IMG/VR virus record: IMGVR_UViG_3300031857_000313
Span: 1-49,075 of that record
DNA from: a virus
Strand: one strand, 5' to 3'
Length of the DNA: 49,075 nt
Positions 1 through 49,075 of this stretch are shown one piece after another. Both the position numbers and the translations under genes were made by a program. Position 1 is the stretch's first letter. Every line of letters begins with the position of its first letter. Below the pieces are notes generated by a model, which was not told the origin of the DNA, did not search any database, and saw nothing but the letters and a program-made list of their open reading frames with translations.

Positions 1-129
1 AAGGGCACTTCTGTGACCACCAACTTGCCTGACGACGAAGATATGACTGTGTCAATTGCTCTCCAAAATGGTGAAGCCGTTGCAAAGACAATGACTGTGG
101 ATTACGTCTTTGTTGCGAAGGAGCGTTAA
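1..129 (+). CDS. C-terminal end of unknown protein (partial)
   Basis: The first 42 codons are open from base 1 and close with TAA at 127-129, so this is the tail of a gene starting outside the window. The visible residues are rich in Thr, Val and Ala, with alternating hydrophobics ending in VDYVFVAKER, which suggests a beta-sandwich. It is followed two bases later by the next gene. Its place upstream of small head-region genes suggests a virion component (for example a head decoration or late structural protein), but too little is visible to assign a family. Confidence 0.75.
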   Translation, partial: KGTSVTTNLPDDEDMTVSIALQNGEAVAKTMTVDYVFVAKER

Positions 130-131
130 TC

Positions 132-1187
132 ATGGGTCAATTTAAACCAATGGTCAAAATGATGACCACTGAGCCTACAGTTGAGTTAAAGCTCAAAAAA
201 GGCGGATCCGTGAAGAAGGCTATGGGCGGCTCAATGGGTGCGCCTATGGCTTCCCCCATGGCTTCTGCTATGCCTGCTCGCGGTGGCATGATGCCTGTCG
301 CACGCCCTAAGCGTCCTACCATGGCGGCACGTCGTGCGGCTATGATGGGCATGAAGGAAGGTGGCGAGTCCAAGGGTATGCACAAAGCTGAGATGACGAA
401 GATGAAGGGTCTTGAAAAAGAGCTGAAGTCTCACGAGTCTAAGCCTGCCAGCAAGGGCCATAAAGGCCTGAAGTCTGGTGGCATGGCTTGCGCTACTGGT
501 GGCGTCTTGAAGTCAACCAAGCCCGGTAACTACGCCACAGGTGGTGTTGTGAACGGTCAAGGCGGCTTCAAAAAGGGTGGTGCTATCGCTAAGAGCGGCA
601 TCATCAACACCGAAGGTCAAGGCGGCGAATACCGCAATACCAAGATGGACACAGCTAAACCTGACAACAACAGCGCCCCCACAGGTGATGTCAAGTTAGG
701 TAATGGCGGTGGTTACAAAAAAGGCGGTGCAACAAAAAAGCACTACGCTACGGGGGGAGCTGTTAACGACAGCGGTCGCGCCGTAGCATACCCAGCTAAG
801 AAACCATCTGCTCCTGTCAGCAATGATCGTCAATCAGGCACCTTTAAAAAGGGTGGCAGTGTGACCCCAGCCCAGAAGAAAGAGCAATCTGCCTTCAAGG
901 CTGAGAACGCAACAGCGATGAAGCAAGCGAAAGCCCAGAGCAACCTGAAGTATCAAGATGGCGGAAAAGTAACTGACCTGTCAAAAGGCGCTTACGACAA
1001 ATCAATTGGCCCATCTGAGAGTGAAATGGACATGGCAAAAGCCATCCGTAACATTCCTAGCAAGCTATATGAGGGTGCGAAGAGCCTGTTTACTAGCAAG
1101 GAAAAGCCTGCTGGCTCTGTCACCAAGACTGAAAAGTCCGTGACAGTAACTCCTGCGAAGAAACGTGGTGGATCAGTAAAGTGCTGA
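132..1187 (+). CDS. Lys/Gly-rich repeat protein with many KKGG-type motifs
   Basis: A 351-residue basic, low-complexity protein with no fold that I recognise. Short units of the form K-K/x-G-G followed by a small or hydrophobic residue recur along its length: KKGGSV near the N-terminus, ATGGVV, FKKGGAIAKSG, YKKGGATKK, YATGGAV, FKKGGSV, DGGKV, and finally KRGGSVKC at the C-terminus. The N-terminal third is also very rich in Met, Ala and Arg. It lies 2 bp after the previous stop and ends just before a strong terminator. The same double-glycine units appear singly in several other proteins of this phage (about 1.8, 2.3, 20.8, 41, 43, 45.5 and 46.4 kb), so this protein looks like a concatenation of a recurring peptide. 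Function unknown; a virion or scaffold-associated role is an inference from position. Confidence 0.8.
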   Translation: MGQFKPMVKMMTTEPTVELKLKKGGSVKKAMGGSMGAPMASPMASAMPARGGMMPVARPKRPTMAARRAAMMGMKEGGESKGMHKAEMTKMKGLEKELKSHESKPASKGHKGLKSGGMACATGGVLKSTKPGNYATGGVVNGQGGFKKGGAIAKSGIINTEGQGGEYRNTKMDTAKPDNNSAPTGDVKLGNGGGYKKGGATKKHYATGGAVNDSGRAVAYPAKKPSAPVSNDRQSGTFKKGGSVTPAQKKEQSAFKAENATAMKQAKAQSNLKYQDGGKVTDLSKGAYDKSIGPSESEMDMAKAIRNIPSKLYEGAKSLFTSKEKPAGSVTKTEKSVTVTPAKKRGGSVKC

Positions 1188-1191
1188 ACCT

Positions 1192-1222
1192 AAGTGGGGG
1201 CTTCGGCTCCCACTTTTAATTT
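1192..1222 (+). terminator. Rho-independent terminator with UUCG tetraloop
   Basis: AAGTGGGGGC at 1192-1201 pairs with GCTCCCACTT at 1206-1215 (one G-T pair) around a TTCG loop. This cUUCGg tetraloop is very stable and is followed by TTTTAATTT. It sits 4 bp after the KKGG-rich gene and 12 bp before the next start, so it separates that gene from the following ones or attenuates read-through. Confidence 0.85.
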
Positions 1223-1234
1223 AAGGAATAGATC

Positions 1235-1639
1235 ATGGCTGATGCAGTCGCAAGTCAAACGCTCTTAGATGGTGAGCGAATGGCAATCATGAAATTCACC
1301 AACCTTTCTGACGGTACTGGTGAAAGCAAAGTTTTGAAGGTAGATGTTTCTGCGCTAACACCAAGTGCTTCTGGCAAAACTTGTACCAGAGTAACAATTA
1401 CAAAGATCCATGCCGCAACGCATGGCTTGGAAGTACAGATTTATTGGGATGCAACCACAGATGTATTTTGCTGGTGTGTGCCACAAAATTCTCAATACAC
1501 AATGGATTTTGAAAAGTTTGGCGGTTTAACTAACAACGCAGGCACTGGCGTAACTGGTGATGTATTGTTTAGCACTGCTGATGCTACTAATGGTGACTTC
1601 TACACCGTCGTCCTAGAGATGGTTAAATTTTACGGTTAA
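1235..1639 (+). CDS. Small beta-rich virion-region protein
   Basis: 134 residues starting at ATG 1235, with AAGGAA 11 bases upstream. The sequence alternates hydrophobic and polar residues and contains MKFTNLSDGTGES, IYWDATTDV and FGGLTNNAG. I associate this pattern with a small conserved phage protein found among head and connector genes of short-tailed phages. No catalytic motif is visible. Its position between the head region and the connector genes suggests a structural or decoration role, which is inference. Confidence 0.8.
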   Translation: MADAVASQTLLDGERMAIMKFTNLSDGTGESKVLKVDVSALTPSASGKTCTRVTITKIHAATHGLEVQIYWDATTDVFCWCVPQNSQYTMDFEKFGGLTNNAGTGVTGDVLFSTADATNGDFYTVVLEMVKFYG

Positions 1640-1641
1640 TC

Positions 1642-1947
1642 ATGCCAAGCAAATCACCAGCACAACACAAACTAATGGCCGCGGTTGCGCACAACCCTAA
1701 GTTTGCAAAAAAGGTTGGCATTCCCACAAAGGTTGGGAAAGAATTTGTACGTGCTGACAAAAAGATGGCTGACGGTGGCAAGGTAAACGAGGCTGGTAAT
1801 TACACCAAGCCAGAGCTTAGAAAGCGCATCGTCTCAGCGGTTAAGTCTGAGGCTACGCAGGGTACAGGCGCAGGTCAATGGAGCGCAAGGAAGGCTCAGC
1901 TTGTGGCAAAGCGGTACAAAGCCGCGGGTGGTGGTTATCGTGATTAA
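1642..1947 (+). CDS. Small basic phage protein, two fused modules (DUF5872-like C-terminus)
   Basis: 101 basic residues. The N-terminal half begins MPSKSPAQHKLMAAVAHNPK and continues with KKVGIPTKVGKEF, a pattern known from stand-alone small phage proteins. A linker MADGGKVNEAG follows (residues ~52-62). The C-terminal part (YTKPELRKRIVSAVK, then GQWSARKAQLVAKRYKAAG) resembles the DUF5872 small-protein family. The linker carries the double-glycine motif found in other proteins of this phage. It begins 2 bp after the upstream stop and overlaps the next gene. Function unknown. Confidence 0.8.
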   Translation: MPSKSPAQHKLMAAVAHNPKFAKKVGIPTKVGKEFVRADKKMADGGKVNEAGNYTKPELRKRIVSAVKSEATQGTGAGQWSARKAQLVAKRYKAAGGGYRD

Positions 1948-2179
1948 AAAGCCTCAGCAATCATTGAAAGCTTGGGGCGAACAAAAATGGAGAACCAAAA
2001 GTGGTAAAAAATCTTTTGTCACTGGTGAAAGATACCTTCCAGAGTCTGCGATCAAAAGCCTCAGCCCTTCTGAGTACGCTTCGACGACCAAAGCCAAACG
2101 AGCAGGAAAAGCCGAAGGAAAACAATTCGTAGCGCAACCTAAAAAGATTGCTCAGAAAACAGCCAAGTACAGGTTTTGA
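1940..2179 (+). CDS. Small basic conserved phage protein
   Basis: I chose the GTG at 1940, which gives 79 residues starting MIKKPQQSLKAWGEQKWRTK, because the conserved part begins there and a GGTGG stretch lies just upstream. TTG 1901 and GTG 1928/1931 are in-frame alternatives. The start overlaps the preceding gene by 8 bp. The protein is very rich in Lys and contains SGKKSFVTGERYLPESAIK and a C-terminal KKIAQKTAKYRF, a pattern seen in short unknown phage and bacterial proteins. Nucleic-acid binding is possible from its charge, but nothing proves it. Confidence 0.7.
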   Translation: MIKKPQQSLKAWGEQKWRTKSGKKSFVTGERYLPESAIKSLSPSEYASTTKAKRAGKAEGKQFVAQPKKIAQKTAKYRF

Positions 2180-2181
2180 TT

Positions 2182-2586
2182 ATGAAAAAGAATGCAACCA
2201 TAGCCAAATCTTTAAAGAAGGCTGGCTTCTATGAGGCAGGCAAAAAAAAGTCTGAGCGACTCAATATCATCAATGACGTAACAACCAAGCCTCAGCGCAT
2301 GAAGATGGTTGACAAGATGTTTATTGAGAAGAAGTACAAGGATGGAGGCCCAAGCCTCGCAATCGGTCGCGGTGAGAAGCTACCTGCCGACAAGGGTGCT
2401 GGTTTGACAGCCAAAGGTCGTGCCAAGTACAACCGTGAGACAGGATCAAATTTAAAGGCTCCACAACCCCAAGGGGGCTCGCGTAGAGATGCGTTTTGCG
2501 CGAGAATGGGGGCAGTAGCAGAAAAGAGCGAAAAGGGCAGTAGATCGCGAGCATCGATGCAACGGTGGAACTGCCCCGGCTGGTAA
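2182..2586 (+). CDS. DUF6321-like small basic protein
   Basis: 134 residues from ATG 2182; TTG 2176 is an in-frame alternative overlapping the previous stop. The first 65 residues are helical and Lys-rich and end in KYKDGGPSLA, another double-glycine motif. The rest has GEKLPADKGAGLTAKGRAKY, then NRETGSNLKAPQPQGGSRR, FCARMG and a terminal RWNCPGW. These match what I know of the DUF6321 family of unknown function in phages. It lies in a run of four small basic genes just before the connector. Confidence 0.8.
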   Translation: MKKNATIAKSLKKAGFYEAGKKKSERLNIINDVTTKPQRMKMVDKMFIEKKYKDGGPSLAIGRGEKLPADKGAGLTAKGRAKYNRETGSNLKAPQPQGGSRRDAFCARMGAVAEKSEKGSRSRASMQRWNCPGW

Positions 2587-2595
2587 GGAATACAA

Positions 2596-3666
2596 ATGGC
2601 GTACTCAGATACATACGGTCAGACAGTTAACGTACAAACCCTGATTGATCATGGTGCGAGACGTGCAGGCAAACTAGCCGAAGAGTTGACCTCTGAGCAA
2701 CTTGTGTCCGCTCGTCAGTCGCTGAGCTTCTTGCTTCAGAACCTGATCAACATTGGGATCCAGTATTTCGCCATTGATAAGATCGTTTTGGGCGTTTCTC
2801 CGAACAATTACATATACACCCTACCCGCAGGTGCAAACGACGCTCTAAACGTGCTCTATCGCACCATGAGTCGCCCTAGCGCGAGCTATACGTCCTCTGC
2901 GGGTGGTACGGTTGGCAACGTGGGTGACAACGACGTAGACACGTTTTGCTTACAGACAAGCGCGAACGGCAACATCTCAGCTAATTTTGGAACAAACCAA
3001 GACATCTATGCTGGCTCCATCGGTATCCTGCCGTACATAGCAGGGGGTGGAAGCGCAACATGGACGCTGACCCTCGAATATTCGACTGATAACAGCACGT
3101 GGACGACGCTTCAGAACCTTGGCGCCGTAGCTGTGACGGATAACCAGTGGATCTGGACTGATATAAACCCCGGCCAAGCCGTGCAGTACTACCGCGTACG
3201 CGCCTCTGGTGGCACTACTTTGGCTTTGCGTGAGTTCTACGTTGGAAATAATTCCACCGAGATCACCATGTCTCGCCTAAACCGCGATGACTACACAAAC
3301 CTGCCAAACAAGAACTTCACATCAAACCAACCTTTTCAATTTTGGTTTGACCGCACTATTCCACTGCCCTCGTTGTACTTGTGGCCTGTCCCCAGTGACC
3401 CATTCGTGCAGATCACTGTGTGGTACAGCAAACAGATCATGGACGTGGGTTCGCTGACAAACGAGCTGTACATCCCCACTCGTTGGTACGAGGCGACGCT
3501 GATGATGTTGTCGCATCGGATGGCGCTTGAGTTGCCCGGCGTCGATATGGCGCGCATCCAATACCTTGAAGGTCAAGCCGAGAAGTACCTGAACCAAGTT
3601 GAGCAGGAAGAGCGTGATCGTAGCCCAATCTATCTGGCGCCTAACATCTCGGTGTACACAAGATAA
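2596..3666 (+). CDS. Head-tail connector (P22 gp4-like tail accessory factor) with discoidin-like insert
   Basis: 356 residues. Residues ~1-90 are helical (TLIDHGARRAGKLAEELT, then a hydrophobic SLSFLLQNLINIG) as in the P22 gp4-type factor that seals the portal. Residues ~92-219 form an extra beta domain with VDTFCLQT, LEYSTDNSTWTTLQ and YYRVRASGG, typical of discoidin/F5-8C carbohydrate-binding folds. The connector core then resumes with the LYLWPVP region and a helical C-terminus (RWYEATLMMLSHRMALELPG). P22 gp4 is about 166 residues, so the insertion explains the length. It overlaps the next gene by one base (TAATG). Family assignment comes from pattern recognition. Confidence 0.75.
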   Translation: MAYSDTYGQTVNVQTLIDHGARRAGKLAEELTSEQLVSARQSLSFLLQNLINIGIQYFAIDKIVLGVSPNNYIYTLPAGANDALNVLYRTMSRPSASYTSSAGGTVGNVGDNDVDTFCLQTSANGNISANFGTNQDIYAGSIGILPYIAGGGSATWTLTLEYSTDNSTWTTLQNLGAVAVTDNQWIWTDINPGQAVQYYRVRASGGTTLALREFYVGNNSTEITMSRLNRDDYTNLPNKNFTSNQPFQFWFDRTIPLPSLYLWPVPSDPFVQITVWYSKQIMDVGSLTNELYIPTRWYEATLMMLSHRMALELPGVDMARIQYLEGQAEKYLNQVEQEERDRSPIYLAPNISVYTR

Positions 3667-4013
3667 TGCCAACCTTTCTCGATACTCGTGGAAACGCTAC
3701 TCTTTCTATTGCAATTTGCGATAGATGTAGGATGAAGCGCGCTCACGACGAGATGAGACCTGACCCCAATTTCCCCGGCCTCCAAGTCTGTGGGCAAAAC
3801 TGCGCAGACGAGAAAGATCCCTATAGACTTCCAGCCCGTAAAACTGAGAGAATAACGATCAGATTCCCACGTCCTGACGTGAGCGTTGCCGCCAATGACA
3901 ACAACATTGTCACTACCCAAAACGGTATCACTGGTGGTAGCTTTATCATCTCGACCGAAGGTAACGATCAGGATCCTGAGAACAACGGTAACCTAGACCA
4001 ACTGAGCCCATAA
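3666..4013 (+). CDS. Cys-rich small phage protein, putative zinc ribbon
   Basis: 115 residues. MPTFLDTRGNATLSIAICDRC is followed by a helix and VCGQNC, giving Cys pairs at 18/21 and near 43/47 that could bind zinc. DPYRLPARKTERITIRFPRP follows, and the C-terminus is disordered and acidic. This N-terminal pattern is conserved in a small protein commonly encoded next to the gp4-like connector. The start overlaps the connector stop by one base. Function unknown; a structural zinc site in the connector region is plausible. Confidence 0.75.
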   Translation: MPTFLDTRGNATLSIAICDRCRMKRAHDEMRPDPNFPGLQVCGQNCADEKDPYRLPARKTERITIRFPRPDVSVAANDNNIVTTQNGITGGSFIISTEGNDQDPENNGNLDQLSP

Positions 4014-4014
4014 T

Positions 4015-7000
4015 ATGTCCGCACAAGTAACGATCACACAATTACCTGCCGCTGGTGCGATTACTGGTACAGAATCTGTTCCTATCGTTCAGAACGGTCA
4101 GACCGTACAGACTACGACAGGTGCTATCGCCGCGTCTCCTGCACTAACGGCAACATTCTTAACAAAGAACCAAGAGCCAACACTGGCAAACAGTCGTTAC
4201 TTATCTACCAACACTGGCGTTACCTTGGTGGATGGTGGTGCTCAGTCTTTCTATCAAATTGCGCTGACTGGCGCAGTTTCCGAATTGAATGCACTTGGTG
4301 GCGGCATTGTCGTCAAGAACGGTGCAGGTTCTTTGGTTAACCGCTCCATAGCCGCTACAGGCGCTGGCTTACAGGTTTTAAATGCCGATGGTACTGGTGC
4401 TAACCCAACACTTGAATTAACTGGCGTAGCGGCGGCTGTAGCTAACCTTTCTGGTACTGGCATGTTGGCGATGGTCAGCGGCGGAACTTCCGTTGCTGGT
4501 CGTGACCTTACTGGCACGGCAAACCAGATCACAATTGCAAATGGTAATGGCGCGTCAGGTAACCCAACTTTTGCGATTGCCGCGGATGCGCAGTTGCCCG
4601 GCACTGGCGGGGTCGTCCTTCCCAAAGGCACAACCGCTCAGCAACCCGCAGGCATTGCAGGTCAGTTCCGTTTCAATACTGACACACAGACCTTTGACGG
4701 TTTTGCATCTGGCTCGTGGAATCAATTCTCACTGGTTGGTGGCGTAACGTCTTTCTCTGCTGGTGGCACAGGTTTCACTCCTTCCTCGGCTACTGGTGGC
4801 GTGGTTGTTTTGGGTGGTACGCTTAACGTATCCAACGGCGGTACTGGTACAGGATCTTTGACTGGTTACGTCAAAGGAAATGGCACATCTGCCATGACAG
4901 CTTCGGCTACTGTTCCAACTACTGACTTGTCTGGATCAGTCACCAACGCTCAGTTAGCCAACAGCTCAGTTACCTTTAATGGTGTATCTGTTGCTCTTGG
5001 CGCTTCAGGCACTATCACATCAAACACAACAAATGCCTTGACCTTTGGCACTGGCATGAGCGCTGGCTCATTTAACGGCTCGACTGCAACAACGATCAAC
5101 CTTGCCAACACTGCTGTGACAGCAGGTGCTTATGGCGCGGCGTCTAAAACCCTAACCGCTACTGTTGATGCGCAAGGTCGCTTAACAGCTTTGGCTGATA
5201 CAAATATTGCGATTGCTAATACGCAGGTTTCTGGTCTTGGTACTATGTCCACCCAAAATGCAACTGCTGTAGCGATCACTGGTGGAACAATCAACGGAAC
5301 AACCGTTGGAGCATCAACTCCCGCGGCTGGTACGTTCACAGCATTAGCTACGACGACTGGCACGGTTACCACTGCACCAACTGCCGCGACGGACATTGCC
5401 AACAAGCAATACGTAGACGGTCTTGTGGCGTCTGGCATACACTTCCATGCGCCAGTGCGCGTTGAGTCTCCAACTCCGCTTACTGCGACCTACAACCAAC
5501 CGGGCGGGGCTGGAGTCGGTGTTGGCGCTACATTGACCAACGCAGGTGCACAAGCCGCTTTGGTAATTGATGGAGTCACTCTTTCTGTCAGTGACCGAGT
5601 ACTGATTTATACCCAAACAAACGCCACTCAAAACGGCGTCTATGTGGTGACTAGCGTAGGTTCTGTTTCAACGAATTGGGTTTTAACTCGTTCTTCCGAT
5701 ACCGACACGTATGGACTTACTAGTGCATCAACGCTAGGTGAAGGTTCAACTTTCTTTGTTCAACAAGGCGCAACTGGTGCTGGCGAAACCTACACCTGCA
5801 ACACTTCTGGCGTTATTGTATTCGGCACAACAAACATTACGTTCGCTCAAATCAGCTCTGCGCAAATCTACAGCGCAGGAACTGGTCTTACGTTGTCTGG
5901 TACAACTTTCAGTATTACCAATACTGGTGTTACCGCCGCCTCTTACGGAACTGCCTCTCAAGTTCCCACTTTGGCGATCAACGCACAAGGTCAGATTACC
6001 AGTGCCAGCGACACAGCGATTGCGATTAACGCCAACCAGATCACATCTGGAGCTGTAACGAACGCACAGTTGGCGAACAGCGCGGTAACGGTTAACGGCA
6101 CATCCATCGCTTTGGGTGCGTCTGGAACAATCACCGCCGTCAATCCCAACGCCTTGACAATAGGCACAGGGCTGACAGGAACGAGCTATGACGGCTCCGC
6201 GCCGATCACCATAGCCTTGGGTACGTCAGGTGTCATTGCGGCTACCTACGGCTCTGCATCACAGGTTCCTGTGTTCGCCGTCGATACCTACGGTCGCGTG
6301 ACATCTGTCACCAACACATCTATCGCAATTGCCGCAGGCGCCGTATCAGGTCTTGCCGCTTCTGCAACGACTGACACAACCAACGCCGCCAACATCACCT
6401 CTGGAACGCTTCCTACAGGTCGAATCAGCGGCTCCTACACTGGAATTACTGGTGTGGGTACGTTGACAGCGGGAACGTGGAACGGTACAACTATTGGCGT
6501 TGCTTACGGTGGTACAGGGTTAACAGCTACGCCATCCAACGGTCAGTTGGCTATCGGTAACGGGTCTGGCTACTCCCTAGCCACTTTGACCGCTGGTACA
6601 AATGTCAGCATCTCAAACACTGCTGGTGGCATCACGATCTCTGCAACCCCCGCCGCTGGTGGTACGGTGCAAAGCGTGGATGTGTCTGGCGGTACGACTG
6701 GACTCACAACATCTGGTGGCCCAGTCACCGTAACGGGCACGATCACCCTTGCTGGCACATTGAATGTGGCAAACGGTGGTACAGGCGCAACCACCCTATC
6801 TGGCTATCTGTTTGGCAACGGCACAAGCGCTGTCTCCGCATCGACCACGATCCCTAACACGGCGATTACTGGCTTAGGTACAATGTCCACGCAAAATGCA
6901 GGTACTGTTGCGATAACTGGTGGGACAATTAACGGCACATCGATTGGTGCGACAACAACATCAACTGGTGCATTTACAACATTGAACGCCACGACTGGCA

Positions 7001-7020
7001 TCTTCGGGGGTACATTCTAA
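4015..7020 (+). CDS. Repetitive tail fibre protein
   Basis: 1001 residues made almost entirely of Gly/Thr/Ser/Ala beta repeats, as in trimeric tail fibres. Repeated cassettes include VTNAQLANSSVTFNG near 310 and again near 684, a YGxASxxP-DxxGRxTA unit three times, and GLGTMSTQNA near 405 and 955. A central globular region (about 465-625) begins NKQYVDGLVASGIHFHAPV, resembling a domain in T4-like and cyanophage fibre proteins. The protein ends in TTGIFGGTF. The SGGTTGLTTSGGP cassette is also present in the next gene. The likely role is host-surface attachment. TAATG overlap with the following fibre gene. Confidence 0.85.
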   Translation: MSAQVTITQLPAAGAITGTESVPIVQNGQTVQTTTGAIAASPALTATFLTKNQEPTLANSRYLSTNTGVTLVDGGAQSFYQIALTGAVSELNALGGGIVVKNGAGSLVNRSIAATGAGLQVLNADGTGANPTLELTGVAAAVANLSGTGMLAMVSGGTSVAGRDLTGTANQITIANGNGASGNPTFAIAADAQLPGTGGVVLPKGTTAQQPAGIAGQFRFNTDTQTFDGFASGSWNQFSLVGGVTSFSAGGTGFTPSSATGGVVVLGGTLNVSNGGTGTGSLTGYVKGNGTSAMTASATVPTTDLSGSVTNAQLANSSVTFNGVSVALGASGTITSNTTNALTFGTGMSAGSFNGSTATTINLANTAVTAGAYGAASKTLTATVDAQGRLTALADTNIAIANTQVSGLGTMSTQNATAVAITGGTINGTTVGASTPAAGTFTALATTTGTVTTAPTAATDIANKQYVDGLVASGIHFHAPVRVESPTPLTATYNQPGGAGVGVGATLTNAGAQAALVIDGVTLSVSDRVLIYTQTNATQNGVYVVTSVGSVSTNWVLTRSSDTDTYGLTSASTLGEGSTFFVQQGATGAGETYTCNTSGVIVFGTTNITFAQISSAQIYSAGTGLTLSGTTFSITNTGVTAASYGTASQVPTLAINAQGQITSASDTAIAINANQITSGAVTNAQLANSAVTVNGTSIALGASGTITAVNPNALTIGTGLTGTSYDGSAPITIALGTSGVIAATYGSASQVPVFAVDTYGRVTSVTNTSIAIAAGAVSGLAASATTDTTNAANITSGTLPTGRISGSYTGITGVGTLTAGTWNGTTIGVAYGGTGLTATPSNGQLAIGNGSGYSLATLTAGTNVSISNTAGGITISATPAAGGTVQSVDVSGGTTGLTTSGGPVTVTGTITLAGTLNVANGGTGATTLSGYLFGNGTSAVSASTTIPNTAITGLGTMSTQNAGTVAITGGTINGTSIGATTTSTGAFTTLNATTGIFGGTF

Positions 7021-8735
7021 TGGCACAAGCAGGCTTTACGCCCATTTCACTTTACTTCAGTAGCACTGCGTCGGCTGTTCCTTCGTCTGGTAACCTTGCC
7101 AACGGAGAACTCGCGCTCAACATTGCTGACATGAAGCTGTACGCAAAGAACAGCGCAGGCGTTGTGACTTTGTTAGCATCCAATAGTTCAACTGGAGCCA
7201 CTGTATCTAGCGTTGCGGTATCAGGCGGTACAACAGGTTTAACCACTTCAGGGGGCCCAATTACATCATCTGGAACGATCACGCTTGCAGGTACGCTAGG
7301 TACAGCTAACGGCGGTACAAACCTTACGTCGTTTTCTTCTGGTGGTTTAGTTTACGCATCATCGTCAAGTGCATTGGCGACTAATTCTGTTTTAACATTT
7401 AACGGCACATCTCAACTTGTATTAAATCCTGCAAGCGGCACTGATACCTACATTCTCGCAGGCGCAAGCGGGATTGCGGCAACCTATATAGGCGTAAATA
7501 CTAGCGGATCAACAAATGGGCAAGGCGTTGTTTCGGGCGTAGGCTATCTCACGGTGTCTGGTGGGTACCCATTGGTTGTTACAACTAATGGAGTTGAGCG
7601 TATTCGCGCAACAGCCGCAGGCAATGTAGGTATTAGTACAAGTTCGCCTAACTTTAAAACTCACATTAGCACAGGTTCAACAACATCAATAACGCAACCC
7701 ACGGCGGGAAGTTATGGTTTGTATGTGCAACAAAATACCTCTGGTAGCGTTGGCGGTATTTACATCCAAGATGGCGCTTCTAATTCTGGCCCTTCACTTT
7801 TTATCGCAGATAACAACGGGTTGGCTCGATTTATCGTTGATACAGATGGCAATGTAGGTATTGGCGTTACAGCTCCCACGCAAAAAGCAGAAATAGCTGG
7901 GACGTTGAGAATTAAAAGCGCAAATGCAGATGCCAATGGTTTGAATCTAAGTAGTGATGCAGGTGGAATTGGATACATTAACGCGGGATATGCGTCTGTT
8001 GGATCAATCGCATTACAAACTGTCAGCACAACTCGATTTTTGATCGGCCCATCAGGTCAATTTGGTATTGGCGGTGCAACATACGGCACAGCAGGTCAAG
8101 TGTTAACATCTGGCGGCGCAAGCGCGGCACCTACTTGGGCAACAGCAGGTGGTGGTGGCGCTTCTGCTATGGTTGTTTACACATCTTCCACAACTTTTAC
8201 TATTCCATCAGGAAAAACAACAATTAAAGTTACTGTTGTTGGTGGTGGCGGTGGGTCTAGAAATGGCTCTAAAGGTGGCGGTTTTGGCGGCGGCGGTGGA
8301 GGTGGAGCCGCAATTCAATACTTTACAGGGTTGACGCCCGGCAACACGCTTACCGTTACAGTAGGCGCGGGAGGAACTGTCGGCGGCAATACCGGAGGCA
8401 CATCTAGCGTTTCTTCTGGTACTCAATCTATTACTACAGTACAAGCTACTGGGGGTGATGGCGGCCCAGCAAATCAAATGGGAGGCGCTGGTGGCATTGG
8501 AAGTGGTGGAGCCGCAAATATGAAAGGCGGAGCAGGTACTTGCGTTTTGGGTGCAAGTGAGCGCCAAGGAGGAGTTGGTGGTAGCTCAATTTATGGTGGT
8601 GGTGGCAAAGGTGGTGTAAATGCTACTAGCAACGGTGAGGCTGGGGGCGCGTATGGTGGCGGCGCAGGTGGCGGCGCTGGTAGTAGCAGGGCTGGTGCGG
8701 CTGGCGCGGTTGGCGTTGTGATCATTGAGTACTAA
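7020..8735 (+). CDS. Tail fibre / adhesin with glycine-rich tip
   Basis: 571 residues. The N-terminus repeats the cassette of the upstream fibre (SGGTTGLTTSGGPITSSG, then TLAGTLGTANGGTN). The middle has NVGIGVTAPTQKAEIAG-like units common in fibre shafts. From about 375 a new domain starts (VVYTSSTTFTIPSGKTTIKV) followed by about 150 residues of Gly-rich repeats (GGGFGGGGGGG, GGAGGIGSGGAA, GGAYGGGAGGGAG) and a hydrophobic end VGVVIIEY. Such glycine-rich domains occur in phage receptor-binding tips (compare the polyglycine sandwich of T-even gp38 adhesins). It is therefore the best candidate for the receptor-binding protein. Confidence 0.85.
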   Translation: MAQAGFTPISLYFSSTASAVPSSGNLANGELALNIADMKLYAKNSAGVVTLLASNSSTGATVSSVAVSGGTTGLTTSGGPITSSGTITLAGTLGTANGGTNLTSFSSGGLVYASSSSALATNSVLTFNGTSQLVLNPASGTDTYILAGASGIAATYIGVNTSGSTNGQGVVSGVGYLTVSGGYPLVVTTNGVERIRATAAGNVGISTSSPNFKTHISTGSTTSITQPTAGSYGLYVQQNTSGSVGGIYIQDGASNSGPSLFIADNNGLARFIVDTDGNVGIGVTAPTQKAEIAGTLRIKSANADANGLNLSSDAGGIGYINAGYASVGSIALQTVSTTRFLIGPSGQFGIGGATYGTAGQVLTSGGASAAPTWATAGGGGASAMVVYTSSTTFTIPSGKTTIKVTVVGGGGGSRNGSKGGGFGGGGGGGAAIQYFTGLTPGNTLTVTVGAGGTVGGNTGGTSSVSSGTQSITTVQATGGDGGPANQMGGAGGIGSGGAANMKGGAGTCVLGASERQGGVGGSSIYGGGGKGGVNATSNGEAGGAYGGGAGGGAGSSRAGAAGAVGVVIIEY

Positions 8736-8744
8736 GGAGAAATT

Positions 8745-8921
8745 GTGAGAGCACACGTTATTGAAGATGGTGTAGTGGTGAATTCAATTATTGTTGATTC
8801 ATTGGACTTTATGCCGAATTTGGTCGAAGATGATGGTAAAGCTGGTATTGGGTGGCTTTATCAAAATGGCGAATTCATCAACCCCAACCCAGAAGTAACA
8901 ATTCCAATCACAAAATTATGA
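8745..8921 (+). CDS. Short tail-fibre chaperone-like protein
   Basis: 58 residues from GTG 8745 with a good AAGGAG at 8734-8739. The sequence MRAHVIEDGVVVNSIIVDSL, then GIGWLYQNGEFINPNPE, matches short proteins encoded after tail fibres: a strand of 'xxVxxGxVVN', then 'GWxYxxGxFxxP'. Such proteins are often fibre assembly factors. It starts 9 bp after the fibre stop and its stop overlaps the next start (ATGA). The chaperone role is inferred from context and motif. Confidence 0.75.
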   Translation: MRAHVIEDGVVVNSIIVDSLDFMPNLVEDDGKAGIGWLYQNGEFINPNPEVTIPITKL

Positions 8922-9277
8922 ATAAACCTGAAGTAAAAATTGGCTGTGTAGCTAACTTATACAGCTTAATGATGCATTTTAAAAAAAAAGGCGACACAGA
9001 AAATGGTCACGTTCACCAATTTGATCATCTAACGCTACTTGCGTCAGGCGCTTTAAAAGTGACAGTTGATGGAGTTGTTACGGAGTTCAAAGCTCCTCAC
9101 ATGATTTATATCCATAAAGACAAATACCATGAGCTGATGGCTCTTGAAGACAATACTGTTGCATATTGCATTCATGCTTTGAGAGACATAAACACGATGG
9201 ACATTATTGACCCAAGCATGATTCCTGAAGGCGTTGATCCTGTTCTTACTTCTTTGCCTGTAAATAAATTTCGTTAA
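8918..9277 (+). CDS. Cupin-domain protein
   Basis: 119 residues from ATG 8918, which overlaps the preceding stop in ATGA. An upstream in-frame start at 8852 would overlap the chaperone gene heavily and is unlikely. The core has the double-strand cupin pattern: GHVHQFDHLTLLASGALKVT (first motif with two His), then APHMIYIHKDKYHELMAL (second motif with His), then YCIHALR. Small metal-binding cupins bind sugars or small acids, or act as sensors. In this position, between fibre and lysis genes, it may act on or bind surface glycans, but no substrate can be read from the sequence. Confidence 0.75.
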   Translation: MNKPEVKIGCVANLYSLMMHFKKKGDTENGHVHQFDHLTLLASGALKVTVDGVVTEFKAPHMIYIHKDKYHELMALEDNTVAYCIHALRDINTMDIIDPSMIPEGVDPVLTSLPVNKFR

Positions 9278-9292
9278 CTAAAAGGAAAAACT

Positions 9293-9451
9293 ATGAAACT
9301 GCAACTACCTATCGAAACAGCAAACCAAATTTTGGGCTACTTGGGTACACGCCCCTATCAAGAAGTCTTTCACCTGATTCAAGCAATTCAGGACGCGGCA
9401 AAGCCTCCAGAAGCTGAAGCCCCCAAGGTTGAAGATGGATCAGGCAACTGA
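9293..9451 (+). CDS. Short conserved phage peptide (52 aa)
   Basis: MKLQLPIETANQILGYLGTR followed by PYQEVFHLIQAIQDA and a Pro/Glu-rich tail. It is preceded by AAAGGAAA. The helical part 'QILxYLxxRPYxEVxxLIxxI' is a pattern I know from tiny phage proteins encoded near lysis genes. It overlaps the next gene by 17 bp in another frame. Function unknown. Confidence 0.7.
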   Translation: MKLQLPIETANQILGYLGTRPYQEVFHLIQAIQDAAKPPEAEAPKVEDGSGN

Positions 9452-9632
9452 GACCAAGCTTGCCGTGCATGAAGCCATCTGCACGGAGCGCTATAACAGC
9501 ATAGATCGCTCTTTGCGAGCTGGGGATAAGCGCATGACCAAGATTGAGTACCTCTTGTATGGGGTAATCGTGTGCGTTCTGTTCGGGCCGGGCGTCGCTG
9601 GCGAGCTCCTCAAAAAGGTTTTGGGGCTATAG
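9435..9632 (+). CDS. XhlA-like membrane protein (lysis cassette)
   Basis: 65 residues from ATG 9435 (TTG 9429 is an alternative). An N-terminal charged helix with heptad character (ETKLAVHEAICTERYNSIDR) is followed by a single membrane segment YLLYGVIVCVLFGPG. This layout matches hemolysin XhlA-type proteins, which cooperate with holins in host lysis. It overlaps the upstream gene by 17 bp and is followed 1 bp later by another membrane peptide. The family call rests on topology, not on a unique motif. Confidence 0.65.
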   Translation: MDQATETKLAVHEAICTERYNSIDRSLRAGDKRMTKIEYLLYGVIVCVLFGPGVAGELLKKVLGL

Positions 9633-9633
9633 C

Positions 9634-9726
9634 ATGTGGGATTGGGTCGAAGCATTTATTGCGGCGACTCTTCTAGTTGCCTTTGTCATTTATGGCACGT
9701 ACATAATTGTATGGAGTTTGGTGTGA
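9634..9726 (+). CDS. 30-residue single-pass membrane peptide
   Basis: Encodes MWDWVEAFIAATLLVAFVIY followed by GTYIIVWSLV: almost the whole peptide is one transmembrane helix with Trp at both ends. It starts one base after the XhlA-like stop and ends 3 bp before the next gene. Its tight packing in the lysis cassette supports it as a real gene. It could be a small holin or antiholin component, which is inference. Confidence 0.6.
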   Translation: MWDWVEAFIAATLLVAFVIYGTYIIVWSLV

Positions 9727-9729
9727 TAA

Positions 9730-10017
9730 ATGCGTTGGCTCATTCTGTTACTGCTATTAGTTTTGGCTGGAGCCGTAGCCAAAAATGGTTGTTATGTGCG
9801 CGAGTTCTACGGAATAGCGTACACCATCCACAACCCTTCAGAGCGACATCAACAGATGTCAATGTGGTTAACAAACAATGTGCGGTTTTGCAGAAGCCAA
9901 GACTTGGTGGTCATTTGGAACAATCTGTCCGAGTGGGCGGGTTCAGCGGATTCAGCGGAGCTTAGGGGTAAGGTCGTTCATGGGTACAAAGATGCGCTTG
10001 ATCGGGAAAAGAAGTGA
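9730..10017 (+). CDS. Secreted/anchored small protein of the lysis region
   Basis: 95 residues. MRWLILLLLLVLAGAVAKNG is a signal peptide or N-terminal anchor. It is followed by a Cys at 21 and a second Cys near 54, which could form a periplasmic disulphide, then a charged helical C-terminus. Position between lysis proteins makes a spanin-like or periplasmic lysis accessory role possible, but there is no lipobox and no clear spanin coiled coil. The stop overlaps the following GTG (GTGA). Confidence 0.65.
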   Translation: MRWLILLLLLVLAGAVAKNGCYVREFYGIAYTIHNPSERHQQMSMWLTNNVRFCRSQDLVVIWNNLSEWAGSADSAELRGKVVHGYKDALDREKK

Positions 10018-10253
10018 AGATCAGTTACGACAAATGGTATCCAGTGGTGCAACCAAATCCACCAATGCAATCAGAAGTGTTTGCCAAACGGGTGGAAAGG
10101 TTAGACGCTGAGAGGGCTGTGCAGGTACAGATTGACCAACAGGTGAAGAAGTTTCACCAATATGAGTATGAGATTTATGAATACAGGATGCGTCAGATAA
10201 CGCTGAACATTGACATCACAAACCTTAAACGCCAAATTGACAAACTTGTATGA
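10014..10253 (+). CDS. Coiled-coil small protein
   Basis: 79 residues from GTG 10014, overlapping the previous stop by 4 bp. A short N-terminal segment (KWYPVVQPNPPM) precedes a long charged helix with VFAKRVERLDAERAVQVQID and a Tyr/Glu-rich helical region, ending NLKRQIDKLV. No membrane segment. Conserved position in the lysis cassette; function unknown. Confidence 0.65.
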   Translation: MKISYDKWYPVVQPNPPMQSEVFAKRVERLDAERAVQVQIDQQVKKFHQYEYEIYEYRMRQITLNIDITNLKRQIDKLV

Positions 10254-10534
10254 CCAGAAAACCGATACCCAGACAGGTCAAGAAACCTCAGATAGAAACA
10301 AAGGAAAAGCTGACGTTGTGGGTCACCCTTATGGTAAGCACAACCCTATGTATCTCCGTATTGGCCATGGTGGTCAGCTTTATGTTGGGTCTGTGGGCGA
10401 AGGAAGTGGACAACGCAGAGATTTTCAAAATGATTTCACCCGCTTTTTCTACTCTTATAGGCGGCATGATTGGGTTCCTGTCTGGTATCAAACTCATGCA
10501 AAATGATGACAAATCAAAAACTTGTAAGGACTAA
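10250..10534 (+). CDS. Two-TM membrane protein, possible holin component
   Basis: 94 residues beginning in an ATGA overlap. A basic N-terminus (RKPIPRQVKKPQ) is followed by two hydrophobic segments: LWVTLMVSTTLCISVLAMVV (residues ~23-42, running on through SFMLGL) and FSTLIGGMIGFLSGIKLM (~66-84). The C-terminus is charged. The size, the two helices and the position just before the 3-TM holin suggest a holin/antiholin partner. Confidence 0.65.
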   Translation: MTRKPIPRQVKKPQIETKEKLTLWVTLMVSTTLCISVLAMVVSFMLGLWAKEVDNAEIFKMISPAFSTLIGGMIGFLSGIKLMQNDDKSKTCKD

Positions 10535-10536
10535 TT

Positions 10537-11028
10537 ATGTTTGAAGTATTTGGCGGAATATTGGGTGGGGCACTAGGTGGTATTTTCCGCTTGGCTCCAG
10601 AAGTTCTTAAGTTCTTTGACAAGAAGAACGAGCGCCAGCATGAATTGTTAATGTTTACGCGCCAGTGTGAATTAGAGACACTGCGCGGTCAGCAGAAGTT
10701 GGCTGAGATTGGGGCACAACGGGAGGCGGCAGTTGATGTAGGAGTCATGGATGCTTTTCAGTCTGCCATAGAACAACAAGCCACAATGGTAAAAGCCGCA
10801 GGTGGTTGGGCGGCAAGTTTGTCTGCATCTGTTCGTCCTGTCGTAACCTACTGGATTCTCTTGGTCTGGTCTTTTGTGCATCTGTGGTTTGGTTGGAACT
10901 CATGGCTTGCAGGCGCTTCTCCTATGGAAGTCTTCAAGATGATGATGTCGCCTGACTTCTCGGCACTTTTGGCTGGAACAATTAACTATTGGTTCCTTGA
11001 TAGAACTTTGAAACAGCGTGGGTTATGA
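10537..11028 (+). CDS. 3-TM holin (GTA-type holin family)
   Basis: 163 residues. The N-terminus has a Gly-rich amphipathic stretch GGILGGALGGIFRLAPEVLK followed by a charged helix (KKNERQHELLMFTRQCELE). Three hydrophobic regions lie towards the C-terminus, including YWILLVWSFVHLWFGWNSWL and a segment around LLAGTINYWFL. This matches the 'holin of 3 TMs' family (PF11351) associated with phage and gene-transfer-agent release. It lies immediately before the endolysin and overlaps it (ATGA), as expected for a holin-endolysin pair. Confidence 0.8.
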   Translation: MFEVFGGILGGALGGIFRLAPEVLKFFDKKNERQHELLMFTRQCELETLRGQQKLAEIGAQREAAVDVGVMDAFQSAIEQQATMVKAAGGWAASLSASVRPVVTYWILLVWSFVHLWFGWNSWLAGASPMEVFKMMMSPDFSALLAGTINYWFLDRTLKQRGL

Positions 11029-11465
11029 ACCTAGAACTAGCCGCCGCACTGTGTCGTCAATTCGAGGGCTATCGGGCTAGGCCGTACCTATGCCCAGCCA
11101 ACGTCGCTACGATAGGCTATGGGTCTACTTACTACGCTGATGGGCGCAAGGTAACCCTTGAGGACGCCTCGATGGATGAGCCAACGGCTAGGGCGCTTTT
11201 GATGTTTGAGTTGGAGCATACGTACCTGCCCGGCGTCCTACGGCACTGCCCCATCTTGGCAACCGATGAGCGCAAGTGCAACGGAGCCGTGGATTTTGTC
11301 TACAACCTCGGCGTTGGGCGTCTGCAAACCTCCACCCTTAAACGTAAAATTAACGCTCAGGACTGGGAAGGGGCTAAAGAACAGCTCATGCTTTGGAACA
11401 AAGGCGGCGGTAAGGTTCTGGCTGGCTTAACAAAGCGCCGAGCGGCTGAATGCGCCTTGTTTTAA
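11025..11465 (+). CDS. Endolysin, T4-type lysozyme (GH24)
   Basis: 146 residues. The GH24 catalytic signature is clear: CRQFEGYRARPYLCPANVAT then IGYGSTYYADG, with Glu14, Cys23 and Thr29. This fits the 'Glu-8aa-Asp/Cys-5aa-Thr' triad known from P1/P21-type lysozymes, here in the Cys variant. NGAVDFVYNLGVG and LTKRRAAECALF follow as in family members. It hydrolyses peptidoglycan at host lysis. No signal or SAR helix is visible at the N-terminus, so export should depend on the upstream holin. The start overlaps the holin stop by 4 bp. Confidence 0.92.
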   Translation: MNLELAAALCRQFEGYRARPYLCPANVATIGYGSTYYADGRKVTLEDASMDEPTARALLMFELEHTYLPGVLRHCPILATDERKCNGAVDFVYNLGVGRLQTSTLKRKINAQDWEGAKEQLMLWNKGGGKVLAGLTKRRAAECALF

Positions 11466-11512
11466 TTGAAAAGGCAGATTAAAATGCCACAACGAATTTA
11501 AGAGGTGAACGC

Positions 11513-12148
11513 ATGGCGACTGCAAGTGTTATGACCTATGACAGCTTGGTCGAAAACATCCAGTCTTATCTGGAGCGTACTGACACCGCTACAATCGACA
11601 AGATTCCCTTGTTTATCATGCTTGCTGAGCAGGTTATTGCCTCTCAGATCAAGTTTTTGGGTAACTTGACGGTCAACACCAGCAACATGGTGATTGGGAC
11701 TTCTACGATTGCCAAGCCATCTCGTTGGCACAAAACGGTGTCGATGAACATCACAGTTGGTGGATCGCGCCAGCCAGTTCTCAATCGCAGGTATGAGTAT
11801 CTGAGGGAGTATTGGCCCTCTCCTACCGCGACAGGCACCCCTGTCTACTATGCTGACTACGACTATTCCAATTGGCTCATAGCCCCTACGCCTGACCAAG
11901 CTTATGCGTTTGAAGTTCTGTACTACGAGCGTGTTCAGCCTTTGGACAGCTCCAACCAAACCAATTGGTTTACCATCTACGCTCCCCAAGCGTTGCTTTA
12001 TGGTTCCTTGCTTCAGGCTATGCCGTTCCTTAAGAATGACGAGCGCATCCCTATGTGGCAGGGGCAATACAAACTGATCATGGACACGCTTATGGCTGAG
12101 GATAAGTTGCGTCTTGCTGATCGCCAAGCGATTGCGAATGACTCATGA
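11513..12148 (+). CDS. Adaptor protein (SU10-like head-tail connector)
   Basis: 211 residues, preceded by AAGAGGTGA 6 bp before ATG 11513. SYLERTDTATIDKIPLFIML, RYEYLREYWPSPTATGTPVYY and the C-terminal helical region are the pattern of adaptor proteins of the SU10/gp6-like type that join portal to tail. This is a second connector-type protein in the window besides the gp4-like one at 2596, consistent with a stacked short-tail connector. It overlaps the following gene (ATGA). The 47-bp gap upstream is AT-rich with no convincing promoter. Confidence 0.8.
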   Translation: MATASVMTYDSLVENIQSYLERTDTATIDKIPLFIMLAEQVIASQIKFLGNLTVNTSNMVIGTSTIAKPSRWHKTVSMNITVGGSRQPVLNRRYEYLREYWPSPTATGTPVYYADYDYSNWLIAPTPDQAYAFEVLYYERVQPLDSSNQTNWFTIYAPQALLYGSLLQAMPFLKNDERIPMWQGQYKLIMDTLMAEDKLRLADRQAIANDS

Positions 12149-13413
12149 GTTACGTAAGCCCCTTCACTGGTGACGTAATCCAACCAACGGACGTAAGTTT
12201 CCGTGCGGTTACGTTGTCTGCCAACACGCAGTTAAATTGGCCCAGCAACAGCACGACAAACACCGACTTTGCCGCTCGCATCATGCAGGTGACTGCCACT
12301 GCTGGTAGCCTTAACCTGTTCATGCCACCTGCTGATCAAACTTCGGTTGGTAATGATGCTTTGATCCGCAATATTGGTGCAAACACCTTTACGGTCAAAG
12401 ACTACACAGGCGTAAACACGATTGTGTCTGTAGCCGCTGGCGAATCAAAGTACATCTACATCACTACTAACGCTACCGCTCAAGGTACTTGGGGTGTCAT
12501 TGCCTTTGGTACTGGAACGTCTTCTGCGGACGCGGCTACGCTTGCTGGCTACGGTTTGGTTGCCAGTGGTGCTACGCTCAATCAAAGCCACCCTAGTTCG
12601 TCGATCACCACAGGAACTACCTTTGCCGCTACAGATCGTGCTCAGACTCGTGTGTGGGCAGGTGGGGCTGGTACAGCAACTCTCCCAGCCGCGGCTACGC
12701 TTGGCAATAACTGGTTTACGTTATTCAAGAACAATGGGACTGGATCCTTCATAGTTTCTTGTACTGGCGCTGAGCTGATTGACGGTAACTCTACAAAGAC
12801 GTTTAACCCAACAGAGTCAGCATTTATTGTATGTACAGGCACAGCTTATGTGACTGTAGGTTATGGCGTCAGCTCACAGTTTACTTTTACTGCACTTACA
12901 AAGAGCGTAACTGGTGGGGCTGTTACGCTGACCAACAACGAAGCGGCAAACAACATCCAAGAGTACGTTGGCAGTCTGTCAAGCAACTCAATTGTGACGT
13001 TCCCTGCTGTGGTGAACTTGTACGTCATTTCAAACCAAACGACTGACAACGGTTTTAGCCTAACAGTGACAACGGGTCTGGGTTTCTCTGCGACGATCCC
13101 GCCCGGCCAACAAGCCACCCTCATTTGCGACGGAACCAACTTTCTCAACGCCAACACCACCCAAGCTGGCGCCTCTACGGTGAGCTTGTTGGATGGCACG
13201 GTAGGAACCCCCTCTCTTAATTTTGCCGCCGAAACTGGCACTGGCGTGTACAGACCTGCGGCGGGTGAGTTCGGTGTCTCAGTGCTCGGAACTCAAAGAT
13301 TTAAAGCTACAGCAACTGGCGTCGCTGTGACTGGTGTCGTAGCGGCATCTGGCGCTGTTTCTGGAACAACTGGTACGTTCACCACAGGTATTGCTGGGGG
13401 CACGTTCACATGA
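12145..13413 (+). CDS. Fibre-like virion protein
   Basis: 422 residues, mostly Thr/Gly/Ala beta repeats. The N-terminal 250 residues contain several small beta sandwiches (TLSANTQLNWPSNSTTNTDF; an IRNIGANTFTV unit; ATLPAAATLGNNWFTLFKNN). The C-terminal part has PSLNFAAETGTGVYRP and ends TGTFTTGIAGGTF(T), nearly the same end as the large fibre at 4015 (TTGIFGGTF). It sits between adaptor and nozzle, a common place for a fibre or appendage attached to the tail. Start and stop both overlap neighbours in ATGA. Confidence 0.75.
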   Translation: MSYVSPFTGDVIQPTDVSFRAVTLSANTQLNWPSNSTTNTDFAARIMQVTATAGSLNLFMPPADQTSVGNDALIRNIGANTFTVKDYTGVNTIVSVAAGESKYIYITTNATAQGTWGVIAFGTGTSSADAATLAGYGLVASGATLNQSHPSSSITTGTTFAATDRAQTRVWAGGAGTATLPAAATLGNNWFTLFKNNGTGSFIVSCTGAELIDGNSTKTFNPTESAFIVCTGTAYVTVGYGVSSQFTFTALTKSVTGGAVTLTNNEAANNIQEYVGSLSSNSIVTFPAVVNLYVISNQTTDNGFSLTVTTGLGFSATIPPGQQATLICDGTNFLNANTTQAGASTVSLLDGTVGTPSLNFAAETGTGVYRPAAGEFGVSVLGTQRFKATATGVAVTGVVAASGAVSGTTGTFTTGIAGGTFT

Positions 13414-15650
13414 CCAAAAAGGTTTTTGCCCTTGACACCAAGGCTGGCATCCAACGCGACGGAACTGTCTTTGACAAAGAGTTCTACAACGACGGTCGTT
13501 GGGTTCGTTTTCAACGTGGTCGCCCACGCAAGATGGGTGGGTTTCGTGAGATTGTGAACGATCTGGCAGGCCCTTCTCGTGGGATGTACCTCAACCCTCA
13601 GCAGACCTTCAATAACGTCTTCAGTGGGTATTCTGGTGGCTTGCAGTTGCTTCCAATCAACAACAGCGGTATTGGTTCTGGTATTACAGATATGACGCTG
13701 TCTAACTTCACAGCAAACGCGGATAACTTGTGGCAATTTGATACGTTCTATGACGTGAGTGGGTCGGGGGATAATTTGTTGCTTGCGCACCCCGGTCGTA
13801 ATCTCACCATCATCGACAACAACGTCAACACCCCTGTTTTAGGTGGCAATATCACTGGCACATCATTGGCGGCTCTCGGCGTGTTCACAAGCTCTGTGTT
13901 CTTGAACACCACCACGACAATGTACTTGTCTACCCAAGATCTTTTGATTGGTGCTGGGCAAAGCATTTCAGGTACGGGCATTCCTGCTAACACAACAGTT
14001 GTGTCTACGAACTTGCGGGTTCCTGTCTTGAACGCTGTAGCTGTAACTGGTATTGCTGGTCAGTGTTCTTGCACCGCAACAACTGGTTTGTATGTTGGAC
14101 AAACAGTAGCTGTGTCTGGTACTTTAACTGGAACCGCCACAGGTATTACCTCTGGCGTGACGTACTTCATTATTGCCACCAACTTCTCCACGACCTTTAC
14201 CTTGTCAGCGTCTTCTGGCGGTGGGGCGATTACTACTACGGCTGGAACAACAACTGGTTTGGTCTTCACCTTGAGTCAAATTCAAGATGTGGTGATCTCC
14301 AATGCCGCGACGACTTCTGGTGCTTCTACCATTACCTTTGACAACAATGTCTCGGTCTCTGGCGGTGTGGTTACCCTTCACCCGTACGTTTTTGTGTACG
14401 GCAACGACGGACTAATTAGGAACTCAGGCGCTGGTAACGTCCAAGATTGGGTCTCTGCTGATGCAAATGAGGTCTCTGTAGCGACTGGAAAGATTGTCCA
14501 AGGGCTACCAGTGCGAGGCGGTTCAAACGCGCCTTCTGGGCTGTTTTGGAGCCTTGATAGCCTTATCCGCGTGTCCTACATCGGTGGTGCAGGAACTCCC
14601 CCACAGTTTTGGCGCTATGACTTGATCTCTTCTCAGTCATCCATCCTATCTTCTCAGTCTGTGATTGAGTATGACGGTATCTATTATTGGTGTGGTGTTG
14701 ATAGGTTCTTGCTTTACAACGGTGTTGTGAAAGAGATTCCTAACAACATGAACCAAAACTACTTCTTTGACAACCTAAACTACGCCCAGCGCGAAAAGGT
14801 TTGGGTTACAAAGGTTCCTCGTTTTGGTGAGATTTGGTGGTTTTATCCACGCGGTACTGCTACTGAATGTACAGATGCAGTCATCTACAACGTGCGTGAG
14901 AACACTTGGTATGACACAGGTTTGGCTTCTGGTGCTCAGCGCTCTGCTGGGTACTTCTCCCAAATCTTTCAATTCCCAATTGCCGCTGATTGGAACATCA
15001 ACGCTTCAGGCGGTATTTTGACCGCTACGATCACTAATGGTGGGTCTGCATACACCAATGGAACTTACACCAATCAAGCATTGACTGGCGGTGCTGGTAC
15101 ATTGGCTACAGCGAATATTACGGTTGCCGGCGGCATCGTCACTTCTGTGGTGATCAATGGTCATGGCAAGAACTATGCTGTCGGTAATACTCTGTCTGCA
15201 TCGATTCCGGGCGGTGCTGGGTTTGTCTTGACAGTTGCTACTCTGATGGACTTTGTGTCTTTGTATCAAAACGAGATTGGCACAGACAAAGTGACTGGCG
15301 CGCTATCGGTGGCGATTGAGTCTTATTTTGAAACGAATGACTTGGGCTTGGTCTCAGGAGGCCCTTCTCAACCTTCTCCAGTCGGTGAGAACAAGTGGCT
15401 ACGCTTAGAACGTGTTGAGCCTGACTTTGTACAAAGTGGCGACATGGAGCTGTACGTGACTGGACGATCATTTGCTCAGTCTCAAGACGTAACGTCTTCT
15501 GCGTACACGTTCTCGCCAACAACAGGCAAGGTTGACATGCGTGAACAGCGTCGAGAGCTTCGCTTGAAATTTGTCTCTAACGTTGCAGGTGGAAATTACC
15601 AAGTTGGTAAGATTCTCTTAGACGCGGACTTCGGAGACGTGAGACCATAA
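13410..15650 (+). CDS. Tail nozzle / tubular protein (P22 gp10- or T7 gp12-like)
   Basis: 746 residues. The start (TKAGIQRDGTVFDKEFYNDG, then RWVRFQRGRPRKMGGF) is characteristic of the packaged-DNA stabilisation or nozzle protein of short-tailed phages, followed by propeller-like repeats such as LIRVSYIGGAGTPPQFWRYD and EIWWFYPRGT. Two inserts resembling small Ig-like or fibre domains lie at about 207-290 (TGLYVGQTVAVSGTLTGTAT) and 530-610 (ITNGGSAYTNGTYTNQALTG). The C-terminus ends in beta strands (MREQRRELRLKFVSN). P22 gp10 is about 470 and T7 gp12 about 794 residues, so the length fits with inserts. TAATG overlap with the next gene. Confidence 0.8.
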   Translation: MTKKVFALDTKAGIQRDGTVFDKEFYNDGRWVRFQRGRPRKMGGFREIVNDLAGPSRGMYLNPQQTFNNVFSGYSGGLQLLPINNSGIGSGITDMTLSNFTANADNLWQFDTFYDVSGSGDNLLLAHPGRNLTIIDNNVNTPVLGGNITGTSLAALGVFTSSVFLNTTTTMYLSTQDLLIGAGQSISGTGIPANTTVVSTNLRVPVLNAVAVTGIAGQCSCTATTGLYVGQTVAVSGTLTGTATGITSGVTYFIIATNFSTTFTLSASSGGGAITTTAGTTTGLVFTLSQIQDVVISNAATTSGASTITFDNNVSVSGGVVTLHPYVFVYGNDGLIRNSGAGNVQDWVSADANEVSVATGKIVQGLPVRGGSNAPSGLFWSLDSLIRVSYIGGAGTPPQFWRYDLISSQSSILSSQSVIEYDGIYYWCGVDRFLLYNGVVKEIPNNMNQNYFFDNLNYAQREKVWVTKVPRFGEIWWFYPRGTATECTDAVIYNVRENTWYDTGLASGAQRSAGYFSQIFQFPIAADWNINASGGILTATITNGGSAYTNGTYTNQALTGGAGTLATANITVAGGIVTSVVINGHGKNYAVGNTLSASIPGGAGFVLTVATLMDFVSLYQNEIGTDKVTGALSVAIESYFETNDLGLVSGGPSQPSPVGENKWLRLERVEPDFVQSGDMELYVTGRSFAQSQDVTSSAYTFSPTTGKVDMREQRRELRLKFVSNVAGGNYQVGKILLDADFGDVRP

Positions 15651-15910
15651 TGGCAACCATCCTTAACACCAATTTGGTCTATGACCCTCGCTACCACACC
15701 TTTGAGTCGTGGGCGTCGCTTATGTGTGAGCAGTATGCGGCTCAGCAGTTGTGCATACCAGATTCAAGCACGAATTGGCAAGATTGGGCGTCAGCGCTAA
15801 AAGCGATTGATGTGTTTTCGAATGAGGGTATCCCCGGCCCCTTCATCTTCAACGACTGGCAAGAATGGGCTGAAGCTCTTGTCAATGCTGTTAACCCATC
15901 GGTGAATTGA
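15650..15910 (+). CDS. Small tail-region protein
   Basis: 86 residues. Trp-rich helices (YDPRYHTFESWASLMCEQYA and NWQDWASALKAIDVF, then FNDWQEWAEALVNAVN) repeat a 'xxWxxWAxAL' element twice. I have seen such a small conserved protein next to nozzle genes, but its function is unknown. It overlaps the nozzle stop by 1 bp and ends 1 bp before the giant internal protein. Confidence 0.7.
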   Translation: MATILNTNLVYDPRYHTFESWASLMCEQYAAQQLCIPDSSTNWQDWASALKAIDVFSNEGIPGPFIFNDWQEWAEALVNAVNPSVN

Positions 15911-15911
15911 T

Positions 15912-18900
15912 ATGGCTATTGATTACTTTCAGCAACAATTCGGCAGAGATGAATTTGAGGATACAGCTCCAAGGGTAATGAGCGATGAAGAACTGTTTCA
16001 GCAAACTGGTAGTTGGGAAGCGGCGGCGGCATTGCGTGATGCGCAGAACAACGCCTTAAACCAATACAACTGGTCACAACCTGCAACAGGTGGGCTTAAT
16101 CTAGCAAACGATGCTGGCGCGGCTGTTACCGTCACCGCTCCTGCCAATACTGGCGCCTTATCTCAAGCCGTTACTGGGGCAACAACTGCTGACACTGCTA
16201 TAGATAACACGGCAGTAACTGGAGGTCTTCCCGCAACCAACAACACGGGCAATGTGCTGACTGGCAACATTTTGGCGGGTGCTAGTTGGAACAGCTTAAA
16301 CCCAACACTTAAATCAGACCTGACAGCTTTAACTGGACAACAAACATTTGATGCGTCTGTTGGTGGCGCAACAACTGGTGAGACGCTTAAACAGCTTAAT
16401 GATTTCACTGACGCAGGCGGATCGTTTGCGCCCGGTTCTACCGTGTTCTTGCAAACAGGTGGGCTTGATCTTGTTTATGGCGTAGACAAAAACACAATTC
16501 AAAACAACATTGATGAAATTGTTTCTAAATTAGAAACTAAAGGCGTTAATGTTGTGTTGACTGGCTCGCCATACGCCAAGTCATTTGATGATGTTGTTTC
16601 AAACAACTTCAATCCTGAATTGGATTCAATTTATACAAATATTGCTAGTAAGCACTCAAATGTTGCGCTTGTTGATACCATGGGACAAATTCTTCAAGAC
16701 AAGTCTTTGCTGTCAGACTTTATTCATCCTAACGAAGCTGGATGGAAGGTGTACAACAAGTCTGTCATGGAGGCGTACGAACGTCTCAACCCTAGCCAAA
16801 AAATTGAGGTTGCTAATAAAGTTTCGGCAACAGGTGGTGCGTCTGCACCAGAAGATCTTGCGCAAGCAATTGATCAGGTTGCTGGCACTAACGTGGCCGC
16901 TACAGCCGCCCAAGCCGCAACAACCGCAAATACCGTTGCTGTTCAACTTCAAGGCAAGACCTACGACGTAAGCACCGCAGATGTAAACAAAGTCAAAGAT
17001 CAGATCTTGGCTCAAGGCACTACATCTAGTTGGACTGGTCAAGGTTTTGGATCTGCTGAAGCTAATGCTGAAGCCATGGCGAAGAACTTGGTTGCGTCTG
17101 GCGTGACTGACATCAATCAGGTCGCATTGATTGACAAGAAGGTTGACGCTCAAGTTATCCCTGACGGTGAAGGCGGATTTGTTGATGCACAAGGCAACAA
17201 GGTTGACGCAAGCTTAGTCAAAGAGTACACGGACTATGGCGGTGAGAGTGGAAACATAACCACTACCTACACAGCCCCTATCGGCACTGAAAAAGTTATT
17301 GGAAACAAGCTTACTGGTCAACAGTTAATCAGTGACTATGATCGATCAACTGGTAGCGCTTGGTCTGGTACTTTTGCAGGCGAAGGAAACACAGCCTTTA
17401 GAACTAGTTTTGATGCCAGTGGAAAGCCTATTTTTTACACAACTGGCGCATCTTCCAATGATTTAGTCACCATGTTTGGCGACGACCCAATCCTTGGCAA
17501 AATAGCAACTATTGCCGCTGGTTACTTTGGAGGCCCAGCAGGTGTAGCCGCACTTCAAGCCGCTATGGGTAAGAGCGTAGAGGACATTGCTAAAGGCGCT
17601 TTGCTTGCCTACGTTGGCGGACAGGTTGCTGGGGGCATCTCTGGATCTACTGATCTTGTTAGCTCTATTGGTGCTGATGCTACAAACGTCCTTGCCAGAG
17701 GGGCTGGTCAATTTGTATCTAGCGGTGGAAAAGCTGACATTGTCCAATCATTGGTTGGTGGTGCAGTTGATACTGGTGTAAACCAAATTACCAGCCTTAT
17801 TCCAGATTTTGCAAATCTATCTCAGGGCGCACAAGACTTTACAAAGAATGTTGTTGCAACCACCATCAAAAATGGTGGAGATCTGTCAATGGGTGACTTG
17901 GTTGATGCCGCTTTCAAAGCTGGTACAGCCGCTACCAAAGCTTCTGCAACAGGAACTATTTCCACAGCAATCAAAGCTGATACGGCCATCAATAACGCTG
18001 TGAACGCTGAGATTGAAAGAGCTTTGACGTTTGATGCAACTGGCGCAACTGATGTCAACGCGGCCATGGAAGCGGCTGATGCGGCTGGCTATGGTAAGTT
18101 CACGTTTGGTGGAAAGACTTACACGATTGACACCAACAACGCTGGCAATGCTATAGCACAACTTGAAGCTGATGCGCTGGCAACAAACACCGCCGCCAAT
18201 CTTAAGGGTGGTGAGTTTGAAGGTGTAGACGCGGCAGTGGCGGCTAATGCAAAAGCCAACAACACAGTCATTGGTAACGCGGAAGCAGACAATCTTGAAG
18301 AAGCGGCTTATTTAGCTAAACAGAGAAACCCAACAGGTACAACCTTTACATTTGATGGCAAGACGTACACTTTGGGTGCGTCAAGCACGGCTGTAACTCA
18401 AGCGCTTAATGAGACCCAAAAAAATGCGGTCTTAGATGACATCAAAAACGCCAAGACATTCAACGAAGCGTTTGCTACGGCAAGAGCTGGCTTAGGCGCT
18501 GGGAAAACATTTACATGGCAAGGTAAAGAATACTCAACCGCTACAGCCGCTGAGCGTCCAGATCTTTCTGGCCCTACTATTGAGCAGTTGAACAGAGCCA
18601 ATCTGGCTACAGTTACAGATGCATCTAAGACTGTCGGCGCACAAAGTGATACCGCCGCAAGAGCTACTGCCGCAGATGAGCTTTTGAAACAACAAGCCAA
18701 CGCCACCAAAAAAATTGAGTCATCAGGATTTTTCTCTAGCATAGCCAACACTATTCAAAATCAAATGAAGTTGAGTAGTGAGGCGGCTAAGGATTATCTT
18801 AAGAATAACAAAGACAGCCCAATCACAAACAGCGTGAGCACGGCATACGAAGCCGCAGGCAACTTAGAAAAGAATGTTGCAGGCGGATTGGCTTTGTTGA

Positions 18901-21212
18901 CGAACAACAAACCCCTTGCAGACGCCCTTGTAAAGAGTGGCGATGACCTTACCAAGTTTGGTCAAAGCATCGGTAATGGTGTTGTGGATACCAAGAATTG
19001 GAACGACACCACATCTTTGATCCAAAACGCTAAGGGCTGGGAAAAGGTTGGCATCTTGGCTGGTCGCATCATGGACGGCACGAGCGGATTAGGTCGTCAG
19101 GTTGAGGTGGAGTTACGGCAAGAGTTGCCCGGCCTCTTTCTCGGGGGCGGAACCCTCAAGGGCATCTTGATTGCAACTGGAACCATGGACACCGCAGAGA
19201 CCGCTGGTAATGCCGCCTTGGATACCTACGATGAATCAATCAAAAAGGGCAAAACCCACGCCGACGCTTTAACAGATGCTAGAAAAGCAGGCGCCGCCGC
19301 TGGTATGGCAGAAGCGGCTGTTCAGTTAACGCTAGGAAAAGTTGCAGACGTTGTTGTCGGAAAAATTGGTAATGTAGGCGCCAAGGCTGGCACTAAGATT
19401 ATTGGCGAGGGCGTTGTTGAAGGCGGTCAAGAAGGTGGTTCTTCCCTTGCTGTTAACAAGATTTTGGGTCAAGAGGCAGATTTAAACAAAGCCTTGACAC
19501 AAACCATATTGGGCGGAGCTGTTGGTAAGGGCACTGCTGTTACAACCTCCCCAACAGATATAGCAACAACCCAAACGATCAACAATAACATCTCTACTGC
19601 CGTTGCTACTGGCGACAAAGCTGGCGTGAACACAGCGATCACAAACTCTGTTCAGACTTCTTTGTCTAGCGGATCAAGTGTTGAGTTGGCTGTTGGAACT
19701 TCTGTTAATTCAGCGATCACCAACGGAGCCGATGCTGGCACGTCCATCACAGCCGCTGTATCTTCTGCTTTTGAAAGTGGTGCTGACGTAAATCAAACGG
19801 TTACTACATCTATTGACTCTGCAATCACTGCTGGTGCAAATACAACTACGGCAATCAATTCAACTGTTACGTCTGCAATTACAAGTGGTGCGAATGTATC
19901 TCAAACGGTTACCAGCTCAATCACTGCCTCTACCAAGGCTGGCGTGGGCGCTGAAACAGCAATCAACAACACCGTTAGCAGTTCTATTGCCGCAAGCATA
20001 AGCAGTGGTGCTGATGCCTCTACGTCAATCAATTCAACTGTAACTTCAGCAATCACAACTGCTGTTAACAACAACGTCAATGCCAGCACCGCTATCACGA
20101 CCTCTGTTGATTCTGCTGTAACAACTGCGCTGAACAGTAACGTCAACGCCACCACAGCGATTGAAACATCGGTAACTGCGGCGATCAACGCCTCTGTTAA
20201 TGCAAACGTTAATGCGAATGTAAATGCAAATGTAAACGCCAACGTCAATGCCAATGTAAATGCAAACGTCAACGTAAACACGGCAGTCAATGCGGCTGTT
20301 GCCGCGGCTGTCAATGCTGGTGTGGACACCAATACTGCTGTAAATGCCGCGGTGAATGCCGCAATCAACGCTAACATCAACATCAACATTGATGAGATTA
20401 GAAACACAGCAAACGAAACCGCAACAACAACGCTTGAAAAGGCTGACCTAGTTAAGTCTGTCAATGACTTGATCTCTGGATCACTGACGGCTACTCCAAC
20501 AACAACGCCTAAAACGCCTACCAAAACAATCGCCAAAAAAGCGGCGGGTTTAACGTCAGGTTTGCTTGCTGGGGCCGCTATGGCTGGTGATTTGGATCGC
20601 CTTCCCCCTCAGATGCTCAAGGCGTACATGACTCAGGATAAGTTCGTGGATCCGCTTGCCAAACTACAGGCTTTGCAAGAAGGCATGAATACTGAGAAAA
20701 TGCCAGCATTACCTCAAGTTAATACACAGGAACCAGATATGCCAGATCAAGGCACATGGAAATACGGTACAGCCCCAGACGACCTAGACTCGTTGTTTGG
20801 CGAAAAAGCCGAAGAGGGAGAAGAAACCGCCTTTAAAGCTGGTGGCTTCGTTGCCCCCTTGCAGATGGCTTCTGGTGGAATGCCCCTACCCCTGCTGGTC
20901 AAGTCTGGTGGCGCTCTAGGAGCTCTACCCCGAGGTGACGGTCGTTTGGACTTTCGCCACGGCGCTCACGTAGCAGGCGAGGGTGACGGTCAGTCTGACG
21001 ACATCAAGGCCATGCTGGCTGACGGTGAGTTTGTGTTCCCTGCGGACGTAGTTTCTGCTCTGGGAAATGGCTCAACCAAGGCTGGTTCAGATAAACTATA
21101 CGAAATGATGCACTCAATACGCGAAAGAGCACGGTCTAAGAAGCCAAAAGACTTACCGCCACCCGCATTGAAATCACCACTTGACTACCTAAAGAAGGTA
21201 AGGAGCAAATAA
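15912..21212 (+). CDS. Giant internal virion protein with N-terminal SGNH hydrolase-like domain
   Basis: 1766 residues. Residues ~117-293 look like an SGNH/GDSL esterase: block I ILAGASWNSL (Ser125), Gly151/152, block III TGGLDLVYG (where GxND is usual), and block V SDFIHPNEAGW with Asp269 and His272. The block I Asp and the block III Asn are replaced, so activity may be reduced or altered. The middle has hydrophobic Gly/Ala stretches (IATIAAGYFGGPAGVAALQA near 530; LFLGGGTLKGILIATGTMD near 1072) that could insert in membranes, as expected for an ejection protein. Residues ~1215-1510 are 16-17-residue Ala/Thr/Ser repeats plus VNAN repeats. The C-terminus (~1679-1755) has AGEGDGQSDDIKAMLADGEF, a motif common at the ends of large phage internal proteins. 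Ala-rich and long, it probably forms part of the DNA-ejection apparatus. Confidence 0.75.
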   Translation: MAIDYFQQQFGRDEFEDTAPRVMSDEELFQQTGSWEAAAALRDAQNNALNQYNWSQPATGGLNLANDAGAAVTVTAPANTGALSQAVTGATTADTAIDNTAVTGGLPATNNTGNVLTGNILAGASWNSLNPTLKSDLTALTGQQTFDASVGGATTGETLKQLNDFTDAGGSFAPGSTVFLQTGGLDLVYGVDKNTIQNNIDEIVSKLETKGVNVVLTGSPYAKSFDDVVSNNFNPELDSIYTNIASKHSNVALVDTMGQILQDKSLLSDFIHPNEAGWKVYNKSVMEAYERLNPSQKIEVANKVSATGGASAPEDLAQAIDQVAGTNVAATAAQAATTANTVAVQLQGKTYDVSTADVNKVKDQILAQGTTSSWTGQGFGSAEANAEAMAKNLVASGVTDINQVALIDKKVDAQVIPDGEGGFVDAQGNKVDASLVKEYTDYGGESGNITTTYTAPIGTEKVIGNKLTGQQLISDYDRSTGSAWSGTFAGEGNTAFRTSFDASGKPIFYTTGASSNDLVTMFGDDPILGKIATIAAGYFGGPAGVAALQAAMGKSVEDIAKGALLAYVGGQVAGGISGSTDLVSSIGADATNVLARGAGQFVSSGGKADIVQSLVGGAVDTGVNQITSLIPDFANLSQGAQDFTKNVVATTIKNGGDLSMGDLVDAAFKAGTAATKASATGTISTAIKADTAINNAVNAEIERALTFDATGATDVNAAMEAADAAGYGKFTFGGKTYTIDTNNAGNAIAQLEADALATNTAANLKGGEFEGVDAAVAANAKANNTVIGNAEADNLEEAAYLAKQRNPTGTTFTFDGKTYTLGASSTAVTQALNETQKNAVLDDIKNAKTFNEAFATARAGLGAGKTFTWQGKEYSTATAAERPDLSGPTIEQLNRANLATVTDASKTVGAQSDTAARATAADELLKQQANATKKIESSGFFSSIANTIQNQMKLSSEAAKDYLKNNKDSPITNSVSTAYEAAGNLEKNVAGGLALLTNNKPLADALVKSGDDLTKFGQSIGNGVVDTKNWNDTTSLIQNAKGWEKVGILAGRIMDGTSGLGRQVEVELRQELPGLFLGGGTLKGILIATGTMDTAETAGNAALDTYDESIKKGKTHADALTDARKAGAAAGMAEAAVQLTLGKVADVVVGKIGNVGAKAGTKIIGEGVVEGGQEGGSSLAVNKILGQEADLNKALTQTILGGAVGKGTAVTTSPTDIATTQTINNNISTAVATGDKAGVNTAITNSVQTSLSSGSSVELAVGTSVNSAITNGADAGTSITAAVSSAFESGADVNQTVTTSIDSAITAGANTTTAINSTVTSAITSGANVSQTVTSSITASTKAGVGAETAINNTVSSSIAASISSGADASTSINSTVTSAITTAVNNNVNASTAITTSVDSAVTTALNSNVNATTAIETSVTAAINASVNANVNANVNANVNANVNANVNANVNVNTAVNAAVAAAVNAGVDTNTAVNAAVNAAINANININIDEIRNTANETATTTLEKADLVKSVNDLISGSLTATPTTTPKTPTKTIAKKAAGLTSGLLAGAAMAGDLDRLPPQMLKAYMTQDKFVDPLAKLQALQEGMNTEKMPALPQVNTQEPDMPDQGTWKYGTAPDDLDSLFGEKAEEGEETAFKAGGFVAPLQMASGGMPLPLLVKSGGALGALPRGDGRLDFRHGAHVAGEGDGQSDDIKAMLADGEFVFPADVVSALGNGSTKAGSDKLYEMMHSIRERARSKKPKDLPPPALKSPLDYLKKVRSK
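20196..20279 (+). repeat. 12-bp coding tandem repeat (VNAN, about 7 copies)
   Basis: Successive copies of GT(T/A/C)-AA(T/C)-GC(N)-AA(T/C) encode Val-Asn-Ala-Asn about seven times inside the giant internal protein. The third codon positions vary between copies while the protein repeat is conserved, so selection acts on the peptide. It follows a longer region (about 19,600-20,190) of degenerate 16-17-residue repeats containing 'SAIT-GA---T-IN'. Confidence 0.85.
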
Positions 21213-22229
21213 ATGGCAAGCTTAACCCAAGGCGTAGCGCCACCAAATGTAACAACAACCCGCGAAACGGCGGCTGTTGCTCCTCAATACCTGACTGACT
21301 ACCTGACGCAACTTGCTACGCAGGGTCAGCAGACTTTAGGTGTTAAAGATCCAGTCACTGGTGTATACACGCCACCCACTCAAGAACAGCTTAAAACGGC
21401 TGGTACGCCCTATGTGGCGCCTCTAAGCCAGCTACAAAAGGACGTAGCTACTTACGCGCCAGAAGCATTAAAACGTTATCAAACGCCAATGGACGAGGCT
21501 TTGGCCGCTGGCCAAGCTGGTGCAGGTATTGATCAGGCTGACATCTCCAAGTTCTACAACCCCTACGAAAACGCCGTTCTTGGCGACATGGCTAGTAGGA
21601 GTGCAACAAACGTCCAACGTAATCTTTTGCCCCAACTTAAAGCTGGATTTGTTGGCACTGGTGGCTTAGGTGGCCGCACCTATGCTAGCGCTTTGGGTCA
21701 AACTCTTGGGGACGTAAATACTTCTCTGTTTCAAGAGCAGAACAAAGCCAAAGCCGCTGGCTATCAGTCAGCTCTTGATGCCGCCTTGCGTGAGATGAGC
21801 GGTCAGACACAAGCTGGTCAAATGCTAGGTACTTTAGGTGCTCAGGAACAGCAAGCCGCAACGACTGGTCTAAAGACTGGTGCAGACATTGGCGCTATTG
21901 AGCAAGCTCAGAACCAAGCCATCATCAACGCACCAACAACAATGGCTGGTAACGTCGCTCAGATCCTACGTGGTTATACGTACCCAACCGTGACCACTGA
22001 GAAGACAGAAGGCCCCGCTTCGTCCTACGGCCCGTCTATCCTGTCTCAGATTGGTGGTTTAGGTTCATTGGTTGCGGCTGGAACAAACAAAGATCAAACT
22101 GGTATTTTGAACCAAGCGTTTAAATATATTGGTGGATTATTGCCTGATAGTTCATCTAGTTTTACGCCCGGATCTCAAAGCGTAGATGAAGCCAAGTACT
22201 CTGAAGATCTTGGCAACTTTCCCGGCTAA
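21213..22229 (+). CDS. Internal virion / DNA-transfer protein
   Basis: 338 residues, start directly abutting the previous stop with AAGGAG upstream at 21199-21204. It has ISKFYNPYENAVLGDMASRS, then RNLLPQLKAGFVGTGGLGGR and a long Ala/Gln-rich helical region. 'YNPYxxxVxxxxxxxxxRN...F.G.GGR' is a pattern common to internal (ejection) virion proteins of short-tailed phages. The C-terminus has a small hydrophobic stretch (SILSQIGGLGSLVAAG) and a Ser-rich tail. It belongs with the flanking internal proteins in a 16-25.6 kb ejection-protein block. Confidence 0.7.
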   Translation: MASLTQGVAPPNVTTTRETAAVAPQYLTDYLTQLATQGQQTLGVKDPVTGVYTPPTQEQLKTAGTPYVAPLSQLQKDVATYAPEALKRYQTPMDEALAAGQAGAGIDQADISKFYNPYENAVLGDMASRSATNVQRNLLPQLKAGFVGTGGLGGRTYASALGQTLGDVNTSLFQEQNKAKAAGYQSALDAALREMSGQTQAGQMLGTLGAQEQQAATTGLKTGADIGAIEQAQNQAIINAPTTMAGNVAQILRGYTYPTVTTEKTEGPASSYGPSILSQIGGLGSLVAAGTNKDQTGILNQAFKYIGGLLPDSSSSFTPGSQSVDEAKYSEDLGNFPG

Positions 22230-22237
22230 GGACTAAT

Positions 22238-23977
22238 ATGGCTACTAAACCACAAGACTTTACAAGTGCACTTGGCGGTGAAGCCATGCAAAAGTATTTG
22301 GACGCTCAAAGGCGAGCCAACGAAATTTTTGAAGAGCGTCAAAATCGTTTAATTGATCCAGTTTACCTTGCTATGGCTCAAGGTTTTTTGGCGCCCACAA
22401 AGACTGGATCTTTTGGTGAGTCGTTAGGTAACGTCGCCGCAACGGTAGGCCCTGCCCAAGCCGCTGAAGAAAAGCGCAACATGGACATGGCTAGGGTACG
22501 TTTGGAGATGGCTCAACAAGGTTTACAGACTGACATTCAGACGAAACAAGCTGAGATGAAGCAACGCCTTATCAATGAAGATCTAGGCGTAGATTCACCT
22601 TATGCAAAACCGCCTGTAACACCTCAAGTTGCCCCTCAGCCTGCCCCTCCTGCCGCACCTGCTGGCGCTTTGCCATCTGTTGGTCAACCGCCTGCTCAAG
22701 CACCTGTTCAAGCACCTGTTCAAACATCTACTCAAGCACCTTTGTCTATAGCACAGCCTGCGCCTCCTGTGCCCCAAGCTCCTCAGCAAGCGCCTATAAC
22801 TCAAGCACCACAGCAACCTGTTGGTACACAGTTGTTCCCTGCACAGCCAGAAGGCTTTACTGCGCAAGAAAAGTTAGATTACAAACGAGGTTTAGCCGCT
22901 GGCAAAGATCCTTATGAGATCCGCAAGGACATCATGGAAACTCGTCGCAAAAACATGGTAGTTAACCCAGCAGGCACGGTTGGAGTAAACGTAGCGACTG
23001 GTCAGAAGTTTGGTTTTGATCCAACACCGACAGACACTTACATTTACGGGTATGGAAATTATAAAATTCCTGCTACACACGCAACAATGCTTGGTGAAGC
23101 TCAACAAGACCCAGACAAATATGCCGCGTTGGCAAAAATGATTGTGTTTGGCCCACAAGCCAAGCCTGTTGCACCGTCTACACCCAACGCAACACCTACA
23201 GGAGCGGCGCCTGCTGGAGCTCCAGCGCAAAGACCAACCACAACGCAATCAGAAGCCGAGGGTGCGCAATCAAGGGCTGAAGCTACAAAGAGAGGTGAGG
23301 GTAGGGAAAGTCGAACAAACACAGCGCTTGATGCGGTCAAAGCCGCTGAGGATACCCGCATCATTGCTCAAAGCGCCAAGGACGTTATCAATCAGCCTAA
23401 TTCTGAGCTGTTCATGGGTATCTTTGAAAAGCCGAAGATCAAAACAGCCTTGGCAAAAATGGTGGAGGACACAGTGTTTGCACCTACCAACTTCCGCGAA
23501 GCTGTTACATCAATGAACATCGCCTTGAGCGTCCCACGTAATCCTGACGAGAGCACCAAGGACTACATGGCGCGTAAGCAAGACGTTATGGATCGCTACA
23601 TTGAAGCAACCACATTGATGGCTCAAGCCAAGTTCGCGGCGAGCTTGTTGTCTAAAGGTCAAGGCACGATCACTGACGGTGAGCGTAAGTTGTTTGCTGA
23701 CACGACAATCAACACAAAGATGTCTGTCAACAGCTTTAACAAGATCTCTGACATGTTGATCGAGCGTTCTAAGTTTGCTGAGGACTTAGGAAGCAAGCTT
23801 GCTCTAAACAGAATGCAGATTGATGACTTTAAGCAAACGCCTGAGTACAAGAAGATGGCGCGTGAGTATGAAGGTCGTCTAAGCTCAATTCTTCGTGGTG
23901 GCAGACCTGCGTCAAGCTCTGGTGGTAGACCAGACCTGAACGCGGCGCAAGCAAACATTGAGAGGCAGGTTCAATAA
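22238..23977 (+). CDS. Internal virion protein with Pro/Gln-rich linker
   Basis: 579 residues. The N-terminal helical domain (YLDAQRRANEIFEERQNR, then a Gln/Lys-rich helix to ~115) is followed by an 80-residue Pro/Ala/Gln-rich linker (~124-205, units such as APVQAPVQTSTQAP). A middle domain (EKLDYKRGLAAGKDPYEIRK) and a long helical C-terminal half (NIALSVPRNPDESTKDYMAR, then TLMAQAKFAASLL) follow. No enzymatic motif. It is co-encoded with the giant SGNH-like protein and the transglycosylase protein, so an ejection-apparatus role is likely. The stop overlaps the next start (TAATG). Confidence 0.65.
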   Translation: MATKPQDFTSALGGEAMQKYLDAQRRANEIFEERQNRLIDPVYLAMAQGFLAPTKTGSFGESLGNVAATVGPAQAAEEKRNMDMARVRLEMAQQGLQTDIQTKQAEMKQRLINEDLGVDSPYAKPPVTPQVAPQPAPPAAPAGALPSVGQPPAQAPVQAPVQTSTQAPLSIAQPAPPVPQAPQQAPITQAPQQPVGTQLFPAQPEGFTAQEKLDYKRGLAAGKDPYEIRKDIMETRRKNMVVNPAGTVGVNVATGQKFGFDPTPTDTYIYGYGNYKIPATHATMLGEAQQDPDKYAALAKMIVFGPQAKPVAPSTPNATPTGAAPAGAPAQRPTTTQSEAEGAQSRAEATKRGEGRESRTNTALDAVKAAEDTRIIAQSAKDVINQPNSELFMGIFEKPKIKTALAKMVEDTVFAPTNFREAVTSMNIALSVPRNPDESTKDYMARKQDVMDRYIEATTLMAQAKFAASLLSKGQGTITDGERKLFADTTINTKMSVNSFNKISDMLIERSKFAEDLGSKLALNRMQIDDFKQTPEYKKMAREYEGRLSSILRGGRPASSSGGRPDLNAAQANIERQVQ

Positions 23978-25581
23978 TGGCTGATCTCAAGCTTAATTTT
24001 TTAAATAACAAGCTATCTAAGGAACAGCTTGAAATGGCTCAGAAGGTGGCTAAAGCCGCCGCCGCCATGGGTATTGATCCTTCGTTCGCCGTTTCGATTG
24101 CTTTCAAGGAAGGTAGCCTCAACCCCGACACCATTGATCACCCCAAATCAGGCGCAATTGGGATGATGCAAATCCTGCCAGATACTGGTAAGGCTTATGG
24201 CTACTCTGAAGCAGATCTTCGCAAGCCTGAAATCAATCTTATTGCTGGACTCAAGAACCTCAAAGAGTCTTTGGCTTACGCAAACAACAAACCAATGTTA
24301 GCGGCTGTGTACTACCACAGCGGCCCTGACGCCATTAAAGATCAAGCCGCTGGCAAGGACTTAGGCCCTAATGCATTGGCGTATATTAAAAAACTCAAAG
24401 AGTACGGCACGTTTGACGCCTTCAACCCCGACTTTAAAGCTCCAACGGAATCTGAAGCCCCTAGCGCTCCTGCCGCACAGCCAGAGCCTTCTGCGCCACC
24501 CCCACCTTCTGGAATGGCTGGTGTGACCATGCCAACTACAGCTCAGGACTTCATTAGAGCTGACTCTGAGGCGGATCTAAAGCGCGATGAGTACGGTCTG
24601 TACGGTCTTGGCGCTGGAACTGCTGTTGCCCTTGCTCCCAAAGCCTCTCAAATTGCCGCTGGTACATTGGGTAGAACCATGCGCGCCTTTGATATGGCTA
24701 GAAATCCACAGAAAGCCCCTACAGGCGGTTTGCCGACGGGTGGAGCACCTACTCCCCCACCAGCTCCCCCAAGCGCTCCTACAGGCGGTTTGCCCAGCTT
24801 ACAAGGTCAACCAGTACCTTCTGTTGTTCGTCAGGCGCCTGCTACTGGCTATGGTACGTACAACTACGGCGTCTCCCAAGGCTTGACTGACATTGAGTCT
24901 GGTTTGGCAAAGGACATGACTAAGCAGGCTGGTGGTGTTCACGACCTGCTGACACAGCGTCGTGAAGCTTTGAACAGGCTTCAAGGCATGGGTGCTAACG
25001 ACTTTGTAGAGAACCCACGGTTTGGCGGGATCATGACGCAGGCGCCTAGCGTGGGCGGTGGCGTTAGGGTAGACCCAGCAACTGGTGTTCCCCAATCTTT
25101 TGCCATGCGAGTACCAGAAGCTGGTCAGCCTGCTCAACTTGCACCTATTCCTAAAGCACCAATCATCCCTACAGTTCCACCCCCACTCTCGGGCTTAGAT
25201 CAGGTGAAAAACATGTTTACTGGAATGATGAGACAGAGCATGAGGTACTTGCCAGTGGTTGGGCCCCCTTTGGCTGGCTTGAGTATCGGACGTGACTTGG
25301 CTGACATCGAGACTCAGTTTGATCGACCCCTCAAGGAGCGCGACTACACTGACATTGGTTTATCCACCGCTGGCATTTTGGCTACTGGTGCTTCACTGTA
25401 TCCGCCTACTTTCCCTGTGGCGGCTCCTTTGAGCATCGGCATACCTGCTTTCCGTGGCATTCGCAGGAACATCTTGGCTCAAGAGTCAGACCCTGCTGTT
25501 CAGGCATTTATTCAGTCAGAGCCAACCGCAAGAGAATTAGAAGAAGCAAGTCGCCCATCTTTCAGGTATGCTAGACCTTGA
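23977..25581 (+). CDS. Internal virion protein with lytic transglycosylase (SLT) domain
   Basis: 534 residues. Residues ~15-150 form an SLT domain: MGIDPSFAVSIAFKEGSLNP with catalytic Glu45, then GAIGMMQILPDTGKAYGY (the GxMQ motif) and AVYYHSGPDAI. It would cleave peptidoglycan during DNA entry, as in T7 gp16-like ejection proteins. Pro-rich linkers (~160-180 and ~250-290) separate it from a C-terminal half with a hydrophobic segment (STAGILATGASLYPPTFPVA). It is the last gene of the rightward structural block and is followed by a strong terminator. Confidence 0.85.
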   Translation: MADLKLNFLNNKLSKEQLEMAQKVAKAAAAMGIDPSFAVSIAFKEGSLNPDTIDHPKSGAIGMMQILPDTGKAYGYSEADLRKPEINLIAGLKNLKESLAYANNKPMLAAVYYHSGPDAIKDQAAGKDLGPNALAYIKKLKEYGTFDAFNPDFKAPTESEAPSAPAAQPEPSAPPPPSGMAGVTMPTTAQDFIRADSEADLKRDEYGLYGLGAGTAVALAPKASQIAAGTLGRTMRAFDMARNPQKAPTGGLPTGGAPTPPPAPPSAPTGGLPSLQGQPVPSVVRQAPATGYGTYNYGVSQGLTDIESGLAKDMTKQAGGVHDLLTQRREALNRLQGMGANDFVENPRFGGIMTQAPSVGGGVRVDPATGVPQSFAMRVPEAGQPAQLAPIPKAPIIPTVPPPLSGLDQVKNMFTGMMRQSMRYLPVVGPPLAGLSIGRDLADIETQFDRPLKERDYTDIGLSTAGILATGASLYPPTFPVAAPLSIGIPAFRGIRRNILAQESDPAVQAFIQSEPTARELEEASRPSFRYARP

Positions 25582-25627
25582 TAGAATTGCCATACAAGTG
25601 ACTTTTCGAGCAGTTGCCACTTGTTTT

Positions 25628-25656
25628 AGCCCCCCCGTATAAGGGGGCTTTTTTTT
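25628..25656 (+). terminator. Strong rho-independent terminator
   Basis: AGCCCCC at 25628-25634 pairs perfectly with GGGGGCT at 25643-25649 around an 8-nt loop and is followed by eight T. It ends the late structural transcript. The convergent minus-strand operon stops inside the T-run (TAA at 25655-25657). On the minus strand the hairpin is not followed by a U-tract, so termination of the opposite transcript here is less certain. Confidence 0.9.
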
Positions 25657-25885
25657 ACTCATCAAGTTCCTGCTCGAAGCGTTTAGCGTCCACTAAGTCG
25701 TCAAACTCGTGGCAGTCTTTGCGGTCTCTAGGGTTTTCGTTAAACTGTGTTTTAGCAAAGTCCCTAACAACGTAGTAGCGCTGAGCGTCTTCTGCCCACA
25801 CCTTGATCTGATCAAGAAAGACTGGAAGCTGTGAAGACTTCCAATCCTCGCCAAACAGCTCGTTGATGAACTGTTTAGGTGTCAT
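25655..25885 (-). CDS. Small unknown phage protein
   Basis: 76 residues, acidic. MTPKQFINELFGEDWKSSQL then IKVWAEDAQRYYVVRDFAKT; helical with many aromatics. No recognised motif. Last gene of the minus-strand operon; its start overlaps the upstream stop (ATGA). Confidence 0.65.
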   Translation of the reverse strand: MTPKQFINELFGEDWKSSQLPVFLDQIKVWAEDAQRYYVVRDFAKTQFNENPRDRKDCHEFDDLVDAKRFEQELDE

Positions 25886-26109
25886 AGGTTTTCTCGATAT
25901 TCACCAAGAGCGCGAGCTACGTTGGTGTTCAGCGAGTTAACGAACTTGATGCACATATCACGCTCGGTTTTAACGATAGCAGGCACAGCCGCCATGATGA
26001 AGCCGTCAGCCAGCTTTTGAAGGTCTTCTTCAAGGAAGTCGTAGTTCTCCTCAAGGTAGATCTTGCGGAAGGCTTCTTTGATTTCGTCTAGGTTTAGGTA
26101 GGGGTTCAT
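25882..26109 (-). CDS. Small unknown phage protein
   Basis: 75 residues, mostly helical (LDEIKEAFRKIYLEENYDFL, then a hydrophobic ADGFIMAAVPAIVKTERDM). No known domain. It is translationally coupled on both sides by ATGA overlaps, following the nuclease gene. Confidence 0.65.
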   Translation of the reverse strand: MNPYLNLDEIKEAFRKIYLEENYDFLEEDLQKLADGFIMAAVPAIVKTERDMCIKFVNSLNTNVARALGEYRENL

Positions 26110-26867
26110 GTGTGTTTATTTTTAGCTTGCCAGTATTTGAGGAGGTGATAGAACATCTCCTCCCCGCGTTCGAGGTCTTCTTGAGACCATTCTTTGATGA
26201 CCACGAGACCGGGCTCCGTGACCGACACAAAGACATTTGCGCATCTCGCGTATGGAAGATCTAACCCCAAGCGATAGGCGGCTAATTGCATAAGGTGCTC
26301 GTCATACACGTCTACCTTCTCTGGGTCTGTGAACTCCTTTGTTTTAAAGTCAATCACAATCCCATCGCCGTCTTCGGTGTGTAGGTCTAGCTTTCCACCA
26401 AAGCCCAGATCATTGGCAAAGGACTTCTCAGCAACCCATGTAGGTTCACCAAAGTGCTTCTTAACCTCTTCACCCACGCCAAGCTGATAATCAGCCATAT
26501 TGGCGATCATTACGCCCTCGTACCAACTCTCCAAAGCTGTGTGAACCTCTGTGCCCCTTTGAGCGGCGGCACGAGCGTGTTCTCTTGAGTCTTTGATGAC
26601 TCGTTGGACGTACAGCTCTTCAGCCTCGTCTGGCGCCCTTGGAAGGGTCATGGCGGCGAGCATCATTTGATTGAGCTTCCACGCCTCGAGGCCGGGCTTT
26701 GCGGCACACCCAATGATCGTCGTAACCGACGGCACAAGGTTTAGCTTGCGCGCATCAGCCAGTGTAGTGTTACGTGGTTGTCCGTTCTTGGCTTCCACGG
26801 TGTATTTTGGTTGCCCATCTCGGGTGTACCAATGTGAGCTTTCGCTCGCTCTTACGGTAATGCTCAT
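26106..26867 (-). CDS. PD-(D/E)XK (Cas4/RecB-like) nuclease
   Basis: 253 residues starting MSITVRASE at 26867, chosen because this ATG overlaps the preceding stop (ATGA) and has GAGG upstream; a start at 26897 is in frame but lies inside the upstream gene. Motifs in order: RGTEVH (His109), AEKSF (Glu148), GGKLD (Asp161), IDFKTK (Asp173, Lys175) and QLAAY (Gln194, Tyr198). These are the GxxxH, E, GxxD, DxK and QxxxY motifs of RecB-type exonucleases. It likely processes DNA ends in replication or recombination with the SSB-like protein in the same operon. Confidence 0.85.
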   Translation of the reverse strand: MSITVRASESSHWYTRDGQPKYTVEAKNGQPRNTTLADARKLNLVPSVTTIIGCAAKPGLEAWKLNQMMLAAMTLPRAPDEAEELYVQRVIKDSREHARAAAQRGTEVHTALESWYEGVMIANMADYQLGVGEEVKKHFGEPTWVAEKSFANDLGFGGKLDLHTEDGDGIVIDFKTKEFTDPEKVDVYDEHLMQLAAYRLGLDLPYARCANVFVSVTEPGLVVIKEWSQEDLERGEEMFYHLLKYWQAKNKHT

Positions 26868-27058
26868 TTGACAGACCTCAGTTTGTTTGGAAAGCATTCT
26901 TCAAGGGTAAGTTGATATTCTTTTTCCAAACCGTGTAGCCAGTCTTGAAGCAGGTCAGCACGAAGCATCATGTCGTGCTTACGCCACTCTTCTAAGTTTC
27001 CAATCTCACCTGATCCTTCAGACCAGTTTGCTTTTAACGTGGGTTTTGCAGTGCTCAT
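26864..27058 (-). CDS. Small unknown protein
   Basis: 64 residues starting MSTAKPTLKANWSEG at 27058; this ATG overlaps the upstream stop (ATGA) with AAAGGAAA before it. The helical part (EEWRKHDMMLRADLLQDWLH then EKEYQLTLEECFPNK) has no known motif. It sits between the wHTH-like gene and the nuclease. Confidence 0.65.
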   Translation of the reverse strand: MSTAKPTLKANWSEGSGEIGNLEEWRKHDMMLRADLLQDWLHGLEKEYQLTLEECFPNKLRSVK

Positions 27059-27411
27059 TTTGTTTCCTTTAATTTCCACTTTACTTTTGGTGATCCATTA
27101 GATGATTTGGCTATGCCATAACCGCAAGAGACAACAAGCTGTTCTCGCTTTGCGGTTCGGATAATATGCCCCCAAGCCCTACTATCTGGCGGAGGCTCAA
27201 GACCGTATAACTCAGCGTAAGCTCGTGCTTCTTCAACTAAGAATCCATATGGGTTTGACTGAGCAAACTGCATCAAGAAGTTATGTGCCCTTGTTGACCA
27301 GTCGCCCAGTTCCCTATCGGCTCGATCTGACGAGAGCCTAGCCATTTCATGACCCTTGCTCTCATAAAAACCGAACATGTCAGCCGTTGAGTTGTCTGTA
27401 GGGTATTTCAT
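27055..27411 (-). CDS. Replication-region protein with winged-helix-like C-terminus
   Basis: 118 residues. After a variable N-terminus, WSTRAHNFLMQFAQSNPYGF, EEARAYAELYGLEPPPDSRA, then WGHIIRTAKREQLVVSC and a basic beta end. The order helix, 'xxPPDxRAWGxIxRxAxxxGxI' is one I know from small phage proteins near replication genes, where the tail resembles a winged helix. DNA binding is plausible. It is encoded 2 bp after the SSB-like gene. Confidence 0.65.
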   Translation of the reverse strand: MKYPTDNSTADMFGFYESKGHEMARLSSDRADRELGDWSTRAHNFLMQFAQSNPYGFLVEEARAYAELYGLEPPPDSRAWGHIIRTAKREQLVVSCGYGIAKSSNGSPKVKWKLKETK

Positions 27412-27413
27412 GA

Positions 27414-28070
27414 TCAGAAGGGCAAATCGTCTTCCATGTCGTCAAAGCCGCTAGAAGGGGCTTTATCGGGCTTTGGAGCGGTTTTTCTGCCTTGGACAGC
27501 CTGCCACTCAGGTGAGTCCTCAATCATCGCCTTAAGGCCCTTTCCGAAGGTTTCAAACAACTCAAGATCAGGTTCTGCGATACGGAACACTTGGTTGGGG
27601 TTGATGGCCGGCGGAAGTCCAGCTTGTTTGATGACCGAAGGAACAGGAGCTACGCCCTTGACATTGGAGTACATCTTGCCGTTTTTGCCGGGTCTTGGGA
27701 TCACCGTCAACATGCACCAAGCTCCGAGGATGCTCTGGATGTCAAAGCGTCTCATCTCCGTGTCTGTGAATGGCTTGTTACGCCAATTCTGTAAGTCGAT
27801 CCGCAAGTTAGCCTTTTCTGACCAACTCAGCGTGTAGTTCTTGAAGATCGCTAATGGGTCACCGCGCTCAGTGACGAGCTCGTTCCCTTCGTCGTCTTTG
27901 CCGTGGAGTTCCCAACCAAGCATGATCTTGCGTTGATGCTTCTCTTGACCTTCGTACTCAGAACGCTGGGTTCCTAAGTCGATGATGCGATAGCAACGTG
28001 CAAGATGAAGACCTGCTGGCACGGGTTTAAAGTCGCCTGCTGGCGCTGTGTTTTCTACAAAAAAGCTCAT
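27414..28070 (-). CDS. Phage ssDNA-binding-like protein
   Basis: 218 residues. An OB-fold-like N-terminal half (GLHLARCYRIIDLGTQRSEY, IMLGWELHGKD, a beta-rich core near AIFKNYTLSW) leads to VIPRPGKNGKMYSNVKGVAP and a disordered Lys/Pro-rich linker. It ends with the acidic tip DDMEDDLPF, typical of SSBs that recruit partners through that tail. It probably coats ssDNA in replication and recombination with the downstream nuclease. Family membership is from the fold pattern and the tail; no crystal-family signature can be proven by eye. Confidence 0.75.
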   Translation of the reverse strand: MSFFVENTAPAGDFKPVPAGLHLARCYRIIDLGTQRSEYEGQEKHQRKIMLGWELHGKDDEGNELVTERGDPLAIFKNYTLSWSEKANLRIDLQNWRNKPFTDTEMRRFDIQSILGAWCMLTVIPRPGKNGKMYSNVKGVAPVPSVIKQAGLPPAINPNQVFRIAEPDLELFETFGKGLKAMIEDSPEWQAVQGRKTAPKPDKAPSSGFDDMEDDLPF

Positions 28071-28231
28071 GATTTTTCCTTAAAAATGTCGTTAAATTGG
28101 CTAGTAAACTGATTGATAAACTGGTTTAGTTTTGGGTCTGTTTTGGTTGCTTCCTCAAGTAAATATTTTTCGTATTCCTGCTGTAACACAGGGTCTTTTT
28201 TCCATTCCTCGTACTCTTTGTGTGTTGCCAT
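28067..28231 (-). CDS. Short acidic helical protein (54 aa)
   Basis: MATHKEYEEWKKDPVLQQEY then a Glu-rich helix and LNQFINQFTSQFNDIFKEKS. Its stop overlaps the SSB-like start (ATGA) and GAGGATCACC precedes its ATG. The N-terminal 'EEWKKDP' is common in tiny phage proteins. Function unknown; coupling suggests expression with the SSB-like gene. Confidence 0.7.
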   Translation of the reverse strand: MATHKEYEEWKKDPVLQQEYEKYLLEEATKTDPKLNQFINQFTSQFNDIFKEKS

Positions 28232-28239
28232 GGTGATCC

Positions 28240-28449
28240 TCACTTATCTGATCCAAAAAAGAATGCCATTCCGATTTCGTCAGGGATCCTAGCCCCGCCG
28301 CTGTATATGTGGTTGATGTCCACGTTTTCGTTCATGCCATCAGCGATGCCCATGAAGTAGTGAAGGTTCTCTGTGTGCCAATCAAGCACCATGAGAATGC
28401 CGATGCGACCTTTGCTGGTGTCAAACCATAGGACGTCTTGTAAGTTCAT
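28240..28449 (-). CDS. Small unknown protein
   Basis: 69 residues. Beta-rich core GRIGILMVLDWHTENLHYFM then NHIYSGGARIPDEIGMAFFF. No recognised family. Its ATG overlaps the upstream stop (ATGA). Confidence 0.6.
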   Translation of the reverse strand: MNLQDVLWFDTSKGRIGILMVLDWHTENLHYFMGIADGMNENVDINHIYSGGARIPDEIGMAFFFGSDK

Positions 28450-28640
28450 TCTTCGTCCTCTGGATATTCTTCTGGGTCTTCGCGATCTTCGTCTGTTTCA
28501 ATCGCCGTGTTTTGAGCCTCTTGCTCACGTACAGCTTTGTTGCGCTCTTCGAGCTCTTTCCACTCTTGGGGCGTACGCTTAGGGTTGATAAAGCCTTCAG
28601 GGCTTTCGGCTTCAAGTTCAGCCATAGTTTTGTGAGTCAT
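28446..28640 (-). CDS. Small Glu-rich protein
   Basis: 64 residues from ATG 28640 (MTHKTMAELEAESPEGF), the start that overlaps the membrane-peptide stop by one base (TAATG). The C-terminal half is strongly acidic (TDEDREDPEEYPEDEE). No known domain; the acidity could mimic DNA or simply be disordered. Confidence 0.6.
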   Translation of the reverse strand: MTHKTMAELEAESPEGFINPKRTPQEWKELEERNKAVREQEAQNTAIETDEDREDPEEYPEDEE

Positions 28641-28738
28641 TAGGGTCTCCAAATAAAAACGTCAAGGGCTAAGATCACTGCACCGATGGCAAACAGGATC
28701 ACGTTGATGCGCATGGTGCGGAATTCTTTGTCGTTCAT
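28640..28738 (-). CDS. 32-residue single-pass membrane peptide
   Basis: Encodes MNDKEFRTMRINVILFAIGA followed by VILALDVFIWRP: a charged N-terminus and one TM helix. It starts 1 bp after the upstream stop and its stop overlaps the next start, so it is well embedded in the operon. Function unknown. Confidence 0.6.
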   Translation of the reverse strand: MNDKEFRTMRINVILFAIGAVILALDVFIWRP

Positions 28739-28739
28739 G

Positions 28740-28958
28740 TCAAACCTCCCACACAACTAATGCGGTGTACAGGGCAACAAGAAACAAAGCGTAGGCAACC
28801 CAAGTTGCAATTCGGCGCTGAGAGAACTCAGGCTCAATGTTGAGTAAAGCCATTTGCAGAAGCTCTGCGTCATGACTCATGTCGTTGCGTTTGGGAGGGG
28901 TGTAGCGACACCCAATCTGAAGACCAGACTTGGTCGTGTAGGGAAGTTGTTTATCCAT
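28740..28958 (-). CDS. Small membrane protein, first gene of leftward operon
   Basis: 72 residues from ATG 28958, chosen for its strong AAGGAG 7 bp upstream. A basic soluble N-terminus (MDKQLPYTTKSGLQIGCRYT) and a C-terminal TM helix (IATWVAYALFLVALYTALVV). It is the first gene after the leftward promoter at 28994-29021 and is preceded by a small stem-loop leader. Confidence 0.65.
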   Translation of the reverse strand: MDKQLPYTTKSGLQIGCRYTPPKRNDMSHDAELLQMALLNIEPEFSQRRIATWVAYALFLVALYTALVVWEV

Positions 28959-28973
28959 TGATTTCTCCTTAAC

Positions 28974-28986
28974 CGCCGTATCGGCG
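28974..28986 (-). promoter_or_regulatory. 5' stem-loop at predicted leftward transcript start
   Basis: On the minus strand CGCC-GATAC-GGCG forms a 4-bp stem with a 5-nt loop immediately downstream of the -10 (predicted start about 28987), followed by GTTAAGGAG. The arrangement matches the leaders at 33772, 34229 and 34954. Confidence 0.55.
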
Positions 28987-28993
28987 TACGCGA

Positions 28994-29021
28994 ATCTTAA
29001 CACGGTGTTAAAAGCAGTCAA
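28994..29021 (-). promoter_or_regulatory. Leftward early promoter
   Basis: On the minus strand: -35 TTGACT (29021-29016), 16-bp spacer and -10 TAAGAT (28999-28994) preceded by an extended TGT. The spacer contains TTTTAACACCGTGT. This resembles the rightward promoters near 33.75, 34.2 and 34.93 kb. It would drive the SSB/nuclease operon. Confidence 0.75.
28997..29011. promoter_or_regulatory. Palindromic operator candidate
   Basis: TTAACACGGTGTTAA is a perfect 15-bp palindrome (single central base) lying across the spacer and -10 of the leftward promoter. It is the best operator candidate for the Cro/YdaS-like protein encoded 85 bp away. Confidence 0.6.
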
Positions 29022-29043
29022 CACAATCCCGACTAAATTGTGT
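29021..29043. repeat. Inverted repeat in divergent control region
   Basis: ACACAAT (29021-29027) and ATTGTGT (29037-29043) form a perfect 7-bp inverted repeat with a 9-bp spacer, between the leftward -35 and the rightward promoter. It may be a second operator. Confidence 0.55.
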
Positions 29044-29055
29044 GGTTTCTTTTAA

Positions 29056-29074
29056 TTTAAAGTTAATGTATACT
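29056..29074 (+). promoter_or_regulatory. Rightward promoter candidate
   Basis: TTTAAAGTTAATGTATACT: a good -10 TATACT at 29069-29074, with TTTAA starting 13 bp upstream as in the other promoters of this phage. The -35 (TTTCTT around 29046) is weak, so activation or low basal use is possible. It lies 22 bp before the Cro/YdaS-like gene. Confidence 0.55.
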
Positions 29075-29095
29075 TGTCGCCAAGGAAGAACAAAA

Positions 29096-29299
29096 ATGAA
29101 ATTGCGTGAGTATTTTGAGACGGAACCGCTAGGCGCCAGAGGAGAGATGGCGGCGCATCTTGGCATCAGTTTGACATGGATGTCACTGTTGATCCACGAG
29201 CGCAGAACTGCTTCTGCCGCGTTAGCTGTTAAGATTGAAAAAGCAACACAAGGACTGGTCACAAGAAAAGACTTGCGTCCAGATTTGTTTTTCGTGTAA
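29096..29299 (+). CDS. Cro/YdaS-like HTH regulator
   Basis: 67 residues from ATG 29096 with CAAGGAAG upstream. MKLREYFETEPLGARGEMAA then HLGISLTWMSLLIHERRTAS and ALAVKIEKATQGLVTRKDLR follows the YdaS/Cro-like layout: an HTH covering about residues 16-45, and the 'xxRxDLxPDxF' end. It likely binds the palindromes in the adjacent divergent region and controls early promoters. No CI partner is visible, so it may act as a Cro-like timing regulator rather than in lysogeny. Confidence 0.8.
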   Translation: MKLREYFETEPLGARGEMAAHLGISLTWMSLLIHERRTASAALAVKIEKATQGLVTRKDLRPDLFFV

Positions 29300-29316
29300 A
29301 GTTTGAGGCACGGCTA

Positions 29317-29338
29317 GGTAGGGCTTGATCACCCTGCC
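29317..29338 (+). promoter_or_regulatory. Stem-loop before replication gene
   Basis: GGTAGGG (29317-29323) pairs with CCCTGCC (29332-29338), one G-T pair, around an 8-nt loop. It lies between the regulator and the replication gene. No U-tract follows, so it is an mRNA structure rather than a proper terminator. Confidence 0.4.
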
Positions 29339-29398
29339 GAAAAGCGTTCCATCCCCGCCTGCCGCTGTTTCTTTTTGGGATGTGTTATTGGGATCGGT

Positions 29399-30145
29399 AT
29401 GCACTACTTTCAATTCAATATTGGCGACTATAGAGCCGCCACTGCGCATCTTTCAAACGAAGAGGATCTTGCTTATCGCAGGCTTCTCGACATGTACTAC
29501 GACACCGAACAAAAGATCCCATTGGATACCCAGTGGGTTGCCAGACGGTTGCGAGTCGATACCAAGACGGTTGACGCTGTACTTGCGGACATGTTTGTCA
29601 AACAAGAGGATGGATGGTTTCATGCTCGTTGCCAAGTTGTGATTGAGCACTATCACGCCATGGCAGAGAAAAACAGGACTAATGGAAAATTAGGTGGTCG
29701 TAGAAAGAACCCAGTGGGTAACCCAGTGGGATCCGACTCGGAACCCAGCGCTAAGGCAACTAATAACCAAGAACTAATAACCAATAACGAATCTAAAGAA
29801 GCTAAAGCTTCTCCTGACATCGGCAAGCCGAAGTCAGTGCCCCCTGCACCAATTCAGGAAATAGTTGAGATGTATAACAACATCCTTCCTGAACTGCCAC
29901 AGACTATCGTTGTCAACGATTCTCGTAAAAGAGCTATAGCCGCCAGATGGCGTGAGGTTGTCACTGCTGACAAACTTGACAGACAAGGTGGCTTGGACTT
30001 TTTCAAGTGGTACTTTGAGATGGTCAAGACCTCGAAGTTCCTGACAGGCAAATCTAAGGACTGGAAGGCTGACATGGACTTCCTGTTCAACCCAAGCAAG
30101 TTTCCCCGAATCATCGAAGGCACATACCACAAGGATCAAAAATGA
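29399..30145 (+). CDS. DUF1376-containing replication protein
   Basis: 248 residues from ATG 29399 (MHYFQFNIGDYRAATAHLSN), the start that opens the DUF1376 domain; a GTG/ATG further upstream would add a non-conserved leader. DUF1376 (residues 1-85, with LAYRRLLDMYYDTEQKIPLD) is joined by a polar linker to a C-terminal domain (ILPELPQTIVVNDSRKRAIA, then FFKWYFEMVKTSKFLTGKSK). DUF1376 plus such a tail is typical of phage replication initiators or organisers. With no polymerase or helicase in the window, this protein probably recruits host replication enzymes. Confidence 0.8.
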   Translation: MHYFQFNIGDYRAATAHLSNEEDLAYRRLLDMYYDTEQKIPLDTQWVARRLRVDTKTVDAVLADMFVKQEDGWFHARCQVVIEHYHAMAEKNRTNGKLGGRRKNPVGNPVGSDSEPSAKATNNQELITNNESKEAKASPDIGKPKSVPPAPIQEIVEMYNNILPELPQTIVVNDSRKRAIAARWREVVTADKLDRQGGLDFFKWYFEMVKTSKFLTGKSKDWKADMDFLFNPSKFPRIIEGTYHKDQK

Positions 30146-30564
30146 GTTACGCATCAGCCAAACAGCGCTACGCTGAAAAAACAACAGATACATTTGATGG
30201 CCCTGAAAGCCATGACTGCTTTGCCAATGGTTGCCCCATGGCTGGTGGTATCTCCACTGGTGGCAAATGGGTCTGTGCCTACCACCATCAGGCTACTTCG
30301 GACATGTGGCCTCGTGTGACAGAAGCTCTGCGTGATGCTGAGAGCATCCGTGTTGCGATCAACGAAGTCATGAAGATCGACATGATCTCTTGGGGCGCCA
30401 TGGTCAACGGCTATCCACCCAAGTGGCAAGAGTTTGCCGCTCTGTTTGACGACCAGCCAGAGCTTCAGCCGACTGAACACGAGAAGATCCGCAAAACAAA
30501 GTACGAATACCGCCTGCGCAACGAGCTGGCTATTCGTGCAGGCTTAGCAAAGAGAAAGGTATGA
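30142..30564 (+). CDS. Small zinc-binding replication-region protein
   Basis: 140 residues. HDCFANGCPMAGGISTGGKW followed by VCAYHHQATSDMWP gives Cys26, Cys31, Cys45 and His48/49, a likely zinc site of the 'CxxxGCPxxGxxxxxxxWxCxxH' type seen in phage proteins beside DUF1376 genes. The rest is helical. The start overlaps the replication gene (ATGA). It may be an accessory of replication initiation; that is inference. Confidence 0.75.
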   Translation: MSYASAKQRYAEKTTDTFDGPESHDCFANGCPMAGGISTGGKWVCAYHHQATSDMWPRVTEALRDAESIRVAINEVMKIDMISWGAMVNGYPPKWQEFAALFDDQPELQPTEHEKIRKTKYEYRLRNELAIRAGLAKRKV

Positions 30565-30779
30565 CAAAGCATGAAGCCCAAAAAATCCTCGACCAAATCC
30601 GCGAGGGGTATGGTCATGCCTACACCGAGGCTTGCGCCATCGAATGTCTGTATCTCACAGGAGACCTTGGAGCACATGAAGCAATGCGAAGCTCGGGAAT
30701 GGATGAGCAGGTACGAGAAGAAGGCTATCGAGAAAGGCTCCGCTGGCGCGCAATTATGGTGGCAAGGAGTAAAGAATGA
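30561..30779 (+). CDS. Small unknown protein (LTGDL motif)
   Basis: 72 residues with ATGA overlaps at both ends. The first half (EAQKILDQIREGYGHAYTEA, then CLYLTGDLGAHEA) is a known pattern of tiny phage proteins ending about 'LTGDL'. The second half is Arg/Glu-rich and lies over the overlapping gene at 30676, so it may be an extension created by the overlap. Confidence 0.6.
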   Translation: MTKHEAQKILDQIREGYGHAYTEACAIECLYLTGDLGAHEAMRSSGMDEQVREEGYRERLRWRAIMVARSKE

Positions 30780-30897
30780 CATCGCAAAACGAAGAGGCAA
30801 ACCAGCTTGTGACGACCTTGTCCAAAGAATGCAAAATGAACGCAACTTGCGTAGAGCTGGACTTCCCCCCAGCAGAGCTGTTTCCCAACAGAGCTAA
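30676..30897 (+). CDS. Overlapping small basic protein in another frame (DUF7696-like)
   Basis: From ATG 30676: MKQCEAREWMSRYEKKAIEK, then AQLWWQGVKNDIAKRRGKPA and DDLVQRMQNERN. The 'CEAREW...WWxxVKxDIxxRRG' pattern looks like a real small phage protein family. Yet it overlaps the LTGDL gene by 104 bp and the RusA-like gene by up to 122 bp in other frames. AGGAG lies 11 bp upstream. Either true overprinting, or one of the frames is decaying. Confidence 0.45.
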   Translation: MKQCEAREWMSRYEKKAIEKGSAGAQLWWQGVKNDIAKRRGKPACDDLVQRMQNERNLRRAGLPPSRAVSQQS

Positions 30898-31204
30898 GGG
30901 TGTTCATTGGGGACGATTACATAAACTGCGCGCAGACTATCGAGAGAACAGTGCGTGGTTAGCAAAACACCAACTGAAGGGATGGAAACATGCCGGCAAA
31001 GAGTTGATGTTGACGTTGACGTTTGAAATGCCAGACAAGCGTAAGCGTGATGCAGATAACTGCCTAGCCGCGGCCAAGGGAGCTTTAGACGGATTGGCTG
31101 ACGCGATGAATGTAAATGACCAGCTTTTTCAACCAATCTTGATTTACCGCGTAGCCGGACAAAAGCCCGGCAAAATTTCAATCAAAATCGAGGAACAAAC
31201 ATGA
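30776..31204 (+). CDS. RusA-like Holliday junction resolvase
   Basis: 142 residues from ATG 30776, which has a strong AAGGAG 6 bp upstream and an ATGA overlap. The in-frame ATG at 30835 (MNATCVELDFPPAELFPNRA) better matches the usual RusA start, so it is a serious alternative. RusA motifs: PPAELFPNRAKGVHWG near the start, the metal-binding DADN (Asp92 and Asp94), then KGALDGLADAMNVNDQ (Asp115). It would resolve branched DNA before packaging. The neighbouring recombination genes support this. Confidence 0.85.
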   Translation: MTSQNEEANQLVTTLSKECKMNATCVELDFPPAELFPNRAKGVHWGRLHKLRADYRENSAWLAKHQLKGWKHAGKELMLTLTFEMPDKRKRDADNCLAAAKGALDGLADAMNVNDQLFQPILIYRVAGQKPGKISIKIEEQT

Positions 31205-31554
31205 GCGGAAAACTTATTGACCCTAACGACGCAGTGGACTTTATGATTGCCCACTCCGCCAAATATGCCGAGGCCGAGGCCAACAAGGTGTTTATGGAGG
31301 AGCTAAGGAAGACAATCAAGGCCGAGGAAATGAAAAACGCTGAGATTTATGGAAATGGCGAGTACAAGACCGCCGCCATGCAGGAACGCGAAGCCTACGC
31401 CTCCCCACGCTACAAAGAGCACTTAGAAGCCCTTAGACAAGCCGTACAGGAGCGCGAACGCCTCAGATGGCTCCTGATAGCCTGTCAGGAAAGAATCGCT
31501 GTATGGCGCTCTATGGAGGCTTCTAACCGCCACGTAGAGAAGGCCACCCTGTGA
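31201..31554 (+). CDS. Coiled-coil small phage protein
   Basis: 117 residues, Ala/Glu-rich helices: DAVDFMIAHSAKYAEAEANK, then KTAAMQEREAYASPRYKEHL and an Arg-rich coiled coil. The 'KTxxxQExxAYASxxYKxxL' element is common in phage small proteins next to RusA genes. Starts and ends in overlaps (ATGA, GTGA). Function unknown. Confidence 0.7.
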   Translation: MSGKLIDPNDAVDFMIAHSAKYAEAEANKVFMEELRKTIKAEEMKNAEIYGNGEYKTAAMQEREAYASPRYKEHLEALRQAVQERERLRWLLIACQERIAVWRSMEASNRHVEKATL

Positions 31555-31823
31555 ACAACTCCCTCACCGCCAAGGAAAAAGCCTATGTCGGGTTGGTCAA
31601 GGAGCTCCCCTGTTCTGTGTGCGACCAAGAGGGGCCCAGCGACGCCCATCACGTCAAACAGCACAGGCAGTACACCGTGGTGGCTCTGTGCAAGTCCTGC
31701 CACCAAGGAAGCAAGATGGGCTGGCACGGCGAGCGCAGGGCGTGGGCCATAGCCAAGATGGAGGAGATCGACGCCCTAAACGTGACGATTCAGAGGGTGA
31801 TGGAGCTGTTGATCAAGAGGTAG
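31551..31823 (+). CDS. HNH-like zinc protein / putative endonuclease
   Basis: 90 residues from GTG 31551. LPCSVCDQEGPSDAHHVKQH then VVALCKSCHQGSKMGWHG gives Cys21, Cys24, His33/34, Cys47, Cys50, His51 and His59. This is the layout of small HNH-type or recombination nucleases with a zinc ribbon found in phage nin-like regions. A C-terminal helix follows. It may nick DNA in recombination or packaging. The start overlaps the upstream stop (GTGA). Confidence 0.75.
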   Translation: MNNSLTAKEKAYVGLVKELPCSVCDQEGPSDAHHVKQHRQYTVVALCKSCHQGSKMGWHGERRAWAIAKMEEIDALNVTIQRVMELLIKR

Positions 31824-31849
31824 GGTTTGTTTCTTTTTTGTTCTTTTTT

Positions 31850-31893
31850 TTGACATAAAACTAGCCTACGATTTCATGGCAACAATAGGTTGC
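31850..31893 (+). promoter_or_regulatory. Putative promoter and 5' stem-loop
   Basis: TTGACA at 31850-31855 and a possible -10 TACGAT at 31867-31872 (spacing only 11). The stem-loop GCAAC-AATAG-GTTGC at 31879-31893 starts 7 bp after that -10, as in the other leaders of this phage. The T-rich stretch at 31826-31850 also may terminate the upstream transcript. The promoter call is weak; the stem-loop is clear. Confidence 0.45.
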
Positions 31894-31909
31894 GCTAACG
31901 GGGTAAATC

Positions 31910-32125
31910 ATGAAATTTGAAATAGAGTTTGGTTGGATTGGAAATGAGAAGGTTACGATCGAGTCATGGGATTTCGAAAAAATTACCGAGATACATAATT
32001 TCATCCAATTCATGGAAGAAAACGGCTGGGCGGTTGACTATGAAGCAGTTGAGCCTGATGATGAAGATGATACGGAAGAAGAAGAAGTGATACCTGCGGG
32101 GTTGGTTTCAGACAACACTCTGTAA
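31910..32125 (+). CDS. Small acidic protein
   Basis: 71 residues. MKFEIEFGWIGNEKVTIESW then FIQFMEENGWAVDYEAVEPD and a run of acidic residues. It sits alone between two stem-loops with no close upstream gene. Negative charge and small size would fit a DNA-mimic or inhibitor, but nothing specific is visible. Confidence 0.6.
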   Translation: MKFEIEFGWIGNEKVTIESWDFEKITEIHNFIQFMEENGWAVDYEAVEPDDEDDTEEEEVIPAGLVSDNTL

Positions 32126-32141
32126 CTTATAAGCTACAAAA

Positions 32142-32170
32142 GGGGCTTACTTCGCTAAGAGGTAAAGCCC
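32142..32170 (-). terminator. Terminator of the minus-strand island
   Basis: On the minus strand GGGGCTTTAC ... GTAAGCCCC (32170-32142) forms a stem with one bulged base, followed by TTTTG. It overlaps the last codons and stop of the membrane peptide at 32147 and would end the island transcript. Confidence 0.65.
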
Positions 32171-32290
32171 CACATTTGAAAAAGCATATCCGATATATAC
32201 CATTGCCATATACGGGTTCCCTTTGAAGAGTTGTTCCCCCGCAATGTAGGCGTAGATAAGCCCAGTGATGATGATTAAAGGCCCACTCAT
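32147..32290 (-). CDS. 47-residue membrane protein
   Basis: MSGPLIIITGLIYAYIAGEQ then NPYMAMVYIGYAFSNVGLYL: two hydrophobic stretches, likely two TM helices. ATG at 32290 overlaps the upstream stop (TGATG). I recall similar tiny membrane proteins from phages, of unknown role. It is followed by the terminator. Confidence 0.7.
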   Translation of the reverse strand: MSGPLIIITGLIYAYIAGEQLFKGNPYMAMVYIGYAFSNVGLYLLAK

Positions 32291-33282
32291 CAGAACTCAC
32301 TCACGTCGTAGACTTGGCCCCTGAACTCGATCAACCCCTCTCCAAATTTATGGCACAGCTCTGGCCACAACAATCGACCATTGAAAAAGTTTAATACAGC
32401 AAAACCACTACGGTGATTGCTTGGATTTAGTTCGGCATAGGTAAATTGAGGGCCGTCAATTTCAGCCAATGTTCCGGTATCGACCCCAAACCTCACGCCA
32501 TTATAATCACTGAACGGCGTTACTTTTAAGGAATGTAAGTGCCCACTAACCAATGAAACTCCCGCTTGGACGGTGTTGTTATGGGTAGCATGAATTCCGC
32601 CCTTATATCGGTGTTTGATAATGCACTGATCAGTAGGCCACACTGCCCAGCAAAAGTCCCAATCTGGGATATGGTCGGTGAGTTTAAACCCTTGAACTTC
32701 TTTAAACTGTGGCGCATGTTGAGCAAGCCTGTTGCCAAACCGAATGTCATGATTACCCCATGTAAACAGGAGCTTTACATTATGACGGGCGGCTTTAGCG
32801 ACCTCCTCAATCTCGCCTAAAGCACCCTGACAAGCTTTTAATTCTTGAATGACAGAGGTCTGTGGCTGGTCAGTTACATCATGTCTTGATATAGACGCAC
32901 CGTCAAATGCGTCTCCATTGCAAATCACAACCTGAGGGGCAAGCTCTTGTATCATGTACAAAAGCCCTTTAAACGCTGTGGAGCGTTGACCGGGTATGAA
33001 GTGAGCATCAGAAAATACAATTACACAGCCGTCCAGCATCCCAAGTTCAACTTGTTTTAGTGGAGAAAAAGATTTTGGTCTGCTGGCATCATATTTAGCA
33101 CTCCGAGTGTCTATACCGCCTAATTTGATATTATGGGTTTCTTCCATACTACGTCTGCGGTAGTTCACTGCTCTTTCGGTAATGCCTAGAATCTTTGATA
33201 ATTTTGTAACAGATTGATGCCTGTCCCACAGTTCTATAAACTGCTCATCTGTACAAGAATTCAGGTTATTACTTGATACCAT
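32290..33282 (-). CDS. Metallophosphoesterase with N-terminal HTH
   Basis: 330 residues. Residues ~12-46 look like an HTH (SVTKLSKILGITERAVNYRR). The rest has every calcineurin-like motif: VFSDAHF (Asp92, His94), CNGDAFD (Asp124), TWGNHD (Asn177, His178), HATHNN (His231, His234) and SGHLH (His248, His250). It would be a metal-dependent phosphatase or nuclease of the MPE family. The HTH suggests DNA as substrate or target. It overlaps the zincin gene by 14 bp, is on the strand opposite its surroundings, and forms a separate transcription unit. Confidence 0.85.
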   Translation of the reverse strand: MVSSNNLNSCTDEQFIELWDRHQSVTKLSKILGITERAVNYRRRSMEETHNIKLGGIDTRSAKYDASRPKSFSPLKQVELGMLDGCVIVFSDAHFIPGQRSTAFKGLLYMIQELAPQVVICNGDAFDGASISRHDVTDQPQTSVIQELKACQGALGEIEEVAKAARHNVKLLFTWGNHDIRFGNRLAQHAPQFKEVQGFKLTDHIPDWDFCWAVWPTDQCIIKHRYKGGIHATHNNTVQAGVSLVSGHLHSLKVTPFSDYNGVRFGVDTGTLAEIDGPQFTYAELNPSNHRSGFAVLNFFNGRLLWPELCHKFGEGLIEFRGQVYDVSEF

Positions 33283-33646
33283 GAGAATCCTTTGATGAGA
33301 GCAGGCGCTCTAACAAGTTAATAATTCGGTGCTCCTCTTTCTCCAAATCATCTTCACTGGATTTTGGATCTTGGGCTACCGTCATAAGATCGTGCAAAAA
33401 AACATGAAGTAACTCGTGCAGGGCTGTCTTGTCAAGGCTCTCTGGGGTAATCTTCTCCGCACCAAAGTCACCTAAGCGGTATATAGCCAACCTAGCCCCA
33501 TCATTAAATTCAACCGAAGCCATTGCTTGTTTGGCCGGCTTCAATCCTTTTTCAATTCTCCAGTCGCCAAGATTCAACACTTGTTGCCAATTTTTGACAC
33601 TTTGTGCAAACAATTCAGCGTGTTCTGACGTAGGAATGTTAGGCAT
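33269..33646 (-). CDS. Zincin-like metalloprotease (HExxH)
   Basis: 125 residues. LDKTALHELLHVFLHDLMTV holds HELLH (His77, Glu78, His81) plus His85, the usual zinc-binding arrangement of small phage zincins. The upstream part (LGDWRIEKGLKPAKQAMASV) is typical of the family (SprT-like and ImmA-like relatives). A C-terminal coiled coil follows. Cleavage targets are unknown; a role in antagonising host proteins is possible. First gene of the minus-strand island. Confidence 0.8.
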   Translation of the reverse strand: MPNIPTSEHAELFAQSVKNWQQVLNLGDWRIEKGLKPAKQAMASVEFNDGARLAIYRLGDFGAEKITPESLDKTALHELLHVFLHDLMTVAQDPKSSEDDLEKEEHRIINLLERLLSSKDSHGIK

Positions 33647-33682
33647 TACAAGACCTTATACAAACTTTATTACACTTTTATT

Positions 33683-33703
33683 TAATAAATAGATTATTTA
33701 TTA
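33683..33703. repeat. Perfect 9-bp dyad in AT-rich region
   Basis: TAATAAATA (33683-33691), GAT, TATTTATTA (33695-33703) is a perfect inverted repeat in the divergent 159-bp gap. It overlaps a second dyad at 33697-33720. Candidate operator or origin-like structure. Confidence 0.7.
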
Positions 33704-33720
33704 GGGTTTGTCCTAATAAA
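33697..33720. repeat. Second 9-bp dyad overlapping the first
   Basis: TTTATTAGG (33697-33705), GTTTGT, CCTAATAAA (33712-33720) is a perfect inverted repeat sharing its left arm with the previous one, so the two structures are mutually exclusive as hairpins. Confidence 0.7.
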
Positions 33721-33736
33721 AATATTTTCAAAAGAC

Positions 33737-33766
33737 TTCACAAGCGCTTTAACTTCGTGTTAAGAT
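33737..33766 (+). promoter_or_regulatory. Promoter, repeated family member
   Basis: -35 TTCACA (33737-33742), 18-bp spacer and extended -10 TGTTAAGAT (TAAGAT at 33761-33766). TTTAAC-TTC-GTGTTAA within it has an inverted TTAAC/GTTAA. The same layout occurs at 34192 and 34918 and, on the minus strand, at 28994. Confidence 0.75.
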
Positions 33767-33771
33767 GCAAT

Positions 33772-33802
33772 CACTGCAATCCGCAGTGTTACTTGAAAGA
33801 CC
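33772..33802 (+). promoter_or_regulatory. 5' stem-loop leader with TTACTTGAAAGACC
   Basis: CACTGC-AATCC-GCAGTG (33772-33788) starts at the predicted transcript start, followed by TTACTTGAAAGACC and the ATG 4 bp later. That 14-base string is repeated exactly at 34576-34589. Confidence 0.75.
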
Positions 33803-33805
33803 AAA

Positions 33806-34129
33806 ATGAGACCCATCGTAAAAGCCGCTCTGGCAATCCCTGAAATGCAATTCGCATTCGAGTGCATCTGTGCAGATGACTCACGCAAGTTTGGGAAAGA
33901 AATTACCCCTGACTTTTACTGTGACGAAGTCATCGTGAGCGAGGCTGAGTACCGCCTCTCTACCTACTTTGAAGACGGGCACATCAACGACGATATGCGC
34001 TTAGGTGAAGAAGGCGCCGAAGGCAAGAAGATTGCCCAGAAGGACGTTCGTATGCTCAAGGCGTTCATCAAGAAGTACAAGACCATGGACAGCATGTGGA
34101 GCAAGTACACCAACCACTTGATCAAATAA
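33806..34129 (+). CDS. Small unknown early protein
   Basis: 107 residues. MRPIVKAALAIPEMQFAFEC then EAEYRLSTYFEDGHINDDMR and a Lys-rich helix (QKDVRMLKAFIKKYKTMDSM). No recognised family. It has its own promoter, structured leader and downstream hairpin, so it is expressed as a separate small unit. Confidence 0.7.
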   Translation: MRPIVKAALAIPEMQFAFECICADDSRKFGKEITPDFYCDEVIVSEAEYRLSTYFEDGHINDDMRLGEEGAEGKKIAQKDVRMLKAFIKKYKTMDSMWSKYTNHLIK

Positions 34130-34132
34130 GCC

Positions 34133-34171
34133 AGTAGGGGGGTCAAACCCCCTACTAGGGAAACTACCTAG
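34133..34171 (+). terminator. Strong hairpin with competing stem, terminator-like
   Basis: AGTAGGGGG (34133-34141) pairs perfectly with CCCCCTACT (34148-34156). A second stem CTAGG (34155-34159)/CCTAG (34167-34171) shares bases with its right arm. No U-tract follows, so it may stop transcription inefficiently, protect the 3' end, or switch between forms. Confidence 0.55.
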
Positions 34172-34191
34172 AAAATAATTTAAAAAAAGAT

Positions 34192-34246
34192 TGCACACAC
34201 GCTTTAACTTAGTGTTACAATACATTCACTGCAACAAGCAGGTTAC
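34192..34246 (+). promoter_or_regulatory. Promoter and 5' stem-loop leader, repeated family member
   Basis: TGCACA (34192-34197), 18-bp spacer with TTTAACTTAGTG, -10 TACAAT (34216-34221) with extended TGT. The leader holds CTGC-AACAA-GCAG (34229-34241) near the predicted start, then GTTACATGAAAAAGGA before ATG 34266. Confidence 0.75.
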
Positions 34247-34265
34247 ATGAAAAAGGAAATTGGAA

Positions 34266-34556
34266 ATGACTACTACTACAGCTCTCAAGATCGTTGACCA
34301 ACTCGGTTTGATCGAAGACCAAATTGCCGCTCTGCAAGAGCAGGCAGACGACCTCAAGAACCAACTCAAAATGTTGGGCCAAGGTTCTTACGCTGGCACG
34401 ATGTACGTGACCACCATCAAGCACACCCCAGAGAAGAAAACGACAGCATGGTCTGCCGTTGCCAAAGAGCTGAACGCTCCTGCTGACCTGATCGCCAAGC
34501 ACACCAAGGTCACCTACAACATCCTCGCCGCCGAAACAAAGGCATTGTCAAACTAA
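34266..34556 (+). CDS. Small coiled-coil protein
   Basis: 96 residues from ATG 34266 (AAAAGGAAA upstream; TTG 34260 is less likely). An N-terminal coiled coil (LIEDQIAALQEQADDLKNQL) is followed by a small domain with GSYAGTMYVTTIKHTPEKKT, TAWSAVAKELNAP and LIAKHTKVT. This arrangement is common in phage small proteins of unknown function. It lies directly behind its own promoter. Confidence 0.7.
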   Translation: MTTTTALKIVDQLGLIEDQIAALQEQADDLKNQLKMLGQGSYAGTMYVTTIKHTPEKKTTAWSAVAKELNAPADLIAKHTKVTYNILAAETKALSN

Positions 34557-34560
34557 TCCC

Positions 34561-34589
34561 TGCCCTTCGGGGCATTTACTTGAAAGACC
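34561..34589 (+). promoter_or_regulatory. UUCG hairpin plus TTACTTGAAAGACC leader
   Basis: TGCCC-TTCG-GGGCA (34561-34574) is a stable tetraloop hairpin just after the previous stop, followed directly by TTACTTGAAAGACC (34576-34589), identical to 33789-33802. No good -10 precedes it, so this leader is likely reached by read-through. Confidence 0.65.
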
Positions 34590-34592
34590 ATT

Positions 34593-34907
34593 ATGAACTT
34601 TGAAAACATCTACACAGAAGCCCTCAACGCCGCCAAAGCCGCTGAGTCCGCATTTATGGAAAAGCATGGCGAGCCACTGTACTGTGGCTTTGCTTGGGTT
34701 GACTTGCCAAGCGCTCGTGTTCCCTTTGTGAACTGGTGCAAGAAAAACAATGTCGGTCGCAAGCACTGGCAAAAGGGCTGGTCTATCTGGAACCCAGCCA
34801 ACAACCCAACACAGTCCATGGACGTCAAAGAAGCCGGCGCCTATGCATTCGCAGAAGTCCTGCGCAAGCACGGCATCACAGCTTACGCAGGATCAAGGGC
34901 AGATTAA
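34593..34907 (+). CDS. Small conserved phage protein
   Basis: 104 residues. YCGFAWVDLPSARVPFVNWC, then GRKHWQKGWSIWNPANNPTQ and SMDVKEAGAYAFAEVLRKHG. This 'CGFAWV...WNPxxxxTQSMxxKxAGAxAFAxVLxxHGI' pattern is known from small phage proteins of unknown function. It may bind an anion or ligand, but no catalytic site is seen. Confidence 0.75.
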   Translation: MNFENIYTEALNAAKAAESAFMEKHGEPLYCGFAWVDLPSARVPFVNWCKKNNVGRKHWQKGWSIWNPANNPTQSMDVKEAGAYAFAEVLRKHGITAYAGSRAD

Positions 34908-34912
34908 AAGAT

Positions 34913-34936
34913 GGGGCTTGTGCCCCTCTTTAATTT
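34913..34936 (+). terminator. Terminator overlapping next promoter
   Basis: GGGGC-TTGT-GCCCC (34913-34926) followed by TCTTTAATTT. The -35 of the next promoter (TTGTGC, 34918-34923) lies within the hairpin, so termination and re-initiation are packed together. Confidence 0.65.
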
Positions 34937-34980
34937 CATGTTACAATGCAATCACGCCAATCAGGCGTTTACTTGAAGGA
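34918..34980 (+). promoter_or_regulatory. Promoter and 5' stem-loop leader, repeated family member
   Basis: TTGTGC (34918-34923), 18-bp spacer with TTTAATTTCATG, -10 TACAAT (34942-34947), extended TGT. The leader holds ACGCC-AATCA-GGCGT (34954-34968), then TTACTTGAAGGA, and ATG follows at 34988. Confidence 0.75.
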
Positions 34981-34987
34981 AATTAAA

Positions 34988-35179
34988 ATGGCAAATGAAA
35001 TTGAAACATCATTCAACACTGAAGCGCAAGTCCGCATTAGCGTTGACCAGTACGACAGCGGAGTATGGCTGTGCCTGCAAGGGCGCCGTGCAATGATGAG
35101 CGCCGTAATGACTCGCGCCGAAGCTGAGCAATTGCTGGCTAATTTGCAACTCGTCCTTGCTAAAGAGGTGACAGCATGA
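34988..35179 (+). CDS. Small unknown protein
   Basis: 63 residues. A beta N-terminus (AQVRISVDQYDSGVWLCLQG) and a helix (TRAEAEQLLANLQLVLAKEV). This small alpha/beta layout is common in tiny phage proteins. The stop is coupled to the next start through AGGTGACAGCATGA. Confidence 0.65.
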   Translation: MANEIETSFNTEAQVRISVDQYDSGVWLCLQGRRAMMSAVMTRAEAEQLLANLQLVLAKEVTA

Positions 35180-35334
35180 CCACTTTATTTAAATTGGAAG
35201 AGCACCTCATGATGCTGTTGGTCGAAGACAAGATCTGCTTCGAAGAGGGCGATTGGGATCATTTGGCAAAAATCCGTATGGCCATAGACGACACACGCGA
35301 TCAGATCGAGTCTTTCAAAAAGGTGACAGCATGA
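35176..35334 (+). CDS. 52-residue helical protein
   Basis: MTTLFKLEEHLMMLLVEDKI then DHLAKIRMAIDDTRDQIESF; helical, acidic. ATGA overlaps at both ends. The junctions before and after it carry the same 14-base AGGTGACAGCATGA. Function unknown. Confidence 0.65.
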   Translation: MTTLFKLEEHLMMLLVEDKICFEEGDWDHLAKIRMAIDDTRDQIESFKKVTA

Positions 35335-35510
35335 GCGAGACCAACATGAGCCCGTACATCAAAGGTTTCAACGCAGGTGTGGACTGCGTTTTGACCGAAA
35401 TCGAGCGACTTGAGAAAACAGGGGCTCTGAGCCTCGATCAGCTACTCAAGCACCTTGACCCTCAACGAGATCAAAAAATGGCTCAAACGCCCGATAAAGG
35501 TGCTCTATGA
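35331..35510 (+). CDS. 59-residue unknown protein
   Basis: MSETNMSPYIKGFNAGVDCV then LTEIERLEKTGALSLDQLLK and a charged tail. Helical, 'GFNxGxDxVxxEIE' is a common small-phage-protein look. Coupled to both neighbours. Confidence 0.65.
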   Translation: MSETNMSPYIKGFNAGVDCVLTEIERLEKTGALSLDQLLKHLDPQRDQKMAQTPDKGAL

Positions 35511-35755
35511 GGCTTTCTGTGATCAAGAGCGTACGAGTTACGCTTCGCGGAATACCTGACGGTATAACTTTAGAAGATCTATCTGAGCTTTTGGATAGAT
35601 CAAAATACAACATAAGGAAAGCGTTAAAGAACATGCCTGACGTGTACATAGATCGATGGGAAGTAGCACCAAGAGGGCAATTCAAAGCTATTTGGTGCAT
35701 CGTTACCCCGCCAGAAGATTGTCCAAGACCTAATGGGAGAAGTCATGATAATTAA
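35507..35755 (+). CDS. Small winged-helix-like protein
   Basis: 82 residues. SVRVTLRGIPDGITLEDLSE then LLDRSKYNIRKALKNMPDVY and IDRWEVAPRGQFKAIWCIV: helix-turn-helix followed by a beta wing. It looks like a small DNA-binding regulator, assigned by layout only. Starts in ATGA. Confidence 0.6.
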   Translation: MRLSVIKSVRVTLRGIPDGITLEDLSELLDRSKYNIRKALKNMPDVYIDRWEVAPRGQFKAIWCIVTPPEDCPRPNGRSHDN

Positions 35756-36041
35756 ACGTGCAATTGCTGTAGAAAGCCTTACAAAGGTTTGCGAGGAAAG
35801 CCTAAACCTAATCAAGCAATTGATTGATGCCGACAACGATGTATATGCCAAGGGGTTTGAAGATGGCATGGCGGCGCAAGCTAAAGTGCAACAGACTTTA
35901 AAACCTTTTGCAGGGCTTACGGATGAGGAGATTCAGAAGGCTTTGGGTGTAACGCCTGAGAGCTCCAACTGGAACATGGTCATGGTGCTCGAATGGGCAA
36001 AGAAGATTGAAACCGCAATACTGGAGAAAAACAATGGATGA
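35745..36041 (+). CDS. Small unknown protein
   Basis: 98 residues from ATG 35745 (GGGAGA upstream), overlapping the previous gene by 11 bp. IKRAIAVESLTKVCEESLNL is followed by an acidic helix and LKPFAGLTDEEIQKALGVTP, SNWNMVMVLEWAKKIETAI. The 'AxLTDEEIxxxxG' element is widespread in phage helical proteins. Function unknown. Confidence 0.65.
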   Translation: MIIKRAIAVESLTKVCEESLNLIKQLIDADNDVYAKGFEDGMAAQAKVQQTLKPFAGLTDEEIQKALGVTPESSNWNMVMVLEWAKKIETAILEKNNG

Positions 36042-36186
36042 TGATATTCAAGACTACATGCGCCCTTGGAAAGGGTTGACAGAAGACGAAGCAATTGAGC
36101 TTTTGCCTATTGGTGATTGGGAAATTGAATCTACTTTAGTGTTTGCTCGAGCAATTGAAGCCAAACTCAAAGAGAAGAACACATGA
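36034..36186 (+). CDS. 50-residue unknown protein
   Basis: MDDDIQDYMRPWKGLTEDEA then LPIGDWEIESTLVFARAIEA; shares the 'GLTxxExI' and 'FARAIE/EWAKKIE' style with the preceding gene. ATG 36034 overlaps the previous stop by 8 bp and the next start by 4 bp (ATGA). Confidence 0.6.
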   Translation: MDDDIQDYMRPWKGLTEDEAIELLPIGDWEIESTLVFARAIEAKLKEKNT

Positions 36187-36419
36187 TCAAGTACGAGGGC
36201 TATGACGAAGCGATCATTGGCCCCGCCATGATCTGGCGTGATCGACAACAGGTTCAGGTACTCGTGTACGACGCCGAAAAGATAAGGGAAATACTCATGC
36301 GTGATGGCATAACCGCCGAAGAAGCAAGAGAGTACATAGAGTTCAACATTGAGGGTGGCTACCTAGGAATTACAACTCCTGTGTTGGCTTGGTCTCAAGA
36401 CTTTTGGGACGAAGAATGA
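36183..36419 (+). CDS. Small unknown protein
   Basis: 78 residues. YDEAIIGPAMIWRDRQQVQV then RDGITAEEAREYIEFNIEGG, then LGITTPVLAW. This 'DGMTxEEAxEYxEFNxxGAxxGxxTP' pattern is very common in tiny phage proteins of unknown function. ATGA-coupled on both sides. Confidence 0.75.
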   Translation: MIKYEGYDEAIIGPAMIWRDRQQVQVLVYDAEKIREILMRDGITAEEAREYIEFNIEGGYLGITTPVLAWSQDFWDEE

Positions 36420-36583
36420 CTGAGCAAGAAACGATTGCAGAGCTACAGGTCAAGGTGCAAGAACTTGAGTCAAAGCTGAAACACGCCACAGTAAAAGCCG
36501 CAAACCTTGAGAAACAAAACAAAGAATTCAAGCTAACTATCAAGGACATGGATAGAAGAATAATGAGGGGACTGAAGGACTGA
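36416..36583 (+). CDS. 55-residue coiled-coil protein
   Basis: MTEQETIAELQVKVQELESK, then a Lys/Asn-rich helix to the end; heptad pattern throughout, no other motif. Starts in an ATGA overlap, last gene before terminase. Confidence 0.65.
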   Translation: MTEQETIAELQVKVQELESKLKHATVKAANLEKQNKEFKLTIKDMDRRIMRGLKD

Positions 36584-36634
36584 TTGCATACAAACACAAA
36601 GATCCGTTAAACTTTGGGTTAAAGGAGTGCAGTG

Positions 36635-37189
36635 ATGGCCAAGAAACCAAAGAGTCTTTCCAGCGACCCAGTCGCCGATGTGACAGGTAAGCCGCAAACA
36701 AAAGAGGTGACCAAGACAGGCAGACCTTCCAAGTACACGGATGAGCTAGTCAATACCATCTGTTTACGTATAGCAGAAGGGGAAAGTCTGAACAAAATAT
36801 GCAAAGACGAGAAGATGCCAGACAAGGCGACCGTGTTCCGTTGGTTGGTGAACGATCAAGTCTTTTGCGACAAATACGCACGTGCGCGTGAACTTCAGGC
36901 TGAGACGCAGTTTGATGAATTGATCGACATCGTTGACCAACACCCTGATTTAGCTCACGTCATAGGCAAAAACGGTGAGGTGATCGAGGTCAAGTTCGAT
37001 TCTTCCTACGTACAGTGGATGAAGCTTAGGGTTGACACCCGCAAGTGGACAGCCGCTCGCATGGCGCCTAAGAAGTACGGTGAGCACAAGCAGGCTGAAC
37101 AAGAGTTCGATCCGATGGTCATTGACGTGGATGTGAAGAAGATGATGGACGTTGCCCTTAAGCGTCTTGAGATGTCACGGATCAATTGA
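36635..37189 (+). CDS. terS: Terminase small subunit
   Basis: 184 residues from ATG 36635, with AAAGGAG 7 bp upstream. A Lys-rich N-terminus leads to GRPSKYTDELVNTICLRIAE then GESLNKICKDEKMPDKATVF, an HTH typical of Sf6-like small terminase proteins that bind packaging sites. A central helical oligomerisation part (ARELQAETQFDELIDIVDQH) and RVDTRKWTAARMAPKKYGEH follow, then an acidic C-terminus. The stop overlaps terL (TGATG), as expected. Confidence 0.9.
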   Translation: MAKKPKSLSSDPVADVTGKPQTKEVTKTGRPSKYTDELVNTICLRIAEGESLNKICKDEKMPDKATVFRWLVNDQVFCDKYARARELQAETQFDELIDIVDQHPDLAHVIGKNGEVIEVKFDSSYVQWMKLRVDTRKWTAARMAPKKYGEHKQAEQEFDPMVIDVDVKKMMDVALKRLEMSRIN

Positions 37190-38658
37190 TGAGCGAAACA
37201 AGAATCATCAGTGATGCTGAGGCCAATCAACTTACCGCGGAACTCTTAAAAGAAGTCCAACAGAAAGCCAGCCCCTACTGGCGTATAGCCATTGCAAAGC
37301 GCTCAGAATGGCTTACAGGCGCTTTTGATCACCAGAAGCCACCAGAGGGTGAGCCTTGGGGTGAAGACAAGCAATGGGGAATATGGCTCATGTTAGCTGG
37401 CCGAGGCGCCGGCAAGACCCGTACCGCGGCTGAACAGCTTTGGTGGTGGGCATGGGAGAACCCCAAAACCCGATGGCTCGTGTCAGCTCCTACGTCTATG
37501 GACGTTAGGGGTACGTGTTTTGAGGGTGAGTCAGGGCTGATGGCTGTGATCCCACCTGCGTTGATACGAGACTACAACAAAGCCCTACATGAAATTGTCC
37601 TAATCAACGGGAGCCTGATCAAAGGTATCAGCGCCAGCGAACCTGATCGCTTCCGTGGTGGCCAGTATCACGGCGCATGGCTGGACGAGCTGGCCGCTTG
37701 GGATTACCTTGACGAAGCGTGGTACAACATCCAGTTCGCCGTGCGTCTAAAGAAGGACGACGGTAGGACGCAGATCATTGCCACGACTACCCCACGTCCC
37801 AAAGACCTGATCGTAGAGCTCATAGGGCGTGAAGGAGACGACGTAGCGCTCACCACGGCATCTACCTATGTCAACCTAGAAAACCTTGCGCCAAGCTTCA
37901 AGAAGCAGATCCTCGCCTTTGAAGGAACCCGCATAGGACGTCAGGAAATCCACGCGGAGCTCATAGACCCCGAGGAATCAGGTATCGTCAAGCGCGAGAT
38001 GTTTAAGCTTTGGGCGCCCAACAAGGCGTTCCCCAAGTTCGAGTACATCCTACAAAGCTACGATTGCGCCAGCTCAGAGAAGACTGTCAACGATCCAACA
38101 GCGTCCATCACGTTCGGCGTGTTCAAGCCACTAGACGGCCCCATGTCCGCGATGGTGATCGACTGTTGGCAGGATCGCCTGCAATACCCAGACCTACGCC
38201 CCAAGGTGATTGAGGAGTACGACGTGGTGTACGGCGAGGGCAAAGAGAAGAAGCGCATAGACCTAATCCTTGTGGAGGACAAGTCCTCGGGCATAGCTCT
38301 TATACAAGACTTGCAACGAGCGCACCTGCCTGTTCGGGCGTACAACCCCGGTCGGGCTGACAAGATCCAACGCCTGAACATCGTGTCCAACATCATCGCC
38401 GCTGGGCGTGTATGGATCCCTGAGAGCGGCGTTAGGAGGGGCTACGTCAAGGACTGGGCTGAGGGCTTCGTGTCCCAGATCTGTAGCTTCCCTGACTCAA
38501 CCCACGACGACTTTGTGGACGCCTGCACCCAAGGCTTGCGGTTCCTACGCGATGCTGGCTGGCTGGACATCGATGGCGCCCCAAGGGACGACTATGACGA
38601 GGACGACTACTTGGACAGTGGCATGGCTAAGAAGCGCGAGAACCCATATTCACAATGA
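37189..38658 (+). CDS. terL: Terminase large subunit
   Basis: 489 residues. ATPase: Walker A LAGRGAGKTRTA (Lys76, Thr77), Walker B AWLDEL near 163-168, and coupling motif IIATTTPRP. Nuclease: SYDCASSEKTVNDP (Asp292), LVEDKSSG near 361 and DDFVDACTQ near 440, giving the three acidic clusters of the RNase H-like domain. It packages DNA through the portal. ATG 37189 overlaps the terS stop by one base; the TTG just upstream is not needed. It is separated from the portal by two giant genes, unlike the common neighbouring order. Confidence 0.95.
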   Translation: MSETRIISDAEANQLTAELLKEVQQKASPYWRIAIAKRSEWLTGAFDHQKPPEGEPWGEDKQWGIWLMLAGRGAGKTRTAAEQLWWWAWENPKTRWLVSAPTSMDVRGTCFEGESGLMAVIPPALIRDYNKALHEIVLINGSLIKGISASEPDRFRGGQYHGAWLDELAAWDYLDEAWYNIQFAVRLKKDDGRTQIIATTTPRPKDLIVELIGREGDDVALTTASTYVNLENLAPSFKKQILAFEGTRIGRQEIHAELIDPEESGIVKREMFKLWAPNKAFPKFEYILQSYDCASSEKTVNDPTASITFGVFKPLDGPMSAMVIDCWQDRLQYPDLRPKVIEEYDVVYGEGKEKKRIDLILVEDKSSGIALIQDLQRAHLPVRAYNPGRADKIQRLNIVSNIIAAGRVWIPESGVRRGYVKDWAEGFVSQICSFPDSTHDDFVDACTQGLRFLRDAGWLDIDGAPRDDYDEDDYLDSGMAKKRENPYSQ

Positions 38659-38714
38659 TGGACGAACTCCAACACCCAAGGTATCATTGGGCTAACAGCA
38701 ACTCAGCGGGATAA
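38655..38714 (+). CDS. Possible 19-residue peptide
   Basis: ATGATG at 38655 overlaps the terL stop and opens MMDELQHPRYHWANSNSAG, ending 3 bp before the next gene. Perfect packing fits translational coupling, but the peptide is very short and could be chance. Confidence 0.3.
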   Translation: MMDELQHPRYHWANSNSAG

Positions 38715-38717
38715 GCC

Positions 38718-41700
38718 ATGGCTGACGAAAACAAACCAGCGTTCTACCCACGAGTTGGGAACATTAGGAATAAGAACTTCAAGTCGGCTCAGCCAATGCC
38801 GTTCATTGATGACGAACGTGCGATGGAGCTTCCGCAGTACAGCGAGTTCATCCCTAAGCTTGGAACGGTTGACCTTAGCGTCCCTACTAAAGAGAACCGA
38901 GAGCTGAACAGACGCATTACCCAACGTGACGCTGACCTCATGCGCCAAGTGCAGGCTGACAGGTCTTTCCCTGAGAAGCTGGCTGGTGGCTTACAGGCTG
39001 GTAGGTTGATGGGTTCAGCCCTCGCTCAATCTGTTGCTTCAATCCCTACAGCGATCACCAAGGGCGGTAAAGCCGCTGAGGAGTACATCGCCGAGAACAT
39101 GTACAAGCCTACACAGCCCTTGGCGTATGAGTACGCTGGTGACATTGGCGACTTCCTTGAGAAGCTCGAGACACAGTACAAGATCCCACCAGTGCTACCC
39201 GAGGCGATGGCTTTGCAGTACTTGACAGGCCCCGCCACAGCCCAAGCCATGAGAACAGCAGGCAAGGGAGCAGAGCAGGCTGGCAGAGCGATTGAGCGCC
39301 GTATGGAGCCCGTTGTCAGGGGAGCCTTAGAGCAAGGCGGTCTACCTCGAGAGATGGTCATGGCGATGGGCGCTAACACGCAGTCCAACGTGATCAAGCC
39401 CAAGGGTGGTAACTGGCTCCGTGGTGATGTTGAAAAAGCTCTTGATCCTTTGCTTGCACAAGGCATGATCAATAACCGCAACATTCCTTATGGCCCAGAA
39501 TTTGATCTTGCTATCCGCCAACGTATTGAAGATTTAAAACAAGCCGCAAGCCAGCCAGACTACAAGGGTGGCGCAGGAAGGGTTGCCGAGCATCTTGAAA
39601 GAGAGATGGAAAACCCAAGAACAAATGAAGTTGCTTTGAACAAATGGATTCAAAGTAACTTGACCAACTATGTCAAGAAGGAAATGGGCACGCCTGAAGA
39701 CCCAGTGCGTAAGCTGGCAGAGCAAGGCATCAGCCATTTGCCTAGAGACTTGCAAAACATTGAGATGACTTGGACGCCTGAAGAGTTGGCTAAAACACGC
39801 AAGCGTTTTGGATTTCCAGAAGAAGAAACCGCAACAAATCCAACTGCCAAGATGTGGGAGCAGATGGCTGACGAAATGATTGCTCCAAGCAGAGCTACAG
39901 AATTTGGGGAAAAAGCAAGACAGCAAAACCCTTGGCTTGAAAAATTAAACCCCTATGACACGGTCTACGAAACAATGCGTGGGATGCCTCAAGCTCTAAA
40001 ATTTGACCATATTGTTGACGTGCTTAGGCAAGACGTAGCCTCTGGTCGCATCCGCCCTGAGCAACTGAACAAGGTCAGCATGGAGCAGGCTGTACGCCGC
40101 ACCTTTGAGTATGACCAAGAGCTTGCACGTAAGATGAACGAGGCTCGTGCTACATCTCGTGCCGAGTTACCTGTTTATAAAGATTATCCAGAAGGCTTTA
40201 AGTGGGTGGAGCTGAACCGCCCCGGCGACTTTGCCGCAGAGTCAGACGCCATGGGACACTCAGTTCGTGGGTATGAGCCACCAAAAGGGCATCCTGATTG
40301 GGTAGAGGGTTCTAGTGATAGCGGTAGTTCATCATATGGTTTAGGTGGATGGGAAGCCATAAAAAGTGGCGATGCAAAAGTTTACTCATTAGTTGATGCC
40401 AAAGGCGAGCCTCATGTTACCGTTGAGGTTGGCAAAGCAAGACCAACTCAAGCCGACATTGAAAAGCAACCTCAAGAAGTGCAAGACGAATTTACAAGGC
40501 GTTTTGACAATTGGGTATATGGCATTGATTACAGACCAAGCCCAGAAGAAATAAAGCGCGAAACTGAACTTTTGTTTAAGGACATGAAAATTCCTACAAA
40601 TGAACAAATTGTTCAAATCAAAGGCAAGGGCAACGCCAAGCCCAAAGACGACTACCTGCCATTTGTTCAGGATTTCGTTAAAGGCGCAAATTGGTCTGAT
40701 GTTGGAGACCTAAAAAACACAGGCTTATACAGAGCCGACCCTGACGAGCTTGGTATGTTTATTCCTACTGATCCAAGACTGCAACACATGCCGGGACGCA
40801 GGTCAGAAGATTTTCATAGAGCTAAAGAAGCTGGCTTGTTTGGTGAAAACAAATATCTAACACGCAATGAATGGGAAGACATCCTGCGCAAACAAATTGA
40901 GTCTGAGTCTGGCCCTCTCCCGCCTTTGCCAGACGAAGGCATGAAGCGTGGAGGCAAGGTCTCCATCTCCAACAACCCTGACACTATGATGCTCGAGGTG
41001 AACAACCAAAAGATGAAGAACGGTGAGCCAGCTTATGCAGGTGGCAAGCTCATAATCGGCAAGGGTTTGAAAGCGGCTAAGCCCCCAAAGGTTGAAATCC
41101 CACGCATTGCCATGCAGTTTGGCAACGACCTTGAGCTGAACATGAACGAGGTTGAGAACTTGGCAAGGCGCTATCCTTCGGTGGATCGCATCAACATGAA
41201 CTACAAGGACGTCACAAAGCGCGTCCCAGAGCTCACAGAAGCCGCTCAGAAGCTTCAAGCAGGTGAGCTTGACCGTGAGACCTACGCCAAGCTTGTGCAG
41301 GCTCTGAAGCCCGTTAAGCCCTACGACTTTGTACCCAAGCCTGCCACAGCAGAAGAAGCTAGGGGAGCACTGAAGGAAGATGCACGAGATACATACGGCA
41401 TTCCATCCCAAACGCTTAAGGCTGGGCACCCAGTGGGTTTACGCTTGGACATCCCTGCCTACACAAACAAAGGTGTGTGGGTGCCCACTGTCCACGAGCA
41501 GGACTCTGGCTTTGGTGCAGGCAAGAAGATTGGTCACGAGAGCGTAGCCTCCGTGCTCAACCCTGAGTTCGGCATGTCTGAGAAAGCGGCTCTGAGCATT
41601 GCAAGCGGCAAGCCCAAGGGAACCATAGCAACGATCAAGGGTGATTGGAACCCAACGAGCGAGGCGGACATTATTGCCAAGGCTAAGGAGTATCTGAAGC

Positions 41701-43676
41701 ACCCAGAGTGGCGTCAGGTTGGCATGGATCCAGAGCGTCACAGCTACTTCTATGATCGCGAGACCATGGCGCCTGTGATCAATGCTGAGGAGGTCATTCA
41801 GATCGGCCCCCTCGTGCTGGCAAAGAACCCCAAGTTTGGCAAGCCTGAAGACTTCAAGTACGCCAAGGGCGGCTTGGCTCACATGAAAGAGGGCGGTTCA
41901 GAAGACGACGCTAAGCCCTACTTCGGCGGTGCTGGCACAAAGAAGTACGCCCCTGCTAAAAAGCGAGCTGAGGACGCAGACGTCAACCTGCTCAAAGATC
42001 CGCGCACCTACGCCACTGTCGCTGGCTTCATGGGCGAACGTCCAGATGAGATGGGCTTTAGCGTCTTGCACCCTGACTACCAAGGCGTTAGAGAAGCGGC
42101 TGATCCTGCGTTCTATGCTGGTACAGCGTTAGGCGTTGCCCCAATGATGAAGGTGTTAAAAGCGCCAGCCATGGCGTTAGGCAGAGCTGGTGAGAAGCTT
42201 GCTGAGAATGTTGTTCCGCAGATCATGGAGCGTGGTGGCGTTGGAGCTGACATTCTTGGTGGGCTGGCGCAGGGTACACGCTCAAACATCCACTTGCCAC
42301 ACACTGAAAAGAGCCCCGATCCCACAGTGGGAACACGCTATAAGCGCACAGACATTGGCGGCTTAGTTCCACGCAAAGATCTGGACATTGAGAAGCTTGA
42401 CAAGTCCAGCGTGAAGGTTTTCCCTTGGGATGCATCTGACCGCAACAAGCTTGTGACTGAAGTCAGTGACATACCGTTGACCAATCCTGTGTTGCTAGAA
42501 GGTGGCGACAACTACATGCGTGACATCAAGCACGTCAAGAAGCGTATTGCTGGCGCTTCTAACGAAGGTATTGCAAACCGCATTCAGGATCGTATTGACC
42601 AAGCCTCCGTAGAGAACCAGATTCTTGGTGGCACTGGAAAGGTTTTTGGCTTCCCCATCCGTATGGCTGACAAGGCTGAACATGCGTCAACATTCCCAAC
42701 TGACATTGCGATGGACTTGCTTAAACAGGGTAACCTCAGCAGAAAAGAGCTAGATGACCTGACCAATGAGTTGCGTGGCATGTCTTTTGAAGCTAAAGGC
42801 AAAGGTTACTTCCAGAACGTCGCGCCAATTGATTCGCCTGAGTTCTTGGTTCAGCTTCGCGAAGGCATCAAGGGCAACAAGGAAAAAGGCATTACGTCTG
42901 TTACGGACATGAATTTGCGTCGGGCACTGATGGATCGCCTGAGCCAAAAGAAGTTTCAAAAGCGCCTTGAGTACAACTATCCAGACCTAATCGGATCTGT
43001 CATTGCAGACGAGCTTAAAGGCGTCCCAAAGGGATGGGTTGGCAACGTATCTGCTGAGCTTGATCCGTTTAGCAAGATCCGACCATCCAAGTCTTCAACC
43101 TACTCGCATGACTTTGGCGGCAAGTATTACGCATCTATGCCAAACATGCCTGTAGAGTTTTTGATGCCAAACACATTTGAAGGCATCTATCGTGAGATGA
43201 AGGCGTTGTACCCAAGCGCAAAGCCAGAAGCGTTGCGCAACATGGCTATTGGAGCTATGGAGAAGCGCAAGGAAAATATCTCTGAGATGATCGGCCCTCG
43301 CTCCATCGATGCCGTCAAGCTCTACCAAGAAGGCTTGAAGCAGGGCGAGTTTGATCCTAACGACATCAAGCAGATCTATGATTACATGCGTAGGAAGAAG
43401 TTTCAGCTTAAGCTTAAAGACGGCGGAACCGTTAAAAAGCCAGCAGGAGCTGTCAAGCAACCAGCCGCCTACATTGATGGCAGTGAGTTCGTAGAAGCCG
43501 CTCAGAAGTACGGCATCAAGGACAGCATGAACAACCTCAACAAGATCGTAGACCTTGTCAACAAGGGCTTGTCAGTAGATGACGCGGCGCGTCAAGTTGC
43601 TGACAGTGGTATGCACAAAGCCGCTGGTGGTGCTATCACTGGTGACGATCTGATCTTAGAGGAGAGACCGCTATGA
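38718..43676 (+). CDS. Giant polyvalent protein with PcfJ-like and other phage LPD modules
   Basis: 1652 residues. The N-terminal ~470 residues are mixed helical. Residues ~470-665 resemble a PcfJ-like module: SDAMGHSVRGYEPP, KVYSLVDAKGEPHVTVEVGK and IVQIKGKGNAKP. A short repeat element MKRGGKVSISNNPDTMMLEV is at 742-761. Residues ~906-1046 carry a module known from large phage polyvalent proteins: GLRLDIPAYTNKGVWVP and WRQVGMDPERHSYFYDRETM, then EEVIQIGPLVLAKNP. KGG motifs follow (YAKGGLAHMKEGG). A helical domain (~1207-1570) and KDGGTVKKPAG near the end complete it. Such multi-domain proteins are thought to be cargo delivered with the DNA. Function here is unknown. ATGA overlap with the next gene. 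Confidence 0.7.
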   Translation: MADENKPAFYPRVGNIRNKNFKSAQPMPFIDDERAMELPQYSEFIPKLGTVDLSVPTKENRELNRRITQRDADLMRQVQADRSFPEKLAGGLQAGRLMGSALAQSVASIPTAITKGGKAAEEYIAENMYKPTQPLAYEYAGDIGDFLEKLETQYKIPPVLPEAMALQYLTGPATAQAMRTAGKGAEQAGRAIERRMEPVVRGALEQGGLPREMVMAMGANTQSNVIKPKGGNWLRGDVEKALDPLLAQGMINNRNIPYGPEFDLAIRQRIEDLKQAASQPDYKGGAGRVAEHLEREMENPRTNEVALNKWIQSNLTNYVKKEMGTPEDPVRKLAEQGISHLPRDLQNIEMTWTPEELAKTRKRFGFPEEETATNPTAKMWEQMADEMIAPSRATEFGEKARQQNPWLEKLNPYDTVYETMRGMPQALKFDHIVDVLRQDVASGRIRPEQLNKVSMEQAVRRTFEYDQELARKMNEARATSRAELPVYKDYPEGFKWVELNRPGDFAAESDAMGHSVRGYEPPKGHPDWVEGSSDSGSSSYGLGGWEAIKSGDAKVYSLVDAKGEPHVTVEVGKARPTQADIEKQPQEVQDEFTRRFDNWVYGIDYRPSPEEIKRETELLFKDMKIPTNEQIVQIKGKGNAKPKDDYLPFVQDFVKGANWSDVGDLKNTGLYRADPDELGMFIPTDPRLQHMPGRRSEDFHRAKEAGLFGENKYLTRNEWEDILRKQIESESGPLPPLPDEGMKRGGKVSISNNPDTMMLEVNNQKMKNGEPAYAGGKLIIGKGLKAAKPPKVEIPRIAMQFGNDLELNMNEVENLARRYPSVDRINMNYKDVTKRVPELTEAAQKLQAGELDRETYAKLVQALKPVKPYDFVPKPATAEEARGALKEDARDTYGIPSQTLKAGHPVGLRLDIPAYTNKGVWVPTVHEQDSGFGAGKKIGHESVASVLNPEFGMSEKAALSIASGKPKGTIATIKGDWNPTSEADIIAKAKEYLKHPEWRQVGMDPERHSYFYDRETMAPVINAEEVIQIGPLVLAKNPKFGKPEDFKYAKGGLAHMKEGGSEDDAKPYFGGAGTKKYAPAKKRAEDADVNLLKDPRTYATVAGFMGERPDEMGFSVLHPDYQGVREAADPAFYAGTALGVAPMMKVLKAPAMALGRAGEKLAENVVPQIMERGGVGADILGGLAQGTRSNIHLPHTEKSPDPTVGTRYKRTDIGGLVPRKDLDIEKLDKSSVKVFPWDASDRNKLVTEVSDIPLTNPVLLEGGDNYMRDIKHVKKRIAGASNEGIANRIQDRIDQASVENQILGGTGKVFGFPIRMADKAEHASTFPTDIAMDLLKQGNLSRKELDDLTNELRGMSFEAKGKGYFQNVAPIDSPEFLVQLREGIKGNKEKGITSVTDMNLRRALMDRLSQKKFQKRLEYNYPDLIGSVIADELKGVPKGWVGNVSAELDPFSKIRPSKSSTYSHDFGGKYYASMPNMPVEFLMPNTFEGIYREMKALYPSAKPEALRNMAIGAMEKRKENISEMIGPRSIDAVKLYQEGLKQGEFDPNDIKQIYDYMRRKKFQLKLKDGGTVKKPAGAVKQPAAYIDGSEFVEAAQKYGIKDSMNNLNKIVDLVNKGLSVDDAARQVADSGMHKAAGGAITGDDLILEERPL

Positions 43677-46510
43677 GTTTACTTCGTGGACTAGCTGACA
43701 TCGGCGTACAAGCCACAAAGAAAAAACCCTTCTACTCCGCTGTGGATGAGACGCTTGCTAACCTCAAGCGCAACAAGGGTACAGGCGCTGAGTTTCTAAC
43801 CGAAGTCATGAAGACCAAGGGCGTTAAGCCTGCGGAGATTGCTGATCGTAAGCTTGAGCAGGCGTTCAAGGACAAAGGCAAGATGACCAAGCAAGAGGCT
43901 CAGCAAGTCTTAGCTGATAACCCTCCACCTCAAGTTAGTGAGCGCCATCTTACAGAGATCAGTGACACCGAGCGCGATGACTTGTTACGAGACAGGATCG
44001 AGACTTCTGGATATGACTCATGGGATGAGGTTCCTAGTCGTGTAATACGGAAATGGAACGAAGAGATTGATGAAGATCTTGAGAAGTACAGTGAATACAA
44101 AACCGCTGGTGGTGAGAACTACCGCGAGATGTTATTGAAGTTACCTAAACTAGACACATCAAAAGGCGACAACAACTATTGGTCAACTCATTTTTTGCAA
44201 GACCCTAATGTTTTAGCGCACATGCGTGTGCAAGACAGGCTTATTCCCCAGCCCCCACAAAAGGGCTTCTATGTTGTCAACAATACGTCTGGCAGGAAAT
44301 CACAGATGTTTAATACGCCTGAAGAGTTGCAGGCTTATGTTGAGACTTTGCCTGAGAACATACGCAACAACGTAACGATGGCACAGGGTGAGCAAAAGAC
44401 TCCGCCTAAAAAGATCTTGCAGGTTGAAGAGATCCAATCTGACTGGCATCAAACTGGTCGCAAGAAGGGATACAAGCCCGATGACTACATAGAGCAAAGC
44501 AATGCGCTTGAAAAAGAATTTAAAGATTTAGTTAACAAGCGCGGTCAACTTCGTGATGAAGCTGAGCGCATAGGTTATCGAGGCGAAGGACACAGAGCCT
44601 TAGTTGATGAGGCAAACATCATCACCCCCAAGCTCATGCAGTTGCAAGAGCAAAGGGACGAGTTGCAGAACATCATCAATTACGGTGTACCTGACGCTCC
44701 ATTTAAAAAGAACTGGCACGAGCTGGCTATGAAACGCCTACTTAACTACGCCGCTGAGAATGGATACGACAGTATTGCAATCTCGCCGGGTGCCGAGCAA
44801 TTCAGGCGCTACGGCAGTGAACGCATCGATTGGAAGAAGAGCGACGACGGTTGGACTGTAGGAGCCAAAGAGCAATACGGTGGCGGATACGGCAATGAAG
44901 ACATTGAAAATCTAGCTCGTGATCGCGGTATATTGCTTGAGAGGGGTGGCGATCCAGTCAAGACAAAAGAAGACCTGCACCGAATCATGAGCATAGTCAT
45001 GCGTCGTGATAACACTAAAGAGCAAATAGATAAGCTCACGAACCGCGTATGGGATCGTATGCAGACGGAACCAGAAGGTACATCCTTACCCCGAAAGGAA
45101 GGTATGGAAGGCTTTTACGACAAGATGCTGACCGACTACCTAAACACTTTTGGCGATAAATACGGCGCCAAGGTTGAGATGAACAGTATTCCTGTATCCA
45201 CCAGAGACCCTAAGAGCACATCTTGGGGCGGTGGTATGCGTGGTGATCACCCATTCATTACCGTCCAAGACCTCAATGAACCATTTGATGGCATGGTAGA
45301 TCTGATGAGGCGTGATCCAGAAACTGGCGAAGAAACTTTAGTTGGCAGAATGGCAAGGGCGGACTCTGAGCGTCTCATGGCTGAAGAGCTTCAGAAGCTG
45401 GACACGTTTAACCAGATCAAGCTCCACAACTTCCCCATCACACCAGAGATGCGTGAATCCATCAAGCAGAAGGGTCTACCCCTGTACCAACAGGTTGGCA
45501 TCCCAACGGCTGGCGCTGGCGCGGCATCTCAAATGCTTGAGCCTCAAGAAGAGCCTGAATACAGCAAGGGCGGATCAATTGCCAAGATGGCGGCTCTTGC
45601 TAAGATGAAGAAGATGAAGGAAGAGATGGCGCCTAGAGCTGAGGCTGTTAAAGCTTTGATCGCTAGGGATCAGAACAGATACCTTGCCGACGTTGTCCCT
45701 AACTCACTGACAAACGCTGAGATCAAGGCAGAGATTGAGCGTATGGCGGCTAAAGCCCCAATGATCATGAAGCCTAGCGCATTGACTGAGCTAAAGAAGA
45801 TTGTCCAGCAAGAGAAGGGTGGCTACGGCGCAAGGCGTGTAGAACGTGCGTCTGACGAAGTGCCAAACCTTGAGAACCTGTACAACCTAGATGCGCTCAA
45901 AGAACGGTTTCTAGGCGACAACGCCAAAGCGTTGATGACCATGAGTCCAGCGGACTTTGAGAAGTTTGCGTCTGAGTTGCAAGGTAAGACAAGCGTAGGC
46001 CCAAAGGCGGCGGAGTCAGCCAAGCAGGGCGAAATTACTAAGTACACCGTACCAACAAATGAGTATGTCAAACACCTTGAGCGAATTGCTATGTTTGATA
46101 GCGTTCCTTACCTTAACTTGGCAAAAGAAGAAGTTGGTCTGCCATTACTCCCCTACATTTCAGGTCATGAAGGTCGCCACCGCAGTAGAGCGTTGGCTGG
46201 CAGGGGTGAGAAGAGTAACTTGGTTGGTATAACCCCAACAATGGATCTGCGTGAGGGATTGCCACGGCGCTCTCAAGAAGAATTTATTGAGGCGATGAAA
46301 AAAGAATTAGAGTTGTCTGGTGGTTTGGTGTTGCCACAATCCGAGCCTATGCTTGGTGGTCGCCCACCAATTATTCTGCCTGATGTCTACGCTAAAGGTG
46401 GCGCAGTTAAACCAAAAGTTAAAGACGCAAAAAGCGGCAAGGTTACAATGACCAAGAACCGCGATACTATGTTCATGGAACTGAGCAACAAGAAGCTCAA
46501 AAGGAAATAA
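43673..46510 (+). CDS. Second giant polyvalent protein (LPD-type)
   Basis: 945 residues. Residues ~30-390 follow a widely shared phage polyvalent module: GTGAEFLTEVMKTKGVKPAE, STHFLQDPNVLAHMRVQDR, VEEIQSDWHQTGRKKGY, VPDAPFKKNWHELAMKR, AENGYDSIAISPGAEQ. At ~584-606 comes FPITPEMRESIKQKGLPLYQ, the usual end of such modules. Then KGGSIAKMAAL and a second unit. Near 827-845 YISGHEGRHRSRALAGRG recalls ParB/sulfiredoxin-like domains. It ends YAKGGAVKPK, then GKVTMTKNRDTMFMELSNKK, which mirrors a segment of the upstream giant protein. Probably virion cargo; enzymatic role unproven. Confidence 0.7.
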   Translation: MSLLRGLADIGVQATKKKPFYSAVDETLANLKRNKGTGAEFLTEVMKTKGVKPAEIADRKLEQAFKDKGKMTKQEAQQVLADNPPPQVSERHLTEISDTERDDLLRDRIETSGYDSWDEVPSRVIRKWNEEIDEDLEKYSEYKTAGGENYREMLLKLPKLDTSKGDNNYWSTHFLQDPNVLAHMRVQDRLIPQPPQKGFYVVNNTSGRKSQMFNTPEELQAYVETLPENIRNNVTMAQGEQKTPPKKILQVEEIQSDWHQTGRKKGYKPDDYIEQSNALEKEFKDLVNKRGQLRDEAERIGYRGEGHRALVDEANIITPKLMQLQEQRDELQNIINYGVPDAPFKKNWHELAMKRLLNYAAENGYDSIAISPGAEQFRRYGSERIDWKKSDDGWTVGAKEQYGGGYGNEDIENLARDRGILLERGGDPVKTKEDLHRIMSIVMRRDNTKEQIDKLTNRVWDRMQTEPEGTSLPRKEGMEGFYDKMLTDYLNTFGDKYGAKVEMNSIPVSTRDPKSTSWGGGMRGDHPFITVQDLNEPFDGMVDLMRRDPETGEETLVGRMARADSERLMAEELQKLDTFNQIKLHNFPITPEMRESIKQKGLPLYQQVGIPTAGAGAASQMLEPQEEPEYSKGGSIAKMAALAKMKKMKEEMAPRAEAVKALIARDQNRYLADVVPNSLTNAEIKAEIERMAAKAPMIMKPSALTELKKIVQQEKGGYGARRVERASDEVPNLENLYNLDALKERFLGDNAKALMTMSPADFEKFASELQGKTSVGPKAAESAKQGEITKYTVPTNEYVKHLERIAMFDSVPYLNLAKEEVGLPLLPYISGHEGRHRSRALAGRGEKSNLVGITPTMDLREGLPRRSQEEFIEAMKKELELSGGLVLPQSEPMLGGRPPIILPDVYAKGGAVKPKVKDAKSGKVTMTKNRDTMFMELSNKKLKRK

Positions 46511-46513
46511 GCT

Positions 46514-49063
46514 ATGGCGACACAATTCCCACAAGACCAAAACGCTGGTCGTTTTATCGACGGGTTAAAGAACGAACAGGTCGATGAGGACGAAGGCATT
46601 GAGTATGAGATGCCCCCAGAAGACGCTGAGGTCGAGGAGTTGCCTGACGGCTCTGCCATTGTTCGCATGGACAGTAAAGGCCCCATGGAGGACGAAGACT
46701 TCTACGCCAACTTGGCAGAAGAGATCGACCCCTATGACCTGAATAAGATTGCCCTACGCTACATGGACTTGGTCGAGAACGACAAGAAGTCTCGTGAGGA
46801 GCGCGACAAGAAGTACGAAGAAGGTCTCAAGCGTACGGGCATGGGGAATGATGCGCCGGGCGGTGCCACCTTCATGGGCGCCAGCAAGGTTGTTCACCCT
46901 GTCATGGCTGAAGCCTGCGTGGACTTCGCCTCTCGTGCCATCAAAGAGATGTTCCCACCTGATGGCCCTACCCGCACCAAGATCCTTGGTGACGTGGATG
47001 AGTCCAAGATTCAGAAGGCTGAGCGCAAGCGCGACTACATGAATTGGCAGTTGACTGAGCAGATCGAAGAGTTCCGCGACGAGCAGGAGCAGATGCTGAC
47101 TCAGCTTCCTTTGGGTGGCTCACAGTACATCAAGCTGTGGTACGACGAGAAGAAGAAGCGTCCCTGCGCTGAGTTCATGCCCATCGACAACATTCTGTTG
47201 CCCTTTGCCGCGGCTAACTTCTACACAGCCCAGCGCGTCACTGAGATGCAGACCATCACCGAGTGGGAGTTCAAGAACCGCATTCGCTCAGGTTTGTACC
47301 GTGACATCGACCTTATTCGTGTTAGCGCTGAACCTGAAGAGACGCACTCACAGAAGGCTAACAACAAGATTGAAGGTCGCAAGTACGAAGACAACGAAGA
47401 CGGACTGCGCAAGGTCTATCACATCTACACATGGCTTGAGCTAGAAGATGACCCACTGACAGACGGTGAGTCAGCCCCCTACATCTTGATGATTGACGAG
47501 CACGAGAACGAGTGCGTCGGCTTGTATCGCAATTGGGAAGAGGGCGACGAGACCATGACCAAGTTAGATTGGTTGGTCGAGTTCAAGTTCATCCCATGGC
47601 GTGGCGCCTACGCTATTGGCTTGCCACAGCTCATCGGTGGCTTGTCAGCCGCTCTTACAGGCTCCTTACGCGCTTTGTTGGATTCCGCACACATCAACAA
47701 CGCGGCGACCATGCTCAAGCTCAAGGGAGCAAAGATTTCTGGTCAGTCCCAACAGGTCGATGTAACGCAGGTTTGTGAGATCGAAGGTGCGCCGGGCGTC
47801 GATGACATCCGCAAGATCGCCATGCCCATGCCCTTCAACCCACCCTCACAGGTTCTATTTGAGCTTCTAGGATGGCTTGACAAGGCGGCTAAGGGGGTAG
47901 TAACCACCGCAGAGGAAAAGATCGCTGACGTGACCTCCAACACCCCTGTAGGAACCACCCAAGCTTTGATCGAGCAGGGCGCCGCGGTGTTCTCTGCCAT
48001 TCACTCACGTCTACACGAGTCACAGGGTCGAGTCCTCAAGATCCTTGGACGCCTCAATCGTTGGTACTTAGACGAGCAACGCAAGGGTGAAGTGGTTCAA
48101 GACCTCGACATTCGCAAGGAAGACTTCGCTTCTAACACGGACGTAATCCCTGTATCTGACCCGCACATCTTCTCTGAGACTCAGCGTATGGCGCAGAGCC
48201 AAGCGGTGATGGCGTTGATGGAGAAGAACCCTGACCTGTTTAACCGAAAGGTCGTGGTGGAGAGGTTCTTGAAGCAGATCAAGGTGCCGGGCATCAACGA
48301 GATCATGAAAGACGTCCCAGCTCCTGAGAAGCGCGACTCTGCCAATGAGAACGTCGCCATGATGCTTGGGCAAGCCGCCTTTGCCTACATGGAGCAAGAC
48401 CACCTGTCTCACATCCAAAGCCACATGGACTTCTACAAAGACCCAGTGTTTGGCTCAAACCCCTTGGTTCAGCCTATCATCCTGCCCCAGATGGTCGAGC
48501 ACTTGAAGCAACACATCTCCATGTGGTACTTGAACCGCATGAATGGCTACATTGTGAAGACTTTGGGTCGCCAAGCCACGGACTACGACGATCCAAAGGT
48601 TACGCCAGAGGCAGACAAGCTCATGGCTATCGCCTCACAGCACGTTTCTTTGGACACGCAGAAGGTATTTGCGCAGACTGTCCCTGAATTGCAGAAGATG
48701 ATGCAGACAATTCAACAGCTCAAGCAGGGCAACACGCCTCCAATGACCCCAGAAGCACAGGTTTTGCTCCAGACAAGCATGGCAGAGACCCAACGCTTGA
48801 CTGCAAAAGACCAAGCGGACAACCAATTGGCTGTTCAGAAGCTCCAAAACCAACAACAACTCGATGTTGCCAAGCTCACACAGAGCAAACAGCAGTTCGA
48901 GTCCGATCAACAGCTCGAGGTTGCGATGCAAACAGAGAAGAATCTCACCCAAGAGCGCATAGAGTCTGCAAGATTGACGCGAGACGCGGCAAAACTGCAA
49001 CAAGAGCAGGTAAAAACTGCAACCGAGCTTCAACGTGAAGCACAAACCTACTTAGGAGGCTGA
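46514..49063 (+). CDS. Portal protein (P22 type)
   Basis: 849 residues, start preceded by AAGGAAA. Core features: YMDLVENDKKSREERDKKYE, FMGASKVVHPVMAEACVDFA, a basic region (QKAERKRDYMNWQLTEQIEE), KLWYDEKKKRPCAEFMPIDN, WRGAYAIGLPQLIGGLSAAL and the helix SAHINNAATMLKLKGAK. These match large P22-like portals. The last ~100 residues form a Gln/Lys-rich coiled coil, like the long barrel of P22 gp1. It forms the packaging and ejection channel. It lies directly before the window end, where scaffold and capsid genes would follow. Confidence 0.85.
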   Translation: MATQFPQDQNAGRFIDGLKNEQVDEDEGIEYEMPPEDAEVEELPDGSAIVRMDSKGPMEDEDFYANLAEEIDPYDLNKIALRYMDLVENDKKSREERDKKYEEGLKRTGMGNDAPGGATFMGASKVVHPVMAEACVDFASRAIKEMFPPDGPTRTKILGDVDESKIQKAERKRDYMNWQLTEQIEEFRDEQEQMLTQLPLGGSQYIKLWYDEKKKRPCAEFMPIDNILLPFAAANFYTAQRVTEMQTITEWEFKNRIRSGLYRDIDLIRVSAEPEETHSQKANNKIEGRKYEDNEDGLRKVYHIYTWLELEDDPLTDGESAPYILMIDEHENECVGLYRNWEEGDETMTKLDWLVEFKFIPWRGAYAIGLPQLIGGLSAALTGSLRALLDSAHINNAATMLKLKGAKISGQSQQVDVTQVCEIEGAPGVDDIRKIAMPMPFNPPSQVLFELLGWLDKAAKGVVTTAEEKIADVTSNTPVGTTQALIEQGAAVFSAIHSRLHESQGRVLKILGRLNRWYLDEQRKGEVVQDLDIRKEDFASNTDVIPVSDPHIFSETQRMAQSQAVMALMEKNPDLFNRKVVVERFLKQIKVPGINEIMKDVPAPEKRDSANENVAMMLGQAAFAYMEQDHLSHIQSHMDFYKDPVFGSNPLVQPIILPQMVEHLKQHISMWYLNRMNGYIVKTLGRQATDYDDPKVTPEADKLMAIASQHVSLDTQKVFAQTVPELQKMMQTIQQLKQGNTPPMTPEAQVLLQTSMAETQRLTAKDQADNQLAVQKLQNQQQLDVAKLTQSKQQFESDQQLEVAMQTEKNLTQERIESARLTRDAAKLQQEQVKTATELQREAQTYLGG

Positions 49064-49064
49064 A

Positions 49065-49075
49065 ATGGCTACATC
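49065..49075 (+). CDS. Start of next gene (partial)
   Basis: ATG 49065 opens Met-Ala-Thr with AGGAGG at 49054-49059, a near-ideal spacing. Only three codons plus two bases are in the window. By position, a scaffold or head maturation gene would be expected. Confidence 0.6.

Follow-up and report, generated by a model that had tools for sequence, protein, structure and literature searches.

The window analysed here (the whole stretch of 49,075 nt, positions 1 to 49,075 of the IMG/VR virus record IMGVR_UViG_3300031857_000313) carries four copies of a short intergenic cassette, three rightward (A–C) and one leftward (D), each ahead of a small gene (Table 1). The cassette consists of a promoter, a repressor-type DNA site, an RNA hairpin at the predicted start and a ribosome site. 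All four promoters of the preliminary description are present, and a rule applied to both strands of the whole window (a -10, a GC-rich stem 6–8 nt downstream, then an SD and a start codon) recovered exactly these four cassettes, against a mean of 0.73 in 60 second-order Markov copies, one of which reached four. Among annotated records, the closest relative is one of 57 kb labelled as a siphovirus, whose terminase is 64.6% identical; no near-identical isolates of the window were found in the phage collection. An Rfam search of the window gave no matches, with only a sub-threshold snoRNA match in the region, and a tRNA search found nothing.

Table 1 Cassettes and associated features in the window
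Feature	Positions	Strand	Remarks
Cassette D, leftward core TTTAACACCGTGTTAAGAT	29012-28994	-	-35 TTGACT at 29021-29016
Cassette D, palindrome	28997-29011	-	full 5+5
Cassette D, hairpin CGCCG-ATA-CGGCG	28986-28974	-	one unpaired nt past predicted +1 (28987)
Gene behind cassette D	28740-28958	-	72-aa small protein, no assigned function
Operator-like site TTAAT-N5-GTTAA	29052-29066	+	in YdaS-like gene promoter
YdaS/Cro-like regulator gene	29096-29299	+	67 aa; PF15943, 8e-13; candidate binder of palindromes
Cousin hairpin GCAAC-AATAG-GTTGC	31879-31893	+	6 nt after TACGAT (31867-31872)
Cassette A, second palindrome TTAGG-N6-CCTAA	33701-33716	+	far position, centre near -64 from predicted +1
Cassette A, -35-like TTCACA	33737-33742	+	
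Cassette A, promoter core TTTAACTTCGTGTTAAGAT	33748-33766	+	extended -10 TGTTAAGAT
Cassette A, palindrome TTAAC-N5-GTTAA	33749-33763	+	
Cassette A, hairpin ACTGC-AATCC-GCAGT	33773-33787	+	at predicted +1 (A33773); one extra C-G pair possible
Cassette A, leader block TTACTTGAAAG	33789-33799	+	SD-like; precedes gene at 33806
Gene behind cassette A	33806-34129	+	107 aa; PHROG: no match
Cassette B, second palindrome TAGG-N7-CCTA (TAGGGAAACTACCTA)	34156-34170	+	far position
Cassette B, promoter core TTTAACTTAGTGTTACAAT	34203-34221	+	
Cassette B, hairpin CTGC-AACAA-GCAG	34229-34241	+	one unpaired nt past predicted +1 (A34228)
Gene behind cassette B	34266-34556	+	96 aa, no assigned function
Promoterless UUCG hairpin TGCCCTTCGGGGCA	34561-34574	+	behind 34266 gene
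Terminator-like hairpin GGGGCTTGTGCCCC	34913-34926	+	adjoins cassette C; TTTAATTT within its tail
Cassette C, promoter core TTTAATTTCATGTTACAAT	34929-34947	+	
Cassette C, hairpin ACGCC-AATCA-GGCGT	34954-34968	+	begins at predicted +1
Gene behind cassette C	34988-35179	+	63 aa

Reuse of this cassette is common to many freshwater bacteriophages, in which it stands ahead of dozens of unrelated small genes. When public viral contigs were scanned for the promoter alone, leaving the hairpin unspecified, the module was recovered in 130 contig pieces and 148 distinct copies; 58 contig pieces matched the promoter-only pattern where, by our own estimate, fewer than one was expected. A second search pattern, free of TTTAA and of stem letters, matched 65 stretches; 11 of these lacked TTTAA and were taken out as chance matches, and every true copy from this pattern has TTTAAY. 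A TCTAA form of the promoter also occurs among viral contigs. An origin as a host element is unlikely, because the promoter pattern matched only seven times in 84,980 species genomes, six times without the hairpin and once on a phage-like contig in a Burkholderiales bin, and a longer pattern searched among 300 genomes of that order matched this same genome alone.

Genes of about 36 unrelated small-gene families stand behind this same module (counted with ATG preferred over TTG starts inside TTACTTGAAGG). Identical 85-mers stand before different families, the window's own among them, its segment 33708-33792 recurring unchanged in another phage, where the gene that follows is a different one. 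Across relatives, the cassette is gained and lost around the same gene, and homologues of the gene behind cassette C in other phages often lack it.

It had been proposed that the hairpin is conserved in position and structure and not in sequence, a proposal that was to fall if relatives showed no conserved stem position; the 148 distinct copies bear it out. With offsets counted in nucleotides from the first T of TTTAA, every GC-rich 4-bp stem within 0–59 begins at 26 (120), 27 (24) or 25 (10), and offsets 25–27 lie 7–8 nt past the end of the -10, at the predicted +1. With kinship among copies ignored in the counts, a stem of at least 4 bp begins at offsets 24–27 in 144 of the 148, compared with 26 in shuffled leaders (maximum 42) and 83 when arms were swapped between copies (maximum 96). 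The stems, of 4–6 bp, differ in their letters (CTGC, CGCC, CCGC, CCAC, CGGTC, CGTC, CGCT) and covary. Compensatory changes, sought as support, were found both in the orthologous leftward leader and among 18 distinct loop-5 hairpins, which are 100% paired with three of four pairs changed on both sides; none of 500 shuffles reached the covariation score of these sets. G-U variants (for example, CGGTC/GATCG and CGGTC/GGCCG) point towards RNA. Loop size is kept only approximately: it is mostly 5–7 nt but varies from 3 to 7 in relatives (5 nt in 70 of 144 copies, 6 nt in 32, 7 nt in 21, 3 nt in 16 and 4 nt in 5), the 3-nt loops being mainly of the leftward type and alternatively readable as 4 bp with a 5-nt loop. 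Across 93 copies, the predicted start is CA (C in 81, A in 87), the loop nearly always opens with AA (A at position 2 in 91) and a GTT(A/T) flank is conserved. Simple end protection would not demand the AA opening. Because letters vary while pairing and position stay, the hairpin most likely acts in RNA, probably by shielding the 5′ end of the message.

Taken singly, the window hairpins are energetically ordinary (z of -0.5, +0.7, -0.3 and -1.2), and of the whole-leader folds, at -5.5 to -10.8 kcal/mol, none is clearly more stable than shuffles; folding energies alone lend no support, and the support is comparative. The predicted RNAs have 0–1 unpaired 5′ nucleotides, with the SD unpaired in the three rightward leaders and its region able to pair in the predicted fold of the leftward one. 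Stems of 4 bp are modest.

The TTAAC/GTTAA core ascribed to all four promoters forms a full 5+5 palindrome in cassettes D and A, but has one half relaxed in the other two. Four such palindromes occur in the window, where Markov copies contain 0.17. One lies within a gene; sites occupy both the YdaS/Cro-like regulator's own promoter and its putative target promoters (D and A). Across copies the two halves covary, C1 accompanying G15 in 46 of 49 copies and T1 in 14 of 95; loci with at least two copies are T-only (52) or C-only (16), with 3 mixed, and YdaS type tracks operator type across phages. The covariation, the matching site at the regulator gene and the per-phage consistency strengthen the original guess of an operator, and the palindrome is most likely that of the phage's own YdaS/Cro-like protein. 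The agreement of YdaS and operator types may reflect mere common ancestry. The palindrome shares letters with the -10 that the promoter requires, which may account for part of its symmetry. A YdaS protein binds palindromes in its own promoter, and CP-933P resembles our phages in that YdaS/Cro palindromes (consensus GTTTAGTAA) overlap promoters near ydaS, its own included, with sites in the immunity region and at PL (PMC8630535). Unlike in CP-933P, TTAAC/CTAAC sites here extend to the promoters of many small genes, and we noticed no CI gene.

The closest known systems are the T4 PeSLs and the mycobacteriophage ESAS, neither of which is reported to carry an RNA hairpin at +1. PeSLs (promoter-early stem-loops) of T4-like phages were reportedly treated by Arbiol in 2010 and by Comeau in 2014, the latter under a title said to speak of promoter-terminator motifs. 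As reported (PMC4503421), PeSLs resemble our element in being small mobile cassettes of a promoter, early in PeSLs and probably early here, and a stem-loop, which recur ahead of variable small genes and stand as identical copies before unrelated ones (36 families here); a terminator-like hairpin is also shared, which here adjoins some copies; a promoter within a short repeated intergenic cassette is likewise what we find, in 148 distinct copies with an extended -10. The PeSL stem-loop is described as a terminator, whereas the conserved hairpin here lies downstream of the promoter at the predicted +1, lacks a T-tract and covaries, the upstream terminator-like hairpin occurring in only some copies; nor do our phages look T4-like, as PeSL carriers do. 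The SAS/ESAS of cluster K mycobacteriophages, which precede a subset of non-structural genes, also combine multi-copy inverted repeats with a ribosome-site block, but ESAS repeats measure 17 bp and vary in a way that lends RNA pairing no support (PMC3203893), whereas our 4–6-bp stems keep theirs. The 13-bp SAS GGGATAGGAGCCC is not enriched in the window (2 matches at 2 mismatches against 0.52 expected, neither at a cassette). The 5′-terminal mRNA-stabilising hairpins that block RppH and RNase E (Emory 1992, as cited in PMC5360333) resemble ours in a stem 0–1 nt from the predicted 5′ end and in the accessible SD of the rightward leaders; unlike them, the present hairpin is a regular component of a multi-copy mobile cassette found in many phages, and its stabilising effect is putative.

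Building on the architecture, fixed position, covariation, spread and shuffling seen by comparison, we lean, if only slightly, towards a mobile early-promoter cassette that would be repressible by a YdaS/Cro-like protein and whose +1 hairpin would block RppH and RNase E. The extended -10 promoter would be read by host RNA polymerase with a host sigma factor; spacer and -10 overlap a 15–17-bp palindrome (TYTAAY-N5-RTTAR), most likely a YdaS/Cro-like operator, so that cassettes would be on early and off later. The predicted start of transcription is the conserved A that lies 7 nt beyond the -10; the RNA would then open with 0–1 unpaired nucleotides followed by a 4–6-bp GC-rich hairpin. An end of this kind should serve poorly as a substrate both of RppH and of the 5′-end pocket of RNase E, which would make these short messages longer-lived, and the SD just past the hairpin (TTACTTGAAGGA or GTTTA...AGGA) would remain open. 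Indeed, RppH and RNase E require single-stranded 5′ ends (PMC3997798), and adding unpaired A residues to a 5′-hairpin RNA destabilized it (PMC5360333). Whole cassettes would travel by recombination between unrelated small genes. Somewhat more tentatively, the cassette may be a regulatory ‘plug’ that gives each acquired gene a promoter, a Cro-matched operator, a cap-like +1 RNA hairpin and an optional second site, the last helix-phased and activator-like in place of a -35, so that genes would join one coordinated early regulon by recombining beside it. If true, what phages spread is an entire expression module, comprising promoter, operator, 5′ RNA shield and ribosome site, so that new small genes would come pre-regulated and with stable messages. 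The 148 stem and loop variants would then form a natural system for 5′-end protection and, in freshwater phages without isolates, the cassette a sequence handle for early regulons and orphan early genes.

That the +1 hairpin is instead recognized by an RNA-binding protein of phage or host, which would contact the GUU(U/A)A flank and the loops with their initial AA and jointly control translation or decay of all these small genes, seems unlikely to us: a single structure before many genes fits a trans-acting factor, as do the near-invariant A at loop position 2 and the conserved flank, but loops run from 3 to 7 nt, their remaining sequence varies, stems vary freely and no gene for an RNA-binding protein was identified close to the cassettes. 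We rate lower still the view, comparable to one proposed for T4 PeSLs, that the cassette is mainly a recombination handle whose hairpin has no RNA role. It would account for the identical 85-mers before different families and for the gain or loss of the cassette at a given gene, yet a pure homology handle should keep its sequence, whereas these stems change with compensation, admit G-U pairs specific to RNA and hold their position throughout.

HK022 put RNA sits at the transcript start, as this hairpin does, and a put- or nut-like element modifying RNA polymerase for terminator read-through might be considered; it is very improbable, as the cassettes precede individual short genes, some adjoin a terminator-like hairpin, and a single tiny hairpin without an Rfam match is not the larger put fold. 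Multi-copy small hairpins close to early-gene starts also recall the single-stranded DNA hairpin promoters of the N4 virion polymerase, a reading we find barely credible: the N4 hairpin lies around -11 and ours downstream of a good extended -10, the G-U pairs indicate RNA, and no polymerase was found, since the two largest proteins lack any PHROG match. Short stems often arise at random, and the copies include many close relatives, but chance, or plain duplication of one sequence, has a negligible claim, being refuted by the position profile, the shuffles, the swapped arms and the many stem types.

Two further leaders had been listed as similar, though without a clear promoter, and they part ways here. 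The leader at 31879 is a true cousin of the cassette, its hairpin following TACGAT and kept in relatives to as low as 51% protein identity. The hairpin at 34561 is a different element, which has only the downstream TTTACTTGAAAG in common with the cassettes and was taken out of the set; its UUCG stem is nearly unchanged in 13 relatives.

The window carries phage genes for replication, recombination, terminase and portal (IMG/VR virus record, 49,075 bases), and all four promoters of the preliminary description are present, with cores at 33748-33766 (cassette A, +), 34203-34221 (B, +), 34929-34947 (C, +) and 28994-29012 (D, -). A rule built only from the -10, hairpin, Shine-Dalgarno (SD)-like block and start codon returned exactly four sites on the two strands of the window, namely cassettes A-D.

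Cassette elements (offsets from T0, the first T of TTTAA) and TTAAC/GTTAA palindromes (window positions)
Feature	Position	Context
TTTAAY	T0 to +5	cassette element
TG	+10/+11	cassette element
-10 hexamer TAnnAT	+13 to +18	cassette element
Conserved C-A-C	+24 to +26	cassette element
Hairpin stem	begins +26 in most copies	cassette element
GTT(A/T), then SD-like block	3' of stem	cassette element
Start codon	54-64 nt after T0	cassette element
Palindrome	28997	intergenic
Palindrome	29052	intergenic; YdaS-like gene's promoter; kept in relatives
Palindrome	33749	intergenic
Palindrome	29679	within a gene

Searching with the promoter and TCAC fixed and the stem free matched 58 viral contig pieces (by our estimate, <1 expected). 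A second pattern, with TTACTTGAA fixed and TTTAA and stem letters ignored, gave 65 matches; TTTAAY was present in all new matches with a hairpin, and 11 matches with neither were rejected as chance. A third (TCTAA) added a sister group. Overall, 130 fetched pieces, not all independent because some share one contig, contain a cassette copy, and removing chance matches left 148 distinct copies.

Across these 148 copies the stem keeps its place, as had been proposed: GC-rich 4-bp stems begin at +26 (120), +27 (24) or +25 (10) and nowhere else from offset 0 to 59. In 144/148 the stem reaches 4 bp or more, against averages of 26 in shuffled leaders and 83 when the left half of one copy is joined to another's right half. 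Stem letters vary (CTGC/GCAG, CGCC/GGCG, CCGC/GCGG, CCAC/GTGG, CGTC/GACG, CGCT/AGCG and CGGTC/GACCG, with wobble forms CGGTC/GATCG and CGGTC/GGCCG) while pairing and position are kept, bearing out the earlier view that structure, not sequence, is conserved; constancy of loop size holds only roughly, because loop length varies among relatives. The anticipated compensatory changes are found: 18 distinct loop-5 hairpins are paired in every cell, with both sides changed in three of the four pairs and a covariation score reached by 0 of 500 shuffles, and at one orthologous locus the leftward leader of 13 phages carries CGCC, CGTC or CGCT, all paired. L110 and L111, which are distantly related and use different promoters, still begin a hairpin 6-7 nt past TATAAT, and MW202879, another annotated phage from Manatee Spring that carries a myovirus label, has TACAAT-N6-GCTGC-AATCC-GCAGC.

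Since the -10 to +1 distance is usually about 7 nt, the predicted +1 is the conserved A of position +25, which follows a C. RNAs starting there would carry 0-1 unpaired nt ahead of the stem; in predicted folds the three rightward leaders leave the SD free of pairing, but in the leftward leader it can pair. Both RppH and RNase E favour 5' ends that are single-stranded, and at least 2 unpaired nt are required by the Bacillus enzyme (PMC3997798); adding unpaired A residues destabilised a natural 5'-hairpin RNA (PMC5360333). Given the 0-1 predicted unpaired nt, the enzyme preference and the added-A effect, we propose with moderate confidence that the hairpin protects the 5' end of the message.

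The window contains four palindromes of the TTAAC/GTTAA kind, against 0.17 in Markov copies, and the core becomes TCTAAC-N5-GTTAGA in the sister group. With position 15 left free in every scan, C1 is accompanied by G15 in 46/49 and T1 by G15 in 14/95. Loci with at least two copies are nearly all single-type (52 T, 16 C, 3 mixed), and the helix-turn-helix of YdaS-like proteins differs between T and C groups; shared ancestry alone could produce this co-occurrence. The window's YdaS-like gene (29096-29299) is divergent from the leftward cassette, and CP-933P YdaS, a Cro analogue, binds palindromes at its own promoter (PMC8630535). We infer that the YdaS-like protein binds the cassette palindromes. 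Neither a CI nor an integrase gene was noticed in the set of genes examined.

Many cassettes have a second palindrome upstream, TAGGG-N5-CCCTA or TTAGG-N6-CCTAA (33701-33716 and 34156-34170 in the window), a pattern noticed post hoc. Its centres lie near -45 (46 copies) or -65 (36) from the predicted +1, kin copies counted separately, with three more at -55.5, -57 and -76.5. Copies with the near site match the -35 almost at random (mean 3.1/6; shuffled 2.7; other copies 4.1; kin counted separately). As the centres step by roughly 10 bp, their spacing suggests a phased DNA-binding activator, possibly phage-encoded.

Cassettes precede about 36 small-gene families (median 98 aa); different stem types occur within one family, and a single stem type stands before many. 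Cassette A is letter-identical from -40 to +45 in another phage, L021, there before an unrelated gene. The 34988 gene has a cassette in the window and two relatives (L036, L077), and in many others directly follows another gene without one. The nearest known kinds are PeSLs and ESAS. The cassette resembles PeSLs in mobility but lacks their stem-loop's terminator role and T4-like phage setting; it lacks the ESAS 13-mer, and pairing is maintained in its stems, whereas variation among ESAS repeats gives no support for RNA pairing. In its predicted 5' end it resembles stabilising 5' leaders. No publication describing it was found in a literature without most subscription journals.

The window has two other hairpins. 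One, CCCUGCCC-UUCG-GGGC, lies between two genes (34558-34590) and has no promoter of its own; followed by TTTACTTGAAAG, it is nearly unchanged in 13 relatives. At 31850-31893, TTGACATAAA...TAnGAT, with 11 bp between boxes and a hairpin of the +1 type, may be a different promoter class; the arrangement is retained in a relative at 51% protein identity. Two cassettes also lie within positions 1-2500 of L084, a phage-like contig with many small ORFs in a Burkholderiales MAG, and hence a weak hint of Burkholderiales hosts.
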